Source: Natrinema halophilum (GTDB lineage Archaea > Halobacteriota > Halobacteria > Halobacteriales > Natrialbaceae). From it: a DNA stretch of 64,000 bases. Positions 1-64,000 of the stretch are shown piece after piece (positions within the stretch are counted from its first letter, which is position 1; every line of letters starts with the position of its first letter). The translations under genes and the position numbers were made by a program. The stretch lies in contig NZ_CP058601.1 in the NCBI RefSeq assembly GCF_013402815.2, positions 1,798,001 to 1,862,000 of the forward strand, given 5' to 3'. The notes beneath the pieces were generated by a model. That model ran no database searches. It was not told the DNA's origin and saw only the letters and a list, made by a program, of their open reading frames with translations.

Positions 1-895
1 AGTGAGTACAACGTGGTGGTTTCCGTGGGATACGATCACAACCTTCCCGAATCCATCCCCTCGGTTCGGTCAGAAGGCCGCCTAAGATACATCTGCCGTG
101 CCTACCAGACAACCGGGGGGAGCCCCCGATCTAATGGAGCATCATCGAAGAACGCCGATAGAGGTGACGTTACACTACATGGATGAATTGTTCGATACCG
201 GCACATCTCATAGCAGTGCGTCGAGACCGAGTGCTGCGGTTCGAGAAAGGGACTCTACAGGCGACTAAAAGACCTACAGTTCGGCCAGTTCATCGACGTT
301 TGGCCTGATGTCGATGAGGGATAGTGTCGATGGAACTTCAGCTGAAGGACGAAGGGGCTTACCATATGACTGAGGATTTTTTCGATCTCTGTGAACTCGG
401 TATCGACAAGACAGTGGCCGTCCACGTATTCTTGAATCGACTGCATGCACTCTCATTTCCGCCGTTCGACAACAACGGAATCGAGGAGGGGGGAGAGACC
501 TACTCCGTCAACATCTGGAAGGAAACGACTGACGTCGCTCCGGAAGGCAGGCACCTCTTGTCGTACTGACGGCGTGAAGTACCGCGGGAATAATCCATAA
601 GACATCATCACTTAGACCGCACGTCCCAAAACGGGGCATGTGGTTGCAGTTGAATTTAATTCTCCGTGGAATCCTCGAATGGGTTTCCTGGAATTTACAT
701 CCGAACACCCGCAGAGTGTGTATGATTGTCGGCAGATCCGCCCTGTCCGACAGTACCAATCTCACAACGCCGTTGACGTAGATTTTGAGAAATGCCGCAG
801 TTCCAACCGAACGACCGCTTCACGTTACGGTCTGTGATGCCTATGACGGCCGTTACTAGTTTGGACGAAAACATGATTTGATGACTCTTTAGAGG
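1..895. other. Stretch with no recognisable gene
   Basis: Only short open frames occur and none has haloarchaeal codon bias or a protein I recognise. The stretch adjoins clearly decayed genes (900-3740), so it is probably further decayed DNA. The part at about 500-895 may be the eroded C-terminal end of the aminotransferase relic that follows, since that relic reads on the minus strand, but no motif proves it. Confidence 0.5.
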
Positions 896-899
896 GGGG

Positions 900-1140
900 T
901 TCACCTTCCGAAGTAAAGTCCGGAGGCAATCGCCCTGCTCCACCGGTAGAAATTGGTCCAGTTGTGCCAGGCCGAGAGCCGCTTGTATGTCGCTGACGTT
1001 GTAGGTGGAGCAGAGTCCTTCAGTGGCCTGATATCAGGATTCGTCCTCATGACCGTCAAGACCACAATTCATGTCGAACGATCGGAGTCGCCGTAGTCTG
1101 GATGCCAGTTCGTCAACGGCAGTTACTACCACGTCCCGCT
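900..1140 (-). pseudogene. Relic of a DegT/DnrJ/EryC1/StrS-type sugar aminotransferase
   Basis: Read on the minus strand, about 930-1010 gives the stretch YNVSDIQAALGLAQLDQF. This matches the conserved YNYRMxDIQAALGLAQL block of PLP-dependent DegT/DnrJ aminotransferases, which make amino sugars for surface glycans. Just upstream (1140-1080) a piece reading LASRLRRLRSF resembles the segment that normally precedes that block. An in-frame stop lies between the two pieces, no intact frame extends to either side, and the PLP-lysine region is not recognisable. It is therefore a fragment of a dead gene. Its presence fits the glycan island downstream. Confidence 0.65.
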
Positions 1141-1309
1141 ACGACAGTCATGATATTCTTGACAGGATGAAAGAGAAGAAATTGTTACTTATATGACTAT
1201 ATATTGTGGATGAGAGTAATATCCAACAAGCTTTTGTCTTATCTATTTATAAAGTGGACATGAACTCTCGGAAAACACCCTCTAGATTGAAAAGGAAGCT
1301 AAAACCAGC

Positions 1310-2564
1310 ATATGTCCGTTGGTTGTCGGCAGCGGCTGCCTTATAAGCAGACTTGCCGCCCGCCTCTAACCAACCAAGTGAGAGTGCACCTAATCACATC
1401 GCTGTCCTTGTTGTCGAGGTATTGCGTCCCGATCATATTCCGGATATCGGCCTCGATTTACTACTGCTATCACGCCTGGTACATGGACATTCCCTGCTGT
1501 GACGTGCGTCCACACGGGAACTTATCCTCACGAACACAGGTCGAATACTATCCTCCAATCGGATGGAAATTCATCAAAACAAATACCAGAGCAATCAGAT
1601 AGAGAGTATATTTCGGAACAGTTCGCTTCTTACAGATATGATACATTTGCAGGATGTGGGTTCTTGGTTCCATTCATGGCAATTCGCGGCCGCTACCACA
1701 AACACAAGGTGATGCCCCATTCCCCGGCGAATATGGTGAATTCGGTCTATGAAAAATGGCGAAAAGGTCGAGATCAAACGTTCGCATATCTCCACTATGC
1801 TGATCTTCACAGCCCGTTAGACCCTCCAAAGGAATACATAGCCGACAGAAGCGTCGATAAATCTATACCCAACCTGACCGAGTGGGATTACACCTCTACC
1901 TTTGATAAGAATAGAGAAGACTGTGTGAAATACCGAAAACACCGTCTTCGGTTGTGTGGTGTTGCATTCGATTTCCTCACCGATGAACTCCACTCTTTCC
2001 TTGACACATTTGAAGATGACACATTTATTATCATTACGGGCAATCACGGCGAATCTCACTGGGAACACCCGGAGCTGGCGAAATCTTTCACCGATAGTCG
2101 TCCTCTTACGGTGCTGGACATGGCGGGACACCATGGGATGCGACATCTCGCGTCCCACTTGCGATTTCTGGCCCGAATGAACAATTGCAGACACCAACAA
2201 GTGGATGGCCAAGTTTAATTGATCTAAAGCCCACTCTTACCACCCTTATTTCAGATGAAAATCTGGACGGTCAATCTTGGACATCTCCTATTCCGAATGA
2301 CCGACCAGTCATCACGGAAGCCGCTACTATGGCACTGAACGCAAAGCAGTATACCAAGGAAAGAAGAAGTTGATCTGTTCTAGAGCTGATTCTGTAAAAT
2401 TAGAGGGTGAAGTTAACACACACAAGCAATAAGAAGTATTATCGCAAGTAGAGAAACCTACCCTGGAGCGCTTCCTCCCAGAGGTGTGGAATGAATTTGG
2501 TAATGGGCAAAAGATCAGCCAGTTGGCTGAGTCGAGATTGGAAGCTCTTGGTTACAAAAGTTGA
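1310..2564 (+). pseudogene. Decayed sulfatase-family gene
   Basis: Pieces of a sulfatase/alkaline-phosphatase-superfamily protein appear in order but in different frames. An N-terminal VLVVEVLRPDHIPDI comes from about 1400-1450 and resembles the metal-binding start of the family. TCVHTGTYPHEHR from about 1500 matches the active-site region (usual form TGRYPHEHG). A middle stretch YLHYADLHSPLDPP is at about 1785-1825, ITGNHGES (normally S/TDHGE) at about 2035, and a C-terminal ESRLEALGYK ends at the stop at 2562-2564. At least three frame changes separate these pieces. The ending matches the ERLxxLGY tail of the intact relatives at 5746 and 9037, so this is a third, dead member of the set. Confidence 0.7.
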
Positions 2565-2639
2565 CTCTTAACATGTTTGATACTCGTTAATATGCTGTCT
2601 CAAGTCAAGACACTTATGGCAGCGAATTTCCGTTGTGGA

Positions 2640-3737
2640 AAATCGGAATGTATCATTACACTACCATTGAGGATACGGTTATTACTTCGCTCATTCCAGA
2701 ACCGTTCAAATTCCGCTCTGTTGCGTTAATGATGGGCACCCAGATCCCGAAGTCAGTCGCCGTCATCGACGCCACACCGCCGAACAATGCCTGGGACTCA
2801 CCGCCAAACGGACCGAGGTTAAAGGTCTTAACTCCACAGACATCAATATCTCTTGTCACCTCCTCGGTTTCGGCGTAGTCAAAGACACCAGGCCTCTCTG
2901 ATGGGGGCAGATGACCGGTGGTTGTCAGTTACTGAGAGCTCACCGTTGATGACACAGGTGTCGTCGTGTGATACGTCGGCCGCAATCACCAATGTCGTCA
3001 TTTGTGATGCTGATGTACGGAAATCTACGCGAGCCTCCTGTGTCTTGACGCTAACAGACCCGATAGTGAGTCCTCCCTCGATTTTTGCAAATTGAGCCAT
3101 TCTGAAATGGGACGGGCCTTCACCATCGCTGTTCCATCGTATACCCTCGGTGTTTGAGTCACTAAGCATCTCTATGAGAGTGTTCTAGATGACGCTCGCG
3201 TCGGTCCCGCCCAACTTGATGCCGTAGGAGCGGCCGGCGCTTCCCGACCCCTGTACGTCGATTTATTCCCCACTCACACTAACGGTGTTTCTGTCTCCGA
3301 TATGTATCGCGGCACCATCGTCAGCACCCCTCAAATGTCTTGATGTGGACCGCACGTGAGTCCCACTCACTCGACGTGCCTGCCGTACTTGTCCTTGAGT
3401 CATACGTATGGAGAATGACCGCCCGTGCGCATTGTTCCCCATACTGTTAGACAATATTCCGAACGGTGTGCTTTCAGCGTGGACACCATATCTAGTGCGC
3501 CCCTCAAATACACTCCGGGTATTGGCATGTCCCGGACACCGGACGACTTTGTATTCGTTGGGCCGTCCAAAGACACTAGGTCCGATACGTGACAGTGGCC
3601 GTTGAAGTCGATGCCGATCATCCTGCCTCTTTAATCACGTCAGACGCGGAACTGCCGGAGCCGTTAGCTGCTCCCTGATACGTCAGAAAAATATCAACAG
3701 TATCCTTAACGTCGGTCGCGTCGAAACTATCGGTCAT
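2640..3737 (-). pseudogene. Decayed gene, possibly a secreted or surface beta-helix protein
   Basis: On the minus strand several frames carry protein-like pieces in order: a start-like MTDSFDATDVKDTVDIF at 3737, then VRDMPIPGVYLRGAL at about 3500, GGADDGAAI-type text at about 3320, TIGSVSVKTQEARVDF at about 3060, and CGVKTFNLGPFGGESQALF at about 2820. The PIPGVYLRGA style and the Gly/Val/Asn-rich repeats recall right-handed beta-helix surface proteins common beside haloarchaeal polysaccharide genes, but I cannot prove the family. Stops and frame changes interrupt it throughout. The neighbours are also decayed, so the whole 1-3.8 kb segment seems no longer under selection. Confidence 0.4.
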
Positions 3738-3831
3738 GATCCCGCTGGAGCGCACTTGACGGGAACCGACGGCAGTTCTATGACTGCGGTCGTTGATATT
3801 TTCCGATTAAGCCTATGAATATGTTCTTGTT

Positions 3832-5640
3832 TCACCCGCTCTGAGACTGGATTGCGTACAGTTCGGCGTACTGTCCGCCCTTTTCCATCAGATCCTGATG
3901 TGACCCTTCCTCGACGATTCGCCCATCCTCAATCGTGTATATCCGGTCCGCGTTCTTGACGGTAGACAGGCGGTGCGCGATACCAACCATTGCGTACTCG
4001 CGGTCCATGCTCTCGATCGCGGTCTGTACCTCCTTCTCGAGACTTGAATCGAGGTTACTGGTTGCTTCGTCAAGGACGAGAACGTCGGCTTCTTTCAGGA
4101 GTGCTCGAGCAAGGGAGACGCGTTGTCGTTGGCCACCGGAAAGTCGAACACCGTCGTCGCCGAGTTGCGTATCCAGGCCATCGGACAGGTCGTCCAAGAA
4201 CTCGTTTACCTTTGAGATCCGACATACTTCTTCGAGTTGACCGTCGGAGACATCTCGATTCCCGATAGTGAGATTATAGCGCAGCGTCTCATTGAAAATG
4301 AACGGATCCTGTTGTACGACAGCGATTTGAGACCTCCAGGCTTCGACATTCATCTCGCCAATAGAGATGTCATTGACCAATATCGCTCCGTCATCTGGTT
4401 CATACATCCGTGCGAGTAGTGAGACGATTGTCGACTTGCCAGCGCCAGATTGTCCAACAAACCCAACGAACTCGTCGCGCTTGAACTCGAATGAGACACT
4501 CCGTAGTGCTAGGTCATCCTGCCCAGCATACGCGAATTCAACGTCATCGAACTCAACAGACTCGACGGCCTCAGGGACCGGCTCCGTTGTGTCGTCGATT
4601 TCGCTGTGCGCTTTAAGCTCGTTGATGAACTCTTGCATCCGGATCAAATGTGGCAGGTCGTTTTCTATCTTATAGAAAATCGAATTAATGTTGCTAGCCT
4701 TTGGACCGAGGCGGAACATCGCGAATAGGAAGATGCCGAGCGATCCCAACGACAAGTCAGCGTACGCGATAGCGAGATAGATGAGGACAAACACCGCGAC
4801 AGCGGTGAGGAGATTGTAGAAGTTTCGGATCGCCTGTTGGTTGCGACGCAGTCGGATGCTGGCGTCAGCGAACTGATTGACCGCGGCTTCGAAGTCTCTG
4901 AACAGCTCGTCTTTCAGGCCAAATAGCTTCGTGTCGCGAATACCCTGCGTGCCTGCCTGTGCGGTCTGCTGAACTCGTTCGTTCGCGTCAGCGACCTGCT
5001 CACCGAGCTCGTACCCGGGCTCTACGACGAAACGGAAAAGCAGGGAGAAACCGCCCAAGAACGCGATAGCAAAAATTGCGAGGGATGGCGACATGACGAA
5101 GGCGACAATGAAGTACATTCCTGTTAAAAAACCCTGTTCGAGAAAGTTTACGACTTCCCGAATGACTTGTCCCGCGTACTCAGCCTGTGTGACGATTGCA
5201 TTCAGAATGTCATCGGAGCCTTCGCGATCAAAATATTCGACGTTTGCGTCGAGGGCATTTCCGAACGAGTCGCTTTGTATCTCTCGCGTATAGTCTACGA
5301 CCAGCGCACCTCGTAGCCAGCGAACGACGAACGTGAGCGACCACCGTATCGTTAAAACGATGCTGACGCCCACAATGACGTATCCGAGCTCAAATGGAAC
5401 GCCGAGCAACTCGTAGAAGTTGACGAACAAGAGGAGGATACCGTCAGCTTCGGCGGTAGGGTTCCCGGATGACTGTATCAGCTCCACGATTGGGAGGATA
5501 AAGCTTAATCCGATACCCTCGAGTAACGCTGCAACCATGCCGCCTATTACTATACCGGTTGCAAACAGCGGCCTGTATCGTGCAACTCGAAGCAACGCGG
5601 CCAGTTGTTCCTTTCTGCTGACGCTCTTCACGTCGGTCAT
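3832..5640 (-). CDS. ABC transporter, fused permease and ATPase (glycolipid flippase type)
   Basis: About 602 residues. The N-terminal half (to about residue 340) is an exporter membrane domain with roughly six hydrophobic helices. The C-terminal half is an ATP-binding domain with Walker A GQSGAGKST at residues 396-404, signature LSGGQ at 500-504, a Walker B LVLDEATSNLD and a switch histidine in GIAHR. This one-chain layout is that of MsbA/PglK-type exporters, which act as homodimers and flip lipid-linked sugars or export lipids. The ATG at 5640 is chosen over an in-frame TTG 15 bases earlier. Lying among glycosyltransferases, it probably moves lipid-linked glycan outward; the substrate is inferred from context only. 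Confidence 0.9.
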   Translation of the reverse strand: MTDVKSVSRKEQLAALLRVARYRPLFATGIVIGGMVAALLEGIGLSFILPIVELIQSSGNPTAEADGILLLFVNFYELLGVPFELGYVIVGVSIVLTIRWSLTFVVRWLRGALVVDYTREIQSDSFGNALDANVEYFDREGSDDILNAIVTQAEYAGQVIREVVNFLEQGFLTGMYFIVAFVMSPSLAIFAIAFLGGFSLLFRFVVEPGYELGEQVADANERVQQTAQAGTQGIRDTKLFGLKDELFRDFEAAVNQFADASIRLRRNQQAIRNFYNLLTAVAVFVLIYLAIAYADLSLGSLGIFLFAMFRLGPKASNINSIFYKIENDLPHLIRMQEFINELKAHSEIDDTTEPVPEAVESVEFDDVEFAYAGQDDLALRSVSFEFKRDEFVGFVGQSGAGKSTIVSLLARMYEPDDGAILVNDISIGEMNVEAWRSQIAVVQQDPFIFNETLRYNLTIGNRDVSDGQLEEVCRISKVNEFLDDLSDGLDTQLGDDGVRLSGGQRQRVSLARALLKEADVLVLDEATSNLDSSLEKEVQTAIESMDREYAMVGIAHRLSTVKNADRIYTIEDGRIVEEGSHQDLMEKGGQYAELYAIQSQSG

Positions 5641-5745
5641 TATTAAGGCTGCCAAACTCTATTCTTAAATAAACTCCGAGTTGACCGGCCCCAGTGACGA
5701 TCGCCAACCGGATTATGTAAGTTGATGAGCGCGAAATAGTCCCGC

Positions 5746-6627
5746 ATGATTACCCTACGCGAAATCTACAAGGGCCTCCGGAAACCGCGTCTCAGATTCT
5801 TTGAGCTATACCGAAGGTTTGACAGGTATGTACTCGGAAATAAGCCAGTCTCGATGCCAGATGAGGACTGGGATACGCTGGTAATCCTCGACGCCTGCCG
5901 GTACGACCTGATGGCGGAGCTCGACCCGTTTGACGCGCCCGTCGAACAAAAGACGTCGCCGTCGACGTACACGCTGGGATACCTCCGGGAGACGTTCGGC
6001 GACGCCGACTTCCCCGAGATCGTATTCGTGACCGCAAACCCGAACTTCGAGTCGATACCGGCCCGCTTCCACGAACGCGTGACGCTCTGGGACGACGAGT
6101 GGGACGAAAACGTGGGCGTCACACCTCCCGAGGCCGTCACCGAGGCGGCGATCGAGACGTATCAGGAGTACCCCCACAAGCGGCTGATCGTTCACTATAT
6201 GCAGCCACACTATCCATTCATCGGAGACCTCGGCCGACAGCTCGCAGAAGAGGGAACGATTCATTACGAGTACGCGCACGGCGATGACTTCTGGAGACAA
6301 CTCGAACAGGACGATGTCGACGAGGCCTGCATCTGGGACGCTTACAAGGAGAACCTGGAACTGGTGATTCCCCACGTCGAGGACCTCCTCGAAGCAGTGC
6401 CCGGTCGAACTGTCGTTACCTCGGATCACGGGAACGAGTTCGGACGATTCGGCATCTATGGCCATCCTGATGGTGCTCATTCGCCGGGGCTCGTACGCAT
6501 TCCCTGGGTCGTCCTCGACGATCAAGAGCGGCGGTCGACCACGTCAGGAACCGCGACCGCTGGTCCCATAGGTGAGGACGACGTCGTCGCCCAACGGCTG
6601 GCAGATCTCGGGTACGCAGACACGTGA
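5746..6627 (+). CDS. Alkaline-phosphatase/sulfatase-superfamily protein
   Basis: 293 residues. A metal-site start WDTLVILDACRYDL (about residues 42-55) and a second metal-site motif TSDHGNEFG (about 225-233) are those of the alkaline phosphatase/sulfatase fold. A candidate nucleophile lies in the Ser/Thr cluster after residue 65 (SPSTYT). The classic sulfatase CxPxR signature is absent, so hydrolysis or transfer of phosphate, phosphoglycerol or sulfate are all possible. It ends in the family-like QRLADLGY tail. It starts 106 bases after the divergent ABC exporter start and precedes a glycosyltransferase on the same strand, so a glycan-tailoring role is likely but inferred. Confidence 0.8.
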   Translation: MITLREIYKGLRKPRLRFFELYRRFDRYVLGNKPVSMPDEDWDTLVILDACRYDLMAELDPFDAPVEQKTSPSTYTLGYLRETFGDADFPEIVFVTANPNFESIPARFHERVTLWDDEWDENVGVTPPEAVTEAAIETYQEYPHKRLIVHYMQPHYPFIGDLGRQLAEEGTIHYEYAHGDDFWRQLEQDDVDEACIWDAYKENLELVIPHVEDLLEAVPGRTVVTSDHGNEFGRFGIYGHPDGAHSPGLVRIPWVVLDDQERRSTTSGTATAGPIGEDDVVAQRLADLGYADT

Positions 6628-6820
6628 ATGTGTGCCCGACGTGTCGACCGAGCGTCGAATTCGAAAGGCGACACTACACGTGGGATGGTTGCACCGGTCA
6701 GAACACCCTGGTCTAGAACGCAGTCGATTCGGGTTGAATGGTCGCCGTTCGCCGCATTACGCCAGGAACTAGGAGAAAGCAAAGATGATATATACGCGTC
6801 TTTTCAATCACAGTAAACTG

Positions 6821-7924
6821 ATGAGGATTTTCTATGATGGGGTTATATTCACTCGCCAACAGTTCGGTGGCATCAATCGAATCTACGAACGGCTAGCCAC
6901 AGAGTTGCCAACGGTCGCACCCGATTCGGTGCTCCGGACGTTCCGGTTCCCGTCGACGCTTGACTCCCATCCGTTCCTCACGCAATCCCGATATCTCATC
7001 CCGAAGTTGGGAGGCGTTCTTCGGGAACTCGACGAGCGCATATTCCTGCCCCGGGCGGTCAACAAGTTCGACCCCGATATCTACCACACGTCGTACTTCC
7101 GTCTCCCAGCGGACATCAACGCACCATCGGTCGTGACCGTCTATGATATGATCCACGAACGGTTCGCCGACGAGTTGGGGAACGCCGAAGCGACGTCGGC
7201 GATGAAGCAAGCGAGCGTGGAGCGTGCCGATCACGTAATCGCAATCTCGAAGTGCACGAAGGATGATCTCGTGAAGTACTTCGATATAGCTCCAGAGAAG
7301 GTGAGCGTCATCCATCTGGCGGCCGATCCGGTGTTCGAACCGGTTGACGACTCCACAGTCTCTCGATTGCGAGCGGAGTATGACCTCCCGGAGCAGTTCC
7401 TCCTCTACGTCGGTCGGCGAGGCGGCTACAAGAACTTCGATACTCTCCTAGAGGCGTACGCCGACTGGGAGTACGCCGAAGACGTGTCTCTTGTCTGCGT
7501 AGGTGGCGGTGAGAAGTGGAGCAACGCAGAAGCTGAGACGATACGACAGGCGAACCTAGAGGAGTCGACGCAATTGATCACCTGGGTCGACGACAACGAG
7601 CTGCGGTCGTTCTACACAGCAGCGACAGCGTTCGTCTATCCCTCACGGTACGAGGGGTTCGGTATTCCGCCTCTCGAGGCGATGCAGTGCGAGACGCCGG
7701 TCGTCGCGTCGAACGTCTCTGCCATCCCGGAAGTCGTTGGGGAGGCTGGTACGTACGTCGACCCGGATGACCCCGCAGACATCAGGCGGGCGTTGTCCGA
7801 GGTCATCTTAGACCCTGAGTATCGTGAACTACTTGTAGAGCGAGGACTTCGTCAAGCGAAAGCCTTCGACTGGCAGCAGACAACGCGACAGACCTACCAG
7901 GTATACGAAAACATTCATGACTAA
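6821..7924 (+). CDS. GT4-family glycosyltransferase
   Basis: About 367 residues from the ATG at 6821 (MRIFYDG). An upstream ATG at 6785 adds 12 poorly conserved residues. The protein has the two-domain GT-B layout: FGGINRIYERL near the N-terminus, a nucleotide-binding half starting with FLLYVGRRGGYKNFD, and the C-terminal EGFGIPPLEAMQCETPVV, which holds the E-x7-E motif of retaining GT4 enzymes. It would transfer a sugar from a nucleotide sugar to a growing lipid-linked glycan on the cytoplasmic side. Its last 8 bases overlap the next gene (ATGACTAA), indicating translational coupling. Donor and acceptor are unknown. Confidence 0.9.
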   Translation: MRIFYDGVIFTRQQFGGINRIYERLATELPTVAPDSVLRTFRFPSTLDSHPFLTQSRYLIPKLGGVLRELDERIFLPRAVNKFDPDIYHTSYFRLPADINAPSVVTVYDMIHERFADELGNAEATSAMKQASVERADHVIAISKCTKDDLVKYFDIAPEKVSVIHLAADPVFEPVDDSTVSRLRAEYDLPEQFLLYVGRRGGYKNFDTLLEAYADWEYAEDVSLVCVGGGEKWSNAEAETIRQANLEESTQLITWVDDNELRSFYTAATAFVYPSRYEGFGIPPLEAMQCETPVVASNVSAIPEVVGEAGTYVDPDDPADIRRALSEVILDPEYRELLVERGLRQAKAFDWQQTTRQTYQVYENIHD

Positions 7925-8885
7925 TACCACACTGATAACGGGCGTTACAGGCTTCGTCGGAAGCCATTTACTCGACAGATTGGCCGATTCCGACCGAGAC
8001 CTGTACGGCGTCGTCCGAGAGAGCAGTTCGTTGGAGTACTGCCGAGATCACCGTGCAGACATCGACCTCCGAACGTGTAATCTCGTCGACGGGCCTGCAG
8101 TGTTCGAACTCTTGGAAGACGTTGCGCCGGACCACATATACCACCTCGCTGGACAGAGTTCAGTGAAGTCTAGCTGGGACAGCACGTACTCCCTAATCAA
8201 CAACAACATCGTCGCGACGTTGAACATATTGGAGGGCGTTCGCCAGGCAGAGTCTATCGATCCCCGAGTGCTCCTCGCTTGCTCGTCGGAACAGTACGGC
8301 CTAGTGGATGCGGACGCGCTCCCGGTGACCGAATCGATGGCCCTGAACCCGGTGAGTCCGTACGCGGTCAGCAAGTCTGCGGTCGACATGTTCGGCTTTC
8401 AATACTACAAGAGCCACGGGGTCAAGACGATCCGGACGCGAGCATTCAATCACACCGGGCCGCGTCGCCCAGACAAGTACGCACTCAGTGATTTCGCGAA
8501 GCAGATTGTGGAAATCGAGAACGAGATGAGCGATTCGAACCACATCCACGTGGGGAACCTCAGTGCCGTCCGGGATTACACCGACGTTCGGGACGTCGTC
8601 AAAGCATACGAGTTAGCGATGTGCGAATGCTCTTCGGGGGAGGCGTACAACATCTGCTCAATGACTGGGTATACAATCCGTGAACTGCTCGACAGATTAA
8701 TCGAACTGAGCGGGGAGGACATCACTGTCGTTCAGGAGGACGAGAGAATACGCCCAGTAGACGTCCCGGAACTCGTCGGGGACTGCGCGAAGTTTGAGGC
8801 GAAGACAGGATGGGGTCCTGAGTACACGATCAAGGAGACGCTTGGCGATCTCCTCCAGTATTGGAGGAGAGAAATGGACGTGTAA
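7917..8885 (+). CDS. SDR-family nucleotide-sugar enzyme (GDP-mannose dehydratase / GDP-6-deoxyhexose reductase type)
   Basis: 322 residues. The NAD(P)-binding TGVTGFVGSHL sits at the N-terminus (about 9-19). The catalytic set is visible as the serine in CSSEQYG and YAVSK with the active Tyr and Lys. RAFNHTGPRR is the sugar-nucleotide region. GDP-mannose 4,6-dehydratases usually have FNHESPRRG here, whereas GDP-4-keto-6-deoxymannose reductases have FNHxGPGQ, so this sequence is intermediate. It probably makes a 6-deoxyhexose donor such as GDP-rhamnose for the glycan built by its neighbours. It is coupled to the upstream GT4 gene. The SDR family is certain, the exact reaction is not. Confidence 0.85.
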   Translation: MTNTTLITGVTGFVGSHLLDRLADSDRDLYGVVRESSSLEYCRDHRADIDLRTCNLVDGPAVFELLEDVAPDHIYHLAGQSSVKSSWDSTYSLINNNIVATLNILEGVRQAESIDPRVLLACSSEQYGLVDADALPVTESMALNPVSPYAVSKSAVDMFGFQYYKSHGVKTIRTRAFNHTGPRRPDKYALSDFAKQIVEIENEMSDSNHIHVGNLSAVRDYTDVRDVVKAYELAMCECSSGEAYNICSMTGYTIRELLDRLIELSGEDITVVQEDERIRPVDVPELVGDCAKFEAKTGWGPEYTIKETLGDLLQYWRREMDV

Positions 8886-9000
8886 CGGCGTCGAGCAGAA
8901 CCGTTCTCTGCAACCGTCCGAATGGCGCTGACACACTCGCTGACGAAGCCTCAACCCTATCGAATCCAAAGAAGTGAGAAGAACCAACTCCTTCCAGAGC

Positions 9001-9008
9001 TTTTAATA
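9001..9008 (+). promoter_or_regulatory. TATA box for the gene at 9037
   Basis: TTTTAATA lies about 30 bases ahead of the ATG at 9037. No Shine-Dalgarno sequence is present, which fits a leaderless haloarchaeal transcript starting at or next to the ATG. Confidence 0.5.
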
Positions 9009-9036
9009 AAATGGTCGAAAGAGAATTGGTGACTTA

Positions 9037-10254
9037 ATGAATTTTCGGTCTATCGATGAAAAGGGATCGCAGGGGATCTTCGGCGCGCTCAACGAGGTGG
9101 ACAACGTCTGCGTCTTCATGGCGGATGCCCTCCGATGGGACCACCTCCCGGAATCAATCGCCGAACGGGGGCTAACGGTGAAGACAATCGCCGCGTCACT
9201 TACGACGCACACGAGTGTGCCGACGATGCTCACCGGACTTTGGCCGCGGCACCATGGGGTCTTGTCCCGGCAGCATCAGATACCAGACGTCCCAAACCTT
9301 CTAGATATCCCTGACCTCGACGATGGATATTATATGCCAGGCGACGAATCTGTTGTCGACGACGGCACGTTTTCAGTGCTCAAGATCGAGGAACGGCGCG
9401 AACTCGGAAGGCTTGACTCCCCGTGGACGTACTTCGAACGGCATCATGGCGGACACGTTCCGTTCGAGGCCGCAGGATGGGAAGGCTCCTGGGATGAGTT
9501 CGTTGAAGAGTTCGCCGGGAACATCGAGAAACACAGACACTGGTACGAGAAAGCGGTGTCGGGGACTGTCGAGGACTTCGAGGATAGGCTGGCGACGATT
9601 CGCGAGCGTGGGGAGGAATCGAACACGCTCATCGTATTCACTAGCGACCACGGGGAGTACCTCGGTGAGGCGGGGCTCGTCGACCATAGTTCGCCGATGC
9701 GACCGGAGGGCGTGTACGTGCCAACGGTATTCATCCACCCCGATATCCCTGCAGGGACGAAGGCAGACCACGTGATGCGCCACGTCGACCTGTTCCCGAC
9801 GATACTGGACAGCCTCGATCAACCGACTCCCGAGCACCTCGACGGAGAGAGCTTGTCCCGGAGCTCGCCATCCCGCGGCTATTCGCTCTCAACCTCGAAC
9901 GTATACTTCGGTGGGAAGCCACGGCACGTGTACGAAAGCGCCGGCATCTGGGATGCAGACGGCGGGTGGGTTCGCAACCAGACGGCACTCCACCACCGGG
10001 CACTGATGGCGTTGGGCTTGCTCGCCGGCCGTCGATGGAAGTCGAAGAACATACGTCGATCACTGGAGAAGTATCCACAGGCCGTCGGCCATTACGTGCG
10101 GTCCAGAGAGCAGTTCGGCGATCCTAGATTCTCGTTCGAAGAGGCAGTCGCGGACATTGAGGCGATCGAGTCCGTCTCACCAGTTTCAGACAAAGATCTG
10201 ACTGATTTGAGCGAGGATACCGAGGAACGACTACAGGATCTGGGATACCTGTAG
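9037..10254 (+). CDS. Sulfatase-family protein
   Basis: 405 residues. The N-terminal metal-site segment VCVFMADALRWDHL (about 26-39) and the nucleophile region HTSVPTMLTGL (about 59-69) have a Ser-x-Pro-Thr core in place of the CxPSR of classical sulfatases. The downstream metal motif FTSDHGEYLGEAG is at about 200-212 and the C-terminal tail is ERLQDLGYL. The Ser form is common in archaeal members and would need a different nucleophile maturation from formylglycine. Most likely it adds or removes a sulfate or phosphate on cell-surface glycan. It has its own leaderless promoter and is followed 36 bases later by a GT2 gene. Confidence 0.85.
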   Translation: MNFRSIDEKGSQGIFGALNEVDNVCVFMADALRWDHLPESIAERGLTVKTIAASLTTHTSVPTMLTGLWPRHHGVLSRQHQIPDVPNLLDIPDLDDGYYMPGDESVVDDGTFSVLKIEERRELGRLDSPWTYFERHHGGHVPFEAAGWEGSWDEFVEEFAGNIEKHRHWYEKAVSGTVEDFEDRLATIRERGEESNTLIVFTSDHGEYLGEAGLVDHSSPMRPEGVYVPTVFIHPDIPAGTKADHVMRHVDLFPTILDSLDQPTPEHLDGESLSRSSPSRGYSLSTSNVYFGGKPRHVYESAGIWDADGGWVRNQTALHHRALMALGLLAGRRWKSKNIRRSLEKYPQAVGHYVRSREQFGDPRFSFEEAVADIEAIESVSPVSDKDLTDLSEDTEERLQDLGYL

Positions 10255-10290
10255 CATGGCGCGACAAACTCTCAGATTCGACTTGATCCA

Positions 10291-11145
10291 ATGACGTCCG
10301 TTTCAATCGTCACACCGTCGTACAATCAAGCACAGTTCATCAGAGAGACGCTTGAGTCGGTCCGCCAGCAAACCTACAGCAACCTGACGCACATCGTCGT
10401 TGATGGGAAGTCGGACGACGGGACCGTCGACATTCTGAGCGAGTATGACAATATCGAGTGGAGTTCTGAGCCGGACCGTGGGCAGACACACGCTATCAAC
10501 AAAGGGTTCGAGCGGGCGGACGGGGACATCGTTGGCTGGCTGAATTCTGACGACCTCTACACGTACAGGAGTACGGTCGAAGAGGTCGTGGACGTGTTCG
10601 ACCGGAGCAATGCCGATATCGTCTTCGGGCACGCGATAACTATCGGCCCAGATAGCGAGCTGCTGCGGTCACACTACATTCCACCATTTGATCGGAACAA
10701 GCTAAAGCGCCACTGTTATATCGTACAACCGTCCGTCTTCTTCCGCGATCATGTGGTTGCGGAAAACTGTCTAAACGAGGACCGCGAGTACTCGATGGAT
10801 TACGAGTTCTGGCTCGATCTGGCCGACCAGTACGAGTGGTATCGGTACGACGCTATCGTAGCCGCAGACCGGAATCATAAGGGCCGGAAGATAATCCGGG
10901 ACGCGGAAGCATCGTACGCAGATACAGTACAACTCCGCAAGGAACGAGGAATAGGCGATAATCGGGCATTCGCCGTCCGACAGACACTGGACAAATTAGA
11001 CTTACGGTGGCGACGCGTCCGGATACTCCCCAGACTTCTAGAGCTATACCGAGAGCCAATCGAGCGGTTCGCGTTCGACATCATCCGACCGCCGCTATCG
11101 TCGGTGATCCGAACGCAACTGTGGCAGCGAAAGAAGCAACTCTGA
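10291..11145 (+). CDS. GT2-family glycosyltransferase
   Basis: 284 residues, GT-A fold. It begins VSIVTPSYNQAQFI, followed by HIVVDGKSDDGT, the first acidic nucleotide-sugar pocket, and GWLNSDDLY with the DxD-like metal motif at about residue 88. The acceptor-side YSMDYEFWLDLADQY is typical of WcaA-like polysaccharide glycosyltransferases. It has no transmembrane segment, so it works at the inner face of the membrane on a lipid-linked acceptor. It follows the sulfatase-family gene by 36 bases on the same strand. Donor and linkage cannot be read from the sequence. Confidence 0.88.
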   Translation: MTSVSIVTPSYNQAQFIRETLESVRQQTYSNLTHIVVDGKSDDGTVDILSEYDNIEWSSEPDRGQTHAINKGFERADGDIVGWLNSDDLYTYRSTVEEVVDVFDRSNADIVFGHAITIGPDSELLRSHYIPPFDRNKLKRHCYIVQPSVFFRDHVVAENCLNEDREYSMDYEFWLDLADQYEWYRYDAIVAADRNHKGRKIIRDAEASYADTVQLRKERGIGDNRAFAVRQTLDKLDLRWRRVRILPRLLELYREPIERFAFDIIRPPLSSVIRTQLWQRKKQL

Positions 11146-11330
11146 AAATCGTCCTTGATACTACCTCTCGACGTGTATGTGCCGTCTTCTGACTGGGGAA
11201 TTAACTGGGCGCTACAAGGTCAGGTGTGCAATAGTTGAGTGATGCGCTAGCTGTCGAGGAGAGACACCGGCAGGACTATAACCGATAGTCAACCTCGAAT
11301 CAGTACAAGCCCGTCAAATCCACAAGAGAG

Positions 11331-12701
11331 ATGGTTACGTTCTATCCTGCCGCAATATTCATCGTTCCGCTCGTCGTTTGTGCACTCTACAATCGGAGAT
11401 GGATCCATTGGGCATTCGTATTGACTGTCCCCTTCTTCGCAGTTGTTGTCTTCGAATTCGCGGGACATCGTTTCACACTTCCAGAAGTCGCTGTCATCCT
11501 CCTCGGAGTCAATCATCTCGGTCATGTTACGAGGCATAACATGGACATCGTTCTGGAAAAAAGATCCCTGGTTTTCGCGACGTCGTTCCTCTTCATCGGT
11601 GTCGTCTCCTCGGCAGTACTGCTCGTATTTCCGAGTGAGCAAATGACGCATCCCTACAATGCAGGAGCCTGGATTGTCTTCGAAACGGAACCACTCCTGT
11701 ACTCTCGGGACAACTTCACACAGACGGTACTCCGTATCTTCTCGTTCGGGAGCATGTTCGTCATCGCGACCGCGTTCACCAAAGAGTTGATCGCTAAGTC
11801 CATCCGGTTGCTCGTTCTCGAGGGCGTGTTCGTTGGTGCCTTCGGAGTGGCGTACCAACTTTCGATCCTTTTTGGGTTCCCACTCATTGAGGCTTCACAG
11901 TGGTTTGGGTTAGTCAGCATAAAATACATTCGTCCGTTCCTCGGCCCACTCCCACAGATGATGTCGGTTCCCGGAGAACCAGGATACACAGCCATTTATT
12001 TCCTATTTCTGCTCAGCCTGATTATTCCGGTTGCGATATCCGGTCAGGAAAGAATCCTCTCCAATCGCGAGTCAGTGTTTTTCGGGTCGTTGTTCGTTTG
12101 TTTCCTTATTTTAACCGGAGCGGGAACAGGGTTCGGAGGCCTTGTCATTCTCAGTATCGTCTTGTTTACATATTATACATTCGTCAAGGACACCCTGCCG
12201 TCGTTTGGGCGATTTGTGCGGTTTGGTTTTCAAACTTCGATACCGGCACTGGTGGTTGCGCTCGTGGTGATGGAGGATCCTATTGGGACGGCGAGCGTAG
12301 TGATTCAAGAGTTGACGTTCCGAGGTGGGTCAGGGCCCATCCGCGCACACTCAATGGCATTCGCACTAGACCTGTTCCAGACTAGACCCCTCATTGGATA
12401 CGGGTTCGGTTCGTACTACGGTGCGTCAGTCGTGGGGACAATTCTTGTCTCAACCGGCGTCATCGGCGTTACTCTGTTCGTAGCGTTTCACTTATTCATT
12501 GTCCGCGATTTGATTCAACTTGAGCAGACGATCGACATACCTCCGTTGGAGTCCAGTCTAGCCCGGACACTCGCAATCTCGCTTACGGCCCTTTTCGCGA
12601 CGATGCTCGTCGCAAAATCTATCACTGCGATATTTTTCCCTTGGTACTGGATGGCTGTCGGCTTCGGAATCGCGCTTCTCACCGAAACATATAAAAGGTG
12701 A
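11331..12701 (+). CDS. O-antigen ligase/polymerase-like membrane protein
   Basis: 456 residues and almost wholly hydrophobic, with about ten predicted membrane segments. A long loop in the middle (about residues 190-225) contains IRPFLGPLPQMMSVPGEPGY. A later segment is RAHSMAFALDLFQTRPLIGYGFGSY, resembling the conserved R..xW..a....P..G.G.G region of the Wzy/O-antigen ligase (PF04932) superfamily. Such proteins polymerise or ligate lipid-linked oligosaccharides on the outer face. The start ATG follows a GAGAG sequence. It lies inside the glycosyltransferase cluster, which supports a polymerase or ligase role. Function is by family and position only. Confidence 0.75.
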   Translation: MVTFYPAAIFIVPLVVCALYNRRWIHWAFVLTVPFFAVVVFEFAGHRFTLPEVAVILLGVNHLGHVTRHNMDIVLEKRSLVFATSFLFIGVVSSAVLLVFPSEQMTHPYNAGAWIVFETEPLLYSRDNFTQTVLRIFSFGSMFVIATAFTKELIAKSIRLLVLEGVFVGAFGVAYQLSILFGFPLIEASQWFGLVSIKYIRPFLGPLPQMMSVPGEPGYTAIYFLFLLSLIIPVAISGQERILSNRESVFFGSLFVCFLILTGAGTGFGGLVILSIVLFTYYTFVKDTLPSFGRFVRFGFQTSIPALVVALVVMEDPIGTASVVIQELTFRGGSGPIRAHSMAFALDLFQTRPLIGYGFGSYYGASVVGTILVSTGVIGVTLFVAFHLFIVRDLIQLEQTIDIPPLESSLARTLAISLTALFATMLVAKSITAIFFPWYWMAVGFGIALLTETYKR

Positions 12702-12814
12702 ACTGGAGATGCGTAATCAGGTGTATCGTTATAAGATACAGACTTATCGCTGACGTATGTTCCACCGGCGAACGAACGTTGTCGTAGCAGCCTTGATTGA
12801 TCCTTCCACCGTCG

Positions 12815-14086
12815 CTAATCCTTGAGCAGCCTCCGATATAACCGTTGATGTTGAGCTATGACGACATCAGTTGAGAACTGCCGGACTGCTCGGTAGCGCG
12901 CGTTCTCACCCAACGTCTTTAACCGGTTTGTGTCGTCGCACAGCCATCGAATTCCTTCCGCAAGCGCTGTGGGTGTATTAGGGGGCGCCAAAAAGCCGGT
13001 CTGCTTGTGATCGACGATGTCTCGAAGGCCAGACGTGTCGAACGCGGCAACCGGCGTCCCACACGCCATCGCTTCAGATGCGGTCTGCCCAAATGACTCG
13101 ACTTTTGAGGGGACGACGACGATATCAGCGGCACTATACGCGCTGACAAGTTCGTCGTCGGTGAGGAATCCCAAGTTCTTCGTCTCAAACTTCTGCAGAA
13201 CAGAGTCTTTCGAGAGGGGTCCTTCAGCGCCGAAAATAGCGATACAAAAATCATCAGTATCGTTGTGTGCTGCGATGAATTCCAACGCTTCGACAAGTTC
13301 GGTGTACCCTTTCCTGTCGTCAGTCGTTGAGTTCAGGGCGCCGAACATGAGAACCCTCTTGCCCGCGGGCAGGTCGAAACGTCGACAGGCACTCTGTCTG
13401 CTTACCGGCGAGTAGAAATCAGTGTTGATCGCATTTGGAATGACAGTGACGTCTGGCGACTCGAAGAGCGTACTCTCTCTGACGCGGTCGGCCATCCACT
13501 CGGATGGCGCGATGAAATGTATCTCGCAATCACGCCAGGCGTCTCTCTTCCGCTTGAATTGGCGCCGAGCGAGATCATTCGGTGCCTCGCTATCCAATTG
13601 GGGGCACGCCCCACAGCCAGTGGTCATAGCGAACTTGTCACACTCTTGATTATAGTGGCATCCGCCAGTGATCGGCCACATATCATGAAGCGTCCAGACG
13701 AGCGGCGAATCAATCTCAACGAGAGTTCCCGGTTCAAGATAACCTGCGACCCAGTGCAAATGGATGAGGTCCGCTCGCTCGATTTCGGCGTTGTTCCCGA
13801 TACCATCCGGTAGCCAGACTGGAGTGAACTTTCCTGTAATATTCCCACCACGAAGGTACACAGGAAGAAGAGGAAGGTGGTTGATGTAGTATCGAGCGTG
13901 TGAGAGGGCAGAACCGACCGTCGAGTCTCGGCCAATTACGGAGGAATTGGTACCCTGCTTAATCTGAACGAGCACACGAGAATCGATGTCTGAACCCGTA
14001 AATCCTGCATGCAACCTAGTCATTGCTCTTGCAGCACCGCCCTTTTTGTCATAGCTGCTGACGTGGAGAACCTGAATATCAGTCAT
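12815..14086 (-). CDS. GT4-family glycosyltransferase
   Basis: 423 residues on the opposite strand to its neighbours. The N-terminal half has the GT4 pattern HVSSYDKKGGAARAMTRL. The middle WTLHDMWPITGGCHYNQEC is characteristic of WcaC-like transferases. The C-terminal half has VLMFGALNSTTDDRKGY and VESFGQTASEAMACGTPVAAF with the E-x7-E catalytic motif. A Cys cluster in the middle (CHYNQEC ... TGCGACP) could bind metal. It is expected to add a sugar to a cytoplasmic lipid-linked glycan. It ends 114 bases beyond the convergent polymerase gene. Confidence 0.88.
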   Translation of the reverse strand: MTDIQVLHVSSYDKKGGAARAMTRLHAGFTGSDIDSRVLVQIKQGTNSSVIGRDSTVGSALSHARYYINHLPLLPVYLRGGNITGKFTPVWLPDGIGNNAEIERADLIHLHWVAGYLEPGTLVEIDSPLVWTLHDMWPITGGCHYNQECDKFAMTTGCGACPQLDSEAPNDLARRQFKRKRDAWRDCEIHFIAPSEWMADRVRESTLFESPDVTVIPNAINTDFYSPVSRQSACRRFDLPAGKRVLMFGALNSTTDDRKGYTELVEALEFIAAHNDTDDFCIAIFGAEGPLSKDSVLQKFETKNLGFLTDDELVSAYSAADIVVVPSKVESFGQTASEAMACGTPVAAFDTSGLRDIVDHKQTGFLAPPNTPTALAEGIRWLCDDTNRLKTLGENARYRAVRQFSTDVVIAQHQRLYRRLLKD

Positions 14087-14420
14087 TGGCTAGAGGTAAT
14101 GTCAGATCGGACAGAATTTTATTTGTTCGGGACCGATGAGCATGGCAGTTACCAATTAGCGGGTAGGAATATGATTGCAGATGAAACTTTCTTGGCATTG
14201 CAGTCGTGCCAAAGGACCTCTTCACCATAGAAATGGCGGAAAGAATGTCCGACGGTACCAACGTGTGTACTGGCAAAATATTTACTTCACCTTTTCTGGC
14301 CTTAATGTGGGCGACATAAGATGAGGGCTTGGAAGTGAACTCAGAGAAATCCTCGAACTATATATTGATCTGGCGTTACGAAGAGATAAGTACATGAAAC
14401 CACATCTAGAATAGGGTCTT
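14087..14420. promoter_or_regulatory. AT-rich divergent promoter region
   Basis: 334 bases between two diverging glycosyltransferase genes with no convincing gene inside. CTATATATT at 14358-14366 is a good TATA box for the rightward gene, but it would leave a leader of about 30 bases before the GTG at 14421. AT content is higher than in the flanking genes. Confidence 0.45.
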
Positions 14421-15191
14421 GTGAATATCTCGATTGTCACTGCGGTCTATAACGATCCTCGGGTTGAGCGATGTCTTCGTTCAATCAAAAACCAACGCGA
14501 CGTCTCCGAGGTAGAGACGATCGTGGTAGACGGTCTGTCGACGGACGCGACCGTTGATGTTTTGGACTCTGAGAGCGATGTGATTGACACACTAATTCGA
14601 GAGGAAGACAACGGGATTTACGACGCGATGAACAAGGGGATTGCCGCTGCGAACGGCGACGTCATTGGTATCTTGAACGCCGACGATTATTATGCCGACG
14701 AATACGTAGTACGGGATGTCTTGGAGCGGATGTCGGAGACAAGAGCTCGTACATGCTATGGCAACCTAGTCTACGTCAACGAATCAGATACGCCTGTGCG
14801 GTACTGGAAGAGTGGCAAATTCTCCCCTAGTCGATTCAAATTTGGCTGGATGCCCCCTCATCCGGCATTTTTCGTGGAGGCGAGCGTGTATGAAGAGTAT
14901 GGTATGTTCGATCTCAACTTCGATATCGCTGCTGACTATGAACTTATACTGCGATTCTTAATGAAACACGAGGTTTCTACGACGTACCTCGACAGGGTGT
15001 TGGTTCACATGTCAAACGGAGGAACCAGCAATGAGTCGGTACAAAACATCATTCGGTCGAACGTGGAAGCGTACAAAGCGTGGCAGAAGAATGGACTCAC
15101 CGGTGGATTGCTTGCTCCGGTTTTGAAACCAGCTCGGAAGCCCTACCAGTATATTTCCGCTTGGATAAAAGAATTCAGTCAGACCCCCTGA
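14421..15191 (+). CDS. GT2-family glycosyltransferase
   Basis: 256 residues with a GTG start. The GT-A core is visible as VNISIVTAVYNDPRVERCL, TIVVDGLSTDATVDVL, NGIYDAMNKGIAAANGD and GILNADDYYADEY, which carries the DxD-type metal site near residue 88. PPHPAFFVEASVYEEYG and FDIAADYELILRF match the acceptor side of WcaE/WbbD-like colanic-acid-type transferases. No membrane helices are present. It is the last glycosyltransferase of this block; an IS6-type transposase relic begins 120 bases further on. Confidence 0.88.
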   Translation: MNISIVTAVYNDPRVERCLRSIKNQRDVSEVETIVVDGLSTDATVDVLDSESDVIDTLIREEDNGIYDAMNKGIAAANGDVIGILNADDYYADEYVVRDVLERMSETRARTCYGNLVYVNESDTPVRYWKSGKFSPSRFKFGWMPPHPAFFVEASVYEEYGMFDLNFDIAADYELILRFLMKHEVSTTYLDRVLVHMSNGGTSNESVQNIIRSNVEAYKAWQKNGLTGGLLAPVLKPARKPYQYISAWIKEFSQTP

Positions 15192-15310
15192 ACGGTCTGC
15201 AGATGCCAAGGTACCGACTCAAACCCAGTCGAGGTGTCAACGACAAGAGAGCAATTGTCTAGTTGAGTCAGTTTGAGGAACGAGCGGGTCGTTGATTTTC
15301 TTGTCCAGAG

Positions 15311-15978
15311 ATGCTTTCAGACCTGCTCAGCGAGACCTATGACGTGGAGTTAAAAGAATCTTGAGAGAACGAGCGGACGGAGACGTCCAACGAGGCGTTC
15401 GCCGTCCGCTTCCATCAGATCGGCTGTTCGCTCAAAGAGACAACAACGATTCACCCGGAATTAGGCGTTGAGCGCTCACATGGTGCTGTCTGGAACTGAG
15501 TACATCGGCAATCTGACAGCGGTTACGACCCGCTTGAGGCGAAGTCGAAGCGGGTCGCAGGCATCGAGACCGCTGTCAAGATCAACGCGATTGGTCTTGA
15601 TTATACGCTGCAATAGACATAGAGACAAAGCTGATTTTCGACGTCGCGTTGTTTGGTCGGCACGGTACCGACCCGGCAGCTGCGTTCCTCCATCGACTCA
15701 AGGAGACCATGATCTCTCAGGTGCTTAGTTTCCCGTCCATCAATTCGGCTATCGGCTGCCCTTGCTCAAGTGGGACTGAGCGGTCGGGTCACCTATGCCA
15801 ATCGAAACCTGATTGAAAAGGAGTTTCACTCAAAATGCGGGTCGACCGCCTCCACAACTCGTAGGTGGGCAATCGGGCCAGCATCCGCAGTGGCCTGAAC
15901 AGTTCATATATTACTACAACCTCAGCGACCCCGCCAAACTCTCGATGGAAAGACGCAGTTGAGGAGGTGCAGAACTAG
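15311..15978 (+). mobile_element. Relic of an IS6-family transposase gene
   Basis: The stretch starts with ATG and MLSDLLSETYDVELKES, then reads in shifting frames LGVERSHGAVWN, a DSGYDPLEAKSKRVAG stretch, AVKINAIGLDYT, VGLSGRVTYANRNLIEKEFH and TLDGKT, ending VEEVQN at the TAG at 15976-15978. These are consecutive blocks of haloarchaeal IS6-type DDE transposases, including the C-terminal DDE glutamate region (NLIEKxFH). Stops and frameshifts break it at least five times, so it is inactive. It ends 19 bases before the end of the convergent sugar-phosphate transferase gene. I could not identify matching terminal inverted repeats. Confidence 0.75.
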
Positions 15979-15996
15979 ACCGTATCAACTTATCTG

Positions 15997-17466
15997 TTAT
16001 GTCAGGCGTGCCGTGATCTCCAACATGACCTTCCAGATCTGTCGAATTACGATTTTCACATCGGTCCAGAAAGATTGTCGTCGAATATACTCGAGATCGT
16101 GTCGAAGTTTCGTGTTTGGATCAGTGCTCTTCGCTCCGTTGATCTGCGCGAGCCCGGTCAGACCCGGTTTCACAAACCATCGTTTGCGCCAGGACGGAGC
16201 GTCTCGCTCGAGCAACACTTCCTCTTCGATCCATGCGGCTCGAGGGCCAACAACGCTCATATCCCCAATAAGTATCGACCAGAGTTGCGGAAGTTCGTCT
16301 ATATGGGTTTTCCGCAATGTGCGGCCGACGCGTGTGATCTGATCGTTTTCCACGTCGTCAGCGGGTGCTGCGTCTTCGCTTTCGGGAATCATCGATCGGA
16401 ACTTGTACACGGGAAAAGTTTCGCCGAAGCCGGCAGTTCGATTCTGGCAATAGAAAACGGGACCTGAACTATCGAGTTTGATCGCGATCGCGATCACTAC
16501 CATCAACGGCGCGAACACGACCAGACCGACGACCGCAAACACGACGTCGAACACCCGCTTGAACAGGTGATCCATCGGGTCCCAGGGCTCGAGGTCCACG
16601 TCAACTAGTTCCCCAACGTCGCCCTCCGATACCAGCACGCTATCGGCGTACTTCCGGTGAACTTTCGCGTCGACGCCGTGTTCGTGACAGGCATCTAATG
16701 CACCGAAGAACTCCGCGCGGTCGGCCTGTCGAAACGCCAGTACGACGGTGTCGACGTCGTACTCGACGAGGATGTCCTCGAGTCGCGAGAGGCCGCCGAG
16801 ACGAGACAGTGAATCGAGTGCGCCCTGGAGGCCGGCTTCGGCCTCGAGAGCGGTATCGCCGTCGTAGCGGAGTTCGACACCCCCGTCGGCGATGGCTTTC
16901 CCTGCCTCCTCGGACGAACCAGACGGCCCCTCTCGAGCGGCGGTGATGGTCGGACAGAGGTAGCCGAGGACGGGAGCCTCGACGGCGGGTGCGACGCGTT
17001 CGATCTGAGCGGGATCGTCGCCGACGATCACCGTGCGTCCGTCGGAACCGGTCGGTCGAGATCGGATGACGAGGAACCACGCGGGGAGCGCGACCGAAAG
17101 GAATCCGACGATCATCACGAGCGTCGCCCGCGGGAGGCGGTGGGACCACTGGAAGTAGCCGAGCGCCGCCAGCGCGAGGCCACCGACGAGGACGCGCTTC
17201 TGGACGAGAAAGACCGTATCGAGAAGGCGGCGCGGCCGCGGCTTGTACAGCGGCCAGATCGCTCCCGAAATCACGAGGACGCTGAGTGTGAGCGCCAGGC
17301 GGAACGACGATTCGTCGAGAACGATCGGTTCTAATCGGTTGAACAGGGGAACGGCCGTCGTGAATACCGATTGAGCGAGTGGGTGGTTCGCCATGAAAAC
17401 GGCAACTGCCACGAGACACGCCGTCCCGGTCGTGCTTGCGAGCCGATATCGCCACCCAGTGAGCAT
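15997..17466 (-). CDS. Polyprenyl-phosphate sugar-phosphate transferase (bacterial sugar transferase family)
   Basis: 489 residues. The N-terminal third has about five membrane helices. The middle (about 140-270) is a CoA-binding-like Rossmann domain (TVIVGDDPAQIERV). The C-terminal third is the PF02397 catalytic domain: KRVFDVVFAVVGLVVF, then FYCQNRTAGFGETFPVYKFR and KTHIDELPQLWSIL, closing with SVVGPRA. This is the WbaP/WcaJ layout. The enzyme loads the first sugar phosphate onto a polyprenyl carrier and so starts synthesis of a lipid-linked glycan. It is probably the committed step for the repeat unit assembled by the neighbouring transferases. The sugar is not predictable. Confidence 0.9.
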   Translation of the reverse strand: MLTGWRYRLASTTGTACLVAVAVFMANHPLAQSVFTTAVPLFNRLEPIVLDESSFRLALTLSVLVISGAIWPLYKPRPRRLLDTVFLVQKRVLVGGLALAALGYFQWSHRLPRATLVMIVGFLSVALPAWFLVIRSRPTGSDGRTVIVGDDPAQIERVAPAVEAPVLGYLCPTITAAREGPSGSSEEAGKAIADGGVELRYDGDTALEAEAGLQGALDSLSRLGGLSRLEDILVEYDVDTVVLAFRQADRAEFFGALDACHEHGVDAKVHRKYADSVLVSEGDVGELVDVDLEPWDPMDHLFKRVFDVVFAVVGLVVFAPLMVVIAIAIKLDSSGPVFYCQNRTAGFGETFPVYKFRSMIPESEDAAPADDVENDQITRVGRTLRKTHIDELPQLWSILIGDMSVVGPRAAWIEEEVLLERDAPSWRKRWFVKPGLTGLAQINGAKSTDPNTKLRHDLEYIRRQSFWTDVKIVIRQIWKVMLEITARLT

Positions 17467-18434
17467 CTACTACACCAAGGTAACTACCCTCTCATATAAT
17501 CTTTGAAACGACCTATTTCCTGACATGGGTGTATATATGAGTTGTGGCCGTCTTGCGATAATCAGCTTCATTTCCGTTCGAAATCGGCCTCCAATATCAG
17601 GAGCTATCAGAACTAGTAAAATAGTAATAGTCCGAGTTTCTAAATTAAACCAAGGCAGGCTATGATTCCTCCCGGCAAACGGACTGTTCTACCAGTGACG
17701 ACGTGGACGAACACCCACACGGATTCGTTCGGACCGCACGATGGACCGCTTGTCTCCGTCGAATACGATCAGAACCGCAGCATCGAGGCTCTGAACAACA
17801 GACATCGGTGGCATCGACGCGGACAATCAGGTGCTGATTCGTCCACTTTCGGCCATCAGTCTCGAGTTCCGATCAGTGCCGCGGCTGGAGGTATCACCAC
17901 GACAGATGCACCACGCTCTCGATCGATATCCGACCCAACCTCGTTACTGTCGATACGCCGCGAGCCCGACTGGCCCGCGGAAGGCCAGCGATGACGAGTT
18001 CGGAAGTCACGTCCAATGGCAGCAGGCTGGGTGGCAGAGCCATCCACGACCGTTGTTCCCGGTGTGTCAACGCGTTTCCGGATCGGTTGAGAGCCACGAC
18101 GCGGCGCTCGAGCGAATCGCGCCGAGGTGAGTCGTTATATTCCAGTGGAACACATCCGCTTTCAGAGATGGGGATCGAAAATTGACGGGGAGGATCGTGG
18201 ATTACCACAGATTCGAAGCTCTCGATCACGCGGTCTCCATGCTGAACGATCGGAGTTGCCTCGACAGAGGACAGATCGGGGACCGGTGAGCAGAAAGTGC
18301 GTTCGAAGGGGCCGTTCCACAACTCGTTCAGTGCTTGAGAGGTCTCCGGCTATGACAGCGCACCCGAGAAACCGGTCCATAGCCGATACACAGCCACCGC
18401 CTTACTATCCAACGCGATCGCAAACGGACGGCCA
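17467..18434. other. Long stretch without a convincing gene
   Basis: About 970 bases. The first 190 bases are AT-rich and carry the promoter side of the sugar-phosphate transferase gene. From about 17662 there are short frames with coding-like pieces, for example IDADNQVLIRPLSAISLEF at about 17815-17870, but none continues and none is recognised. It may be a decayed gene. Nothing here supports an RNA gene or a repeat. Confidence 0.4.
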
Positions 18435-18917
18435 GTGTCGACTCGAGACCCCATTCGGCGGGACAGCAAGCGGTGGGTGCCGGCCGCCGTCATCACCGCC
18501 CTCATTTGCTACTGGTCGCTGGTCGCGTCGCCGCCACCGATCCCACTGGTGGACGATATCGTCTCGGGCGGCGATATCGCGTCGATGCCGTCCGTGACCG
18601 TACACGCCGCCGTCGTCCCTATCGACGTTTCCTGGTTCGACACTCGCCACGGACTCGCGTACGCTGCACTAGCCCGCAGTCTCGAGTACGCTCTCGCCGA
18701 CGGCGAAACGGATACGACTCGTCTCCTCCCGCTCGTCTTCTGCGTCACGATCTGCTTCGGCGCGGTGATGGAGATCGGTCAACTGGCGCGTTTCGGCCGC
18801 GTCGCCTCCCTGGCCGACGTCGCGAGCAACGCCGTGGGTGCCGGCGCCGCGATCACGCTGTCCGCAGGGAGACGACGGTCGTTCACCCCCTCATCTCCCT
18901 CGAGCGATCGGACGTAA
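18435..18917 (+). CDS. VanZ-like membrane protein
   Basis: About 160 residues from a GTG start. Four hydrophobic segments are present, with the VanZ-type landmarks HGLAYAALARSLEYA and, near the C-terminus, GAVMEIGQLARFGRVASL followed by DVASNAVGAGAAI. VanZ-family proteins are small integral membrane proteins often found beside exopolysaccharide genes in archaea; their biochemical role is unsettled. The position at the edge of the glycan island fits. The start is uncertain because no good ribosome site is visible. Confidence 0.7.
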   Translation: MSTRDPIRRDSKRWVPAAVITALICYWSLVASPPPIPLVDDIVSGGDIASMPSVTVHAAVVPIDVSWFDTRHGLAYAALARSLEYALADGETDTTRLLPLVFCVTICFGAVMEIGQLARFGRVASLADVASNAVGAGAAITLSAGRRRSFTPSSPSSDRT

Positions 18918-19000
18918 CTTTTCTACGCGCCCGCGACAAGGATCGGGCCCGAGCAAGAGATCGGTACGATCAAAAAGCCGCCGCGTGACGTCGCTGGCAA

Positions 19001-19534
19001 GTGCATCTCAGGTATCGACTCGCGATCGGCGTCGTCTGTCTCCTCATTCTCAGCGGTATCTGCGTCCACTACGGTTCTGCGAACGACGAGAACTGGCCCC
19101 ATCCAACCGGTGACCAGCTTCAGAAACAGGGGCCTGGTGCGTTCGTCGGCGAACGAATACTCCTGTTCGGCGAGGTTCGATCCGTCGACGATGACGCCGA
19201 CGTAATCACCATTCACGTTCTGGACGACAGCAACGACGTTGCAGCCGAACTCGAGGTCCATGGCTTCGAACTGCGAGTCGAACCGGGCGGCGTGGTACAG
19301 GTGTACGGCGTCCTCGAGTCCGAAGCGGTGATCGAGGCTGATCAGACGGTCGTCGTCAACCGCGATCCGTCGACGACGGCGTACAAACTCGGGACGTCGC
19401 TCGTCGGCCTTCTGCTGGCGGTGGGCTACTTCCTCCGGACGTGGCATGTAAACGTCCGAGAACTTGCCTTCGAACCGAGAGCGAGTGTCCCCGAACGCAA
19501 CGCTGAATACGAGGAGGGACCCCGCAGTGGCTGA
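19001..19534 (+). CDS. Membrane-anchored protein with an OB-like domain
   Basis: 177 residues from a GTG start. One N-terminal hydrophobic segment (about 7-24) and one near residue 127-143 frame an external domain of about 100 residues. That domain is rich in beta strands (GERILLFGEVRSVDD, ITIHVLDDSND, VVQVYGVLE), suggesting an OB-fold like those of nucleic-acid- or cytochrome-associated proteins. Its last 8 bases overlap the next gene, a membrane metal-dependent hydrolase-like protein, so the two are co-translated. I do not recognise a specific function. Confidence 0.7.
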   Translation: MHLRYRLAIGVVCLLILSGICVHYGSANDENWPHPTGDQLQKQGPGAFVGERILLFGEVRSVDDDADVITIHVLDDSNDVAAELEVHGFELRVEPGGVVQVYGVLESEAVIEADQTVVVNRDPSTTAYKLGTSLVGLLLAVGYFLRTWHVNVRELAFEPRASVPERNAEYEEGPRSG

Positions 19535-20036
19535 CCTCCTCTCACACGTCCTGCTCGCCTACGCGGGCTGTACGGTCGCGGGCTGGTACCGTCCGATACC
19601 GGATCGCTGGGTCTCCGTGGTGATGATCGGGGCGATCCTCCCGGATCTGAATCGAGTTACCCTGCTCGTCACGAACGAGACGCTCGAGACGACCCTCGGC
19701 GTTCCATTCGACTTCGGTGCGCTGTCGACGCTCGGCGGTGCTATCTTCCTCGCGGGCGTCGGCGCGATTGTCGTCGTCGACCGGCACCGACTGGCGTTCG
19801 TCGCGTTATTCGCGGGTGCGCTGTCGCATCTCCTCATCGACGGCCTCAAGGCGTACGCTGACGGATTGGCCGGCCCGTGGTTGTACCCGCTCACGTGGGC
19901 GCGCCATCCGACGCCGAGCCTCTACGTCTCGTCGGATCCAGCCGTCCTCGCGCTCGCTGTCACGGTCGCCGCCGTCGTCACCGGGATCGACAGGTACTTC
20001 ATCAACTCCGACCGGGCTATCGCGGTTCCGTGGTGA
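19527..20036 (+). CDS. YdjM/DUF457-like membrane-bound metal-dependent hydrolase
   Basis: 169 residues from the GTG at 19527, which overlaps the upstream gene by 8 bases. It begins ADLLSHVLLAYA with the early histidine of the family. GAILPDLNR is the metal-binding DxD-like region and GALSHLLIDGLKAYADG is the second conserved histidine/aspartate segment. Four or five membrane helices are predicted. The family (PF04307) resembles phospholipase C-type metal sites but is poorly characterised. Co-translation with the OB-like membrane protein suggests a shared membrane task. Confidence 0.75.
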   Translation: MADLLSHVLLAYAGCTVAGWYRPIPDRWVSVVMIGAILPDLNRVTLLVTNETLETTLGVPFDFGALSTLGGAIFLAGVGAIVVVDRHRLAFVALFAGALSHLLIDGLKAYADGLAGPWLYPLTWARHPTPSLYVSSDPAVLALAVTVAAVVTGIDRYFINSDRAIAVPW

Positions 20037-20143
20037 CGGCCGTAACCGTCAGCTCGAGAGAACGTGATATCCGCGCCGTTGTCGGCTCGAGAGAATTGCT
20101 CGCTGCTGATTCGTGGGACGTCCGAAAGCGAACATGACAACGG

Positions 20144-20150
20144 TTATAAT
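20144..20150 (+). promoter_or_regulatory. TATA box for the DUF4330 gene
   Basis: TTATAAT sits 43 bases ahead of the ATG at 20193. That predicts a transcript start near 20170 and a leader of about 20 bases, so this gene is probably not leaderless. Confidence 0.45.
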
Positions 20151-20192
20151 CCCCGCACAGACTTTCTGGTCTATGAACTCTCGGAGTGATGT

Positions 20193-21317
20193 ATGCCGCT
20201 AATTGACGACGAGGGCAACCTCTTCGGCGTCGTTAACGTCATCGACGCACTTGCGGTCGCCCTTCTCCTCGCCGTATTCGTCGCAGGAATTGCGTTCGTG
20301 GGCGTCCTCGGCTCGGACGGAGAGCCCGAAACGAAATACGCCACCATCGACCTCGGCGGTCAACCCGATTACGTGGTCGAGCGCGTGAGCGAAGGGGATA
20401 CGATCACCGTGGACGGCTCGTCGAACAACTTCACGATCACCGACGTCTACGTGACGCCGTCGAACGGTAAAGCCATCAGGAACCGGACCCAGGTGAGGGT
20501 CCGCGCCGAGATACACGGCGAGACTGTCCAACTCGAAGATCAGGAGGAGCCGCAGTTCCAGTTCGCCGGGGAGCCGCTACAGGTCGGTAACGACATGCGG
20601 GTCGCGACGAACAACTACTCCGCCACGGGTCGAGTGACGAGTCTCGATCCGAAGGGAAAGACCCTCACCACCGCTGAAACGCCCGTCTTGCTCGAGACGA
20701 CGATATCGGAGCGAACGGCGGATCGAATCGCAGCCGGGGATACCGTTACGGTCGGCTCACAAACCGTCGCAACGGTAACGAACGTCCAGTTGTACCCTGC
20801 CGGAGGGGATCAGTTCCGGGCGTTCGTGGGCGCGGAATTACGGACGCTCCAGCGGGGATCGGCGCCGATGTATGCTGGCCGAAAAGTGACCGTCGAGAGC
20901 CAGATCAGCATGAGTCCTGACGGGTACGATCTCACAGCAGCGGTCGTCCGACGGGGGGCTGATCAAGAAATCGGCGACCTGACGACGATCGATGCCGAAA
21001 TAAAACTCGAGAACATCCCCCCCGAAGTCGCAGACGAATTCCAGACCGGGATGACGGAATCGATTCGCAGCGAGACGCTGGTCACGATCGAATCCGTCGA
21101 GTCCGAACCCGCCGAGATCGTCCTCGAAAGCGAAGACGGGGACATCTACCTCCGCGAGCATCCGAAAAACAAGGACGTCACGCTCTCCGTCACATTGCGC
21201 ACACGGCAGACTGATACCGGACTCCGGTTTTACGGCGACTCGCTCCAGACCGGCGATACGGTCGTCCTCGATTTCGGAACGACGCGCGCCGCTGGGACAG
21301 TCACGAATATCGGATAG
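20193..21317 (+). CDS. DUF4330-type membrane-anchored protein with repeated domains
   Basis: 374 residues. It starts MPLIDDEGNLFGVVNVIDAL, the DUF4330 signature, followed by one membrane helix (about 18-40). The rest is extracytoplasmic, with three similar beta-rich modules: about 48-150 (YATIDLGGQPDYV), 163-240 (LLETTISERTADRIAAGDTV) and 268-374 (IDAEIKLENIPPEVADEF), each followed by a short beta hairpin. I infer this to be an internal triplication. It has its own TATA box and is followed 11 bases later by another membrane protein, so the pair probably forms an operon. Function unknown. Confidence 0.75.
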   Translation: MPLIDDEGNLFGVVNVIDALAVALLLAVFVAGIAFVGVLGSDGEPETKYATIDLGGQPDYVVERVSEGDTITVDGSSNNFTITDVYVTPSNGKAIRNRTQVRVRAEIHGETVQLEDQEEPQFQFAGEPLQVGNDMRVATNNYSATGRVTSLDPKGKTLTTAETPVLLETTISERTADRIAAGDTVTVGSQTVATVTNVQLYPAGGDQFRAFVGAELRTLQRGSAPMYAGRKVTVESQISMSPDGYDLTAAVVRRGADQEIGDLTTIDAEIKLENIPPEVADEFQTGMTESIRSETLVTIESVESEPAEIVLESEDGDIYLREHPKNKDVTLSVTLRTRQTDTGLRFYGDSLQTGDTVVLDFGTTRAAGTVTNIG

Positions 21318-21328
21318 GAGCCGTACGC

Positions 21329-22093
21329 ATGTTCAGCGACGCATACGAAGAGTCAGCCGTCGTCCAGTTTGGACGCACAGTCGCCGCGAAGACGCGGACG
21401 GCCGTCGAGCAGTCACTGATCGGGACGACGCTTCGTCAGACTGGGCCGGACGTGACAGCTCCCCCGCCGGGAGACGACGACTCGGCTGCAACGGCCAAAA
21501 CCAACCCGATCCTGGCTCGCTCTACGATTCGGTCCGCGAGTGCGACGCTGTGGTCTCGAGTACAGGTAGAACCCTCGAGGGCACGGGTCGCAGGGATGGG
21601 AGGGACGGTGCAACGATACGTGACGGCGTCGTTTGGCTACCGCTGGCTCACGTCCGAGCCGGAGCCCGACGTAATCGTCATCGACCTGCGCAAGACAGGC
21701 ACTATCGGACCGTTCATCGACGTGCTGGATCGGTCACTGAGCGAACTGGCCGCCGGGCGTCCGTCGTCTGCGGTCGCCGACGGAGTGACCGCACTCGAGG
21801 AAATCGTGCGCGACCGCCCGATAGCCGTGGCAGCCACCGTCGGTCTCACCGCGGTCTGGGTCTCGCTTCTCGCTCTCGGGCTTGGCGGCGCGATTTCCCT
21901 GCCACTGCTCGTGGCGCATCTCCTCGGTGCCGTCCTCGCGATAGCCGGCGTTCGCTCGCGTCGGAGCCTCGACGACGTTCGAGAAATGCGTCTCATCCAG
22001 CTGCTCATCTCCGTGCTCGAACCACCGGAACCACCACAACCGGCGCTTCGGACCGACGACGAGGCCGAAGACGGAGACAACGAATCGTCCTAA
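21329..22093 (+). CDS. Conserved haloarchaeal membrane protein
   Basis: 254 residues. The N-terminal half is hydrophilic (VVQFGRTVAAKTRTAVEQSL) with a possible strand in PDVIVIDLRKTGTIGPFI. Two adjacent membrane helices follow at about residues 165-210 (IAVAATVGLTAVWVSLLALG and ISLPLLVAHLLGAVLAIAG), then an acidic cytoplasmic tail ending DDEAEDGDNESS. It starts 11 bases after the DUF4330 gene and is likely co-transcribed with it. I do not recognise a functional family. Confidence 0.65.
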   Translation: MFSDAYEESAVVQFGRTVAAKTRTAVEQSLIGTTLRQTGPDVTAPPPGDDDSAATAKTNPILARSTIRSASATLWSRVQVEPSRARVAGMGGTVQRYVTASFGYRWLTSEPEPDVIVIDLRKTGTIGPFIDVLDRSLSELAAGRPSSAVADGVTALEEIVRDRPIAVAATVGLTAVWVSLLALGLGGAISLPLLVAHLLGAVLAIAGVRSRRSLDDVREMRLIQLLISVLEPPEPPQPALRTDDEAEDGDNESS

Positions 22094-22257
22094 CACGAGA
22101 CGCAGCTATCGCATGCCCCGCAACGGCTCGCGTCCGCGTATGCAGGCGATGAACTACACATGAACGCGTCGGACGAGGGCGGCTGCCGACACAGAATCGA
22201 ACTCGTACGGAAAATCGGCAACAACGATTAAGTGCACCCGAAACACCCGTACGGTCG

Positions 22258-22482
22258 ATGCACCTCCAACAAGATCAGCCGGATCAGTCAACGACGCTCC
22301 TGGCTCGGCTCGAGGATACGGCGTGTTCCTTCTGTGACGATGGCCGTCTCGTCCGAGAGGAGTACAAGGGGAATGCGGCGGTGGTCTGTACGAACTGCGG
22401 GACTCCAGCAGCGCAGATCTGGAACGAGGAGACGTCGCCGAGCGACGCCACGACAGTCGCAGTCTCCCCCACGGACCGATAG
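22258..22482 (+). CDS. HVO_A0556-type small zinc-finger protein
   Basis: 74 residues. Two CxxC knuckles (C23/C26 in TACSFCDDG and C44/C47 in VVCTNCGTPA) form a four-cysteine zinc site. YKGNAAVVC between them and the trailing aromatic AAQIW are typical of this haloarchaeal family of micro zinc-finger proteins. They are thought to bind nucleic acid or partner proteins, but direct function is not established. It stands alone ahead of aglM. Confidence 0.75.
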   Translation: MHLQQDQPDQSTTLLARLEDTACSFCDDGRLVREEYKGNAAVVCTNCGTPAAQIWNEETSPSDATTVAVSPTDR

Positions 22483-22642
22483 CGCAGCCCGAAACTGCTC
22501 CATCACAGCTTCAAGATATAGTGCTGTCCCGAGAGTGATTCGCATCGAGCAAATCTGCACCCGGCTGTTGAGGCTGTAGCGGCGTGTCAGCTGCGGCGCA
22601 AACCCAAAAACCCACTAATCCCTCCTCTCCGTTCACCGGAGT

Positions 22643-23932
22643 ATGAACGTCTCCATCGTCGGCAGCGGCTACGTCGGCACCACCATCGCGGCCTGTCTCG
22701 CGGATCTCGGTCACGACGTGATCAACGTCGAAATCGACAAGGAAATCGTCGACAGCATCAACGCCGGCGAGGCACCGATCCACGAGTCGGGCCTCGAGGA
22801 ACGAATCGCCGACTACGCGGGTACGAACCTCCGCGCGACGACGGAGTACGACGAGGTCCGCGACACGGACGTCACCTTCCTCTGTCTACCCACGCCCCAG
22901 ACCGACGACGGGAGTCTCGACCTCGCGATTATGCGCGCCGGAGCGGAGTCACTGGGCCGGACACTGGAGAGCAAAGACGGCGATCACCTCGTGGTCGTCA
23001 AGAGTACGGTCCTGCCCGGCACGACCGAGGACGTGGTTGCACCGATCCTCGAGGGCGAATCCGGTACCTCGATCGGCGACGGAATCGATATTGCGATGAA
23101 CCCCGAGTTCCTCCGAATGGGGACCGCAGTCACGGACTTTCTCGAACCGGATAAGATCGTCCTCGGAACCGCATTCGACGATGCGGCGGCCACACTTCGC
23201 GAACTGTACGCACCGATTCTTGAGCAAGAAAACACGGATCTCGTCGAAACGGACATCCGCGAAGCCGAACTCATCAAGTACGCGAACAACGCGTTCCTCG
23301 CTGCCAAGGTCTCGCTGGTCAACGAACTGGGCAACATCGCGGCCGAATACGATACAGACGCCTACGAAGTTCTCGAGGCGGTCGGCCTCGACGACCGAAT
23401 TTCCGACCGGTTCATGCGCTCGGGGCTGGGCTGGGGCGGCTCCTGTTTCCCGAAGGACGTCAACGCGCTCCGGGCCGGGGCGCGCGAGCAAGGCTACGAT
23501 CCCGAACTGCTCGACGCGGTCGTCGCGGTCAATGACACGCAGCCGCGTCGGCTCGTCGACCTGCTCGCGGATCACTTCCACCTCGAGGGAGCCCGCATCG
23601 CGGTTCTCGGTCTTTCGTTCAAGCCCGGCACCGACGACGTCCGAAAATCCCGCGCGCTCGACGTGATCGACCACCTCGGAGAGCGCGGCGCGACGGTCGT
23701 CGCGTACGACCCGGTCGCGATCGAGAACGTGCGACCCGACTATCCGAGCGTCGAGTACGCGGAGTCGGCCGAGGAGGCACTCGAGGGCGCGGACGGCGCA
23801 GTCGTCGCGACTGATTGGCCGGAGTTCGACGAGCTGTCGTTTGCGGGAATGGCTCGCTCCGTCGTCATCGACGGCCGACGGATCGACGTCGATGAGTCCG
23901 CACTCGAGGTCTACGAGGGGCTAACCTGGTAA
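22643..23932 (+). CDS. aglM: UDP-glucose/nucleotide-sugar 6-dehydrogenase AglM
   Basis: 429 residues, full length for the family. The NAD-binding SIVGSGYVGTTIAACLADLG is at the N-terminus, then the central CLPTPQTDDGSLD, the FLRMGTAVTDFLEPDKIVLG block and the catalytic cysteine C268 in WGGSCFPKDVNAL. The C-terminal LGLSFKPGTDDVRKSRAL is the UDP-binding domain. It oxidises UDP-glucose to UDP-glucuronate with two NAD+; in Haloferax volcanii AglM supplies hexuronic acids for the S-layer N-glycan. aglJ lies 1.1 kb downstream, which supports the glycosylation role. A diverged copy of its last 105 coding bases recurs at 24847-24955. Confidence 0.9.
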   Translation: MNVSIVGSGYVGTTIAACLADLGHDVINVEIDKEIVDSINAGEAPIHESGLEERIADYAGTNLRATTEYDEVRDTDVTFLCLPTPQTDDGSLDLAIMRAGAESLGRTLESKDGDHLVVVKSTVLPGTTEDVVAPILEGESGTSIGDGIDIAMNPEFLRMGTAVTDFLEPDKIVLGTAFDDAAATLRELYAPILEQENTDLVETDIREAELIKYANNAFLAAKVSLVNELGNIAAEYDTDAYEVLEAVGLDDRISDRFMRSGLGWGGSCFPKDVNALRAGAREQGYDPELLDAVVAVNDTQPRRLVDLLADHFHLEGARIAVLGLSFKPGTDDVRKSRALDVIDHLGERGATVVAYDPVAIENVRPDYPSVEYAESAEEALEGADGAVVATDWPEFDELSFAGMARSVVIDGRRIDVDESALEVYEGLTW

Positions 23933-24027
23933 TCGCTTCCCGAACTCGGGCGGATCTTCGCATCGGACGGCCTCGAGTCCACGAGAAAACGCTAACCCGG
24001 GTGACATCCGGTAGAAAATCCTTTTGC

Positions 24028-24043
24028 GTATGGGTACCCATAC
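24028..24043. promoter_or_regulatory. Perfect 16-bp palindrome, probable VapBC operator
   Basis: GTATGGGTACCCATAC is its own reverse complement and ends 7 bases before the vapB ATG. VapB antitoxins autorepress by binding such dyads, so this is the probable operator. It also sits where a leaderless transcript would start. Confidence 0.65.
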
Positions 24044-24050
24044 ATAGCGT

Positions 24051-24278
24051 ATGAGCAAAAACATCGCAATCTCCGACGACGTGTATCGCGAACTGAAACG
24101 GGAAAAAGGGAATCGGAGTTTCAGCGAGGTGATTCGAGACCATCTCGAGGAGCGCCGCCGCCTCACCGACGTCACGGGAGCTAACATCCTGGATCAGGAG
24201 ACGCACGACGACGTGAAGAACGATATCGAAGACCTCAGTCAAGGTACACTCTCTCGACTTGACGATGAAACTGTGTGA
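24051..24278 (+). CDS. vapB: VapB-type antitoxin
   Basis: 75 residues. The N-terminal half (NIAISDDVYRELKREKGNRS followed by FSEVIRDHL) is the DNA-binding and dimerisation domain of archaeal VapB antitoxins (PF02697 type). The acidic C-terminal tail (DDVKNDIEDLSQGTLSRLDD) would wrap and block the VapC toxin. It overlaps vapC by 14 bases, the usual coupled order of antitoxin first. A perfect palindrome just upstream suggests autoregulation. The pair lies between aglM and a diverged copy of the aglM 3' end. Confidence 0.88.
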   Translation: MSKNIAISDDVYRELKREKGNRSFSEVIRDHLEERRRLTDVTGANILDQETHDDVKNDIEDLSQGTLSRLDDETV

Positions 24279-24675
24279 TACGTCGGTTCTCGTCGATATC
24301 GACCGTGGTGGAGTTGCTGACCGTGTGGCGAAACTCGACGACGAAGGACGTCACGCGATCAGCACGGTCACAGTTACCGAACTACGACTCGGTGTCAATA
24401 AGCGCTACGAGGAGGGTACAGCACGCCAGGAAGCGCTTGCTGACCTCGAGCGCTTGCTCGGCAGGTTCGAAGTCATCGACGTAGAGCGCGCCGTTTCGAC
24501 TGCTGCAGCCGACATCATTTCATCGTTACAACAACGCGGGGAGCCCTTACACGATTTGCACGATGTCTACATCGGAGCGACAGCAACAGTCGAACAACTG
24601 CCGATTCTGACTGCGAACGTGGACCATTTCGACCGAATTGACGATGTTACAGTCGTCGACTGGTCCTCTTTTTGA
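24265..24675 (+). CDS. vapC: VapC-type PIN-domain toxin ribonuclease
   Basis: 136 residues from the ATG at 24265; a TTG six bases earlier is also in frame. PIN-domain acidic residues are all present: D5 in CDTSVLVDID, E39 in TVTEL, D97/D100 in LHDLHDVYIGATA, and D120 in LTANVDHF. These bind Mg2+ and cleave RNA, in many VapCs a tRNA or the rRNA sarcin-ricin loop. It looks intact and is coupled to vapB. It probably acts as a stabilising cassette in an otherwise chromosomal glycosylation region. Confidence 0.9.
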   Translation: MKLCDTSVLVDIDRGGVADRVAKLDDEGRHAISTVTVTELRLGVNKRYEEGTARQEALADLERLLGRFEVIDVERAVSTAAADIISSLQQRGEPLHDLHDVYIGATATVEQLPILTANVDHFDRIDDVTVVDWSSF

Positions 24676-24846
24676 TTGGGACTGACCTGCGGTGATCGTT
24701 CCGGTCCATATCGCTCAAGTCAAATCTCCACTCTCGGTCGGCCCCGGTCGGAAATGAGACCTGCATCTGACAACGCAGTTTTGACTTCCTCGTACCGCTG
24801 AAGGGGGCTTCCGCTCCAACGTGTTACGATGGTCTAGCCGTCGTTC

Positions 24847-24955
24847 GAGAACCTCTCGTTTGCGGAAATGGCTCGCTCCGTCGTCGTCGATGGCCGGCGA
24901 ATCGACGTCGACGAGGCGGCAGTCGAGGTCTACGAGTGGCTGACCTGGTAATCGC
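24847..24955 (+). pseudogene. Diverged duplicate of the aglM 3' end
   Basis: These 109 bases align without gaps to 23828-23936, the last 34 codons, stop and four following bases of aglM, with about 94 identical positions by eye. Translation gives SFAEMARSVVVDGRRIDV and ends EWLTW at a stop, against SFAGMARSVVIDGRRIDV and EGLTW in aglM. There is no upstream coding part. Differences are spread over synonymous and non-synonymous sites, so it derives from a diverged aglM allele or paralogue rather than a recent exact duplication. Confidence 0.85.
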
Positions 24956-25067
24956 GACCGGTATTTTACTCGTTTCATGACTGTCACTTCAAGCGTAATA
25001 TCGACGGTATAAGCCCAATAGTGGTCAATCAGTAGCCTTTTGCGGGTCGGCGAGGGAGTACTTCCCG

Positions 25068-26075
25068 ATGGAAGACGACGCGGTTCGTGCGGACTCGAGC
25101 GTCCTCTCGGACGGCGGAGAAACCGTGGCGATCACGGACGAAGCCGACGAAATTTCACCCGACGAGGTTTGCGTCCTCATCCCCACGCTCGACGAGGCGG
25201 CGACGATCGGTGACGTGATCGACGGATTCTACGACGAAGGGTACACGAACGTCGTCGTCGTTGACGGCGACTCCACCGACGATACACGCGAGATCGCTCG
25301 CGAGCACGGCGCGGAGGTGATGGTCCAGTCCGGCGATGGGAAGGGGCAAGCCGTTCGCGAGGTTCTCGAGTACGTGACGGTTCCGTACGTGTTGATGCTC
25401 GACGGCGACGGCACCTACGATCCGGCCGACGCGGACAAAATGATCGAACCGCTCGCGCGCGGGTACGAACACGTGATCGGGAACCGCTTTGCGGATATGG
25501 ACGACGACGCGATGCGGGCGTTAAACGGGTTCGGCAATCGGATGATCAATCGCGCGTTCGGGTTCGTCCACGGGGCTAACTACGAGGACATCCTGTCGGG
25601 CTATCGAGCATTTACCGTCGACTCGTTCGAGCGACTGTCGCTCGACTCAGACGGATTTACGATCGAGACGGAACTGGCCGTCGAGTGCGTGAAACACGGA
25701 ATCGAGACGACGGTCGTGCCGATCAGTTACACGGCTCGACCCGACGAGTCCGAGACCAATCTCCACCCGATCAGGGACGGCGGGACGATCCTACTGGCGT
25801 TGTACTCGCTGGCCAAGACCAACAACCCCCTGTTCTACTTCGGAAGTCTCGGCGTTTCCGGCATCGTCTCCGGTTTCCTTATCGCGGTATACGTTCTCTG
25901 GGAGTGGGTCCAGTACAACCAGAGCCACGAAATCATGGCGGTCGTCTCTGCGGCCGCGATACTACTGGGCGTCCAGTTGCTCATGTTCGGCGTCCTCTCG
26001 GACATGCTCGTGACCTTACACCGAGAGCAACGCCGGCGACTCGAGCGTATCGCGCGGGAAGCACGCGACAAGTAG
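25068..26075 (+). CDS. aglJ: Dolichyl-phosphate glycosyltransferase AglJ (GT2)
   Basis: 335 residues. An acidic N-terminal extension of about 35 residues leads into the GT2 core: CVLIPTLDEAATIGDVIDGF, VVVDGDSTDDTREIA, and the DxD site DGD at residues 112-114. NRFADMDDDAMRALNGFGN and ILSGYRAF follow. Two C-terminal membrane helices are at about 258-275 and 285-305. This is the AglJ layout; in Haloferax volcanii AglJ adds the first hexose to dolichol phosphate for S-layer N-glycosylation. Nearby aglM makes a donor precursor used in the same pathway. Confidence 0.88.
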   Translation: MEDDAVRADSSVLSDGGETVAITDEADEISPDEVCVLIPTLDEAATIGDVIDGFYDEGYTNVVVVDGDSTDDTREIAREHGAEVMVQSGDGKGQAVREVLEYVTVPYVLMLDGDGTYDPADADKMIEPLARGYEHVIGNRFADMDDDAMRALNGFGNRMINRAFGFVHGANYEDILSGYRAFTVDSFERLSLDSDGFTIETELAVECVKHGIETTVVPISYTARPDESETNLHPIRDGGTILLALYSLAKTNNPLFYFGSLGVSGIVSGFLIAVYVLWEWVQYNQSHEIMAVVSAAAILLGVQLLMFGVLSDMLVTLHREQRRRLERIAREARDK

Positions 26076-26095
26076 CAACACGCACACGGCAAGCA

Positions 26096-26225
26096 ACGGC
26101 ACGCCAGACCCGCAATACGTAACGGCACGCCAGACCCGCAACACGTAACGGCACGCCAGACCCGCAACACGTAACGGCACGCCAGACCCGCAACACGTAA
26201 CGGCACGCCAGACCGACACCACGTA
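26096..26225. repeat. Five tandem copies of a 26-bp unit
   Basis: Units start at 26096, 26122, 26148, 26174 and 26200, each beginning ACGGCACGCCAGACC and ending ACGTA. Units 2-4 are identical, unit 1 has one change, and unit 5 differs at several places near its end. The period is not a multiple of three, so an open frame across it on the minus strand is an artefact. It starts 21 bases after the aglJ stop. There are no spacers, so this is a minisatellite and not a CRISPR array. Confidence 0.9.
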
Positions 26226-26391
26226 TCACGCAGTTTCGATCGGCCGCGCTGTCGCTATCGGTCACTCGACGCTATTCTCGAGAGAAATCGGGGAGGAAGA
26301 AGCCAAGAGGGGACTGAGAAGCGGGTGTGCGGAACGATGTCAGGCTAGTGCGTATTCCACGCGGTTGGTCCGACGGCACGCGAGCGGGCGA

Positions 26392-26721
26392 TCAGAACGG
26401 CAGCAGTGAGCGGACCTGTGCGACGACGCCGCCGGAGCGATTCTGACGGTACTCCTCGAACGGCTGGTGGAGCTGATTCAACAGCTCCTGTCTGGAGTCG
26501 AACTTGGTCGTTGGAACGCGGTCGAGCATTTCGCTCAACGGGACGTCGTTCCCGTTGACATCGTAGGGGATGCGCTCGTGGCCGAGTTCGGCCCTGACGT
26601 CGTCCTTCGTGGCCGGAAAGGAGAGGTCAGCATCTTTGAGGCGGGCGTCGATAGCAGCAATGCCGAACTCGATACTGTCGGGTTCCTCGTCGTCTCCGCT
26701 CGATGGTGGCCGGACTCCCAT
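26392..26721 (-). CDS. Conserved haloarchaeal protein (DUF5789-like)
   Basis: 109 residues with an ATG at 26721. A charged N-terminus leads to SIEFGIAAIDARLKDADLSF, then PATKDDVRAELGHERIPYDV and LSEMLDRVPTTKFDSRQELL, ending in a basic VVAQVRSLLPF. The pattern (FP.T..dv...lG...i.y.g..v.L.e.l) resembles the small haloarchaeal DUF5789 family, of unknown function. It has a leaderless-type promoter. It is probably soluble and cytoplasmic. Confidence 0.6.
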   Translation of the reverse strand: MGVRPPSSGDDEEPDSIEFGIAAIDARLKDADLSFPATKDDVRAELGHERIPYDVNGNDVPLSEMLDRVPTTKFDSRQELLNQLHQPFEEYRQNRSGGVVAQVRSLLPF

Positions 26722-26747
26722 ACCTGTATCTCACGCTACGGAGCCGG

Positions 26748-26756
26748 ATATAAAAA
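26748..26756 (-). promoter_or_regulatory. TATA box for the gene ending at 26392
   Basis: On the minus strand this reads TTTTTATAT, centred about 31 bases before the ATG at 26721, which suggests a leaderless transcript. Confidence 0.5.
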
Positions 26757-26881
26757 TGCCTGTGGAGACGACCAACGACGCGAGTGATCGGCCGCGACCC
26801 CGTCAGTCGCCACCAGTCGCCAAACGGACAGCGGCCGCGAACTGTCGACACGCATTTGGGGGCCGCGACGGAGTATGGCGT

Positions 26882-27091
26882 ATGACCGAATACACCACGG
26901 TGTCGATCCCGAAGGACCTCGCGGACCGCGTCGAGGAGACGATCGAAGGCACGAGCTTCCAGAGTACCAGCGATTTAGTCAGATTCCTGTTGCGCAGTAT
27001 CGTCATCCAGCACCAGAAAGAGGGCCAGCTCACCGAGGCGGAGTTCGAAGAGATTACCGAACAGCTCCGCGGGCTCGGCTACCTCGAGTAA
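26882..27091 (+). CDS. Ribbon-helix-helix (CopG-like) regulator
   Basis: 69 residues from the ATG at 26882. TEYTTVSIPKDLADRVEETI is the beta strand and first helix of a ribbon-helix-helix DNA-binding domain, and TSDLVRFLLRSIVIQHQ is its second helix. A short acidic helix ends EITEQLRGLGYLE. Such proteins bind DNA as dimers through the paired beta strands. It is divergent from the DUF5789-like gene, with about 160 bases between starts, so it may regulate that gene or itself. Confidence 0.82.
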   Translation: MTEYTTVSIPKDLADRVEETIEGTSFQSTSDLVRFLLRSIVIQHQKEGQLTEAEFEEITEQLRGLGYLE

Positions 27092-27621
27092 GCCGGCGAC
27101 AGGAGGCGGTTTCCCACTGTAGTCGGCAGCCGCCTCCGGGCAACGCGACGATCGTTTTTCCACGCAGTGGCAGGCCGGTGCTTTTCCCGCTCGAGCCGGA
27201 TAGCTCCTCTTGGAGGGCCGAGATGCATGCCCCACATCCCGAATTTCCCGGCCGACGACGCTGACGACGAAGGGCGCGATCGGTCACCCGGCAGCATCAT
27301 CGACCGGATCATCGGCGACGACGAGTTTCCGGTATCGGCGAAGAGCTCCAGTAGTTGTTGAAATGATTCACCCACCCCTCGCACTGCTGCGGCCAGCGAG
27401 TACTCGCTGGTCGCGAATTCGCCAGTGAGGTGTGCAATGACGTTCAACGACTGCTGTAATGGACACCCGCTCGATTCGAATTTTTTCGCACGCGAGAACG
27501 CGACGACGAAGCGAACGATGGCCTCGGTTCGATCACCGCTCGAACCGACGTGGACCAGCGTGTCGCCCGTCAATGGAGGTTCTGATGAGACGGCCCGATG
27601 GCGATTGCGGTGACGGATCAA
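27079..27621 (-). CDS. Possible haloarchaeal protein of unknown function
   Basis: An open frame of up to 180 codons, with a TTG at 27621 or an internal start. Between about 27560 and 27290 it has good haloarchaeal codon bias and protein-like composition (TEAIVRFVVAFSRAKKF, LNVIAHLTGEFATSEYSLAA). The end runs into the last 13 bases of the convergent ribbon-helix-helix gene and its composition becomes Arg-rich. I do not recognise a family. The coding part may be shorter than given, or a decayed gene. Confidence 0.3.
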   Translation of the reverse strand: MIRHRNRHRAVSSEPPLTGDTLVHVGSSGDRTEAIVRFVVAFSRAKKFESSGCPLQQSLNVIAHLTGEFATSEYSLAAAVRGVGESFQQLLELFADTGNSSSPMIRSMMLPGDRSRPSSSASSAGKFGMWGMHLGPPRGAIRLEREKHRPATAWKNDRRVARRRLPTTVGNRLLSPAYSR

Positions 27622-27672
27622 TCTATCAGCATTGGCGTCGATAGGGCATCCGTCAGCGATCTGTCTGCGAGG

Positions 27673-28095
27673 TCAGTCTGTCAGCGATTGCCCCGGTGGT
27701 GCGGCGTCGATGATTTCGAGCGGTTGCCGAACCCCGCTTCTATCAAACGCGGCGAATGAGCGTTCATCGGGTCCCCAGGGGGGAACGGCGACGAAGATAA
27801 CTTCGGCTAGGTCGTCCCGTTTCGTCACCTCGAGTTCGCCGACGGGATGTGAGACGAAGCGGCCCTGTGCCTGGCGGGCAGGCGTCGAAAGGTCGACGCC
27901 GAAAACGGCGTTGACAGGGTTGTCGGTGGTCGGCAAAAAGAAGTCCGTGAAAACCGGCGTTTCGGGGGGAAGCGCGCTCGCGCCCTCGAGTTCGCTTGCG
28001 GCGGTAACTGAAACGCCGGTCGTCAAGGGGGATGGATCGGCATCGCTGGCCAGGTCCACCAGGACCTCGACGAGCGCGCGAGTTACGTAGACCAC
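27673..28095 (-). CDS. Conserved haloarchaeal protein
   Basis: 140 residues from a GTG. Features are VYVTRALVEVLVDLA, LPPETPVFTDFFLPTTDNPV, VNAVFGVDLSTPARQAQGRF and VGELEVTKRDDLAEVIFVAV ahead of PPWG. The alternation of helix, strands and a conserved HPVGELEVTK-type hairpin suggests a compact alpha/beta domain, somewhat like MPN/JAB domains, but no JAMM metal motif is visible and I assign no function. No membrane segment or signal peptide. It precedes the MBL-like gene on the opposite side of a 76-base gap, both on the minus strand. Confidence 0.65.
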   Translation of the reverse strand: MVYVTRALVEVLVDLASDADPSPLTTGVSVTAASELEGASALPPETPVFTDFFLPTTDNPVNAVFGVDLSTPARQAQGRFVSHPVGELEVTKRDDLAEVIFVAVPPWGPDERSFAAFDRSGVRQPLEIIDAAPPGQSLTD

Positions 28096-28171
28096 ACCAC
28101 TGCTTGGAGTGCGCGATAGTTAGATGTATGCCACGCAAAGTTACGTCTCGATACCTCGGTCGCCCGGTCTC

Positions 28172-28855
28172 TCAGATCGGCAGCATCTCGCGAGCGGTCG
28201 ACGCGTACAGCCTGGGGGCGCCCCGACGTGAGCGAGCGAGTGCGTTCTCGAGAGCCCGGGCGGCGTCGTCCATCACACCGGCACCGTGTCCCACGAGGAC
28301 GCGCTCGGGTGCAACGCCACGAAGGGGCCTCCGAGGTGGTTTCAGCCGCAACGCTGGGTGGACGCCGAGCGTCTCGTCGCCGGCCAGGAAGTAGTCCACG
28401 GTTCCGACCGTTTCGGGAACGACGAGCGTTCCGTCGGCCGGATTATAGAGGGCGACTTCCTGCCAGAAACGATTGTCGACGACCGTCAGCGATCGGATGC
28501 CGGTATCCGAGAGTTCGTCGTCGAACCGGGCGACCGCAGCGTCGACGTCCTCGGTAACGCCCTCGAAGAACTCGGGAAGGTAGACGGGGACGTCGTGACG
28601 GTCGGCGACGGCAGCTGCGTCGCGTTTGTGCCGGTCGAGCGCGACTACGACGCCGGCGACGTCGCCAAACTCGTCGAACAGATCGTCGATTCCATCGGCG
28701 TCGACGGGGTCGATCACCCAGACGTCGCCGTCGACGGCGAGCGCGTGGCTCGCACGTTGCATCGTTTCGTCCGGGTGGGCGATCCAGCCAACGCCGCCCT
28801 CGAATCGGTCGATTTCACGGAATTCGCTCGCTCGCTCGTCGACGCGGAAGCTCAT
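28172..28855 (-). CDS. Conserved protein resembling a metallo-beta-lactamase fold
   Basis: 227 residues. The pattern GVGWIAHPDETMQRASHALA, DGDVWVIDPVDADGIDDL, VVVALDRHKRDAAAVADRH, DVPVYLPEFF and a late VLVGHGAGVMDDA follows the order of strands and loops in metallo-beta-lactamase-fold proteins. The usual HxHxDH is represented only by DRHKRDA, and a late GHG remains, so metal binding and hydrolase activity are doubtful. A related role in nucleotide or thioester chemistry cannot be excluded. Start at 28855; A/T-rich promoter sequence lies just upstream. Confidence 0.65.
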   Translation of the reverse strand: MSFRVDERASEFREIDRFEGGVGWIAHPDETMQRASHALAVDGDVWVIDPVDADGIDDLFDEFGDVAGVVVALDRHKRDAAAVADRHDVPVYLPEFFEGVTEDVDAAVARFDDELSDTGIRSLTVVDNRFWQEVALYNPADGTLVVPETVGTVDYFLAGDETLGVHPALRLKPPRRPLRGVAPERVLVGHGAGVMDDAARALENALARSRRGAPRLYASTAREMLPI

Positions 28856-29044
28856 ACTGGTATGCTACGCCACGACACTGCATAAATATAGGTAAACGGT
28901 ACCACCCCGAGAAACAGTTTTCCGAGCGTGGACAGACCGGTTGCCGCCGACTCGCTTTCGTGCTGTCCACCGATATCGTCGCGAAACAGCGTGGGCCGAC
29001 TTTCCAGCGACGCTTCTATATCGCTTCTTCGCATACTGCCGTGC

Positions 29045-29728
29045 ATGTTATCCGACCTTTCCTGGCTGGCACTCGAGGCCAAGTACCTCGAGCCGGCGAG
29101 GACGTTCTACGAGGAGGAATTAGGTCTGACCGTCGGCGAGCGCGGAGACGACGAGCTCGTCTGTGCGGCAGGCGAGACCGATCTCGTGTTGCGGCGACCC
29201 CAAACCCTCCCGCGCGGCGGGATACATACGCACTTCGCGTTCGCGATCCCGGAAACCGAGTACGACGAGTGGTGGGATCGACTCGCGGAAACGTACGACC
29301 TCGAGGAAGCACAGTTCGGCCCCGCACGATCGCTGTACCTGTACGATCCCGACGGCAACTGCGTCGAGATCGGTCAACAGGACGTCGCCGGCCCGGGGAT
29401 TGACGGGGTTTTCGAGGTCGTTCTCGAAGTCGAGGATCTCGATCGCGCGACGGAGTTCTACGAGTATCTGGGATTCGAAATCGTCGACGAGGGCGACGAC
29501 CGCAAGCGCGTTCGACTCCACGGCCCGATGGCGCTCGAACTCTGGGAACCCCACCTTGGAATCGCCGACGCTCGCGGTGGTGTCCACGTCGACCTCGGGT
29601 TCGAAACGGACGACCCCGTCGCGGCGCTCGAGGCTGTGGGCGATCGAGTTCAGTCGGTCGAACGGGAGACGACCGACGAAGTCGTCGTTCGGGATCCCGA
29701 CGGTCATTTCCTGACGTTTATATCCTGA
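29045..29728 (+). CDS. VOC-family (glyoxalase-like) protein
   Basis: 227 residues from the ATG at 29045; the open frame extends further upstream without a good start. Two vicinal-oxygen-chelate modules are visible. The first runs LEPARTFYEEELGLTVGERG to LYLYDPDGNCVEIGQQD, the second DLDRATEFYEYLGFEIVDEG to VVRDPDGHFLTFIS. Each has the paired beta-alpha-beta-beta-beta unit and an acidic residue late in the module (E in CVEIG), positions that bind a divalent metal in glyoxalases and extradiol dioxygenases. Substrate unknown. Confidence 0.85.
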   Translation: MLSDLSWLALEAKYLEPARTFYEEELGLTVGERGDDELVCAAGETDLVLRRPQTLPRGGIHTHFAFAIPETEYDEWWDRLAETYDLEEAQFGPARSLYLYDPDGNCVEIGQQDVAGPGIDGVFEVVLEVEDLDRATEFYEYLGFEIVDEGDDRKRVRLHGPMALELWEPHLGIADARGGVHVDLGFETDDPVAALEAVGDRVQSVERETTDEVVVRDPDGHFLTFIS

Positions 29729-29953
29729 CGCTACCCCCGGCGTTCCCCGCGTCGTAGCGGCCCCGCGACCGACTTGCGCGCCGGCGACCGACAGCGACCG
29801 TTCGCCCACTCTGTGCCCTCGCCTCGGGGCAGTCGTCGATCGATCCGTGGCCGCGATCTGAACCGGTCGATCGAGGGGACAGTGATTCCAGCGAGAACGT
29901 ACCCTGGAGCCCTATTACCGTTCCTCTCGAGAGATACCAAACGGCTATCCAGA

Positions 29954-31330
29954 ATGAGACGTCGAGCAGGTGGGCTGACAACGACGCTGGGAACGCAGCG
30001 CCAGATTCGGGTGCTCTTTCTGGGAGTGCTCGTCCTGAGCGGTGCAGCAATCGCCTACGGTGCGACAGTCGAGACCAGGACGGGACCCGGAGAGGTCGTC
30101 CGATCCGCGCCGGCGGCGCAGAATCACACGGTCATCACGCAATCGGGGCGAGTCGGTAACGTTCTCGCCTACGCACCGAACGGAAGCCTCGTCTATGCAA
30201 ACGATTCGCACACGAAATACTACGACGTCGACCCGGTCGCGAACGAATCGATGACCGTCGAATACGTCGCAACGGACACGCTGTACCAGAAGAGTCCCCG
30301 GTGTCAGGATCCGCCGTGTGCTCGTAACGTCATCGAACGGCTGAACCTCTCGACGGGCGAAACGACCGAGGTCTATGCCCAGTACGTGTACCGGGAAACC
30401 GCCGGCGAGTGGCACGACGCCGACCGAATCGACGACCGACACGTCGTCGTCGCCGACATCGCCGCCGACCAGGTGTTCATGGTCGACACTGCGACCGAAA
30501 TGATCGAATGGACGTGGGACGCCCAGAGCACTTTTCCCGTCGACGGCGGTGGCTCGTACCCCGGTAACTGGGTACATTTGAACGACGTGGAGGTGCTCGA
30601 GGACGGGCGCGTAATGGCCAGTCTCCGAAACCAGGATCAGGTCGTTTTCATCGACCCGGAGACCGGAATCGCTGAAGACCGGACACTGGGCGGGGATGGC
30701 AACCATACGATCCTAGACGAACAACACAATCCGGACTACATTCCAGCGTCACGCGGCGGCCCAGCCGTCGTCGTCGCGGACTCCGAGAACGATCGCGTAC
30801 AGGAGTTCCAACGCGAAGACGGCAGGTGGAACCGCACCTGGGTCTGGTCCGACGATCGAATGCAATGGCCGCGGGACGCCGATCGGTTACCGAGCGGCAA
30901 CACGCTCGTCACCGATACTGACGGAGAGCGAGTACTCGAGGTGAACCGGAGCGGCGATGTCGTCTGGCAGGTCGAACTCCCCCATCCGTACGATGCCGAA
31001 CGGCTGGAGACCGGCGATGAAAGCACTGGCGGTCGAAGCGCGGTCGCGCTCGGCCTCAAGTCACAGGTAGCCGACGGCAATACTGAGAATGGCCGAAGCG
31101 ACGGAAACCGTCGTTTCGGACCGATCCTCGACGTGGTTCGAGAGTACCTTCCGTCTCGCCTCGAATACGTTCTCGTACACGGCAGCCCGACGTGGCTAAC
31201 GACGTCCGACCTCGGCCCGGTTATCGTCGCCCTCTGTACGGGAGTCGTGTGGGGTATCGTCGAGCTTCGGTGGTTCCTTCGGTCTCGCGGAATCCGGTTT
31301 CGCTGGCCCGTAAAGCGTCGCAAAAAGTGA
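29954..31330 (+). CDS. Membrane-anchored arylsulfotransferase-family protein
   Basis: 458 residues from the ATG at 29954. There is an N-terminal membrane helix (about 19-38) and a second one near the C-terminus (about 418-438), with a beta-propeller-like ectodomain between. Repeated blades are seen: TVITQSGRVGNVLAYAPNGS, VVADIAADQVFMVDTATEMI, HLNDVEVLEDGRVMASLRNQ, AVVVADSENDRVQEF and RLPSGNTLVTDTDGERVLEV. This matches the haloarchaeal arylsulfotransferase-like family (PF05935/PF14269 type). A cysteine pair (CQDPPC) may form a disulfide. Whether it transfers sulfate is unproven. Confidence 0.78.
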   Translation: MRRRAGGLTTTLGTQRQIRVLFLGVLVLSGAAIAYGATVETRTGPGEVVRSAPAAQNHTVITQSGRVGNVLAYAPNGSLVYANDSHTKYYDVDPVANESMTVEYVATDTLYQKSPRCQDPPCARNVIERLNLSTGETTEVYAQYVYRETAGEWHDADRIDDRHVVVADIAADQVFMVDTATEMIEWTWDAQSTFPVDGGGSYPGNWVHLNDVEVLEDGRVMASLRNQDQVVFIDPETGIAEDRTLGGDGNHTILDEQHNPDYIPASRGGPAVVVADSENDRVQEFQREDGRWNRTWVWSDDRMQWPRDADRLPSGNTLVTDTDGERVLEVNRSGDVVWQVELPHPYDAERLETGDESTGGRSAVALGLKSQVADGNTENGRSDGNRRFGPILDVVREYLPSRLEYVLVHGSPTWLTTSDLGPVIVALCTGVVWGIVELRWFLRSRGIRFRWPVKRRKK

Positions 31331-31411
31331 GATAGCCGTGCAGTCGTGAGCCACGTCCACGCGAACGCGCTTTTTCCACAGCAGTCGTATTTCGTCTCTA
31401 TACGACGTCCG

Positions 31412-31702
31412 TCACAGCCGCTCCGTGCTCACGTCGACTCCCGGCGGCGTCACCAGCAGAAAGCCGCGGAAGTGGACCAGGTTGCCGCCCGATTCCTTGA
31501 TTTCGCGCGCGAATCCGGCGGCCAGTTCGTTGACGTCGCCGTCGACGTTGAGAACGAGGACGTTCCCGTTCGATATCGTCTCGATCCATTCGTCGGCCGG
31601 TGTCGTCCCGTCGAGGACGCCGAGGACGATACTGCCCTCGAGGTCGAGTTCCTCGTCCATGTGTTCCTCGACGGCCCGGAGATCGAGGTCGAAATCGCTC
31701 AT
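31412..31702 (-). CDS. DUF5779 family protein
   Basis: 96 residues. MSDFDLDLRAVEEHMDEELD, IVLGVLDGTTPADEWIETI, GNVLVLNVDGDVNELAAGFA and GNLVHFRGFLLVTPPGVDV match the haloarchaeal DUF5779 family almost throughout. No catalytic motif is known. It appears cytoplasmic and stands next to the ferritin-like gene on the same strand, 57 bases downstream of it. Confidence 0.8.
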   Translation of the reverse strand: MSDFDLDLRAVEEHMDEELDLEGSIVLGVLDGTTPADEWIETISNGNVLVLNVDGDVNELAAGFAREIKESGGNLVHFRGFLLVTPPGVDVSTERL

Positions 31703-31759
31703 ACGAGGGGGTTGAACTGAAACGAGAAAAACGTTCCTCTCGCCCGAGTTTCGGAGGAG

Positions 31760-32215
31760 CTAGTCCGTCGGGAACTCCTTCTGGAAGCCGCGAAATTCCG
31801 TATGGTGGGCCTCCTCGTCGGAGAGAACCGTCACCGCTACGTCCTCCGTAACGGGGTCGTTTGCGTCGGCGGCGGCCTCCACCAGCGAGCGGTACGTCTC
31901 GATCGCATCGTTCTCGGCCTCGAGGACGCCTTCGATGACCGACTGAACGTCGGTCGTGTCCGCCGGCGGCTGGAGACTGTGCTGGTTCGCCTCGAACGAC
32001 TCCGAACCGGGCGGGGATTCGTCGAGCTGTTTCAGGCGCTCGCCGAGCATCCGCGCGTGATCGAGTTCCTCCTGAATATCTTGCTCGAGACTCGCTTTGA
32101 CCTCCTCGGCGTGGATGCCGTCGAGGACGATCGCGTTGGAGAGGTAGTTCATTACTGTCTCGAGTTCGTCGATGTACGCCTCCGTCAGCAGGTCGGTGAT
32201 CTCGTCGGTCGTCAT
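31760..32215 (-). CDS. Ferritin-like four-helix protein
   Basis: 151 residues from the ATG at 32215. Four helices are evident, with the di-metal ligands of the ferritin-like fold: EAYIDELETVMNYLSN, DIQEELDHARMLGERL, VLEAENDAIETYRSLVEAA and LSDEEAHHTEFRGFQKEF. The E..H pairs in EELDHAR and DEEAHH would bind iron or manganese. Relatives are annotated ferritin-like or bacterioferritin-related; storage, oxidation or oxidative-stress roles are possible. The longer open frame upstream of 32215 lacks the family pattern. Confidence 0.82.
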   Translation of the reverse strand: MTTDEITDLLTEAYIDELETVMNYLSNAIVLDGIHAEEVKASLEQDIQEELDHARMLGERLKQLDESPPGSESFEANQHSLQPPADTTDVQSVIEGVLEAENDAIETYRSLVEAAADANDPVTEDVAVTVLSDEEAHHTEFRGFQKEFPTD

Positions 32216-32713
32216 GCGCGCCGGTCTACAACAATTGGGCATAAAATCCTGACACGCGCGACTGCGCGATGCACCCCCGGTATCGAGGTTCGGTCGGCCG
32301 CGCGCTGGAGACCGGATCGTGGATGGATCACCTCTCTTGATAGCTGTGACTCTCGAAGCGCTCATCGTCTTATCCGAACGTTCTCGCTGATCGTTTCCAA
32401 GTTAGAGAACGTTTGTCGCTTTTTGTCGGCAACCAGTGATCGAAATCGACCAAACGGCCACCGGGGAGCGCGCGCCAGCGCTCGAGCGAGCCGTGACGGG
32501 TCGATCGGCGGAATAATTCGGTTCCAACCCCCCTTTCCGGGGCTGATCGAGCGAGCGCCTCCATACTGTATTAGGATGTACCCTCAACTAATAGGGCGGC
32601 GCAGTCGTGCGGTTTTCCGCTGTAACGACGAATTGTGCTCGGTTTGAACAGACGCTTCCTGCCTCGGACAGCGTTAGGTTTATATAGATCGTCGCACCTC
32701 GGATTCAGATACA
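32216..32713. promoter_or_regulatory. Gene-free region with the leuA promoter
   Basis: About 500 bases with no convincing gene. At 32679-32686 a TTTATATA box lies about 28-35 bases ahead of the ATG at 32714, placing the transcript start at or just before that ATG. This supports a leaderless leuA message and fixes 32714 as the start codon. Confidence 0.6.
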
Positions 32714-33947
32714 ATGTCTTCACAAGACAACCCGTCCTCTGACACCAGTCAGGGGGGTCGAGTTCTTCCAGGGCACGTTAGATTCCACTGACGAAATAGA
32801 GTCAGCACGTGTCTTCGATACGACCCTCCGGGACGGCGAACAGTCGCCCGGCACTTCGTTTTCCTACGACGATAAACGGCAGATCGCGTCCGTTCTGGAC
32901 GAGATGGGAACTCACGTCATCGAGGCGGGATTCCCCGTCAACTCGGACGCCGAGTTCGAGGCCGTTCGTGATATCGCTTCGTCCACCAGTTCGACGACCG
33001 CCGGCCTCGCCCGCGTCGTCGACGGGGACATCGAAGCGGCGCTCGACTCCGGCGTCGAAATGGTGCACGTCTTCGTCAGCACCAGCGACGTCCAGATCGA
33101 GGATTCGATGCATGCCACCCGGGAGGAAGTCGTACAGCGCGCAGTTGAATCAGTCGAACGCGTCAAAGAGGCGGGCGTGACCTGCATGTTCTCGCCGATG
33201 GATGCGACGCGAACCGACGAAGAATACCTGATCGAAGTCATCGAGGCGGTTTCCGACGCGGGGACCGACTGGATCAACATCCCGGACACCTGTGGCGTCG
33301 CAACGCCGACCCGGTTCCGGGCCATGATCGAGAAAGTCCTCGCCCACACCGACGCTCGGGTCGACGTCCACACCCACGACGACTTCGGACTGGCCACCGC
33401 CAACGCACTGGCGGGTATCGAAGCGGGCGCGTCCCAGGCGCAGGTGTCGGTCAACTCCATCGGGGAGCGGGCCGGCAACGCCGCCTACGAGGAGTTCGTG
33501 ATGGCCGTCGAGTCGCTCTACCAGACTGACACCGGCATCGACACGACGCGCATCACCGAACTCTCGGAAATCGTCGAAGAGAAAAGCGGAATGCCGACGC
33601 CGGGCAACAAGCCCGTCGTCGGGGGCAACGCCTTCTCCCACGAAAGCGGCATCCACGCAGCCGGCGTCATCGAAAACTCCGACACCTTCGAACCCGGCGT
33701 CATGACTCCCGAGATGGTCGGTGCCGAGCGCAGGCTCGTTATGGGCAAGCACACCGGCACCCACTCGGTCCGGGAGCGACTCGTCGAGTGCGGGTTCGAC
33801 CCCACCGACGAACAGGTCACGGCAGTTACTCGCCGCGTCAAAGACTACGGTGCCGAGAAGCGCCGCGTCACAGTCGACGTGCTGGAGCGCTTCGCCGAAG
33901 AGGCTGGCGTCGAACGCCAGCAGGATCAGGAGGAGGTGCGCGTCTGA
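32714..33947 (+). CDS. leuA: 2-isopropylmalate synthase, short form, with a +1 frameshift near the start
   Basis: The body reads from VEFFQGTLDSTDEIESARVF at 32757 to the stop at 33945-33947. It has RVFDTTLRDGEQSPG at the N-terminal catalytic site, the DVHTHDDFGLATANALAGI metal histidines, and GGNAFSHESGIHAAGV. It makes 2-isopropylmalate from acetyl-CoA and 2-ketoisovalerate. The regulatory LeuA dimer domain is absent, as in other short archaeal forms. The ATG at 32714 is out of frame with the body; deleting one G of the G6 run at 32752-32757 joins them into 410 residues (MSSQDNPSSDTSQG then VEFFQG). No other start lies in the body frame between the TATA box and the conserved region. Confidence 0.88.
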
Positions 33948-34020
33948 GGAATGTCCTCCCCGTTTGCCACCGTTCGCGAGCCCCAGCTATCGCGTTCGAA
34001 CGATCGGACTCGTAAGGATT

Positions 34021-34141
34021 ATGACCCTCGAGGTCACTACGTTGTCAGTAATGACGGTCAGCGCTCCACTGTCGACGTCCGCTCGCACGGTCGGCAACAG
34101 CGCGCTCGCTCCGATTCGTATTGTAGGGGCGTCCTAGCCCC
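34021..34141 (+). promoter_or_regulatory. Candidate leader ORF and hairpin ahead of ilvB
   Basis: An ATG at 34021 opens a 38-codon frame ending at TAG 34135-34137. It encodes 4 Leu, 5 Val and 2 Ile, with VMTVSAPLST early and APIRIVGAS at the end. A GC hairpin overlaps its stop: GGGGC (34126-34130), loop GTCCTA, GCCCC (34137-34141). ilvB follows 120 bases later with a Shine-Dalgarno GGAGG at 34251-34255, so the ilvB message does have a leader. Attenuation of this kind is known in bacteria but not established in haloarchaea, so the role is inferred. Confidence 0.3.
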
Positions 34142-34261
34142 ATCCTCAGTACCTCGTAGCTTCGAACCGGAATCCGCAACGTTTTCCGAGCGACCAGCAA
34201 TTCAGCAGATGACACACTACCGTACACCACCCGATCGCCGTACACCGGCGGGAGGCAATCG

Positions 34262-36082
34262 ATGAGCGAACGCGCAGCAAAGGTCACACCGGCGGACGAA
34301 GAACAGAACGACGACCAGATCACTGACGGCGCTGCACCCGACGCGGCGTCCGAGACAGACTCCACGGCTAACGTCGAGTCAGAAACGACAAAGCCCGTCA
34401 CGACGGGTGCCGAAGCCGTCGTCCGCGCGCTCGAAAACGCGGGCGTCGAATACGCCTTCGGCGTCCAAGGCGGGGCGATCATGCCCGTCTACGACGCGCT
34501 CTACGATTCGGACATCACCCACGTGACGATGGCCCACGAGCAAGGCGCGGCCCACGCGGCCGACGCGTACGGCATCGTCTCGGGCGATCCTGGCGTCTGT
34601 CTCGCGACGTCCGGACCGGGCGCGACCAATCTGGTCACCGGCATCGCGGACGCCGACATGGACTCGGATCCGATAGTCGCCCTGACGGGGCAGGTCCCGA
34701 CGGAGTTCGTGGGCAACGACGCTTTCCAGGAAACAGACACGACTGGCGTTACGACGCCGGTTACGAAGGACAACACCTTCGCGAACGATGCGGATCGGGT
34801 CGGCACGGACGTCAGCGAAGCGTTCGCGCTTGCCCGCGAGGGCCGGCCAGGGCCGACGCTGGTCGACCTTCCGAAGGACATCACCAAGGCGGAAACCGAC
34901 CGCGAACCGGACGCACCGAAGGTCCCCGACACCTACGAGGTCCAGGAGCGGGCAGCCCCCGAAATCGTCGCAGCCGCGGCCGAGCGGATCGAGAACGCCG
35001 CACGGCCGGTGTTGCTGCTCGGCGGCGGGGTTATCAAAGGCGAGGCCAGCGAGGCCTGCCGCGAGTTCGCGCTCGAACACGAGATTCCGGTCATCACCAC
35101 GATGCCCGGCATCGGCTCGTTCCCCGAGGACCACGAACTCTCGCTCGAGATGGCGGGGATGCACGGGACCGGCTATGCCAACATGGCGATCACCCACTGC
35201 GACACGCTAATCGGGATCGGTACCCGGTTCGACGACCGGCTGACCGGTGGAATCGAAACCTTCGCACCCGACGCGGAACTCATCCACGTCGACATCGACC
35301 CCGCGGAGATTTCGAAGAACATCTATGCGGATTACCCGCTCGTCGGCGACGCCGAAACCGTCGTCGGCCAGTTGTCAGCCGCCGTCGACTCGTCGCCGGA
35401 AGCGACGAAGTGGCGTGCACAGTGCCAGCAGTGGAAATCCGACTACTCGATGGCGTACGACGCGCCCGAGGACGAACCGGTCCAGCCGGAGTTCGTCGTC
35501 GAAGCGCTCGACGAAGCCACGAGCGACCGCGCCATCGTCACCACCGGCGTCGGCCAACACCAGATGTGGGCCTGCCAGTACTGGACGTTCACCGAGCCTC
35601 GGACGTGGGTCTCCAGTCACGGCCTCGGCGCGATGGGATACGGACTTCCGTCGGCGATCGGCGCACGGCTGGCGGCCGACGACGATCAGGAGGTCGTCTG
35701 TATCGACGGTGACGGATCGTTCCTGATGACGCTTCAGGGTCTGTCGGTCGCCGTCCGCGAGAACTTAGACATCACGGTCGCCGTCCTCAACAACGAGTAC
35801 ATCGGGATGGTCCGGCAGTGGCAGGACGCCTTCTTCGAGGGACGTCACTCGGCATCTGACTACCACTGGATGCCCGAGTTCGACAAACTCGCCGAAGCGT
35901 TCGGCGCGAAAGGGTTCAGAATCGACGATTACGACGACGTCGCGAACACGATCGACGCCGCCGTCGCCTACGACGGCCCCTCGGTGATCGACGTCCACAT
36001 CGATCCGGACGCCAACGTCTACCCGATGGTTCCAAGCGGCGGCGACAACGGCCAGTTCGCACTGACGGAGGACCAGCTATGA
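34262..36082 (+). CDS. ilvB: Acetolactate synthase large subunit
   Basis: 606 residues. An acidic N-terminal tail of about 40 residues precedes the TPP-dependent core. EYAFGVQGGAIMPVYDAL and MAHEQGAAHAADAYG hold the catalytic glutamate, GPGATNLVTGIADADMDS and ALTGQVPTEFVG follow, the FAD/linker domain has LLLGGGV, and the C-terminal TPP-binding CIDGDGSFLMTLQGLSVAV then NNEYIGMVRQWQ. It joins two pyruvates, or pyruvate and 2-ketobutyrate, in valine, leucine and isoleucine synthesis. A Shine-Dalgarno GGAGG lies 6 bases ahead of the ATG. It overlaps ilvN by 4 bases (ATGA). Confidence 0.95.
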   Translation: MSERAAKVTPADEEQNDDQITDGAAPDAASETDSTANVESETTKPVTTGAEAVVRALENAGVEYAFGVQGGAIMPVYDALYDSDITHVTMAHEQGAAHAADAYGIVSGDPGVCLATSGPGATNLVTGIADADMDSDPIVALTGQVPTEFVGNDAFQETDTTGVTTPVTKDNTFANDADRVGTDVSEAFALAREGRPGPTLVDLPKDITKAETDREPDAPKVPDTYEVQERAAPEIVAAAAERIENAARPVLLLGGGVIKGEASEACREFALEHEIPVITTMPGIGSFPEDHELSLEMAGMHGTGYANMAITHCDTLIGIGTRFDDRLTGGIETFAPDAELIHVDIDPAEISKNIYADYPLVGDAETVVGQLSAAVDSSPEATKWRAQCQQWKSDYSMAYDAPEDEPVQPEFVVEALDEATSDRAIVTTGVGQHQMWACQYWTFTEPRTWVSSHGLGAMGYGLPSAIGARLAADDDQEVVCIDGDGSFLMTLQGLSVAVRENLDITVAVLNNEYIGMVRQWQDAFFEGRHSASDYHWMPEFDKLAEAFGAKGFRIDDYDDVANTIDAAVAYDGPSVIDVHIDPDANVYPMVPSGGDNGQFALTEDQL

Positions 36083-36741
36083 AGCGTGGACTCGACGGCC
36101 CGGCACCGGAAGAGCGACCGACGCCCGCGGGTCGACGAAACAAGCAGGGCATTCGCATCGATCCCGAGGTCGAGGTGACTCACGCACCGCGACGCACAGT
36201 CATCTCTGCGCTGGTCGAACACGAACCCGGCGTCCTCTCGGACGTCTCAGGGCTGTTCTCACGGCGGCAGTTCAACATCGAGAGCCTGACGGTTGGTCCC
36301 ACCGAAGACGAGGATCGCGCACGGATGACGATCGTCGTCGAGGAGACCGATCCCGGCATCGATCAGGTCGAGAAACAGTTGCGCAAGCTGGTGCCGGTCA
36401 TTTCCGTTCGCGAACTCGAGCCCGACGCCATGCGGCGCGAACTCGCGCTGATCAAGGTCGAGGCGGACCGACCCGACCAGGTCGCCGCCGTCGCGGACAT
36501 GTACGACGGCAATACCGTCGACTCGAGTCCCGAAACGGCGACGATCGAAGTGACCGGCGCGCGCCAGAAGATCGAGGCCGCGATCGATACCTTCAGCCAG
36601 TTCGGGATTAGAGAGATTTCCAGGACGGGAACGACGGCGCTGGCACGCGGCACCGATCAGACCGCGGCATCCGGGACGGCACAGTCCGCCGACCAGGCGA
36701 ACCAACACCGACACCACACACAAACTGCTGACGATGACTGA
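36079..36741 (+). CDS. ilvN: Acetolactate synthase small (regulatory) subunit
   Basis: 220 residues. A variable charged N-terminus (about 30 residues) is followed by an ACT domain: [20 protein letters not shown] and [21 protein letters not shown] second IlvN domain contains [20 protein letters not shown] and [16 protein letters not shown]. The C-terminus is a His/Gln-rich tail. It binds the large subunit and gives valine feedback inhibition. ATGA overlap with ilvB and an 8-base overlap with ilvC indicate a tightly coupled operon. Confidence 0.93.
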
Positions 36742-37786
36742 CGAATTTACAACCGATATCTACTACGACGACGATGCCGACGTATCGACGCTCGACGACG
36801 AAACCGTGGCCGTCCTCGGCTACGGCAGCCAGGGCCACGCGCACGCGCTGAACCTTCACGACAGCGGGGTCGACGTCGTCGTCGGCCTGCGCGAGAGCTC
36901 CTCCTCGCGATCGGCCGCCGAAGCGGATGGACTGACGGTGACGACGCCCGACGATGCGGTCTCGCAGGCGTCCTACGTCTCCGTGCTCGTTCCCGACACC
37001 GTTCAGGCGTCGGTCTACGAGAACGCTATCGAGCCCAACCTCGAGGCGGGTGACACGCTGCAGTTCGCCCACGGGCTGAACATTCACTACAACCAGATCG
37101 AGCCGCCCGAAGACGTCGACGTGACGATGGTCGCGCCGAAGAGTCCGGGCCACCTCGTTCGGCGCAACTACGAGAACGACGAAGGGACGCCGGGGCTCTT
37201 GGCGGTCTATCAGGACACCACGGGCGACGCGCAAGGCCGCGCCCTCGCGTACGCAAAGGGGATCGGCTGTACACGCGCGGGCGTCATCGAGACGACGTTT
37301 CAGGAGGAGGTCGAATCCGACCTCTTCGGCGAACAGGCCGTTCTCTGTGGCGGCGTCACGTCGCTGGTCAAACACGGCTACGAGACGCTGGTCGACGCCG
37401 GCTACTCCCCCGAGATCGCCTACTTCGAGTGTCTCAACGAACTCAAACTGATCGTCGACCTGATGTACGAAGGCGGACACGCCGAAATGTGGGACTCGGT
37501 CTCCGATACCGCCGAATACGGCGGCCTGAGCCGCGGCGACCGAATCGTCGACGAATCCGTTCGCGAGAACATGGAAGAGACGCTCGAGGAGATTCAAAAC
37601 GGCGAGTTCACCCGCGAGTGGATACTCGAGAATCAGGCAGGACGCCCGAGCTACCACCAGCTCCGGGACGCAGAGAAGAACCACGAAATAGAGCAGGTCG
37701 GCGAGCGACTTCGCGACCTGTTCGCGTGGGCGGACGAAGCGTCCGAAAACGAAGACGAATCCGTCCAGGTGCAGGCGGACGACTGA
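36734..37786 (+). CDS. ilvC: Ketol-acid reductoisomerase
   Basis: 350 residues, class I length. The NADPH-binding [20 protein letters not shown] is near the N-terminus, with [15 protein letters not shown] in the cofactor-selecting loop. The metal and catalytic part has [39 protein letters not shown], and [19 protein letters not shown] with the acidic Mg2+ ligands. It isomerises and reduces acetolactate to dihydroxyisovalerate. It starts inside the end of ilvN. Its product feeds DHAD, whose gene is not in this window. Confidence 0.95.
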
Positions 37787-37801
37787 GAGCCGAAAACGAC
37801 A

Positions 37802-38134
37802 ATGACCGACAACGACACGACAGACACGATGGCCGACGTCAGCCACACCAATCCCGACACTGGAGAAACGGCTGGCCGGCTGTTCAATCGCGGCCCGACC
37901 GTCGCAGCTGACGGCGGTGAGCGAACCGCTGATTCGCGATCCTCGTCGGAGCAACGCTCCGACGGCGGGACACCGACGAGTGAGACAGCCGACGAGACCG
38001 ACGAGAGCACAGACGCGGCTGGAACGATGCGCGACGTCGACCACACGCCGCCGAAGGAAGCCGACGACGCGAACCGCGTCTTCGAACGCGGAACCGAGCA
38101 CGGACGACGGTCCGACACGGAAGTAGAGGAATGA
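37802..38134 (+). CDS. Small acidic protein with a duplicated motif, between ilvC and leuC
   Basis: 110 residues, about a quarter of them Asp/Glu. The protein is built of two copies of one motif joined by a Ser/Thr/Asp-rich linker. The N-terminal copy (about 10-30) is [13 protein letters not shown] then AGRLFNRG; the C-terminal copy (about 76-98) is [13 protein letters not shown] then ANRVFERG. No enzymatic domain or membrane segment is seen. It starts 16 bases after ilvC and overlaps leuC by 4 bases (ATGA), so it is made with the pathway enzymes. A scaffold or small regulatory partner is possible, but function is unknown. Confidence 0.75.
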
Positions 38135-39552
38135 GTAAGAATACACTGTACGACAAGGTCTGGGATCGCCATAAGGTAACGACGCTGCCGACTGGACAGG
38201 ATCAGCTATTCGTCGGGCTCCACCTCATCCACGAGGTGACCAGCCCGCAGGCGTTCGGCATGCTCCGCGAGCGCGACCTCGAGGTCGCCTATCCCGAACT
38301 GACCCACGCGACGGTCGATCACATCGTCCCGACAGCCGACCAGTCCCGGCCCTACGAGGAGGACGCGGCCGAGGAGATGATGACCGAACTCGAGGAAAAC
38401 GTCCGCGAAGCGGGTATCGACTTTTCGGATCCGACGACGGGCGATCAGGGGATCGTCCACGTCATCGGACCGGAGCAGGGACTCACCCAACCCGGCAAGA
38501 CGATCGTCTGCGGAGACTCCCACACCTCGACTCACGGCGCCTTCGGTGCGCTCGCGTTCGGCATCGGGACCTCCCAGATTCGGGACGTACTCGCAACGGG
38601 CACCGTCGCGATGGAAAAACAGAAGGTTCGCAAGATTCAGGTCGACGGCGAACTCGGCGACGGTGTCGAGGCGAAAGACGTCATCCTCGAGATCATCCGC
38701 CGACTCGGCACGGAAGGTGGCGTCGGCTACGTCTACGAGTACGCCGGCGAAGCCATCGAGGGCCTCGGCATGGAGGGCCGAATGTCGATCTGCAACATGT
38801 CGATCGAAGGCGGTGCTCGTGCGGGCTACGTCAACCCCGACGAGACCACCTACGAATGGCTCGAGGACACCGACTACTTCCAGGAGAACCCGGAGAAATT
38901 CGACGAACTCAAACCCTACTGGGAGTCGATTCGGTCCGACGACGACGCCGAATACGACGACGTCGTCCACATCGACGCGGACGAACTCGAGCCGGTCGTC
39001 ACCTGGGGCACGACGCCCGGGCAAGGAGTCGGCGTCACGGAGCCGATCCCGACACCCGAAGAGTTGCCCGCCGACAAGCAAGACACCGCCCGACGCGCTC
39101 AAGAACACATGCGCGTCGAGCCCGGCGAGACGATGGAGGGATACGACATCGACGTCGCGTTCCTCGGGTCATGTACGAACGCGCGCCTCCCGGATCTGCG
39201 ACGCGCCGCCCGGATCATCGAGGGCCGCGAGGTCCACGACGACGTCCGCGCAATGGTCGTCCCCGGCAGCCAGCGCGTCCAGACCGCCGCCGAGGAAGAG
39301 GGGCTGAAGGACGTCTTCGAGGACGCCGGTTTCGAGTGGCGAAACGCCGGCTGTTCGATGTGTCTCGGCATGAACGAAGACCAACTCGAGGGCGACGAGG
39401 CCTGTGCCTCCTCCTCGAACCGGAATTTCGTCGGCCGACAGGGATCGAAAGACGGGCGGACCGTCCTGATGAACCCGCGGATGGTCGCCGCGGCGGCGAT
39501 CACCGGAGAAGTCACTGACGTACGCGACCTGAAGGAGGTGAACCTCGCATGA
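38131..39552 (+). CDS. leuC: 3-isopropylmalate dehydratase large subunit
   Basis: 473 residues. The aconitase-family 4Fe-4S ligands are C348 in [11 protein letters not shown] and C408/C411 in [27 protein letters not shown] near the N-terminus, [20 protein letters not shown], and [19 protein letters not shown] near the C-terminus are all in place. With LeuD it interconverts 2- and 3-isopropylmalate. It is coupled to both neighbours by 4-base ATGA overlaps. The segment at residues 235-320 is more acidic than in bacterial proteins, as expected for a halophile. Confidence 0.95.
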
Positions 39553-40247
39553 GTCGCGAGGACGAACGAAGTGAATCCTCGGAACAGGCAAGCGGAGAGG
39601 AACGACCCGCGAGCCAGGACGAGGTCGAAATCCCAGAAGTCGACTACGTGTCGGGGTCGGGCGTTCCGATCCGCGGAAACGACATCGATACCGACCAGAT
39701 CATCCCCGCGCGATTCATGAAGGTCGTCACGTTCGACGGGCTCGGCGAGTTCGCGTTCTTCGACCTCCGGTTCGACGATACCGACGATCCGAAAGACCAC
39801 CCGATGAACGAAGACCGCTATCAGGATTCGTCGGTGATGGTTGTTAACTCGAACTTCGGCTGCGGATCCTCTCGCGAGCACGCGCCGCAGGCGCTGATGC
39901 GCTGGGGGATCGACGCCCTCATCGGCGAGAGCTTCGCGGAGATCTTCGCGGGGAACTGCCTCGCACTCGGTATCCCGACCGTGACAGCAGACAACGAAAC
40001 GATCGAAGAACTGCAGGACTGGGTCGATGCGAACCCCGACGGCGAGATCGAGATCGACGTCGAGGCAGAGACCGTTACCTACGGCGATCGGACGATCGAC
40101 GTGACCGTCGACGACGCCCAGCGCAAGGCCCTCGTCGAGGGGGTCTGGGACACGACGGCGTTGATGAAGTCCAACGCCGGCGCGGTTCGTGAGACGGCCC
40201 GGGAACTGCCGTACGTCGACGACGCGGCGATTCCGGACGCAGACTAA
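39549..40247 (+). CDS. leuD: 3-isopropylmalate dehydratase small subunit
   Basis: 232 residues. An acidic N-terminal extension of about 30 residues precedes the swivel domain: [20 protein letters not shown] with the substrate-binding region, [20 protein letters not shown], and [20 protein letters not shown]. The GSSREHA motif is the classic LeuD signature. It overlaps leuC by 4 bases. The extension is not part of the catalytic fold and may be a halophilic solubility tail. Confidence 0.95.
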
Positions 40248-40253
40248 CGATCG

Positions 40254-40562
40254 TTGCTGATTCGATTTTGGTACCCAGTTCGAAACGTGCGACGAGAGCG
40301 CGTCGAGTCTCGGTACTCCCTCGAGGCAGTCGACCGCGCAGTGGTGGCAACGATTATCGACGAACGCGGCGCGTTCGAGGCGTCACTGATCGGGTATCTG
40401 GTTCCGATCGTCGTGACGGTGGTGGGTGTCGTCCTGCTCGACGAGTCGATCGGCGCGATAACACTCATTGGGTTCGGACTGGTCATAGTTGGGTTTTCGC
40501 TGCTCAAGCAGCGCGCGATCGCCGATGCGATGGAAACCAGCACTGGCGTCCGAAGCCCCTGA
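40254..40562 (+). pseudogene. C-terminal fragment of an EamA-type (DMT) transporter
   Basis: The frame becomes recognisable at about 40371 as FEASLIGYLVPIVVTVVGVV, then LDESIGAITLIGFGLVIVGF and SLLKQRAIADAME. That is the last two helices of a 10-helix EamA drug/metabolite transporter. The preceding 35 codons look non-native, and the other eight helices are missing. It is therefore a 5'-truncated remnant caught between leuD and leuB. It could be transcribed with the operon but cannot be a working transporter. Confidence 0.75.
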
Positions 40563-40693
40563 ACCGAGGTCAGTAATCGGATCTTTCGCTTCGAGATCGG
40601 CAATCGCGGACAGCTTCGGCTCGGCGAAGCGCTCTCCGACGCTCCAACGACGGTATCGATACTCTCTTTTCGGCTCCACCTCGATATCCGAGC

Positions 40694-41674
40694 ATGACTC
40701 ACGAAATTGCCGTCATTCCGGGCGACGGAATCGGACAGGAAGTGACACCCGCAGCGGTCGACGTCCTCGAGTCGCTCGAGCTCGGCTTCGAGTTCGTCGA
40801 GGGCGAGGCCGGTGACGCTGTTCGGGAGGAGACGGGCGAAGCGCTCCCGCAGGAGACGTACGATCTTGCGGCGTCGACGGATGCGACGCTGTTCGGCGCA
40901 GCCGGGGATTCGGCCGCGGACGTCATACTGCCGCTCCGGGAGGCGGTCGATTCGTTCGTCAACGTTCGACCCGCGAAGGCGTACCCGGGGATCGACGCCG
41001 TGCGTCCCGAGACGGACCTGGTCTTCCTCCGGGAGAACACCGAAGGTGTCTACGCCGGACACGAGGACCGCCTGTCGGAGGACGTATCGACGCTGACGCG
41101 CGTGGTGACGGAATCGGCCTCCGAACGACTGGCCGAATTTGCCTGTGACTACGTCTCCGGGACCGAACACGACGGGTTTACCATCGCCCACAAGGCAAAC
41201 GTCATGCGCGAGACGGACGGCCTCTTCCGCGACACCGTCAAATCGGTCGCCGAGGACAACGGCATCGAAACCGACGAAGTGCTGATGGATGCCTTCGCGA
41301 CCCACGTCTGTCTCGACCCCGAACAGTTCGACGTCGTCGTCTGTCCGAACCTCGCGGGCGACGTCCTCTCGGACCTCGCCGCCGGTCTCGTCGGCGGACT
41401 CGGCCTGCTCCCCTCGGCCAACATCGGTCCCGACCGCGCCCTGTTCGAGCCAGTCCACGGTACCGCACCCGACATCGCAGGCGACGGCCTCGCAAACCCC
41501 GCCGCGAAGATCATCTCCGCCGCCATGCTGCTCGAGTACCTCGGCTACGACGAGGAAGCCGACGCCGTCACCGAGGCCGTCGAGTCGACGCTCGCAGAAG
41601 GCCCACATACGCCCGATCTCGGCGGCGACGCATCGACCGAAGACGTAACCGAGGCGGTCATCGACCGGCTGTAG
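40694..41674 (+). CDS. leuB: 3-isopropylmalate dehydrogenase
   Basis: 326 residues. [20 protein letters not shown] is at the N-terminus. Substrate-binding [31 protein letters not shown] with the catalytic Lys, and [20 protein letters not shown] with the metal-binding aspartates follow. The NAD specificity loop lies around [20 protein letters not shown]. It oxidises and decarboxylates 3-isopropylmalate, the last leucine-specific step before transamination. It stands 446 bases after leuD because of the transporter fragment; a separate promoter is possible but no clear TATA box is seen. Confidence 0.94.
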
Positions 41675-41737
41675 GCGACGTCGCACCTGCCTCGACACGG
41701 CCGGAGAATTATCCGGGGTGCTGTGGTATCGGGAGGC

Positions 41738-42820
41738 ATGACCCGGGACGACACCCTCGCCGGCGTCGATTCACGACGTATCGAAACCGACCGACTCGAG
41801 ACGCATTTTCTCGAAACGAGCGAATCAGATCTGACCACCGACGGGGGCGAGACGGTCGTCTTTCTCCACGGAAACGTCTCTTCGTCGCGGTTTTTCGAGG
41901 ACGTACTCCTCGAACTCCCGGATCGCCACCGTGCGATCGCGCCCGACCAGCGAGGACACGGCGATTCAGAGACGAAACCGGTCGACGCGACGAACGGGCT
42001 GGGCGACTTTGAAGCGGATCTCAACGCCCTCGTCGGAGCGCTCGACGTCGACGAACCGTACGTCCTCGTCGGCTGGTCCATCGGCGGCGGCGTCGCGATG
42101 CGGTACGCGATCGACCATCCGGAGGCCGTCGCAGCCCTCGTCCTCATCAACCCGCTCTCGCCGTACGGATTCGGCGGCACGAAAGACGTGGACGGAACGC
42201 CTTGCTTCGACGATTACGCCGGCGCCGGCGGCGGAACTGCAAACTGGGAATTCGTCTCGAGTCTTCAACACCGCGTTCGTGACGGTACCGCGGCGGTCTC
42301 GCCACGGAACATTTTGCGCACCTACTACGTCGATCCGACGCACGACTTCGACGACGACCGTGAAGAATCGTATCTGACCGGGATGCTCGATACGGCCACT
42401 GGGGACGAGAACTATCCGGGGTCGACGATCGAGAGCGATAACTGGCCAGGAACCGCGCCCGGCGACACAGGCGTCAACAACGCCATATCGCCGAAGTACT
42501 GTCGCCTCGAGGAGATCACAGGGATCGATCCCGCCGACAAGCCGCCGATCACGTGGATCCGCGGCGACACCGATCAGATCGTCTCGAACGCGTCCCTGTT
42601 CGACGTCGGGACGCTCGGCCGGATGGGCCACCTTCCGGAGTGGCCCGGCGAGGACGTCTTCCCGCCCCAGCCGATGGTCGACCAGACCCGTGCCGTCCTC
42701 GAGACCTACGTCGACCGCGGCGGTGAGTACGAAGAAATCGTCTTCGGAAACACCGGCCACACACCCCACGTCGAGGTGCCGGGTGACTTTCTGGATCGAC
42801 TCCAGGCGGTCCTCGGGTGA
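41738..42820 (+). CDS. Alpha/beta hydrolase
   Basis: 360 residues from the ATG at 41738; an in-frame GTG at 41723 is possible. Features are the oxyanion-side VVFLHGNVSSSRFFEDVLLE, the region APDQRGHGDSETKP, the nucleophile elbow VLVGWSIGGGVAMRYA, a late acid residue in TWIRGDTDQIVS, and the catalytic histidine in GNTGHTPHVEVP. The lid between about residues 150 and 250 is longer than in simple members. Substrate unknown; esterase, dehalogenase or C-C hydrolase activity are all possible. Its 3' end lies 30 bases from the convergent dphB. Confidence 0.85.
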   Translation: MTRDDTLAGVDSRRIETDRLETHFLETSESDLTTDGGETVVFLHGNVSSSRFFEDVLLELPDRHRAIAPDQRGHGDSETKPVDATNGLGDFEADLNALVGALDVDEPYVLVGWSIGGGVAMRYAIDHPEAVAALVLINPLSPYGFGGTKDVDGTPCFDDYAGAGGGTANWEFVSSLQHRVRDGTAAVSPRNILRTYYVDPTHDFDDDREESYLTGMLDTATGDENYPGSTIESDNWPGTAPGDTGVNNAISPKYCRLEEITGIDPADKPPITWIRGDTDQIVSNASLFDVGTLGRMGHLPEWPGEDVFPPQPMVDQTRAVLETYVDRGGEYEEIVFGNTGHTPHVEVPGDFLDRLQAVLG

Positions 42821-42849
42821 GCGACGTCTCGATCGAGAGAGCGACGGTG

Positions 42850-43674
42850 CTAGACGATATCGAGTGCAGCCCGGTCGGCATCGGCGAGTTCGACCAGCGC
42901 GTCGGCCTCGAGGTGGTGACACTCCCCCGGGATCACGAGCAGGTGCAGCGGATCGCCGAATTCCCGCGTCGCGAGTTCGGTCATCGTCCCGGCCTCGACG
43001 AGCGGACCGGGACTCCCGGCGCGAGCGACGACGACGCCGACGAGGTCGGGATACTCGGCGGCGAGCAGTTCAGCGCCGACGTCGGCCGTCATGAATTCGT
43101 CTCGATCGGCGGTGTCGTCGGAGTGCGACGCCTTCTGACTGCCGGCCGAACCCCGACCGACCTTGATGTCGAGATAAACGACGGTGTGAAGCCCGTCGGA
43201 TCGATTGTCGTCGATCGTCTCGGTCACGCTCGCGGGGAGGCCGTCGGCTCCGTGCGCGTAAGGGAACGGGAGGGTCGTCGACTTGCCGAAGCGGTAGTTC
43301 TGGAGCCCGGTGAGCGAGCTCGTGGCGGTCTGGGCGGTGACGCCGTGGATCACCCGCGTCTCGATGCCGCGGTCGTGGGCTCGCAACCTGAGATCGACGT
43401 GGGTCGTCGAGATCATCGTATCGCCCGCGGTCAGGAAGGCCACGTCTTCGGACTCGGCGGCGGCGAGGACGTCGTCGGGATGCTGTTCGACGCCCGCGCG
43501 GTCCCGCACCTCGATATCGGTGTCGTGGTATGACTCGAGGTCGTCGATCGTCGTCCCGATCAGTTCGCTAGTGTAGAACTCGGCGTAGGCGCGATCCGCT
43601 GCCCGGAGCGCGTCCCGGCCTTCGACGGTGATCGACCGTTCGTTGTAGAGTCCGAGGCCGATGAAGGTGAGCAT
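42850..43674 (-). CDS. dphB: Diphthine synthase
   Basis: 274 residues. MLTFIGLGLYNERSITVEG, FLTAGDTMISTTHVDLRLRA, VIHGVTAQTATSSLTGLQNY and RFGKSTTLPFPY are hallmark blocks of the Dph5/DphB SAM-dependent methyltransferase. It methylates the modified histidine of elongation factor 2 during diphthamide synthesis. A late VVARAGSPGPLVEAGTMTEL and LLVIPGECHHLEADAL complete the family pattern. The ATG at 43674 is supported by the conserved MLTFIGLGL start. Confidence 0.93.
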   Translation of the reverse strand: MLTFIGLGLYNERSITVEGRDALRAADRAYAEFYTSELIGTTIDDLESYHDTDIEVRDRAGVEQHPDDVLAAAESEDVAFLTAGDTMISTTHVDLRLRAHDRGIETRVIHGVTAQTATSSLTGLQNYRFGKSTTLPFPYAHGADGLPASVTETIDDNRSDGLHTVVYLDIKVGRGSAGSQKASHSDDTADRDEFMTADVGAELLAAEYPDLVGVVVARAGSPGPLVEAGTMTELATREFGDPLHLLVIPGECHHLEADALVELADADRAALDIV

Positions 43675-43702
43675 GGGGGTCGTAGTCCGAGCGCTCGGAA
43701 TA

Positions 43703-44165
43703 CGTTTTCGAGACGGGGCGCGCGTTCGTGTACGGGCTGACGTGGTAATCGGTATCGGCGATGGTGATCGCCTCGCCTTCGGCCGGTCGTGCCGGGTCGA
43801 TCAGCCGCTTTACTGTGACCATGCTGCAAGCCGGGCGAACAGCGGCGAAACCCTCGCTGTGGGCCTCATCGATCACTTCCCAGTCGATATCGATCGCGAA
43901 AATCACCGCTCGGACGACGACCTCGATCGCCGCGCCCGCCACCGCGAGCGCATCCGCCTCGGTTTCGGGCGTCCACACAGGCTGGGCGTACGGGTCGTCG
44001 GGGAGACGACGGATTTGTCTTCGTCGGTCGCCGTCGTGCCGAGGCGTAGCCGTGCGAGTCGGCACGGATGACGCGGGAGTAGCAACCGTCGATTCCCATC
44101 GATGTCGCCTCGAACGGGTTCTCCGTGCAGACGGAGACGGGGAGGGAAGCGAAAACCACTCCCAA
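43703..44165 (-). pseudogene. Frameshifted gene of unknown function between the Rieske gene and dphB
   Basis: On the minus strand a frame starting at 44165 has strong haloarchaeal codon bias (VFASLPVSVCTENPFEATSM, DGCYSRVIRADSHGYASA). At about 44038 the bias moves by one base to the frame RQIRRLPDDPYAQPVWTPET, AGAAIEVVVRAVIFAIDIDW and TIADTDYHVSPYTNARPVSK. Removing one base near TCGGCAC joins them into one protein of roughly 150 residues. Its C-terminal frame overruns the dphB start, so the true end is uncertain. I do not recognise the family. Confidence 0.4.
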
Positions 44166-44207
44166 ACGATCGCCGAAGCGGACCTCGGATCGGCCACTGG
44201 TTTCCGA

Positions 44208-44627
44208 TCAGAACCCGATGTGGGAGGTCGATTCGGGGCCGTCATCATCGTCTTCGGCGTCGGTCCCGCCTTCGTGAGCGAAGGTCACGCCGTCGTCGGT
44301 CAGGTAGACGATTTCGTCGTCGACGGTGATCTCGACGGCCGAAAGCGTCGTCTCGGCTGCCTCGCCGTTGTCACAGTATCCCGAACACGAATCGAACATG
44401 GACCCGTGTTTTGGACAGATGATCTGTCCGTCACGCATCGCCACGCCGCGGCCCGTATCGAACCGCTGGGCCTCGTGCGTACACCGGTTGATCCACGCTT
44501 CGATGCCGTCTTCGCAGGGCACGAGAATTGCTTCGTCCGGTTCTCCGTACTGATCTCGGATCGTAAACAGCCACGACCCCTCGTCGTGGACCGTCTCGAG
44601 CGTCGTGAGCCTCGTTCGGTCGCTCAT
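44208..44627 (-). CDS. Rieske [2Fe-2S] protein
   Basis: 139 residues. The Rieske ligands are C49 and H51 (RCTHEAQRF) and C71 and H74 (ICPKHGSMFD), with the usual spacing. A further C81/C85 pair in DSCSGYC follows. No membrane helix or signal peptide is present, so it is a soluble ferredoxin-type Rieske protein, with an acidic C-terminal tail. It probably carries electrons to an oxygenase or reductase that is not identifiable nearby. The frameshifted gene downstream may belong to the same transcript. Confidence 0.88.
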   Translation of the reverse strand: MSDRTRLTTLETVHDEGSWLFTIRDQYGEPDEAILVPCEDGIEAWINRCTHEAQRFDTGRGVAMRDGQIICPKHGSMFDSCSGYCDNGEAAETTLSAVEITVDDEIVYLTDDGVTFAHEGGTDAEDDDDGPESTSHIGF

Positions 44628-44701
44628 CTCACAAGGCGGGTACGGACAGCGACGGAAAAAATGCCACGACGGCCGTATCGCCGCCGCTATCGAACGCCGT
44701 G

Positions 44702-45553
44702 TTAGAGGACGAACGGGACGGGGAGTTCCGGTCGCGCGAGGAGGACGACGAGCCCCGAGATGAGCGACACGGCACCGATACCGACAGCGAGTTCTTCACC
44801 CCAGGACGGGAGGCGTTCTATCGTAACGGCCCCCGTTAGCGCGACCATCCAGACGAGGTTCATCTCGCCGAAGAAGATCATCACCAGGAAAAAGATGCCA
44901 AAACTCGTCAGGACGCACCGGACACCGTGGTTCAGCCCCCGTTGGAGCGCCCGTACTGGACCATCCGAGTGCGGAGCGACTGATTCACAGCACGTCCGTA
45001 AGAACGACCGCTTGAACCGCGACAGTTGGTATAGCCCGGTGAGAACGAGGACGCCACCGATGACCAAGTGTGTGTACTCCCGAGTGACACCGTAAATACC
45101 GCCCGGAAGGACCGCGTTGTAGAGGAGCGGAACGCACGCGGAGAGGAGCCAGACGACGTAGTAGCTACCGAGAAACGCGCCCAGCGCCCGCACCGCGCCG
45201 AGACCCGACCCACGGTACGCGGCGGCGTACTCCCGCGTGAAGCGCGTCATCGCCGGTTGCATCATCGCCCACATCATCACACCCCACATGATCGTATACC
45301 CGACGACCGCTTCGAGCGTTCCGACGTGGAACACGGCTCGTTCCATCGCACCGGGTGCGGCCATCGGAACGTCGGCCGTCATCATCAGCCACGTCATCCC
45401 CGGCATCGGGACGTGACCACCGTACAGGAGCAGCCACCACAGGACGTCAATACCGAGCATGGCGGCGACCACGGCGGTCGTTCGATCGGGATCGACCGAG
45501 AGGCGTTCCGTCGCATCCGCCACCGCAGATCGAAGCCGAAGCGATGCGCTCAT
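44702..45553 (-). CDS. DUF2182 membrane protein, predicted metal-binding
   Basis: 283 residues with about seven membrane helices. A Met-rich stretch (HVPMPGMTWLMMTADVPMAA) near residues 47-66, MWGVMMWAMMQPAMTRF, and a cytoplasmic RFKRSFLRTCCES loop are the DUF2182 pattern; the family is described as predicted metal-binding. The Met/His clusters would suit copper(I). A small copper-type chaperone gene lies 100 bases upstream on the same strand, so a joint role in metal handling is a reasonable inference. Confidence 0.85.
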   Translation of the reverse strand: MSASLRLRSAVADATERLSVDPDRTTAVVAAMLGIDVLWWLLLYGGHVPMPGMTWLMMTADVPMAAPGAMERAVFHVGTLEAVVGYTIMWGVMMWAMMQPAMTRFTREYAAAYRGSGLGAVRALGAFLGSYYVVWLLSACVPLLYNAVLPGGIYGVTREYTHLVIGGVLVLTGLYQLSRFKRSFLRTCCESVAPHSDGPVRALQRGLNHGVRCVLTSFGIFFLVMIFFGEMNLVWMVALTGAVTIERLPSWGEELAVGIGAVSLISGLVVLLARPELPVPFVL

Positions 45554-45653
45554 CGGTCGATTCCCCGCGCTCGAGCGCGTTCGAACGACTGTCTATCGGA
45601 GTCCATGTGACACATATCTCTCTCGAAGATCGATGTCGTGAATCCGGATGGCA

Positions 45654-45857
45654 CTATTCGAGCACGTCGTAGCCGGCTTTCTCGATCGCCTCCCGGACAC
45701 GAGGTTCCGCCGACGGATCCCCGTAGATCGTCACTCGACCGTTTGCAGCGTCGGCGTCGACCTTGCCGACGCCGGAGAGAACCGACACTGCGCCGGTGAT
45801 AACTATTTCACAGCCTTCACACGTCATAGCAGGAACCTCGATGGTGTATTCGTCCAT
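45654..45857 (-). CDS. Heavy-metal-associated (HMA) copper-chaperone-like protein
   Basis: 67 residues from the ATG at 45857. It has the beta-alpha-beta-beta-alpha-beta HMA fold: the metal loop AMTCEGCEIVI with C13 and C16, VLSGVGKVDADAANGRVTIY, and VREAIEKAGYDVLE. Such proteins bind Cu(I) through the CxxC pair and deliver it to transporters or enzymes. A TATA-like TTTATATCC on the minus strand (45884-45892) lies about 30 bases upstream, suggesting leaderless expression. DUF2182 follows downstream. Confidence 0.88.
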   Translation of the reverse strand: MDEYTIEVPAMTCEGCEIVITGAVSVLSGVGKVDADAANGRVTIYGDPSAEPRVREAIEKAGYDVLE

Positions 45858-45952
45858 GCTGCATCCGGACGAAGCGTCGATGGGATATAAATTGATGAAA
45901 TTCTGATATTTTCTGCAGTGAACGGTACAGAAGACTATACTTCCGACAGAAT

Positions 45953-46022
45953 CGATTCGCATGCTGGACACCTATCCCGCGACGGATCGATTCACATGCT
46001 GGATGCCTCTCCCGCGACGGAT
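45953..46022. repeat. Two tandem copies of a 35-bp unit
   Basis: Copies at 45953-45987 and 45988-46022 each run from CGATTC through ATGCTGGA to CCCGCGACGGAT, with a few mismatches, and a third copy begins (CGATTCC) before similarity ends. The block lies in the gap between the copper-chaperone gene and the membrane-protein gene and is not coding. Confidence 0.85.
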
Positions 46023-46158
46023 CGATTCCGGGTGACGTCGTCCCGTATCGTCTCGATCGAGTCGATATGCCCCCAGACGCATCGAATGCGGAACGTTCGA
46101 GCGGTTGTCGGGACGGCAACCGTCCCGTCACAACCCCGATCGCGACCGAGACGACCGT

Positions 46159-46716
46159 CTAACTGGCGGATATTCTCGTATCGTCGTTGGTCACCAGAAA
46201 CGCCGCTACGAGTATCAAAACCCCGTACACCGCCATGAGACAGCCGAAAGCGAAAAAGAGGGTTCGGAACGGTTCGTCCGTGTCCGGAGGTAAATCTGCC
46301 AGTATCACGCTCGCGGTCGTTGCACTGATGCCGCCCAGTTCGACGAACCGGGGCTCGTATCGACACAGATCCCAAGACGTGAGCGCAGAGAGTGACAACG
46401 AAAGCACCGCGACGCCGGCGGCACCAACAGCGAGTAGATTGGCAGTGGATTCGCCAGCCGCTACAAGTATGTATACCGCAGCAACCGCTGTTCCGGCACT
46501 CCCGATCGCGGCCACAGCGGCTCCGATTCGTCGTCTCTGCTCGTCGAAATTTCGCACGCCGACACCGACAAAGACGATACCGGAAGCACCAGTTACCGCT
46601 AGCGGACCGATCCCGCTCGTATAGCCCGGAAGGAAGAGAACACTCACCAGGCCGATAAGGGAGAGCCCAACGATACCGCATACGATCCCGACGGCTTGCT
46701 CGATTGAATGCCCCAT
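46159..46716 (-). CDS. Haloarchaeal membrane protein of unknown function
   Basis: 185 residues from the ATG at 46716; a TTG at 46743 would add nine residues. About six hydrophobic helices are present (for example AVGIVCGIVGLSLIGLVSVL, GAAVAAIGSAGTAVAAVYIL, FAFGCLMAVYGVLILVAAFL) with short loops and one longer loop containing SWDLCRYEPRFVELGG. No motif identifies a function. It stands alone and is divergent from trm5, with about 230 bases between starts. Confidence 0.65.
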   Translation of the reverse strand: MGHSIEQAVGIVCGIVGLSLIGLVSVLFLPGYTSGIGPLAVTGASGIVFVGVGVRNFDEQRRRIGAAVAAIGSAGTAVAAVYILVAAGESTANLLAVGAAGVAVLSLSLSALTSWDLCRYEPRFVELGGISATTASVILADLPPDTDEPFRTLFFAFGCLMAVYGVLILVAAFLVTNDDTRISAS

Positions 46717-46950
46717 CGGCGGCAATTGGTCGCTTCGATCCAATCAGTATACGTTTCCTAATATGCAGAAATAAATGGGGTACATCTCGTTCGAGACGAC
46801 TGGCGGACAGCCTGTTCGCTGTCCTGGGTTTTCCGGATGATCTCGCATCCAGCACGTACGGATTCGATATAGCGTGAGATGGTTCATCAGCGCGAGAACG
46901 GCCGACGACCGAAACGTCAGTGTTACGGCGACTCGACGGCCAGTTCGTGT

Positions 46951-47940
46951 ATGGAAGTCCCGTGCGTTCGCGTCGCGCGCGAAAACGGGGAAGCGACCCG
47001 AACGACGCTCGCGGACGCAGACGTGATCGACGATGACTACGAAATCACCGTCGAGGACGGCTGGCTCTACATCCCGGTTACGGACCCCGACGCTGTGCGG
47101 GAGGTCCTCGAGGACGGCGACATCGTTTCGCGCGCGGTTGACGAACGCACCACGCAGACGACGCCCGCGGACCGCCTCGCGTTCGAACCCTCCTACGAGC
47201 GACTCGGCAGGGCTGCACTCATCGACGAAGACGACCCTGAGCGCGCGCGGGCGATCGCAGACGCCATCCTCGAGTCCGACCTCCCAGTCGAGACGGTACT
47301 CAACAAGGCCTCGAAGGTCAAAGGCGAAACGCGCGTCCGCGACTGGGAACTCCTCGCGGGCGAGGACACCGAAATCGTCCACCGCGAGTACGGCTGTGAG
47401 TTCGCGCTGGATCTCGCGGCGGTCTACTTCTCGCCGCGGCTCGCGACCGAACGACACCGGGTCGCCGAGCAGGTCGCGGCTGGCGAACACGCCGTCGACA
47501 TGTTCGCCGGCGTCGGCCCGTTCGTGATTCCGTTCGCGAAACGCGGCGCGGAGTGCGTCGGCGTGGACATCAACCCCGAGGCGATCGAATACCTGCGCGA
47601 GAACGCGCGTCGAAACGGGGTCGCGGACCGCGTCACCGCTATCAACGGCGACGTCACGGACGTCGCCACCGAGTACAGGGGCTGGGCCGACCGGCTCGTG
47701 ATGAATCTGCCCCACAGCGCAGACGAATTTCTCGAGTCGGCCGTGACCCTGGCCGGTGACGACTGCGTCGTCCACTACTACGACATCCAGCACGAGGACG
47801 ACCCCTTCGGACCGGGCGAGCACGAGATTCGCGCGGCCGCAGAACCCGAATACGACGTCAGCGTCGAAACGCGTCACACCGTCCGGTCGTACGCCCCGCA
47901 CGAACTGAACGTCTGCCTGGACGTGCGACTCGAGCGATGA
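46951..47940 (+). CDS. trm5: tRNA (guanine37-N1)-methyltransferase Trm5
   Basis: 329 residues from the ATG at 46951. The N-terminal D1/D2 part leads to KTRVRDWEL-type text and YGCEFALDLAAVYFSPRLAT. The SAM-binding domain follows: VDMFAGVGPFVIPFAKRGAE, VGVDINPEAIEYLRENARRN and the catalytic MNLPHSADEFLE, where Trm5 proteins have an N-x-P motif. It methylates N1 of G37 next to the anticodon, which protects reading frame. The related Taw2/Tyw2 family is an alternative but usually has a DLFAGIGYF-type variant. Confidence 0.85.
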   Translation: MEVPCVRVARENGEATRTTLADADVIDDDYEITVEDGWLYIPVTDPDAVREVLEDGDIVSRAVDERTTQTTPADRLAFEPSYERLGRAALIDEDDPERARAIADAILESDLPVETVLNKASKVKGETRVRDWELLAGEDTEIVHREYGCEFALDLAAVYFSPRLATERHRVAEQVAAGEHAVDMFAGVGPFVIPFAKRGAECVGVDINPEAIEYLRENARRNGVADRVTAINGDVTDVATEYRGWADRLVMNLPHSADEFLESAVTLAGDDCVVHYYDIQHEDDPFGPGEHEIRAAAEPEYDVSVETRHTVRSYAPHELNVCLDVRLER

Positions 47941-48063
47941 GCCGTCGGCGAAGGGGTAGACCGCCGACTCGCAATCCGCGGGCCGGGACTGGGATTCGCT
48001 CACACGAGCGTATCGATTCGCAATCCTTATGGCCAGTATCGGCCCTACGAATAAACGCGCAGC

Positions 48064-48137
48064 GCCGGTGTAGCTCAGACTGGCAGAGCGAATCCTTCGT
48101 AAGGATTAGGTCGAGGGTTCAAATCCCTCCACCGGCT
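48064..48137 (+). tRNA. tRNA-Thr (anticodon CGT)
   Basis: 74 bases. Acceptor arms GCCGGTG (48064-48070) and CACCGGC (48130-48136) pair fully, with T as discriminator. The D arm is around TAGCTCAG. The anticodon arm AATCC-TTCGTAA-GGATT gives anticodon CGT. The T arm GAGGG-TTCAAAT-CCCTC is standard. It is followed by a region with mobile-element features, and tRNA 3' ends are common integration sites, but I found no second copy of its 3' end in the window. Confidence 0.92.
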
Positions 48138-48210
48138 TGCACACAAAGGATTCAAATCCTGCAATCCTTCTGTTTGAATCCTACCGGCCAGCTCTGCTCG
48201 TTGTTCACAC

Positions 48211-48762
48211 CTACTCTTGCTGGAATAACTCCTCAATTCGGTTTTGAAGATGTGCAAATGCCTGCTCAGCTTCCCCCATCGTCTCTATCCCCGTAATAGA
48301 CACGGCCCCATTTGAAGGAATAGTAATCAAACAATCCAGTTCTTCCGGCCAATAGAACAAGAACGGGGACTGTTCTGGTTCATACTCAACATTTTCTAAC
48401 CCCAATCCAACCGAGAGCGCTGAAAGATCAACTTCTCGTCTTATATCTGCCCTGCAAATCAGATTCTGAACTTCAGGGCGTTTACCCGTGTCAATGATAT
48501 CAACTCCAAGATCACCAACGGCTTCGGAAAGTGCAATATATATGTTCTCAAGTTCTTCCTCTGACTTCGCGCCCATAATGCTATACGAACCAGAGGAATA
48601 GAGAATTAAGACAGCACTCCCTTCCTCAAACCGTAGCTGCAGACCCGGAAAACGCTCAGGTTCGTAGACTCTTTCATGTGCGTCCAGATCGCTTTGTAGC
48701 GCCACCAAATCTAACTCACGACCAACATGGCCAGAGGCAACGATATTGACGATTTCGACCAT
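48211..48762 (-). CDS. Divergent TATA-box-binding protein paralogue
   Basis: 183 residues, the size of archaeal TBP, made of two imperfect repeats. Repeat 1 (about 1-88) keeps VNIVASGHVGRELDLVAL, VYEPERFPGLQLRF and IMGAKSEEELENI, close to the TBP consensus. Repeat 2 (about 95-183) starts VQNLICRADIRREVDLSAL and has GLGLENVEYEPEQSPFLFYW, where the DNA-inserting FPGL becomes SPFL. One of the two phenylalanine wedges that kink TATA DNA is therefore altered. It probably alters promoter choice of a gene subset. Its start is 87 bases from the divergent restriction-modification gene. Confidence 0.85.
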   Translation of the reverse strand: MVEIVNIVASGHVGRELDLVALQSDLDAHERVYEPERFPGLQLRFEEGSAVLILYSSGSYSIMGAKSEEELENIYIALSEAVGDLGVDIIDTGKRPEVQNLICRADIRREVDLSALSVGLGLENVEYEPEQSPFLFYWPEELDCLITIPSNGAVSITGIETMGEAEQAFAHLQNRIEELFQQE

Positions 48763-48849
48763 TGTCTTTGATGTATAATTGGAGGAGGTATATGATCCGT
48801 GATTGTGCTAACAGGGAGGTTTAATACCTGTCGCTAAATGACATAGTTC

Positions 48850-51800
48850 ATGCCAGATCTGGGGACGACTTTCAATTCAATATATGCCAGAATCCAGCAA
48901 CGTCGGGACTTGGAGGAGAGTGAGGTCACCGACGTGTTCACCGACAATGATTTCTTCCAGACGCTGGGGTACAAAGGTATCCCAATCGACGTTCGTTCCG
49001 AGAACCACATCGTTGGTGGAGATCGTCCAGACTACTTCGCGAAGGATGATATCGGAAACGTCGTATTCGTCGTTGAGTTCAAGAAACCAACGCGAGATGA
49101 CGACCTCGGGAGCCACCGGAGGCAGCTGTGGGAGCAGTACGTAGTCCCGCTCAGGGCCGATTACGGTGTGCTGACCGACGGAGAAGAGCTGATCTTCTAC
49201 GAACGGGTCGGGCGAGACAACTATGATCGCCGGTTCCGCGTTAGCCTGAATGAAATCTCAGACGAACAGCTCGCCGAACTGGAACAGCTCCACAAGCCCA
49301 GCTATTCGTTCAGTTCAACTGAAGAGATCGAGGACTACTTCGCCACTACAGAGACTGTCTCAGTCGGGACCAGAGTCGACGGGGAGCCAGTTGGGCAGAA
49401 TGAGTTCATGGATACGTTCCGGCTGGAGCGTGGAACACTGTTCTATCAAATGCTGGAGCACACGTACAGTCTGCTTGAGTACTATCTTGATCAACCGCGC
49501 GACAACAACTTCCCGCGTGATGCCTACGAATTCTGGAGGGAGTACTACGCTCCGGACCCAAGTTGGTACGACCTTCCGGAAGAGTGGCGGGACATCGCTG
49601 GCAGCGCTGCAAATAAACAGAGGGTGATGTTCGCGGTCGAGACCGTTCAGTCGCTACTGGGACGACTGATGTTGGCCAAGGCCTGTGAGGATCAGAACTT
49701 CCCCGGGGTCAACATATCCAGATTCGTACAGACCGAGACACCCGAATTCCGCGGCGAAGTCTCGCCGGTGTCATACATCCACGCCGGACGCGGCCTGATG
49801 GAGCAGATGCGTGAAGAACTTGTCGAGTCTGTGTTCGAGCAGGACATCTACTACTGGTGGACACAGAGTGCTGAGGAAATTGACGAACTTTCCGGACGAG
49901 AGATTAACGAGGAGAGTTGGCCGACTCCGTTGGAGGAATACGGAGAGCAATTCGTCGAATTCCTACTCGCTATTGGCCGGTTCGACTTTTCAGACATCAG
50001 TGGTGACCCACTCGGTCAGCTCTACCAGCAGTACTTCGACCGTCGGACTCGACAGGCGCTGGGCGAGTTCTACACGCCACCAAGCGTGTGTGAGTACGTC
50101 GTCGATTCGGTGGGATACGGCGACGGCGTTCAGTACAGCCGGCTCGTCGATCCCGCCTGTGGTTCTGGAACCTTCCTGGTCTCGGCGCTGGACCGTTACA
50201 AGAACGAACTCGGCACGGAGATGGATCGACCAGCAGCCCTGCACGACCTCTGTAACAGTGCGCGGGTGGTCGGGCTCGACATCCACCCCTTCGCGGTCGT
50301 AATGGCACAGATCCGCTTCATGCTTGAGATTCTCGACGAGTACAAGCGCGCCATCGAGGAGGACCCCGGACTGGTGTTGCGGCGACTTCCCGTGTTCCGG
50401 ACTGACTCCCTGATTGACGAGTCAGAGACTGAAGAGGGCCGTCAGCAGTCGTTAGGAGCCAGCTTCGGTGAGGATACCATCGAGTTTGATATGCCGCTAC
50501 CCATCCGGCGAGGGGAGGAATTCGAGACGATGACCTTCGAGTTCCCACGGTTCAGCGAGGTCCAGTCGTCGACGGCTGGCCAAATAAGTAATCGACAAGA
50601 GTATTTCTCTGTCCTGCTGGCAGTCTTCGACGCGGTCAAGGACCAAGTTAAAGAGGAGGACTACGACATCAGCGAGGATGATCTGGTCGCATATCTCTAC
50701 AATTACTTCTCGTCGGACACTAATGTCGAACAGGTCGCCAGCACGTTCGTCGACACGGCGGAGACGTTCCTCGACATGGTACGGGAACTCCGCGAGGACT
50801 ACAACGACGGACGTCTCCTCAAACTGGTCGAGGACCTCGTTCTGAGTGCCGTCCTCAAGAATAGCATCGACTTCGACTACGTCGTCGGCAACCCGCCGTG
50901 GGTGGCAAAGCAGAACACCCACTCGCCGCCAAGGCAAGAGCGCAGATTGAAGCAACAGTATCTCTCGGCGTGGAAGGAAACCGATCCCTATCTTCAGTTC
51001 ACCGAACGAGGGCTCGGGATGCTACGTGAGGGCGGTTCTCTCGGCTTAGTGGTCTCAAATCGGTTCCTCAGCAACCAGGGTGGCAAGGAGATTCGTGCAC
51101 TACTCGCGAAGAACCAGATCACGGAACTTGTCGACTTCACTGACTACCCAGTGTTTAGCGGCGCGACGAACTACTCGGCAATTCTTACAGTGGAGAAACA
51201 AGTCCCAAACGACGACTGGACATCGTTCGTTGGAAACGGTCGCTTTAAGAACGGACACACGATCGAGGCCGCACGAGTCCGGGACTGGGACGGCGAAATC
51301 CCGGAGTTGGTCGATCAACTGTACGCCCGGGAGCCAACCGAGTCGGTCGACTTCTACGAAATCGACTCACAGCGATTTCAGGGACGAATCCCCCTCCGCA
51401 ACGGGGCGGTGATGACCGAGGAGGTGGAGGAAACGTTCGAGGAATATCAGAACGTCACGGTAACGCGGAACCTTCCTCTGGCGGACATCTGGCCAAACTC
51501 GCCGCCGGAGGAGTACGAACTCGTAGAACGCGTCGAGTCGGAGATGGAAATGCGGCTCGGCGATCGCTCCGTCGTCAGAGACAATGAGCACGAAAATGCA
51601 CCGAATCTGGTAGGAGATGATATCCGCGTCGGGATACAGACCAGCGGTGACGACGCATACATCGTCCACCCAGAAGTTGGTATAGACAAGGAGAACCTCC
51701 ATGAGCTTGACCGAATCACCGTAACCCCTCGCGGAGTTGACAAATCGTACACCGTCGAGACAGACCTACTGAAAATAGATATCACCGGTAAAGATACTGC

Positions 51801-52975
51801 TCGGGTGGCTCCCCGACTGGAGCAACCGACTGGTATTTGTTCCGTACGTACAAGGTGACGAGCGAGCCAAACTCGTTCCCCCAAACCAGTTCGCAGACGA
51901 GTACCCGCGAACATGGGAGTACTTCACGGATGCATCGGTGCTGAAAACACTCTCCGATGAGTCGACGGAGCGTAAGGAAATCCACGCACGACTAGCAGCT
52001 GAGTTCGACATCATAGACAACCGAGATACGGCGACCGGGTACCAGAATACTGAATTGTCCGATGGCGACTATCGAAACCTGTCCGATGTTCTCCGCACGC
52101 AACCTGACGAAGTCTACCAATTAGACGACGACCTGTGGTGGTACCGGTACATGCGACGGCAGAACGTGGAGGTACTACCTGAACCAAAGGTCCTAACTGG
52201 TGATCTCGTCCAATATAACAAGCTGAGCTTCGACGACGCTGGAATCATGGCACCTCACAACGTCAGCGTGTACGCCATCATTCTCCCCAGAGTCGATCGT
52301 CACTCTGTGGCTGCTGTATTAAATTCTGCGTTAGTCGAGTTCTTCCACAAGCAACATTCCCGTATTCACCAGGGGAAGGCTTACAGATACATCGAAGACC
52401 ACACGTCGCAATGGCCACTCATTCGGCCCTCTGGAGAGGAGCGGGACCGCCTCGAAACGCTGGTTGAGGAGATCATACACCTCAAAGACCTCCAAATCAA
52501 GGTCCCGCAGTTCCCAGACCCGTATATCGCTGAAGCACGAGAGAGTGGTAGTGAATTCGTGAATATCTCTTACACTCCTTCGTCCTCTTATCAGGCAGAT
52601 CCGTCAATACAGCCTGACCTGTCTGGTGATCCTATCATCGAACTCTCTGACGGGCAGATCGACGACTCGATCATTGCTAACGATACCGTTGCGGAATACG
52701 TCCGTGAGGCGCTTGAGGGCCGAGAGCTTGAAGCCAACACTCAGGTCTCTATTCTCGTACCGCTAGACATAGATGTTACCGAGGACGCGCTTGATGAATT
52801 CGAAGCTGATTGCGAGGAACTCGAATCAATGGACATCAATGAGATCGAGGCTGAGATAGACAACATCGTCTTCGACCTATACGGAATCGACTCCGAGCGT
52901 CACCGTGAGATGATGCGGCGTTATAACAACCAGTATAAGTCTGTACAACGGATCGACCCAGAAACGGGCGAGTAG
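48850..52975 (+). CDS. Single-chain (type IIG-like) restriction-modification enzyme, frameshifted
   Basis: Two consecutive frames form one protein of about 1374 residues once a single G is removed from GGG at 51803-51805. The order of domains is: PD-(D/E)xK nuclease (P60-D61, E76 and K78 in VEFKKP), a helical region, adenine-specific methyltransferase with motif I DPACGSGTF (D434) and motif IV NPPW (681-684), then a target-recognition-like C-terminal part. As read, the first frame stops at 51856-51858, 17 codons after the shift. The second resumes as WLPDWSNRLVFVPYVQGDER. With the break the enzyme would lack its C-terminal third. It may be a dead gene, a switchable one, or a sequencing error. 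Confidence 0.8.
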
Positions 52976-53068
52976 TAGTCAGCCGCGAAGAGTCGTTGAA
53001 TCGTAGCCGTTTTAGTCGGGATGTGGGGCGAATCAGATGCTACCGAGACACTGTCGAGGGCGTCTAGC

Positions 53069-53242
53069 TCAGCGCCATTCGTCGAGGTGAGCCGCCGCTG
53101 TCGCCGGAGTCGAGAGCCACGCGTCGTCGGTGGTGATGTCGGCGATGATGAATCGCGGATAGCGTCCCGCCTCGTCGATAGAGGCCATGACCTCGCTGCT
53201 GTCCGTGACCAGTTCCGATGCCGCACTCCGGTTCAGCGACAT
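53069..53242 (-). CDS. Small haloarchaeal protein, DUF7556-like
   Basis: 57 residues on the minus strand. It reads SSEVMASIDEAGRYPRFIIA, DITTDDAWLSTP and ends AAHLDEWR before the stop at 53069-53071. The pattern (vMAS.de.g...r.iIADit.ddAWL..p...a..L..wr) matches a widespread family of tiny haloarchaeal proteins of unknown function, DUF7556 as I recall it. Its codon bias is clearly native. It is convergent with the restriction-modification gene. Confidence 0.7.
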   Translation of the reverse strand: MSLNRSAASELVTDSSEVMASIDEAGRYPRFIIADITTDDAWLSTPATAAAHLDEWR

Positions 53243-53455
53243 GATTTGTCAATTGCTGTCACACCTCATAAATATATCGAATCCACGGCAGTGTCACGCG
53301 TGTCGTGAAACCGGACACGGTTCGAGGCCTATCGTGGCCTCCGGATGTGATGTTGGCCCTGGTCTGACACGACACGGAGGGCGTTTGAGCGAGCGATTCT
53401 CACAACTACTCTGACCTCCGACTCAACCCCGAGCGCGCTGACACGCCGAATGGGC

Positions 53456-53889
53456 TCATGTCGTCCAAAATCCATGCTGGCGTTCTTCGATCTCCGTGAG
53501 AACCATCGAGAGTACGTCTCGTCAATCCACAGGATGTGAGGCATCATCGCCTGGTGGTAGTGCATTTGGACCGGGGTGTATGTGGTCACGCGTATTGTGA
53601 CCTGAGAGATGACGATCCCACCGGTGATCAAACGTCCCTTCGTCGTGATCCTCGTGATAATGTCCCGAGAAATCACCGTTTTCGAACCACACTATTTTTA
53701 GGTTGGCTCGTTCAATACTGCTCGGGTAGAACTTAACAGCATAAACACACACCAAACGGTCGGGGCGAACGCGGGTTGATCGCCGATTCGTACGAACTGG
53801 CCATCCGTAGCTAATCGTTCTCTGACGATGTCGAGTCGGTCAAAATCAAAGGGTGCACCGCTCACACCGTCGCCTTCTCCTCGAGTCAT
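53456..53889 (-). pseudogene. Broken partner gene of a winged-helix regulator
   Basis: It starts at the ATG at 53889 as MTRGEGDGVSGAPFDFDRLD and reads well to FAPTVWCV. It then shifts frame (CVYAVKFYPSSIERANLKIV) and continues through WFENGDFSGHYHEDHDEGTF to PPGDDASHPVD, where a TGA stands where TGG (Trp) is expected. The remainder RDVLSMVLTEIEERQHGFW ends at 53456-53458. One frameshift and one nonsense change make it dead. Intact relatives occur in other haloarchaea directly after a winged-helix gene, as here, with ATGA coupling. Function unknown. Confidence 0.7.
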
Positions 53890-54450
53890 ACAGCTGTCCG
53901 CTGGTCGGCAGCATCACCGGACCCAGTCGTCAGCGCTCGTTCGAGCAGCGCGATTCGACGGCGGGAAGTTTTCCATGCGGAAACGTCCTCCCACACTTCT
54001 GCTATCGACTGCTCGGTGGTAGATGCGTGTGCCGTAATTGAGACAGAATCAGGCGACTCAACTCCGAACTGATCGGTGAAGTCTTCGTCTCGCTCTGCTT
54101 CCGTCTCGAGGAGTGCAGGGAGTTCATCGGGACCGTATTCATCTTTGAGTAGCTAGACTCGACGCAGTTCAGATACGCTTGATTGCGCTGGTACATCGCT
54201 GGCGATTCGGTGATTTGTGTGACGATTCCCAGTTGTTCGAACCACTCGAAATACTCGCGAGCAGCATCTACCCCATGGCCCGTGAGATCGGCAACTTCAC
54301 TCGCCATCGCGGGCTATCCAGGCCGAGGACGGCGTCGAAACAGTTGTCGCGTGTCCGGTCACCGTGGACTGCCTCTTCGGGAGACGCCAATGCGTCGAAA
54401 TCCGGCGGCTCTCGTTGGTCGTCCGCATCTGCCGTGCGTTCTGTCTGCGG
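53886..54450 (-). pseudogene. Broken winged-helix transcriptional regulator
   Basis: Pieces read REPPDFDALASPEEAVHGDR, NCFDAVLGLDSP, then in another frame SEVADLTGHGVDAAREYFEW and FEQLGIVTQITESPAMYQRN (the helix-turn-helix region), and again in another frame ELPALLETEAERDEDF and SAWKTSRRRIALLERAL, ending at 53886-53888. This is a haloarchaeal winged-helix protein like the DUF7342 group. At least two frameshifts are needed. Its stop overlaps the start of the partner gene (ATGA), so the two were a coupled pair before decay. Confidence 0.7.
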
Positions 54451-54812
54451 TTCGTTTCCCTGGCACTCGACGACCGGAACACCCTGTTTACGACCCCACA
54501 TATCCTCTGTGTTCTTGCTGAGCACGGTGCCCTCGATACCCACTACGTGAACTCGGCATTGACGTACTACGTGAAGACGAAACAGTGGGACACCCAGTAC
54601 GTGGCCCAACTGCGGAGTGCGTATCTTCCCGACTAATTCGAGAGCAAGACGCACTCGAGAACGAACCCGATCCACGACTCGCTCGAGCCGACGGATCAAT
54701 ACACGGCGGCGATCGGTGTGTACTTCTGTCGGAATCGCCCGCCCCTTAATTGATTTGATACAGGAAGCTATAAGTAACTACCAATGATCTGCGAAATTAG
54801 TGGCGCAGTACC
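54451..54812. other. Stretch with no secure gene
   Basis: About 360 bases. A rightward frame ends at 54634-54636 with protein-like text (TPHILCVLAEHGALDTHYVN, LRSAYLPD), which may be the tail of another decayed gene, but I do not recognise it. AT content rises towards 54800. Confidence 0.35.
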
Positions 54813-54833
54813 GCCAATTTGCGTAAAATTGGC
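54813..54833. repeat. Perfect 8-bp inverted repeat with 5-base loop
   Basis: GCCAATTT, loop GCGTA, AAATTGGC. It lies in AT-rich DNA 46 bases ahead of a chain of coupled micro-ORFs, so it could be an operator or part of their promoter. It has no T run, so it is not a clear terminator. Confidence 0.5.
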
Positions 54834-54878
54834 CGGGTGGTCACAACACCCGACCTGCGTCCCATACGCTCAGGGACA

Positions 54879-55067
54879 ATGTATATTCGAACACCTGCCT
54901 ACGAAACCGTTTCGGTAGTACCGACTAAACAAACCAGCGTCGATCACTTCACGGTGGCTGTCGTCGCAGCGCCACAGTTTCTGGTCCGACAGCCGCTCGA
55001 GGCGCGTTTCACAGCTTCGAGCGCCCCATCACCGAGTGGCGTGGGTCAGGAGGGTGGTTGCAAATGA
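54879..55067 (+). CDS. Possible 62-residue ORF, first of a coupled chain
   Basis: It starts at the ATG at 54879 (MYIRTPAYETVSVV) and continues VDHFTVAVVAAPQFLVRQPL to GVGQEGGCK. The stop overlaps the next start as ATGA at 55064-55067. Codon use is mixed, less G/C-ending than native genes. No recognised family. The overlap with a better supported ORF is the main support. Confidence 0.35.
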   Translation: MYIRTPAYETVSVVPTKQTSVDHFTVAVVAAPQFLVRQPLEARFTASSAPSPSGVGQEGGCK

Positions 55068-55255
55068 CGCCACGAGACCACGACCGAATGCGGGTCCGTC
55101 TCGAGGAACTGCTCGCAGAGATGGAAACGCTCGATCGTCACTTGCTCGCGCCGCTGTCCCTGGGACCGGCGATCACGAACCTCGAGATGATGATCGAGGT
55201 CTACGAGGGTCTCGAGACTACTGGCGAGGATCTTCGTGTGGTGGCCGATGACTGA
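55064..55255 (+). CDS. Small helical protein of unknown function
   Basis: 63 residues from the ATG at 55064, with a Shine-Dalgarno GGAGGG at 55049-55054. Nearly all helical: RMRVRLEELLAEMETLDRHL, then SLGPAITNLEMMIEVYEGLE and an acidic end. Native codon bias. It overlaps the next short frame by 8 bases. The pattern suggests a small coiled-coil or dimerising protein; no family is recognised. Confidence 0.55.
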   Translation: MTPRDHDRMRVRLEELLAEMETLDRHLLAPLSLGPAITNLEMMIEVYEGLETTGEDLRVVADD

Positions 55256-55337
55256 TTCGACCGATGGTCCCACGGACCCGTTCCACCGGATCACGGGCCA
55301 ACTGACCGTGCTGGCAGGGATAGCCCATCCCAGTTAG
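55248..55337 (+). CDS. Possible 29-residue ORF coupled to the previous gene
   Basis: It starts inside the end of the preceding gene (GATGACTGA overlap) and reads TDGPTDPFHRITGQLTVLAG, ending at 55335-55337. It may be a real micropeptide or the truncated head of a longer protein. It is convergent with and touches the end of the minus-strand ORF at 55334. Confidence 0.3.
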   Translation: MTDSTDGPTDPFHRITGQLTVLAGIAHPS

Positions 55338-55615
55338 ACCGCGAGACGGCGGACGGCAATCTCGAGGGCGTTTCCGAGTTCACACGGGTCGGCCACGTCT
55401 ACTGGTTCGACCTCGCCGCCTCGTCCGTCGCGGTCGTCGTCTGACGAGCACCCCAGTAACCCGACACACACCGGTGCTCTCACGACGACCGTTCGGTCTT
55501 CATCAGTGGTCACGATTTCGACGCTCCCCTCGAGGCAGTTCTCCCGTTCCTCGAGAGAGCGATCCGCCGCAGCGGGAGGCCACTGCTTTCGCAGTGACCG
55601 CTGCCACCGCTTCAC
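55334..55615 (-). CDS. Possible small haloarchaeal protein
   Basis: 93 residues if the GTG at 55615 is the start. Text such as WQRSLRKQWPPAAADRSLEE, GSVEIVTTDEDRTVVVRAPV and EVEPVDVADPCELGNALEIA has native codon bias and alternating strand and helix character. The Cys-rich middle (VCVGLLGCSSDDD) could bind metal. The frame stays open upstream, but that part is antisense to the coiled-coil gene at 55668. Family not recognised. Confidence 0.4.
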   Translation of the reverse strand: MKRWQRSLRKQWPPAAADRSLEERENCLEGSVEIVTTDEDRTVVVRAPVCVGLLGCSSDDDRDGRGGEVEPVDVADPCELGNALEIAVRRLAV

Positions 55616-55667
55616 GAACAGAGTGCACCGCGAGCCGATTCCACTCGATTCTGCACACGTACTATCC

Positions 55668-55907
55668 ATGATAGCCGATACTCCCACCGACGTCGCACCG
55701 ACATATGACCGACTCGAACACCTCGAACGCCGAATCGGCGCCCTCGAGACCGAAAACGAAAGCCTTGGAGAGACGATCGACCAGCAGGCCGACTGCATCG
55801 ATACCGTCGAAGACGAACTCGAGACGGTCGAAGCAGAGAACGAACGACTCAGAGAGCTACCACCGAGACGGTTCACCGAAATCTGGGGAAGAAATGTCCA
55901 GGATTAG
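55668..55907 (+). CDS. Small coiled-coil protein
   Basis: 79 residues from the ATG at 55668. From residue 12 to 64 it is one continuous heptad pattern (YDRLEHLERRIGALETENES, IDTVEDELETVEAENERL), so a dimeric or trimeric coiled coil. A basic end, RFTEIWGRN, follows. Short coiled-coil proteins of this kind are frequent in haloarchaeal mobile regions; no specific function can be given. The lodA-like gene begins 83 bases later. Confidence 0.55.
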   Translation: MIADTPTDVAPTYDRLEHLERRIGALETENESLGETIDQQADCIDTVEDELETVEAENERLRELPPRRFTEIWGRNVQD

Positions 55908-55990
55908 CTTCGAAATGGTGTCCCGAGGCCAGCAACTCGCGTTTGCTTATTAGTGTTAACAATTATTTGTGAAGGAGTGGTTGCGGACGC

Positions 55991-58900
55991 ATGGGGATAT
56001 CGGATGTCTCGATTCACCCGGCCATAGGCATCGCCCGCGTGGGCAACAGCGACCAGTTCTTTATCGGGCCCGAGAAGCCCTGGGAGACGCTCGAGCCCAC
56101 CGGCGGGTTCAAGGACGACACCTGTCGGGTGAAGCGCCAAGGCGCACGCTTTCGCCTCTTTGCCTCCTACGACGATGATCGCGATCCCACGGAGTTGTCG
56201 ACCGATGACGTCGAATCCATCGAGTGGAACGTCACGCTCGCCAACAAGAAGGCAACGACCTACCCCGATAGGCGGAATAACCTCAGCGAGTGGGACCGAA
56301 TCAGCGAGGATGAAGCCTCAATCAAACCGGGGACCGTGACGGTCACCGGCGGCAACGACAGGGCAGTCGTCTCGGAGGACCGGATCGTTTTGCCACGGAA
56401 GAAAGATCCCGACGAACTCGGCTCGTTCCCCGGGATGGCGGACGTCTCACTCGGAGAAATTCGGACCGACAGCCACGGCCGGCTGATCGTCCTCGGGGGG
56501 AAGGGAGAGTCGGATACGCCACACGATCTCTCGAAGGAAACCTTCGCAGACAGCGACTTCCACAACACAGGCTGGTACGACGACACGGCCGACGGAGCGG
56601 TGACAGCGACGGTAAAGACGAATGAACAGACATTCGAGGAGATCCCTGCGTGGGTCATTGTCGGGCCCCCGAAATTTGCACCGGGGATCGACAATATGGT
56701 CACGCTGTACGAGCGCCTCTACGACGTAATGGTCGAGGCCGGCTACGAGAACCCGCCATCGAAACCGTCGTACACGGAACACATTGCGCCCGTCCTGCAG
56801 CGGGCAAAAGAGGTCGAATGGATCGCTTCCCCGTCGCATGCGACCCACACTGGGGACATGGAGGGAATCTCGGCCGCCTGGGACCACCCCGTCGGGAAGA
56901 CCCACGACGTGATCCGGAACCGCGTGTTCGAGAAGTTGCGCAAGCCATTCGCGTTCAACGCTCATCATTCCGGTGACCCGGCAATGCGTATCTCGCCGGG
57001 GACCCGAGTCGTGTTCGACTGGGTGTCCTACAGTCACGATGTCACCGTCGAAGACCAGCCCTCCGGAGCGTCCTGGACCGGCCATCCGACGACCGAGAAC
57101 AGAGGCTTCTCCGTTTCACACACGTTCACCACCGAAGGGGTGTACACGTTCTACTGTGCAAACCACGTCAGTCCGTGGGGCATGAAAGGGGCTATCGTAG
57201 TCGGGTCCGACACTGCGGCGGACTTCGGCGACTGGTTCACCGACGCGCCACGGGGAGGTGCGACACCCACCTTCGACGGTTCGACAGCTGATCGCACCGG
57301 TCGATCAAAGGTTACCGTCGAGGTCGGTACGTACGTCGGGGACATGCCACGAATCGCGGGCGACGACGCCCACCTCCCAGAGACGTATCTCGAACTGTTC
57401 CAACAGTGGAAAGATAACGACTACATCGACGACTGGAGCTCGGACTGGGACGACGGTCCCGATCCGCCAGCGACAGTGACCCACGCGGGACTGGACAGGG
57501 CCGCACTCGAAAACGCGATGGGGGGTGCATTCTTCCCGGGGATCGAGACCGGCGGACTCATCGAGTACCTGCCAATCGACCAGTTGCCAATTCTGGATCC
57601 GACCAACTACCAGGGGCCGTTTAGGCTCGATCACGACGCCGTCGATCCCGGGGATCTGACCAAGTACATGGCGGTCCCGTGGCAGACGGACTTCTTCGCC
57701 TGTGGCTTCGGGACCTGGTGGCCGGCGTCGCGACCGATGGAGGTCCACCCACAGGGGCGGAACACGGAGAAAGACTGGGCTCGCGACCTCATCCAGTCTC
57801 AGCGGGGCAACGATACGGCCAACATGGTCGAGGACTGGCACAAACTCGGCTTCGTCGTCGAGCAGGGCGAGGAGTACGTCGAGGTCGATCGGTGTCTGAA
57901 ACAGGTGCCCTCGATCACGCTACTGACGACGAGTATCGACTTCGGGGACGTCCCCCACGGTCCGATGGGATCGCGGACGACGAAACGGGCTATCGTGTTC
58001 GAGGTGAATGCGCCGACCGCTGATGTCGAACTAGAAATCACGAAGCAACCGACCGAACAGGCAAACATCCGTACTCCAAAAACACGCGGGTCAGTCACGC
58101 AAACGGCGACCAACGAGATCAAGACGATTCGATTCCCCGTCGAATACGACACGGACATCGGTGATACGGATATCCAGGCGACGATCGAGATTTCGGCCAC
58201 GAACAGCAGCGGCAAGTGGACGATCGACGTCACGGCGTCGACGATCGACTGGGAGACGACGGCGGTCTCGCTCGTCCTCGATCGGTCGGGGAGCATGAGT
58301 GAGTCAAGCGGCGACACCCGAACAAAACACGACACGTTGCAGGCCGCAGCAAAGACGTTCGTCAGATCAATGCTCGACGGATACGGCGTGTCGCTGGTCG
58401 GGTACAACCACGAGGCGAGCGCTCTGCAAGACGTCCGGGAGATCGGAACCGACGTCTCCGGTGGGACGTCCGTCAGGGACGCCACGATCGACGAGATAGA
58501 ATCCGGACTGACCCCCTCGGGCGCGACATCTATCGGAGACGGCATCAAGATCGGCCGGAAAACGCTCAATCAGGTCGGCCAGTACGCCCATGAGTCCATG
58601 GTGGTGCTTACGGACGGAAAAGAAAACACCGCCCCGTACATCGCCGACGAGGCCGGAACCGTCGACGAACGGACGTTCTCCGTGGGCCTCGGAAAGCCCG
58701 AAAACACGAGTGCGCCGGCCCTCGAGACGCTCTCGGGCAACACTGGCGGCTATCTACTCGTCACGGGCGAAGTCGACACCGAGGATCAGTTCCGACTGGA
58801 GAAGTACTTCCTCCAGATCCTCTCGGGGTTAACGACCGCCGAGGTCGCCCTCGATCCCGAGGGGACGCTCCAGGAGGGGGAACAACACCGAATCCCGTTT

Positions 58901-60065
58901 CAGGTGACTGACGCCGACACTGGCCTCGACATCATCCTGTTGACACCGTACCCGCAGGTCGTCGACTTCCGACTGGAGACGCCCATCGGCAACGTCATCG
59001 AGCCGTGGCGTGCCCACGCGGACCCGGCCATGAAGTGGGTCCTCGGCGACCGGGTCACCTACTACCGCCTGTCGCTACCTGCCGAGGTGGATCAGGATCG
59101 TCTCGAGAGCGACGGCCAGTGGCACGTCATCATGAGCATCGGCCGTCCGGAGACCAAACCCGACCGCGACGAACTCGACGAACTCGAGCGGATCGTCGGC
59201 CGGCGCGACGATGAGACGCGAGGTGCGCCGGTTCTGGCCGACGAGCGCCAGGAGTACGAGCACCGACTCGAGGACGTCCTGTCCGTAGCGACCGGGGTGG
59301 GGGAGGGCGTTCCGGGAGGGAGAGGAGGGGGGAGACGAGTCAACAAACGGTCTGCTCACCCAGACAGCGATCCCAGACGTACAGGAGGCCGGGTTGGACT
59401 ACTCCCTGCTCGTTCACAGTTACTCAAAGCTCTCGATGAACGCTTCGCTGGACCGAACAGGGTACGAACCGGGTGCAAAACTCCACGTCATTTCGTCAGT
59501 CACTGAGAGCGGAACACGCGTTGACAGCGTCGATGTTTGGGCCGACGTGACCCGTCCAGACGGGACGAGCGATCGCGTTCACCTCGAACCGGCGGACGAC
59601 CGGTATCGCGGGACGGTCCACACCTCGTCGCCCGGGACCTACCATATGCGTGTCCAAGCGCGCGGTCACACTTCGAAGGGAATCCCGTTCCAACGGGAAC
59701 AACGCGTAACCGGCGCCGTCTGGCACGGCGGCGACCACGACGCGGAGACGAGTGCCAGCGGCGGCGGGCCGGCCGCCCGCGAACGCGCCCGCCGTCGTCG
59801 CCTCTGTGAGACCCTCCACTGTCTGCTCAGCGAAGACGGGGCACTGACCGAGGAGTTCGTCGACCGCCTGGAAGCGGCGGGGATCGACGTCGATGCCATC
59901 CGTTCTTGCGTCGGCGCGTACTGTCACGACCTGAACCCCGAACGGATCGAAGAGGGCGGCGCTGCTCCCGACCATCCGCCGGAACAGTGGCACGAGCGCG
60001 ATGTCTTGGAGGATGTCGAAGACCAACTCCGGCGCGTCCTCGACGACCTTGGCATCGACCGCTGA
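55991..60065 (+). CDS. LodA/GoxA-type CTQ quinoprotein with inserted cupredoxin and fused VWA domain
   Basis: The N-terminal SIHPAIGIARVGNSDQFFIG, KRQGARFRLF and WNVTLANKKA are LodA-family. The CTQ region is VPWQTDFFACGFGTWWPASR: D567 and C571 keep the spacing of LodA Asp512 and Cys516. W616 in VEDWHKLGFVV is my candidate for the crosslinked Trp. Between the halves (about 318-405) lies a halocyanin-like domain with type-1 copper ligands H349, C389, H392 and M398. A VWA domain follows (MIDAS DRSGS at 764-768, T846, D875; about 757-945), then beta-sandwich-like domains. One extra G in G6 at 59327-59332 breaks the frame; removing it joins the last 245 residues, giving 1357 in all. As written, the first frame runs to 59506. 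No signal peptide is seen. Confidence 0.88.
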
Positions 60066-60072
60066 CGGCGGT

Positions 60073-61242
60073 ATGTCCGCGAATACCAATCTGACTGACG
60101 ATCGCGGTCGCTGTGAGGTGGCGGTCGTCGGCGGCGGGCCTGCCGGTGCGGTCGCTTCCCGGATCCTCGCCAATCGTGGTCGGGCGGTCGTTCTCGTAGA
60201 GGCCACCCGGTACGACGACTGGCGTCTCGGGGAGACACTCCAGCCGTCGATCCGTGAGCCCCTGACAGCGCTCGGCGTCGGAGAGGCATTCGACGCGATT
60301 CCGACGGTCTCCTCGAACGGGATTCGACGGTACTGGGGGGACGACGAGCCGAGGTCTCGGACGTTCCTCGCGAACCCGTACGCGGGCGGGTACCACGTCG
60401 ATCGGACGGCATTCGACCGGATGCTGGGTCTAGCCGCCCGCAACGCAGGGGCGACGCTCCTGCTTGGGGCACGTGTGGATGCGTGTGAACCCGATTTCGA
60501 CAGCCAAAGGATCTCACTTTCGCTCGATACGACAGCCGCATTCGCCGAAACGCTACCACTCGTGTCCGACGACCAGGACAGAATCAGCGCCCGAGCAGTC
60601 CTCGACGCCTCGGGCAGGACGGCGACTGTCGCACGCCGGTTGGGGGCTGACCGCGACGTCCACGATAAACTGGTCGGTGCCGGCGCGACGTTCCGGGCCG
60701 ATCACGATGACTGTGGCCGATACACGCTGATAGAGGCAATTCCGGATGGGTGGTGGTACTCGGCCCCGCTTCCCGGCGATCAATTGGTCGTCGTGTTCTT
60801 TACCGACGCGGATCTGCTCGGTGTGCGCAGTGGCGCTGACCCGTGGCGTGACGCGCTGAACGCGACCAGCGAAACAGCCGACCGCACGGCGGCGGCAACG
60901 TTCGAACAGGGGCCAGCCATTGCGCCAGTCCTGAGCCATCGGCTCGACCGTGACCTCGACGATCAGCCGTGGCTTGCCGTTGGGGACGCCGCGATGGGAG
61001 TCGACCCACTTTCGGGGACCGGCATCGAACGGGCTATCGACACCGGCGTTCGCGGTGCGATCGCGATCGACCGGTGGCTCGATGGATACCGTGATCAGGC
61101 CGAAACCTACGAAGATGACCTCGATGCCGACTTCAGCGAGTATCTCGAGCGCCGAGCGACATACTACCGGCGAGAGGACCGCTGGCCAGACACGGCGTTC
61201 TGGCGACGGCGTCACGATCCCGCGACAATCGACACGTCCTGA
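60073..61242 (+). CDS. LodB-like FAD-dependent oxidoreductase (quinone-cofactor maturation)
   Basis: 389 residues from the ATG at 60073, 7 bases after the lodA-like stop. EVAVVGGGPAGAVASRILAN is the FAD dinucleotide motif (G20, G22, G25). RLGETLQPSIREPLTALG and YHVDRTAFDRMLGLAA are typical of the halogenase/lycopene-cyclase-like flavoprotein group. AVLDASGRTATVARRLGAD and WLAVGDAAMGVDPLSGTGIE complete the FAD site. In Marinomonas the flavoprotein LodB is needed to form the CTQ cofactor in LodA; size, family and adjacency all fit the same role here. A free-standing oxidase on small molecules is the alternative. Confidence 0.85.
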   Translation: MSANTNLTDDRGRCEVAVVGGGPAGAVASRILANRGRAVVLVEATRYDDWRLGETLQPSIREPLTALGVGEAFDAIPTVSSNGIRRYWGDDEPRSRTFLANPYAGGYHVDRTAFDRMLGLAARNAGATLLLGARVDACEPDFDSQRISLSLDTTAAFAETLPLVSDDQDRISARAVLDASGRTATVARRLGADRDVHDKLVGAGATFRADHDDCGRYTLIEAIPDGWWYSAPLPGDQLVVVFFTDADLLGVRSGADPWRDALNATSETADRTAAATFEQGPAIAPVLSHRLDRDLDDQPWLAVGDAAMGVDPLSGTGIERAIDTGVRGAIAIDRWLDGYRDQAETYEDDLDADFSEYLERRATYYRREDRWPDTAFWRRRHDPATIDTS

Positions 61243-62131
61243 ACCCGTCACCACCGTGTTCGGTAGCGATTGCCGACCGAAACTGGACTTTTTGCAGGCC
61301 GAAAGAAAGTAGCCTCTCCGTTTCATCTCCACAACGATCGTCACTGCCGACGTCAGGCATCGCTCAAGACGGGATTTAGTGTGATTTCCGAGGTCGAGGA
61401 TCTCAGTGGCGTGGTCGACAAAATTGCACACGAACGGCGTTCCCCCGGAAAGTACCGATTCGATTAGACACTTGCTGTCCGCCCCACAGGAGGACACGAT
61501 CACTACCCCAATAGATACCCAATCAGCGAACCAGGATAGCCAACGAGAAACCAATCGGCATGAACGGAAACGCAACGCACGACTGCCAATCCGAAGGTCG
61601 GTGGTTGGTCCGAGCACCGCTGGTCGATACACTCCCAACTCCTCTTCCGACGTCTCCTATCGAAGAGACGACGACGGCAGATACAGCCGATAAGCGGGTA
61701 TTGACGATAGAGAATTGCAGTACGCACCCGTGGGTGGCTGTGACCGTGGAACAAGCGACCTCGTTCCAGTCGGCATCACGACGCGCCGGAGAGGGGCAGC
61801 GGTTTCGAGACACTGAGCGCAGGAATCGGTTGACGGCGGCCAGGATGAGTACTGTGACCGCCAGAAGGGGGAATGGGGGTACGACGGCAGGGGATGCGTG
61901 TATGGCGCAGGGATGATGTGGCGTCCTGCCGTACTGCTACCAAACGGTCCAGCGGGTAAAGCAGTACTTCCAAACAGATTTGGGTCGGATGAGCCACGGC
62001 GAAACGCGGACGGTTGGACGTGTCACCGCTGGGCTGATCGAATCGAACGTCTCAGGCGACGTGTATCGTCACGACTATCGAGGGACGGATCGCGGCGCCC
62101 GAGACGACCGGGTTGGAAATAGACCTGGCCG
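61243..62131. other. Long stretch with no convincing gene
   Basis: About 890 bases after the lodB-like gene. Open frames on both strands are short, Arg- or Pro-rich and without native codon bias. No tRNA, repeat or IS motif is visible. It separates the quinoprotein locus from the convergent biotin transporter genes. Confidence 0.5.
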
Positions 62132-62836
62132 TCACAGAAACGTCGAAAGCCCGAGCGCGACGGCGAGGACGAGAACGGGATAGTCGATCCGCGAGAAGGC
62201 AAGCGACGGCAGCGTCGGATTCCACGCAAAGCATCGCGCCTGCAACGCGACCGAGAGTCGATCCGCGCGGTCGAACGCGCGGGTGAGCCCGAGAATGCCG
62301 ATCGTGCTGGCACGGTCGACCGTCCCTCGTTCGGTTCCCAATCGGGCGGCAATCGCCTCGCGAATCGTTCGGAGATCGCCCCGAAGCACGGGGAGAAACC
62401 GAAAGACGAGTCCGACGCCGATTCCGAGTATCTGGCCCGGTTTTCCGGGGATCGTCCGTTGGATCGCTGCGCGCGAGTCGCGGACGGGGGTCGACCTGAC
62501 GTAGGCCGCGCTGACGAGGAGGATTAACAGAACACGATAGCTCGCAAGCGCAGATGCGACGGCGGCCGATCGATCGAACCAGGGCACACCGACCGTGATG
62601 CCCGCGATAAGCGGTGCGATCGCGAGGATGAGCAGTGCAAACCGGTATGCGACGACAGTCCGACGGAGTGGCAGCTGCGCCGCCGTTACTGCGACCGCGG
62701 TGAAGACTGAAAAAACGAGGAGCGCCCTCGGCGTCGTGTGTGCCAGCGCGGTGGCGGCGAATCCGATCTGAACCGCCAGCTTGGTTCGGGGGTCGAGCCG
62801 GTGGACGATAGAATCGCCGGGCTCGTAGGTCAGCAT
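62132..62836 (-). CDS. bioN: ECF transporter T component (biotin)
   Basis: 234 residues. It starts MLTYEPGDSIVHRLDPRTKL, the classic CbiQ/BioN beginning. Five or six membrane helices follow. The cytoplasmic coupling helices with the two A-R-G-type motifs are represented by SIGILGLTRAFDRADRLSVA and LQARCFAW. It is the membrane scaffold that links the ATPase to the substrate-binding S component. It ends the operon bioY-bioM-bioN, 58 bases after the ATPase gene. Confidence 0.88.
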   Translation of the reverse strand: MLTYEPGDSIVHRLDPRTKLAVQIGFAATALAHTTPRALLVFSVFTAVAVTAAQLPLRRTVVAYRFALLILAIAPLIAGITVGVPWFDRSAAVASALASYRVLLILLVSAAYVRSTPVRDSRAAIQRTIPGKPGQILGIGVGLVFRFLPVLRGDLRTIREAIAARLGTERGTVDRASTIGILGLTRAFDRADRLSVALQARCFAWNPTLPSLAFSRIDYPVLVLAVALGLSTFL

Positions 62837-62894
62837 TGATGCGATCCCGTGTCCGTTACTGGTAGCTGCAGTTCTGTCAGAGCGCGCATCGAAA

Positions 62895-63599
62895 TCACAG
62901 GTCTGGGACGCGTATTTCGAGCCCCTCGAGTTCCTCGAGGGCAGTGGCTGGCGGGCCGTCGACGGCGATCCGACCGGCTTGCATCGCGATCACGCGGTCG
63001 GCGAGTGCGCAGACGTCACGCAAGTCGTGGGTGGCGAGCAAAACGCCGGTTCCGTCGGCCGACAGCGATTCGAGTCGATCGAGGACGGATTGCCGGGCGG
63101 GGTCGTCCAGCCCGGTAAAGGGTTCGTCGAGGACGAGGTGTGTCGGTTCCATCGCGAGCGCGCCCGCGATCGCGATGCGTGACTGTTCCCCACCGGAGAG
63201 CGTATCGATCCGGTCGTCCTCCCTGCCAGTCATGTTCACGGCTTCGAGCGCAGCCGTCACGCGGCGATCGATCTCCTCGCGTGGGAGTCCGAGGTTTTCG
63301 GGTCCGAACGCGACGTCCGCACCGACAGTCGCCGAGACGAACTGGTCGCGAGGGTGTTGAAAGACCATCCCGACGCTCGAGCGGGCGGCGATCAGATCGT
63401 CGGCGACGGCCGTCCCGTTTACGAGAACCTCACCGGAGTCGGGTTCCAGAAGGCCGTTGCAGTGGCGCAACAGGGTTGTCTTCCCGCACCCGTTTGCGCC
63501 AGCCAGGAGGACGAACTCCCCGTCGTCGATCGTGAGCGAAACGTCCTCGAGAACCGTGACGTCCTCGAACGCGTACGAGACGGACCGAAATTCGATCAT
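62895..63599 (-). CDS. bioM: ECF transporter ATPase (biotin)
   Basis: 234 residues. ABC ATPase with Walker A LLAGANGCGKTTLLRH (about 32-47), Q-loop GMVFQHPRDQFVSATVGADV, signature TLSGGEQSRIAIAGALAM, Walker B HLVLDEPFTGLDDPARQ and the switch histidine in LLATHDLRDV. The VFQHPRDQ and DVAFGPENLGL pattern is that of ECF (CbiO/EcfA) ATPases. It powers uptake with the neighbouring T and S proteins. It begins 12 bases after the end of bioY. Confidence 0.92.
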   Translation of the reverse strand: MIEFRSVSYAFEDVTVLEDVSLTIDDGEFVLLAGANGCGKTTLLRHCNGLLEPDSGEVLVNGTAVADDLIAARSSVGMVFQHPRDQFVSATVGADVAFGPENLGLPREEIDRRVTAALEAVNMTGREDDRIDTLSGGEQSRIAIAGALAMEPTHLVLDEPFTGLDDPARQSVLDRLESLSADGTGVLLATHDLRDVCALADRVIAMQAGRIAVDGPPATALEELEGLEIRVPDL

Positions 63600-63611
63600 C
63601 GGCGCGTCAGG

Positions 63612-64000
63612 TCAGGGCCGGACCGGGGTTATCCGTCCGGATCTAACGATGGCGATAGCCGCGGCCATCTTGAGTATCTCGCCCGGAATGAACGGGATCG
63701 CACCGGCGGAGATGGCTTTCCACGCCCCCCACTCGAGGAGCCACGCCATGTATGCGGTTCCCATCCCGTATATGATGATCGTCCCTGTGACGAGCGCCCC
63801 CACCAGAATCGGTACCGAAACGGCTTGCAGATCGCGCAGCGCCGTCCCGCGATGCACGACGGCCCCGATGACGACCGCCGCAACCAAATACGACAACAGG
63901 TAGCCACCGGTTGGTCCGGTCAATGCGCCGAATCCACCTTCCATACCGGCGAACACCGGGAGACCAACCGCGCCGGCCGTGAGATAGATCAGGAGTGAAA
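63612..64000 (-). CDS. bioY: BioY biotin-binding S component (partial)
   Basis: The start lies beyond the window; about 129 C-terminal residues are visible. The landmark VFAGMEGGFGALTGPTGGYL is the BioY signature, followed by YLVAAVVIGAVVHRG, helices to FIPGEILKMAAAIAIVRSGR, and the end at 63612. BioY is the membrane protein that binds biotin and either works alone or with the EcfA/EcfT module encoded just downstream. The upstream coding sequence (LTAGAVGLP) continues in frame to base 64000. Confidence 0.92.
   Translation of the reverse strand, partial: SLLIYLTAGAVGLPVFAGMEGGFGALTGPTGGYLLSYLVAAVVIGAVVHRGTALRDLQAVSVPILVGALVTGTIIIYGMGTAYMAWLLEWGAWKAISAGAIPFIPGEILKMAAAIAIVRSGRITPVRP

Follow-up and report, generated by a model that had tools for sequence, protein, structure and literature searches.

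TATA-binding proteins (TBPs) of a large divergent group in haloarchaea are encoded beside, and very often inside, restriction-modification (RM), BREX or DISARM-like modules. One of them lies in the window, by which we mean the whole 64,000-nucleotide stretch of Natrinema halophilum DNA analyzed here, next to a type IIG RM gene. These observations suggest that the extra haloarchaeal TBPs belong to virus-defence modules, in which the RM-linked TBP probably serves as a regulator. The RM-TBP link was not found in print in the open-licence literature that we searched.

The TBP and RM genes of Natrinema halophilum

The features of the locus are as follows.

48064..48137, plus strand: tRNA-Thr (CGT), the insertion spot (comparison with genus relatives)
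48211..48762, minus strand: RM-linked TBP paralogue, 183 aa (PF00352, PDB matches, AlphaFold model, residues)
48358..48369, minus strand: SPFL replacing FPGL, the lost wedge (alignment)
48373..48387, minus strand: EYEPE motif of the C-repeat stirrup (first E and P invariant in 105/105 RM-linked TBPs)
48763..48849, no strand: gap of 87 bases between the two divergent starts (sequence reading)
48850..51858, plus strand: first ORF of the type IIG RM gene, with nuclease-like N-terminus and N6 methyltransferase (Pfam, motifs, relatives)
49024..49083, plus strand: RPDY...EFK, a PD-(D/E)XK-type motif in the RM protein (D61, E76 and K78 invariant in 21/21)
51770..51785, plus strand: frameshift interrupting the RM reading frame, position approximate (three-frame translation)
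51779..52975, plus strand: RM continuation in another frame, with TaqI-like specificity domain (TaqI_C, PF12950, E=6e-5, below the cut-off; ORF listed from 51938)

The preliminary description of this DNA called the minus-strand gene a TBP paralogue, and it is a genuine TBP with two repeats and the saddle fold. PF00352 spanned both repeats in a Pfam search (E=3e-35), the top PDB match was the TBP of M. jannaschii (E=8e-25), and the AlphaFold model (pLDDT 90) fitted TBP chains, for example 1ais_A with a TM of 0.85. The second repeat had also been read correctly as carrying SPFL instead of the FPGL wedge: it runs EYEPEQ-SPFL...ITIPSNG, in which S132 and P149 replace both wedge Phe. In the first repeat, F38 is kept and Tyr occupies the other wedge position (Y55). 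The window TBP therefore does not have two complete wedge Phe pairs (F38, Y55, S132, P149); all four wedge Phe were present in 11 of 11 canonical TBPs in the alignment. The same alignment showed that the EYEPE stirrup, which we take to be the TFB/TFIIB-contact surface, and the central Asn residues, which presumably contact DNA, are retained. The only other TBP in this genome is the canonical one. In a tree, whose RM-type labels were assigned by hand (20 rows being 'other'), the window TBP fell into a separate clade with those of L033 and L232 and the first TBPs of L185 and L190.

The identification of the plus-strand gene as an RM gene was supported by matches to Eco57I (PF07669, E=8e-24) and N6_Mtase (PF02384, E=9e-18). 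Its product carries the motifs RPDY..EFK, DPACGSGTF and NPPW, with a weak Pfam match at the N-terminus (E=0.19), and has relatives at 54-66% in six genomes. Type IIG RM enzymes (Eco57I/TaqI-like) have a nuclease-like motif, an N6 methyltransferase and a TaqI-like specificity domain in one gene, an arrangement that the window RM gene may share; unlike them, it is coupled to a TBP and its frame is broken. No single intact RM reading frame was found in the window, in which a frameshift at ~51.78 kb leaves two ORFs; the L033 homologue is a single 1373-aa ORF. The broken frame may reflect a pseudogene or an error in the assembly, and because of it the TBP-RM pair may by now be inactive in the window. 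The frameshift had been missed in the first reading.

As had been described, the two genes are divergent and 87 bases apart, and they stand beside a tRNA, with tRNA-Thr(CGT) lying 73 bases from the TBP stop. Reading by eye, we found a TATA-like GTTTAATACC before the RM start and CATATACC before the TBP start in the gap. Different DNA follows the tRNA-Thr in nine of nine genus relatives examined. A second copy of the tRNA-Thr 3' end (att repeat) was not found within the window.

Recurrence and layout of the linkage

A haloarchaeal search profile was built from 11 RM-linked TBPs. On this profile, 95 TBPs from 77 of 391 genomes outscored the canonical ones, and 87 regions were examined, with three of the 95 TBPs not included. 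For comparison, 20 canonical-TBP controls were picked among the best PF00352 matches listed. By a strict motif test, a DNA methyltransferase occurred in 63 of the 87 regions and in none of the 20 controls, which rules out chance pairing; with the training loci excluded, the motif was present in 53 of 76 regions. Twenty of the 24 motif-negative regions contained other RM, BREX or defence genes, recognized by family searches, similarity and annotation, but these were applied to the test regions alone, so that the motif count is the only fair comparison. The same linkage, for which the preliminary description had recommended a search in other haloarchaea, was therefore found widely rather than being absent. 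The RM-linked TBPs occur on chromosomes, plasmids and haloviruses. Within the family of the window RM gene, a TBP is adjacent in 5 of 21 loci, and 16 of the 21 are without one. In a phylum sample of 294 genomes, whose class make-up is not given, nine genomes matched at E<=1e-55, every one from the same order. The Sulfolobales locus L085 was rejected as a further example, its TBP being of the four-Phe type and 4.4 kb distant.

RM and TBP cassettes were also found in the haloviruses HRTV-9 and HJTV-2. Neither the window TBP nor the window RM protein had a match among viral contigs, and the RM-linked TBP profile matched 11 viral loci. At one of them, L286, the TBP match lies 16 bases behind a 1296-aa ORF with methyltransferase motif; no open frame of at least 150 aa was recovered for this TBP. 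Nine others (L288-L296) are without such an ORF and were not counted as examples; the TBPs of seven of these (L288-L294) are four-Phe-like as judged by eye.

The partner systems of the RM-profile TBPs include type I, type IIG, BREX/PglX and DrmMI+BrxHII; they share no single common protein, and all are DNA modification or restriction modules. Some partners match the BrxHII, PglX and DrmMI models, as in BREX and DISARM class 1, but many such loci show only a methyltransferase and a helicase with the TBP. With respect to layout, 40 of 91 TBPs sit at most 20 bases behind a gene of at least 400 aa on the same strand, at distances of -8, -4, -1 or 0 in 29 of the 40, and 18 of the 91 are divergent within 400 bases of such a gene. 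Start-stop overlaps join the TBP to RM, HsdR or SNF2/BrxHII genes. This mixture of tight co-directional and divergent placement points to the flexible layout of a regulator. In addition, the helicases of L182 and L183 share 89-90% identity with the L135 helicase, whereas their TBPs are only 50% identical to the L135 TBP and 81-85% identical to type-I-linked TBPs. Thus, a given TBP type is exchanged among RM types.

These results also bear on the dedicated promoter switch that had been proposed for the window. The TBP does appear dedicated to the RM gene, given that the linkage recurs, but the evidence did not specifically support a switch located in the divergent 87-base gap: divergence is the minority arrangement, with co-directional pairs in the majority, and promoter-like elements are common to TBP-linked and TBP-free RM genes in two sub-families. 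The divergent layout is thus ruled out as the essence of the system, and a dedicated promoter cannot be seen. A conserved atypical element precedes the RM start in one sub-family (only four loci). The suggestion that the nuclease is held off until methylation is established does not simply apply, because a single type IIG protein has both activities.

Loss of one wedge and purifying selection

Wedge residues were counted in 105 RM-linked TBPs, among them lower-scoring second copies from dual loci as well as TBPs at loci that other searches had found (L050, L133-L137); duplicates (L082, L090, L092), ORFs shorter than 150 aa and ORFs with stops were left out. None has all four wedge Phe and none has zero. 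The N-terminal pair is lost and the C-terminal pair kept (0,2) in 89 of the 105, and the remaining numbers of wedge Phe per half are 1,2 in eight, 2,0 in three, 1,0 in two, 0,1 in two and 2,1 in one. Specific Phe-to-Tyr changes are frequent (Tyr in 69 and 89 of 105). The stirrup Glu and Pro are present in all 105, and the central Asn in 97 and 99. The median dN/dS was 0.12, and all 73 close pairs were at or below 0.26, in a measure that leaves the window clade outside because its dS is saturated. This purifying selection rules out the RM-linked TBPs as decayed copies.

The TBP encoded at 111987-112532 of pNRC100 in Halobacterium NRC-1 is the sole copy among the plasmid's four full-length TBPs in which the N-terminal pair is lost and the C-terminal pair kept, and it stands last in a methyltransferase-helicase-TBP operon. 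Its residue pattern matches that published for TbpC (PMC4230888), which places TbpC among the RM-linked TBPs. The TbpC-like TBPs are also divergent paralogues lacking one Phe pair; the window protein is nearly the reverse, with the C-terminal pair lost and a separate clade. Becker et al. (2014, PLoS Genet, PMC4230888) discussed whether TbpC-like TBPs have lost their function and left open whether TbpC is nonfunctional or very specialised; a search of that text for the single word 'restriction' gave no occurrence. In Halorubrum lacusprofundi, HLAC_RS16010 encodes a TBP within an operon; the type strain is reported to resist HRTV-DL1, to which the strain that has lost pHLAC01 is sensitive (PMC10544981).

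Possible roles of the RM-linked TBP

Bacterial RM systems of different types have a small DNA-binding gene, encoding a C protein, beside the RM genes. C proteins are helix-turn-helix dimers, whereas the window protein is a TBP saddle and would act through TFB; no helix-turn-helix fold was found in it, the AlphaFold model and PDB chains being those of a TBP saddle. There is perhaps an even chance that the RM-linked TBP is a controller-like transcription factor tuning its own RM module. Since the TFB stirrup and the central Asn are kept, contact with TFB and with a TATA-like half-site should be preserved. The damage to one half of the saddle should make the protein bend or hold the DNA differently than the housekeeping TBP does, and being co-produced with the RM enzyme, it would most likely tune the expression of its own RM operon. 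The simplest mode would be for it to compete with the canonical TBP and thereby exert negative feedback, in the manner of bacterial C proteins. We infer from this that it is a module-specific transcription factor. Given that most relatives of these RM enzymes have no TBP and that TBPs are exchanged between different enzymes, the RM-linked TBP would be an accessory regulator and not an enzyme subunit, and its control appears dispensable because most modules of the window RM family do without it. On the other hand, a C protein is not obviously needed by BREX, type I and IIG systems. A tbpC deletion strain of NRC-1 is reported to be viable without apparent phenotype, with no array done (Coker and DasSarma 2007, PMC2121645), which weakens the controller reading.

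We are evenly divided on the broader proposal that half-crippled TBPs serve restriction and modification modules of every type as a plug-in control part, in haloarchaea and their viruses. If this broader proposal is true, a basal transcription factor has been recruited into immunity, and the long-debated haloarchaeal TBP expansion, TbpC included, is in good part a matter of defence and not of environmental 'sigma-like' factors. It would offer a testable role for the extra haloarchaeal TBPs, TbpC above all, and would place a basal transcription factor among the known components of archaeal restriction systems. New archaeal defence loci could then be sought next to broken-wedge TBPs. A TBP is encoded within the defence operon in the TOTE/TALON conflict systems named in PMC12458937, whose partners are TPR and OB/cold-shock proteins and of which TALON is largely confined to Chloroflexota. 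Unlike these, the TBPs described here are partnered with RM, BREX or BrxHII/DrmMI genes, and no TPR or OB/cold-shock gene was found among five window proteins scanned.

The loss of wedge Phe from one half in nearly all 105 TBPs, together with the almost invariant TFB surface, would also fit a transcription brake: at high RM expression, the half-crippled TBP would sequester TFB or TATA boxes as a dominant negative and slow viral and host transcription during restriction. We regard this as unlikely, since a brake translationally coupled to a methyltransferase that is needed at all times would be on constitutively. Less likely still is a physical cofactor, either a DNA-bending subunit of the RM/helicase complex or the partner of an SNF2-type ATPase as in Mot1-TBP. 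The start-stop overlaps with RM, HsdR and SNF2/BrxHII genes are consistent with it, as is the flanking of a helicase by two TBPs with complementary intact halves in L185 and L190, but the partner proteins are unrelated, the TBPs swap between systems and are missing from most RM relatives, and divergent layouts occur. The setting of virus-host conflict, with cassettes in viruses themselves, could suggest that the extra TBP mimics a host TBP attacked by viruses, its loss or binding triggering the RM module; this seems improbable, because viruses carry the same pair. That spare or decaying TBPs merely gather, with no role, in RM-rich mobile islands would accord with the frameshifted window RM gene and with the functional loss discussed for TbpC-like TBPs in PMC4230888, but it is very improbable and already disfavoured by the dN/dS of ~0.12, the gene overlaps, the specific Phe-to-Tyr changes and the almost invariant stirrup.

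Under the broader proposal of a plug-in control part, the paired TBPs of L185 and L190, with their complementary intact halves, may jointly occupy a single site.

The TBP gene beside tRNA-Thr

The gene for a TATA-binding protein (TBP), which the preliminary description had placed beside a tRNA and 87 bases from a divergent restriction-modification (RM) gene, was confirmed by its PF00352 match, an AlphaFold model, the domains of the RM protein and the tRNA-Thr(CGT). The features are as follows.

48064-48137, tRNA-Thr(CGT)
48211-48762, minus strand, TBP of 183 aa (PF00352)
87-base gap between the TBP and RM genes
from 48850, plus strand, type IIG RM gene

The PF00352 match had an E-value of 3e-35, solved archaeal TBPs were also matched, and the model (pLDDT 90) returned 44 structure matches at E<=0.001, which were TBP chains or TBP-holding complexes. 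The genome encodes one further TBP, which is canonical. The RM protein contains Eco57I/N6 methyltransferase domains and the motifs RPDY..EFK, DPACGSGTF and NPPW, and its continuation a TaqI-like specificity domain, matched below that domain's cut-off. Its frame shifts near 51.77-51.79 kb (51770-51785), so that inactivity of the gene or a faulty assembly is possible; the shift may reflect a sequencing error, a pseudogene or programmed frameshifting. The G+C content of this stretch is 0.51-0.57 compared with about 0.6 in the surroundings, and the DNA after the same tRNA differs in all nine genus relatives examined.

In another locus (L283, genome G193), a second copy of the final 22 bases of tRNA-Thr lies about 100 bases downstream, as after element integration. 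A 1171-aa ORF of the window (55991-59506) shows by eye what we take to be a LodA/GoxA-like start, a cupredoxin-like stretch (YTFYCANHVSPWGMKG) and a von Willebrand A-like stretch (DRSGSMSE).

Association of TBPs with RM genes

The window RM protein was searched against 391 genomes of the class and matched in 77, six of them closely (54-66%), a broad group at around 40% and others more weakly. When 21 neighbourhoods (window included, flanks about 8 kb) were read for TBPs beside the same RM family, as the preliminary description had suggested, a TBP was the direct RM neighbour in five. The two genes are divergent in the window and, at a distance of 91 bases, in L033; in the other three the TBP directly follows the RM gene after a gap of 7 (L037), 16 (L048) or 6 bases (L050). 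No other neighbour recurred likewise beside the RM gene in the 21 loci. Given that the remaining 16 have no adjacent TBP, the enzyme can apparently do without one. An additional scan of named genomes (80 loci kept) gave TBP matches in seven loci, from Halobellus captivus and Halorubrum saccharovorum (L037 and L050), Natronolimnohabitans, Natrarchaeobius, Natrinema altunense, Natrialba swarupiae and a Sulfolobales locus; the last, with a four-Phe TBP 4.4 kb distant, was not counted.

Searching plasmids with the window TBP gave best matches that follow an Eco57I/TaqI-type methyltransferase gene and a helicase gene (pHLAC01, a Halolamina plasmid, a Halorientalis plasmid and pNRC100 of NRC-1) or, in Halobacterium sp. 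DL1, have a methyltransferase and a type I R gene nearby. A counter-example in Halobacterium hubeiense (H11) lies near a gene for TFB, the archaeal TFIIB counterpart that partners TBP, with no RM gene in the region viewed.

We also ran a profile built from 11 RM-linked TBPs (alignment A3) on the 391 genomes, in which 95 TBPs from 77 genomes scored above canonical ones, and read 87 of the regions around them. Methyltransferase motifs I and IV within one ORF were found in 63 of the 87 regions versus none of 20 canonical-TBP regions (Fisher 7e-10), and in 53 of 76 with the training loci excluded. By family search, similarity or annotation, 20 of the 24 motif-negative regions carry other RM or defence genes (BrxHII-like helicases, HsdM, HsdR, PglX, PglZ, type IIG, HmaB, mad8, NotI-like); no such gene was assigned in the other four, L210, L226, L229 and L240. 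Of the 91 TBPs in the 87 regions, 39 directly adjoin a methyltransferase-motif ORF and 65 have one no more than four genes away; 40 TBPs lie within 20 bases behind a same-strand gene of at least 400 aa (29 of them at -8, -4, -1 or 0), and a further 18 have a gene of this size in divergent orientation. The TBP-RM linkage is real and wide.

Near the RM-profile TBPs, L240 encodes a 1988-aa protein without a Pfam match (6596-12562), and L226 a UvrD-type helicase with a PD-(D/E)XK nuclease domain (9623-12328).

We found no published RM-TBP link in the open-licence literature, where the linkage is apparently unreported; the accessible part of a survey of archaeal RM systems contains neither TATA nor TBP (PMC10609329). 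TOTE and TALON, as far as the available text describes them, have TBPs within defence operons (PMC12458937), with partners other than those of the RM-linked TBPs.

Residues and possible role of the RM-linked TBPs

Canonical TBPs have two wedge phenylalanine pairs, one per repeat, and all four residues are present in 11/11. The 105 RM-linked TBPs show (N-repeat, C-repeat) counts of (0,2) in 89, (1,2) in 8, (2,0) in 3, (1,0) in 2, (0,1) in 2 and (2,1) in 1, the lost N-repeat residues being mostly Tyr (69/105 and 89/105). The EYEPE stirrup and central Asn positions contact TFB and DNA in TBP structures. The stirrup hardly varies (E 105, Y 103, E 101, P 105, E 102 of 105), and the central Asn is kept in 97/105 and 99/105. 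Close TBP pairs are under purifying selection (n=73, median dN/dS 0.12, largest 0.26); dS is saturated in the window TBP's own clade.

Also in that strongly supported clade (SH-aLRT 99) are L033, L232 and TBP1 from each of two operons ordered methyltransferase-TBP1-helicase-TBP2, whose TBPs flank a SNF2-type helicase gene.

L185, TBPs at 7980-8528 and 11491-12048
L190, TBPs at 2821-3369 and 6310-6858

In both, TBP1 has the N-repeat pair intact and the C pair lost, and TBP2 the reverse. Such complementary halves are absent from the four remaining dual operons: in L176, L178 and L216 both TBPs retain the C pair, and TBP1 of L174 has lost one C-repeat Phe.

Representative partners are a DrmMI-like methyltransferase with a BrxHII-like SNF2 helicase, HsdM-HsdS-HsdR, and PglX, so that the common denominator is a kind of module and no single protein. 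TBPs swap between module types: the L182 and L183 helicases are 89-90% identical to that of L135, and their TBPs only 50% identical to the L135 TBP and 81-85% to those next to type I genes. Across 20 such loci, though, helicase identity does correlate with TBP identity (Spearman 0.49). Given the shared module kind, the swaps, the flexible layout relative to RM genes and the retained TFB and DNA surfaces, we favour a regulator over a fixed enzyme subunit. Such a TBP would act through DNA and TFB on its RM operon, negative feedback being the simplest form of control; the main rival is a brake titrating TFB, and the specific mechanism that we infer has roughly an even chance of being correct.

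A dedicated promoter switch, which the preliminary description had envisaged, was not borne out. By eye, several TBP-free members of the 40% group have the same CTTTTT-type box and CTGTCTCGGG-like element as the TBP-linked L048 and L050, and L036 (no TBP) and L037 (TBP) have ACCGAAAC(C/T)TTATCA in common, which counts against a dedicated promoter. Box and element lie just before the RM start in L039, L042, L044, L046, L048, L050 and L052, TBP-linked or not, and are possibly an operator or self-methylation site. An unusual conserved element (around CGTCGTTACTATTTTGATGGTTGG) was seen about 30-50 bases before the start of a TBP-linked 981-aa methyltransferase in L234, L245, L246 and L247, in upstream DNA that is largely dissimilar, L245 and L246 being near-identical.

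Many TbpC-like TBPs that lost the N-terminal Phe pair have been reported; according to the available portion of that report, they may be either nonfunctional or specialised (Becker et al. 2014; PMC4230888). Of the full-length TBPs on pNRC100, only the one in the NRC-1 methyltransferase-helicase-TBP operon has a fitting Phe pattern, and we therefore take it as the candidate TbpC. According to the accessible text, NRC-1 lacking tbpC showed no apparent phenotype and was not examined by array (PMC2121645).

RM and TBP cassettes in haloviruses

In HRTV-9, a TBP with 78% identity to the L048 TBP lies 16 bases behind a gene annotated as a type IIG RM enzyme (36% identical to that of the window, 58-61% to those of L048/L050). 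In HJTV-2 (L298, 4965-8242), a TBP lies beside an N4-cytosine methyltransferase and an Eco29kI-type endonuclease, between a ribonucleotide reductase gene and tRNA-Thr/integrase genes. RM and TBP thus travel together. The HJTV-2 cassette occupies the same region as the HRTV-9 pair, and a viral tRNA-Thr and integrase adjoin both.

Follow-up and report, generated by a model that had tools for sequence, protein, structure and literature searches.

A predicted LodA-family quinoprotein with an inserted, permuted halocyanin domain in the haloarchaeon Natrinema halophilum

Two of the closest described counterparts of the locus analysed here are the lysine epsilon-oxidase LodA (2ymw) and the glycine oxidase GoxA (6byw), which it resembles in fold, in the Cys and Trp of the cofactor CTQ, in an Asp and in the maturase partner. 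Neither of them contains a cupredoxin, whereas the archaeal open reading frame (ORF) has one. Another CTQ enzyme, quinohemoprotein amine dehydrogenase (QHNDH), employs heme for electron transfer. A tryptophylquinone enzyme with a type-1 copper partner is likewise known in methylamine dehydrogenase, whose TTQ delivers electrons to amicyanin (PMC8489226). However, methylamine dehydrogenase/amicyanin and QHNDH consist of separate proteins and have an unrelated enzyme architecture, while here the cupredoxin lies within the catalytic chain. The CTQ residues of LodA are C516 and W581; no LodA-like quinoproteins were found in Archaea in a survey of 602 genomes, and LodA-vWA fusions were published in 2015 from Amycolatopsis vancoresmycina (H480_25957) and Cryptosporangium arvum (PMC4417212).

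The window is a stretch of 64,000 nucleotides from Natrinema halophilum, and the features of the locus are collected in Table 1. An earlier note, made from the letters alone, had proposed a LodA/LodB-type locus in an archaeal host, with a copper domain placed within the catalytic one, and all three points are supported. Both LodA domains pass the curated Pfam cut-offs, with 180.2 bits against 26.3 for LodA_N and 70.4 against 25 for LodA_C, and Copper-bind (Pfam) is found between them at residues 331-404. The modelled LodA core of the ORF (pLDDT >90) superimposes on the LodA crystal structure 2ymw with a VIA Z of 38.9 (448 residues, rmsd 2.6) and on GoxA with a Z of 37-38. All 57 LodA proteins compared share C571, W577 and, near this CTQ pair, Asp567; in the alignment W577 corresponds to the second W of the WWP of LodA, i.e. 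W581. Of the CTQ pair suggested in the note, C571 stands, but W616 was rejected for lack of conservation, since 16 of the 57 proteins have F, Y or I at this position. From sequence and model, the ORF is predicted to be a LodA-family CTQ quinoprotein and a bacterial-type oxidiser of amines or amino acids. The equivalog cut-offs for the lysine 6-oxidase LodA (NF038172, 162.9 of 600 bits) and the glycine oxidase GoxA (NF038173, 224.3 of 750 bits) are missed. In addition, F515 occupies the position of LodA C448 and GoxA H583, suggesting that the substrate probably differs from theirs.

Table 1. Features of the LodA-halocyanin-VWA locus (positions within the window)
Feature	Position	Strand	Remarks
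LodA-halocyanin-VWA ORF	55991..59506	+	1171 aa as read; last ~60 codons (past ~59320) out of frame
LodA_N, residues 9-224	56015..56662	+	Pfam PF17990, E 6.9e-53
Halocyanin insert, residues ~320-449	56948..57337	+	between LRKP319 and G450DMP of LodA; left edge +/- ~10 residues
H349, predicted Cu ligand	57035..57037	+	invariant in 14 halocyanins
C389-x2-H392-x5-M398, predicted Cu ligand loop	57155..57184	+	relatives: C-x2-H-x4-M
C-terminal end of insert (SKVTVEVGTYV region)	57296..57337	+	equivalent to first beta strand of halocyanin
LodA_C, residues 450-584	57338..57742	+	Pfam PF18417, E 1.8e-19
C571, CTQ cysteine by homology	57701..57703	+	invariant in 57 LodAs
W577, CTQ tryptophan by homology	57719..57721	+	invariant in 57 LodAs; aligns with LodA W581
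VWA domain, residues 761-876, MIDAS start DRSGS at D764	58271..58618	+	Pfam PF13519 (VWA_2), E 6.1e-9; motif common to bacterial relatives
Frame break, G-rich linker	59320..59361	+	in bacterial relatives, both sides form one continuous protein
C-terminal tail (YtkA-like/filamin-like, then Cys-containing end), other frame	59361..60065	+	homologous to bacterial tail
LodB/GoxB-type flavoprotein maturase, 389 aa, FAD motif GGGPAG	60073..61242	+	NCBIfam LodB, E 2.9e-70

Besides the published fusions, LodA-VWA proteins were found in Lysobacter penaei (L015), Kribbella (L020-L022), the Deltaproteobacteria SZUA-265 (L017) and Actinocrispum (L023). In the bacterial proteins LodA, VWA and mostly a C-terminal tail are colinear and followed by a LodB-like gene, as in the archaeal locus, in which the VWA domain is colinear and carries DRSGS and the tail is homologous, if frame-broken. 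Furthermore, the haloarchaeal core clusters with the bacterial LodA-VWA proteins (support 80/59). The VWA and further domains noticed before behind LodA are real, but they are no peculiarity of this locus. As LodA-VWA-tail is already bacterial, and was partly published in 2015, the novelty is confined to the insert and the archaeal host, and of the layout thought to be undescribed it is the cupredoxin-bearing LodA for which no description was found. Our literature search returned nothing relevant on LodA with a cupredoxin or on archaeal enzymes that depend on CTQ. LodA was not found in the sample of other haloarchaeal genomes, and neither about 80 close bacterial LodA loci nor those of 22 further genomes contain a cupredoxin. 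The combination of LodA with an inserted archaeal halocyanin is absent from every relative checked.

No single frame encodes the protein of 1357 residues assumed earlier, as the reading frame shifts in the G-rich linker. The LodB-like gene does start 7 bases past the stop of the frame-shifted tail, as had been noted; its best NCBIfam matches are LodB (given in Table 1), GoxB (2e-60) and QhpG (7e-50), all below the equivalog cut-offs, and its homologues adjoin lodA in nearly all fetched loci. Because the tail is frame-broken, the gene may be decaying, i.e. it might have lost its tail by frameshift after transfer and insertion and be functionless. The separation of VWA and tail by the break would agree with this, as would the fact that the chimera was found only once, a single case for which there is no comparative conservation. 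However, apart from the break the frame stays open for about 1110 codons, as does the LodB-like gene, the ORF and the LodB-like gene show a GC3 of 0.71-0.81, like their neighbours, together with a halophile-type acidic composition, the catalytic and copper residues are intact, and the break falls within a run rich in G, a kind of sequence prone to sequencing errors, so that we consider a functionless gene distinctly unlikely. Bacterial contamination was dismissed since the gene is part of contig C1 of the 4.8 Mb genome and has archaeal TBP and Trm5 as neighbours, and it is also countered by the haloarchaeal insert and the acidic proteins.

The insert is recognised by the halocyanin domain model of NCBIfam (E 1.1e-12), and its residues 330-446 are 57% identical to a real halocyanin (E 4e-28). 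Along its full length, the junction of two repeats included, the insert is 52-62% identical to tandem halocyanins (Halarchaeum WP_255494145, locus L008; loci L097-L111). According to the alignment, it represents a single out-of-phase period of the tandem halocyanin, with the consequence that its first strand stands last and that it is a circular permutant in sequence. The tandem halocyanin has two ordinary domains with a leader and a membrane part, whereas the insert is one permuted period in an enzyme lacking a signal peptide. As an off-register cut of a tandem repeat brings both ends close together, the out-of-phase slice suggests a route of insertion into a loop. In the part of the literature that our search covered, no precedent for a circularly permuted cupredoxin stood out.

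H349, C389, H392 and M398 align with columns invariant in 14 halocyanins; the complete cupredoxin said to split LodA is thus confirmed as to the insert and its four ligands, but not as to the usual strand order. All four predicted copper ligands are present. With Cys-x2-His-x5-Met the ligand loop has one residue more than that of the tandem halocyanin and of all 48 of 48 halocyanin motifs (x4), and Y387, P391 and L393, donor-invariant positions near the copper, are substituted. Cupredoxin ligand-loop lengths vary, C-x2-H-x4-M being common and not strictly defining. The insert retains 32 of the 38 donor-invariant positions, compared to 38 majority matches in 70 positions elsewhere. Structural matches of its cupredoxin fold are plastocyanin, pseudoazurin and amicyanin, among them the amicyanin chain in 1mda, the methylamine dehydrogenase-amicyanin complex (Foldseek probability 1.00, E 2e-4 to 1e-3; VIA Z <=6.7). 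In a dedicated model, built with core cupredoxins of viral contigs only, the cupredoxin core reached a pLDDT of ~70-88 and the permuted strand 440-444 was of low confidence. In the full model the insert has low confidence, with a pLDDT of <50.

The nearest halocyanin loci, 15 of 15, are situated directly upstream of ba3-type oxidase subunit II and I genes, which points to an electron-carrier origin of the insert and fits a role as electron acceptor. Halocyanin serves haloarchaea as their carrier of single electrons, and it is connected to a terminal oxidase by a halocyanin/CbaD fusion (PMC8305020). A recent derivation from the host's own halocyanins was rejected because the best matches within the genome reach just 37-42%. 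Viral scans with the insert as query yielded no relative, and a genome-contig scan with a single protein gave no match.

Our preferred reading, held tentatively and at somewhat less than an even chance, is that of a CTQ quinoprotein of the LodA-VWA-tail lineage whose permuted halocyanin relays CTQ electrons via copper. The LodB-like flavoprotein would mature CTQ from C571 and W577, the substrate would reduce it, and its two electrons would pass singly through the attached type-1 copper to an external acceptor, which might be another halocyanin or a membrane acceptor and would replace or compete with O2, with the VWA domain anchoring the protein to a partner or to a surface. By analogy with amicyanin, it is plausible that the copper takes electrons from CTQ; copper loading, transfer from CTQ to copper, the acceptor, the role of VWA and the substrate are what we infer. 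Ordinary halocyanins are exported. No signal peptide was found in the ORF, which opens 6 codons before MGISDVSIHPAIG, and this makes copper loading in the cytoplasm doubtful.

The missing signal peptide and the altered copper loop would also suit an ordinary LodA-type oxidase in which the halocyanin is a tolerated passenger of a surface loop, either lacking copper or exchanging no electrons, and O2 reoxidises CTQ with production of H2O2. Bacterial LodA-VWA proteins, none of which has a copper domain, have 14-22 residues at the insertion loop compared to 145 here. The length of this loop varies by nature, from 14 to 30 residues in the relatives examined, so that it tolerates insertions, and LodA and GoxA are themselves oxidases (PMC4417212). 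Nevertheless, the four ligands and most halocyanin-invariant positions were kept despite ~40% divergence, part of which may predate the insertion, and we take the passenger to be rather unlikely. That the copper domain instead serves cofactor biogenesis, delivering the copper on which the first hydroxylation of the CTQ Trp depends, might be suggested by a gene for a PpoB2-type 'copper chaperone' about 10 kb upstream (44705-45553). We think this very improbable, since nothing ties that gene to the LodA-halocyanin gene, type-1 sites hold copper tightly for electron transfer, and the bacterial relatives have the CTQ residues and the maturase without any copper domain.

The relay via copper may send electrons to respiration in place of producing hydrogen peroxide. 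It is possible, though we would put it a little lower than the relay itself, that a tryptophylquinone oxidase has become a respiratory-linked dehydrogenase by means of a permuted halocyanin, which would be the first built-in type-1 copper relay in a CTQ enzyme and the first archaeal LodA-family enzyme. The range of LodA-like quinoproteins is extended to Archaea, and if the copper accepts CTQ electrons, this would be a natural oxidase rewired to a respiratory carrier within one chain.

The locus (see table) encodes a protein in which a LodA-type domain is split by a copper-binding domain and followed by a VWA domain, as the earlier note had described, and we are nearly certain of this anatomy. 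Alignment of bacterial relatives placed a change of frame in the linker behind the VWA domain; the tail domain, out of frame with the LodA ORF, extends to 60065. The 7 bases reported between this protein and the LodB-like gene hold when counted from the stop of the frame-shifted tail.

Features of the LodA locus and its surroundings (residues refer to the 55991-59506 ORF)
Feature	Position	Strand	Basis
PpoB2 family gene	44705-45553	-	PF09948
tRNA-Thr	48064-48137		
Eco57I-like DNA methylase (1002 aa), then TaqI_C-like specificity protein	48850-52975	+	
No convincing gene; possible relic sequence	52980-55990		
LodA-type ORF	55991-59506	+	Pfam domains
LodA_N	residues 9-224	+	Pfam
Copper-binding domain	residues 331-404	+	Pfam
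LodA_C	residues 450-584	+	Pfam
VWA_2	residues 761-876	+	Pfam
Reading-frame change	between ~59320 and ~59361	+	G-rich linker
LodB/GoxB/QhpG-type flavoprotein gene	60073-61242	+	profile matches; next gene after LodA ORF

Upstream lie ~3 kb of possible relic sequence and what looks like a small restriction-modification island of lower GC (0.48-0.58) near a tRNA gene. The PpoB2 gene, ~10 kb upstream, belongs to a family described by Pfam as copper chaperones and may or may not be connected with the locus.

Residues 1-640 were modelled with 56 bacterial and viral-contig relatives. The LodA core was modelled confidently (blocks above 90 pLDDT) and matched the LodA crystal structure (Z 38.9 over 448 residues) and GoxA (Z 37-38). 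The predicted CTQ cofactor stands, with one of its residues reassigned: C571, W577 and D567 are invariant in 57/57 aligned LodA proteins, whereas position 616, proposed earlier as the CTQ tryptophan, varies and is ruled out. W577 aligns opposite W581, the CTQ tryptophan of LodA (numbering of PMC4417212). F515 occupies the site of LodA C448 and GoxA H583, a feature shared with several VWA-fused relatives, and the identity of the substrate therefore does not follow from the sequence.

The anchors R309 and P453 are separated by 145 residues, compared with 14–30 in all relatives whose loop was examined. The ~130 extra residues match a Halarchaeum halocyanin at 57% (E 4e-28) and those of other haloarchaea at 52–62%. 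This match starts midway through one halocyanin repeat and continues unbroken into the following one, covering its leader and first strand (VTVEVG). The insert is therefore a single repeat period cut out of register, and so a circular permutant in sequence. Plastocyanin profile matches begin near plastocyanin residue 20, past the first strand. In the model of the insert, the core folds as a cupredoxin (pLDDT ~70-88) and matches pseudoazurin and plastocyanin with Z up to 6.7; the strand at 440-444 is of low confidence. Support for the permuted fold thus comes from sequence, with weak backing from structure.

All four predicted copper ligands named earlier (H349, C389, H392, M398) are present. 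The insert keeps 32 of the 38 positions invariant in 14 halocyanin relatives and elsewhere matches the majority at 38/70, suggesting that the copper domain remained under constraint; some of its divergence may be older than the insertion. Of the six positions lost, three (387, 391, 393) fall in the ligand loop, which is one residue longer (C-x2-H-x5-M) than in all 48 halocyanin motifs (x4). These changes may reflect tuning of the copper site or relaxation.

A recent transfer or insertion is unlikely, given that every part is acidic in composition and that the insert has diverged by 40%. Among the listed genomes of the genus, none had a strong halocyanin of this type. In many haloarchaea (loci L097-L111, L008) genes matching ba3-type oxidase subunits II and I are directly preceded by tandem halocyanin genes; this holds for 15/15 of the nearest halocyanins (L097-L111).

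LodA-like genes were absent from 602 archaeal genomes surveyed in 2015, and vWA fusions were reported in two actinobacteria (PMC4417212). In overlapping samples of the class (292 genomes), family (125) and phylum (393), LodA_N occurred only in this genome. Colinear LodA-VWA-tail proteins that lack the copper domain are encoded by Lysobacter, Amycolatopsis, Kribbella and one deltaproteobacterium, and Actinocrispum has a shorter version; the core clusters with VWA-fused proteins (tree support 80/59, no starred branch). In a Thermoanaerobaculia MAG (Acidobacteriota; L025) the architecture is split, the VWA-tail gene directly preceding lodA (2745-5945 and 5887-7527), suggesting that both proteins act together. 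A LodA-like protein of Methylobacterium bullatum (L005 4375) starts with the Tat-signal-like MKRRDFLIGASALGLASSSFAKA; unlike the window protein, some family members may thus be exported by Tat. Copper-bind was found in 1/57 LodAs and in none of the LodA loci of 22 further genomes (754 Actinomycetes- and Myxococcota-side genomes searched). Within the sources searched, novelty is confined to the archaeal host and to the permuted halocyanin insert, the VWA fusion being known already.

No signal peptide was found in the window protein, and none is evident in bacterial relatives. This, the copper loading in the cytoplasm it would require and the altered ligand loop raise doubts about an electron relay, and the protein might instead be an ordinary oxidase carrying halocyanin as a passenger. 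Alternatively, the domain could donate copper for CTQ formation, as the first hydroxylation in LodA is apparently copper dependent (PMC7876137), or the gene may be decaying. A relay is supported by the role of halocyanin as the haloarchaeal one-electron carrier, which in Halobacterium is fused to a subunit of a terminal oxidase (PMC8305020), and by the TTQ of methylamine dehydrogenase, which donates electrons to amicyanin (PMC8489226). As the most likely mode of action we tentatively propose, giving it a little less than even weight, that substrate would reduce CTQ, that the tethered copper would take up the electrons from CTQ, and that an external acceptor would receive them in turn.

Follow-up and report, generated by a model that had tools for sequence, protein, structure and literature searches.

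In enzymes of the LodA family, which depend on cysteine tryptophylquinone (CTQ), reoxidation is by O2 and H2O2 is the product. In the characterised systems, the CTQ cofactor is made by a flavoprotein of the LodB/GoxB type. Tryptophylquinone dehydrogenases donate their electrons to hemes or cupredoxins; the TTQ enzyme methylamine dehydrogenase uses the cupredoxin amicyanin, and in the known dehydrogenases of this kind the electrons go to a separate carrier. Those LodA-family enzymes that a review lists as characterised are oxidases (PMC4699246). Proteins joining LodA to a vWA region are known from Amycolatopsis vancoresmycina and Cryptosporangium arvum, and the same 2015 survey found the LodA-like family in none of 602 archaeal genomes (PMC4417212). 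Halocyanin is the usual one-electron carrier of haloarchaea, and a fusion of halocyanin and cbaD has been recorded (PMC8305020). In the literature searched, with many subscription papers outside its scope, no report pairing a cupredoxin with CTQ was found, and of three papers mentioning both circular permutation and cupredoxins none concerns a natural permutant, judging by title and abstract.

The window analysed here is a 64,000-nucleotide stretch of the Natrinema halophilum genome, and all coordinates are positions within it. One of its genes encodes a LodA-type protein in which a cupredoxin is virtually certain to be nested. The gene, its parts and the adjoining gene are as follows.

55991..59506, + strand: CTQ protein of the LodA/GoxA family, 1171 aa in the main reading frame, holding the nested cupredoxin and, C-terminally, a vWA region
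55991..56947, + strand: LodA part preceding the insert (residues 1-319), with LodA_N at 9-224 and then helices at 239-316
56948..57337, + strand: inserted segment (residues 320-449), halocyanin homology from 320/328 to 447; the relatives have a loop of 4-20 aa
57338..57910, + strand: LodA part following the insert (residues 450-640), with LodA_C at 450-584, carrying the CTQ residues
57689..57721, + strand: D567, C571 and W577, aligned with the conserved Asp, Cys516 and Trp581 of LodA (CTQ); C-to-W spacing of 6
57911..59284, + strand: vWA region, with MIDAS-type DRSGS at 764-768, TSIGDG at 846 and LTDG at 873; common to the bacterial LodA-vWA subfamily
60073..61242, + strand: LodB/GoxB-like FAD monooxygenase (CTQ maturase family); ORF 60001-61242, start likely at 60073

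Pfam matches on the 1171-aa product were LodA_N (9-224, 180 bits), Copper-bind (plastocyanin/azurin, 331-404), LodA_C (450-584, 70 bits) and VWA_2 (761-876), and both LodA matches exceeded the Pfam cut-off. The NCBIfam equivalogs of LodA (lysine 6-oxidase) and GoxA (glycine oxidase) scored under their cut-offs, with 224.3 of 750 and 162.9 of 600 bits. For comparison, 80 LodA loci were gathered from public genomes and compared part by part. The vWA region lies C-terminal to LodA and has the MIDAS motif, the protein is collinear with the LodA-vWA clade up to about residue 1090, and in the tree it groups with 15 LodA-vWA rows (support 100/99). Judged from sequence and structural model, the product is a member of the LodA/GoxA (CTQ) family, closest to the bacterial LodA-vWA subfamily. 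It shares with LodA-vWA proteins the LodA_N, LodA_C and vWA parts in one chain, the Cys, Trp and Asp of the CTQ site and an adjacent lodB-like gene, an arrangement also seen in 13 LodA-vWA loci. ORF 60001-61242 matched NF038171 over its full length (236.8 bits, under the equivalog cut-off of 400). This is a known family in a new architecture and not a new kind of system.

The catalytic scaffold is well preserved, with 46 of 49 near-invariant LodA positions kept. C571, W577 and D567 were invariant across 41 sequences and also aligned with the CTQ residues in the LodA and GoxA structures. A cofactor cysteine at 'ENAMGG', which would have implied its loss, was considered and rejected, the PDB alignments placing the Cys at C571. 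The fold is that of LodA (2ymw/3weu) and GoxA (6byw and others), with Z of 35-37 and the same CTQ positions, but at 25-31% identity and with a C-to-W spacing of 6 here against 65 in LodA and about 15-16 in GoxA. The D-x3-C-x5-W spacing (D567/C571/W577) equals that of the QHNDH gamma subunit (Asp33/Cys37/Trp43; PMC7876137); little weight was put on this match because the closest LodA-vWA sequences are just one residue shorter. GoxA F316 (LodA Y211) corresponds to F185, before the insert, and GoxA D678 and the CTQ pair to D567, C571 and W577, after it. The position of GoxA H583 (LodA C448) is F515, and the LodA-vWA clade mostly has Phe, Tyr or Leu there. Since positions 185 and 515 are both Phe here, the substrate predicted from these alignments is probably neither lysine nor glycine.

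The position of the insert was determined by aligning 40 relatives at the loop that joins the helix with the end ...FEKLRKP to the invariant Pro in ...GDMP. This loop has 135 residues here versus 4-20 in the relatives; in the nearest LodA-vWA clade it has 4-12, and none of those proteins has a cupredoxin. A sequence-only reading had proposed that the cupredoxin lies inside the catalytic domain rather than at an end, with LodA-type sequence on both sides and a more direct passage in bacterial relatives. All of this was borne out. VFEKLRKPF stands at 312-320 and GDMPRI resumes from 450; the stretch 'MPRIAGDDAHLPETY' is normal LodA sequence by comparison with the relatives; and the insert-free relatives are collinear through the insertion point. 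The insert falls between the helices 306-316 and 464-474, within the half that is helical and carries CTQ. It is past the beta-rich N-terminal region (about residues 1-235) and is therefore not at the beta/alpha boundary. The AlphaFold model of residues 1-643 is confident on either side of the insert, and residues 5-640 superpose on LodA 2ymw_B over 449 residues (rmsd 2.7), the Z of 36.6 extending across both sides. Nesting may also constrain how the two redox centres lie relative to each other, as the sequence-only reading proposed.

The limits and the internal order of the module differ from that first description, which had placed it at residues 318-405 followed by a linker. The module extends from about 320 to 447 (56948-57331), and residues 405-447 are the first portion of a halocyanin unit whose order is swapped. 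The alternative of an ordinary cupredoxin with a free linker behind it was rejected, as these residues match the start of the unit. The two halves were located with a profile built from 25 canonical halocyanin units.

56972..57202, + strand: first half of the insert, residues 328-404, corresponding to positions 45-120 of the halocyanin unit; comprises strands 2-8 and the four Cu ligands; 101.6 bits
57227..57331, + strand: second half of the insert, residues 413-447, corresponding to positions 1-35 of the unit; comprises the conserved N-terminal linker and strand 1 (SKVTVEVG); 32.0 bits

Each profile segment, 45-120 and then 1-35, gave one match. The canonical unit runs from the linker (DWFTDA..GG..YDGTTVDKTG) through strand 1 (VTVxVG) and a loop (ADGNGG) to strands 2-8, which hold the Cu ligands and end in MKGAIVV. 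The order in the window is strands 2-8, linker, strand 1 and then directly LodA again. The best match to TIGR03102 likewise starts only at profile position 41 (41-114; 53.6 bits, under the cut-off of 93.8), and plastocyanins and pseudoazurins of the PDB align only from their residue 12-18, so strand 1 is absent on the N side. Among 391 genomes of the class, residues 327-448 matched haloarchaeal tandem halocyanins over the whole repeat period with E = 1e-37 and 52-62% identity, which excludes a chance resemblance. By these alignments, the insert is haloarchaeal and is one complete tandem-halocyanin period in single copy (residues 320-447). As read in its sequence, the module is almost certainly a natural circular permutant cut in the loop between strands 1 and 2, and it is likely that the permutation also holds for a folded domain. 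The insert had a pLDDT below 50 in the full AlphaFold model, whose MSA contained LodA relatives only, and 43.6 when modelled alone as a single sequence; a strand was predicted at 439-445 in the latter model, with that same low mean confidence. A Foldseek search with this low-confidence model gave no significant match, pseudoazurins and plastocyanins being among the chance-level ones.

The module may have originated as one period excised, out of register, from a tandem array. In an ordinary halocyanin a loop of 6-8 residues bridges what are here the new ends, which would thus be adjacent. This would make insertion into a short loop feasible; such ends would suit the host loop and leave the host fold undisturbed. 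Strand 1 would return via the linker of about 35 residues and complete the copper barrel.

The nearest relatives of the insert adjoin the genes of cytochrome oxidase subunits II and I (looked at in locus L122). The haloarchaeal tandem halocyanins (L004-L018 and L122; halocyanin/cbaD fusion type) have the same copper ligands and adjoin terminal-oxidase genes. Each of their units has the order linker, strand 1 and strands 2-8, and the arrays are flanked by signal-like segments at the N-terminus and membrane segments at the C-terminus. The window module, in contrast, is permuted, single and embedded in an enzyme, has no signal peptide, and its ligand loop is one residue longer and reads C-x-N-H.

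57035..57037, + strand: predicted Cu ligand H349 (from the alignment)
57155..57184, + strand: Cu ligand loop C389-x2-H392-x5-M398, CANHVSPWGM (from the alignment)

All four predicted type-1 Cu ligands (H349, C389, H392 and M398) are thus present in the alignment. The ligand loop had been described as one residue longer than usual, and 27 of 27 haloarchaeal motif matches were indeed C-x2-H-x4-M; the additional residue is a Trp (W396). Of 39 invariant halocyanin positions, the insert has 32 and has lost seven, compared with 0-1 of 40-41 lost in true halocyanin controls. Among those lost is the Pro of C-x-P-H, now Asn. The copper site, as predicted, is remodelled, via adaptation or relaxation. 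The reported lack of a visible signal peptide also stood: the ATG is preceded, at a distance of seven codons, by an in-frame stop, the relatives begin just before the same motif, and neither an export signal nor a lipid anchor was found in the start region of the protein. Halocyanins act on the outer side of the membrane, and it is doubtful that copper would be loaded in the cytoplasm. A gene for a PpoB2-type (PF09948) membrane copper chaperone (44702-45553, - strand) is located about 10 kb upstream of the LodA gene.

LodA_N was found in this genome alone when overlapping samples of the class (391 genomes), the genus (29), the family (125) and the phylum (392) were searched. A genome scan with the whole LodA plus insert as query found no relatives, no second protein with a cupredoxin insert was found among the genomes and LodA loci searched, and neither the protein nor the cupredoxin had relatives on the viral contigs searched. 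The nearest clade includes Kribbella, Virgisporangium, Sinosporangium, Lysobacter, Rhizobacter, Aquabacterium, a Brocadia MAG and others, and matches the window protein in the LodA N, LodA C and vWA parts at 38-48% identity. This closeness to bacterial LodA-vWA proteins suggests that the scaffold was acquired by inter-domain transfer. Asp and Glu make up 17-19% of the LodA parts versus 9-12% in the bacterial relatives, a strong halophile adaptation that argues against contamination; third-position GC is high throughout. A LodA-vWA gene without insert was also found on a 6-kb contig of Nitrososphaerales archaeon TH5895 (L049), assigned to another archaeal phylum. It could be another archaeal instance, or the contig may be bacterial and wrongly binned; in the tree it groups with Actinomycetota.

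LodA is associated with copper proteins elsewhere too. A 1506-aa ORF of Variovorax sp. YR216 (L051:3974-8491) contains multicopper-oxidase domains, a galactose oxidase-like part and LodA_N/LodA_C. As in the window protein, LodA is joined to cupredoxin-type domains, but these are full copper oxidases placed end-to-end, N-terminal to LodA, and not one permuted carrier within a loop. In a sister clade, compact LodA genes lie beside genes for multicopper oxidase, galactose oxidase-like protein and tyrosinase (L057, L058, L059, L061 and L062), which suggests a copper/quinone cross-linking or oxidation cassette. The tyrosinase of one of these loci (L061:3745-6945) is fused to a vWA region that shares 36% identity with the vWA half of the window protein across about 430 residues; the same C-terminal vWA module thus occurs on two different oxidases.

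As a whole, these data are best explained by a nested, permuted halocyanin that would accept electrons from CTQ within one chain, a reading held tentatively, at a little under an even chance. In this scheme the LodB-like neighbour would mature the CTQ (C571-W577) and a primary amine or amino acid would reduce it. Electrons would then move singly to the type-1 copper close by and from there into the respiratory chain, and this copper route would replace, or run alongside, the reduction of O2 to H2O2. The scheme would be analogous to that of methylamine dehydrogenase with amicyanin, in a single polypeptide. Methylamine dehydrogenase and QHNDH, as tryptophylquinone enzymes that donate electrons to a metal carrier, use separate subunits or partners (hemes, soluble cupredoxins), whereas the putative acceptor here is in the same polypeptide; the placement of a cupredoxin in its catalytic half suggests that this CTQ enzyme uses an intramolecular form of the dehydrogenase-to-carrier scheme. 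In favour of electron transfer are the retained Cu ligands and CTQ residues, the lodB-like neighbour, the donor relatives beside cytochrome oxidase genes and the LodA-copper links of the sister-gene clusters and the Variovorax fusion. Against it are the missing signal peptide, an apparent downstream frameshift, the single sequence, the insert's lack of a confident model, the seven lost halocyanin positions and the Trp gained in the ligand loop. Transfer from CTQ to copper within one chain, taken by itself, is therefore possible but somewhat doubtful. That the protein is a self-contained tryptophylquinone-copper dehydrogenase, in which the loop-wired permuted halocyanin takes the electrons of CTQH2 and turns an H2O2-producing oxidase into a respiratory-chain donor, is on balance unlikely.

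The module could also be folded, and may bind Cu, without being the acceptor for CTQ; it would then be an appendage for docking, stability or copper holding on an ordinary H2O2-forming oxidase. The loop is variable in length (4-20 aa in the relatives, about 42 aa in GoxA, longer in LodA) and hence tolerant of additions, the second sphere of the copper has drifted, and oxidases are what the review of the family describes. This reading is a serious one, if rather improbable: the four ligands are all retained, as are most of the invariant halocyanin positions, and a copper electron carrier is an unlikely random spacer next to a redox cofactor.

A gene in decay was considered in view of its 3' end.

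59285..59350, + strand: apparent frameshift in a G-rich stretch (linker), with G5 at 59299 and G6 at 59327
59364..60065, + strand: remaining C-terminal portion of the ancestral protein, continued in a different frame; its homologues are the ends of bacterial LodA-vWA proteins

Past the G-rich stretch, homology passes from the frame of ORF 55991-59506 to that of ORF 59394-60065, and the final 75 or so residues predicted for the former are probably out of frame. Though far downstream of the oxidase part, the apparent frameshift makes an intact gene less probable, unless a base-calling error explains it. A transferred bacterial LodA-vWA gene, hit by the insertion and the frameshift and now being lost as non-functional, would also agree with its presence in a single genome and with the invariant positions gone from the insert. 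Yet about 1,090 upstream codons are open, the scaffold retains nearly all of its conserved positions, lodB is intact, and the shift falls at homopolymer runs where a base-calling error is plausible. The halophilic amelioration in Asp and Glu content and third-position GC, moreover, argues for long residence under selection, and decay appears quite unlikely. Elsewhere in the window, an Eco57I-type restriction-modification gene seems split within 48850-52975, into 48850-51858 (methylase part) and 51938-52975 (weak match to a TaqI-like specificity domain), perhaps by a second frameshift.

It is highly improbable that the cupredoxin stands serially between independently folding LodA_N and LodA_C domains. 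Pfam does divide the family into these two parts, and LodA_C starts at the end of the insert, but the insert starts about 95 residues beyond LodA_N, within the helical region. When a module between two independent domains was looked for, both flanks were found to superpose together on LodA 2ymw and to share one active site, to which both contribute residues. An assembly or sequencing chimera, which the single genome and the further frame problem nearby might suggest, is scarcely credible: both junctions are in frame, at the exact loop and the exact repeat period, the module is just 55-62% identical to its nearest relatives, its composition is near that of the flanks, and the genome itself has no comparable halocyanin to misjoin (one other match, 37%), which makes a misjoined assembly unlikely.

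The window protein widens the range of the LodA family to Archaea. If the proposed electron transfer is true, the presence of both centres in one chain would make the quinone-to-carrier step directly measurable and engineerable. The module would exemplify a natural route to circular permutation, in which one period is taken out of register from a tandem repeat. It would also show why permutation suits insertion, the new ends lying side by side, as protein engineers arrange deliberately.
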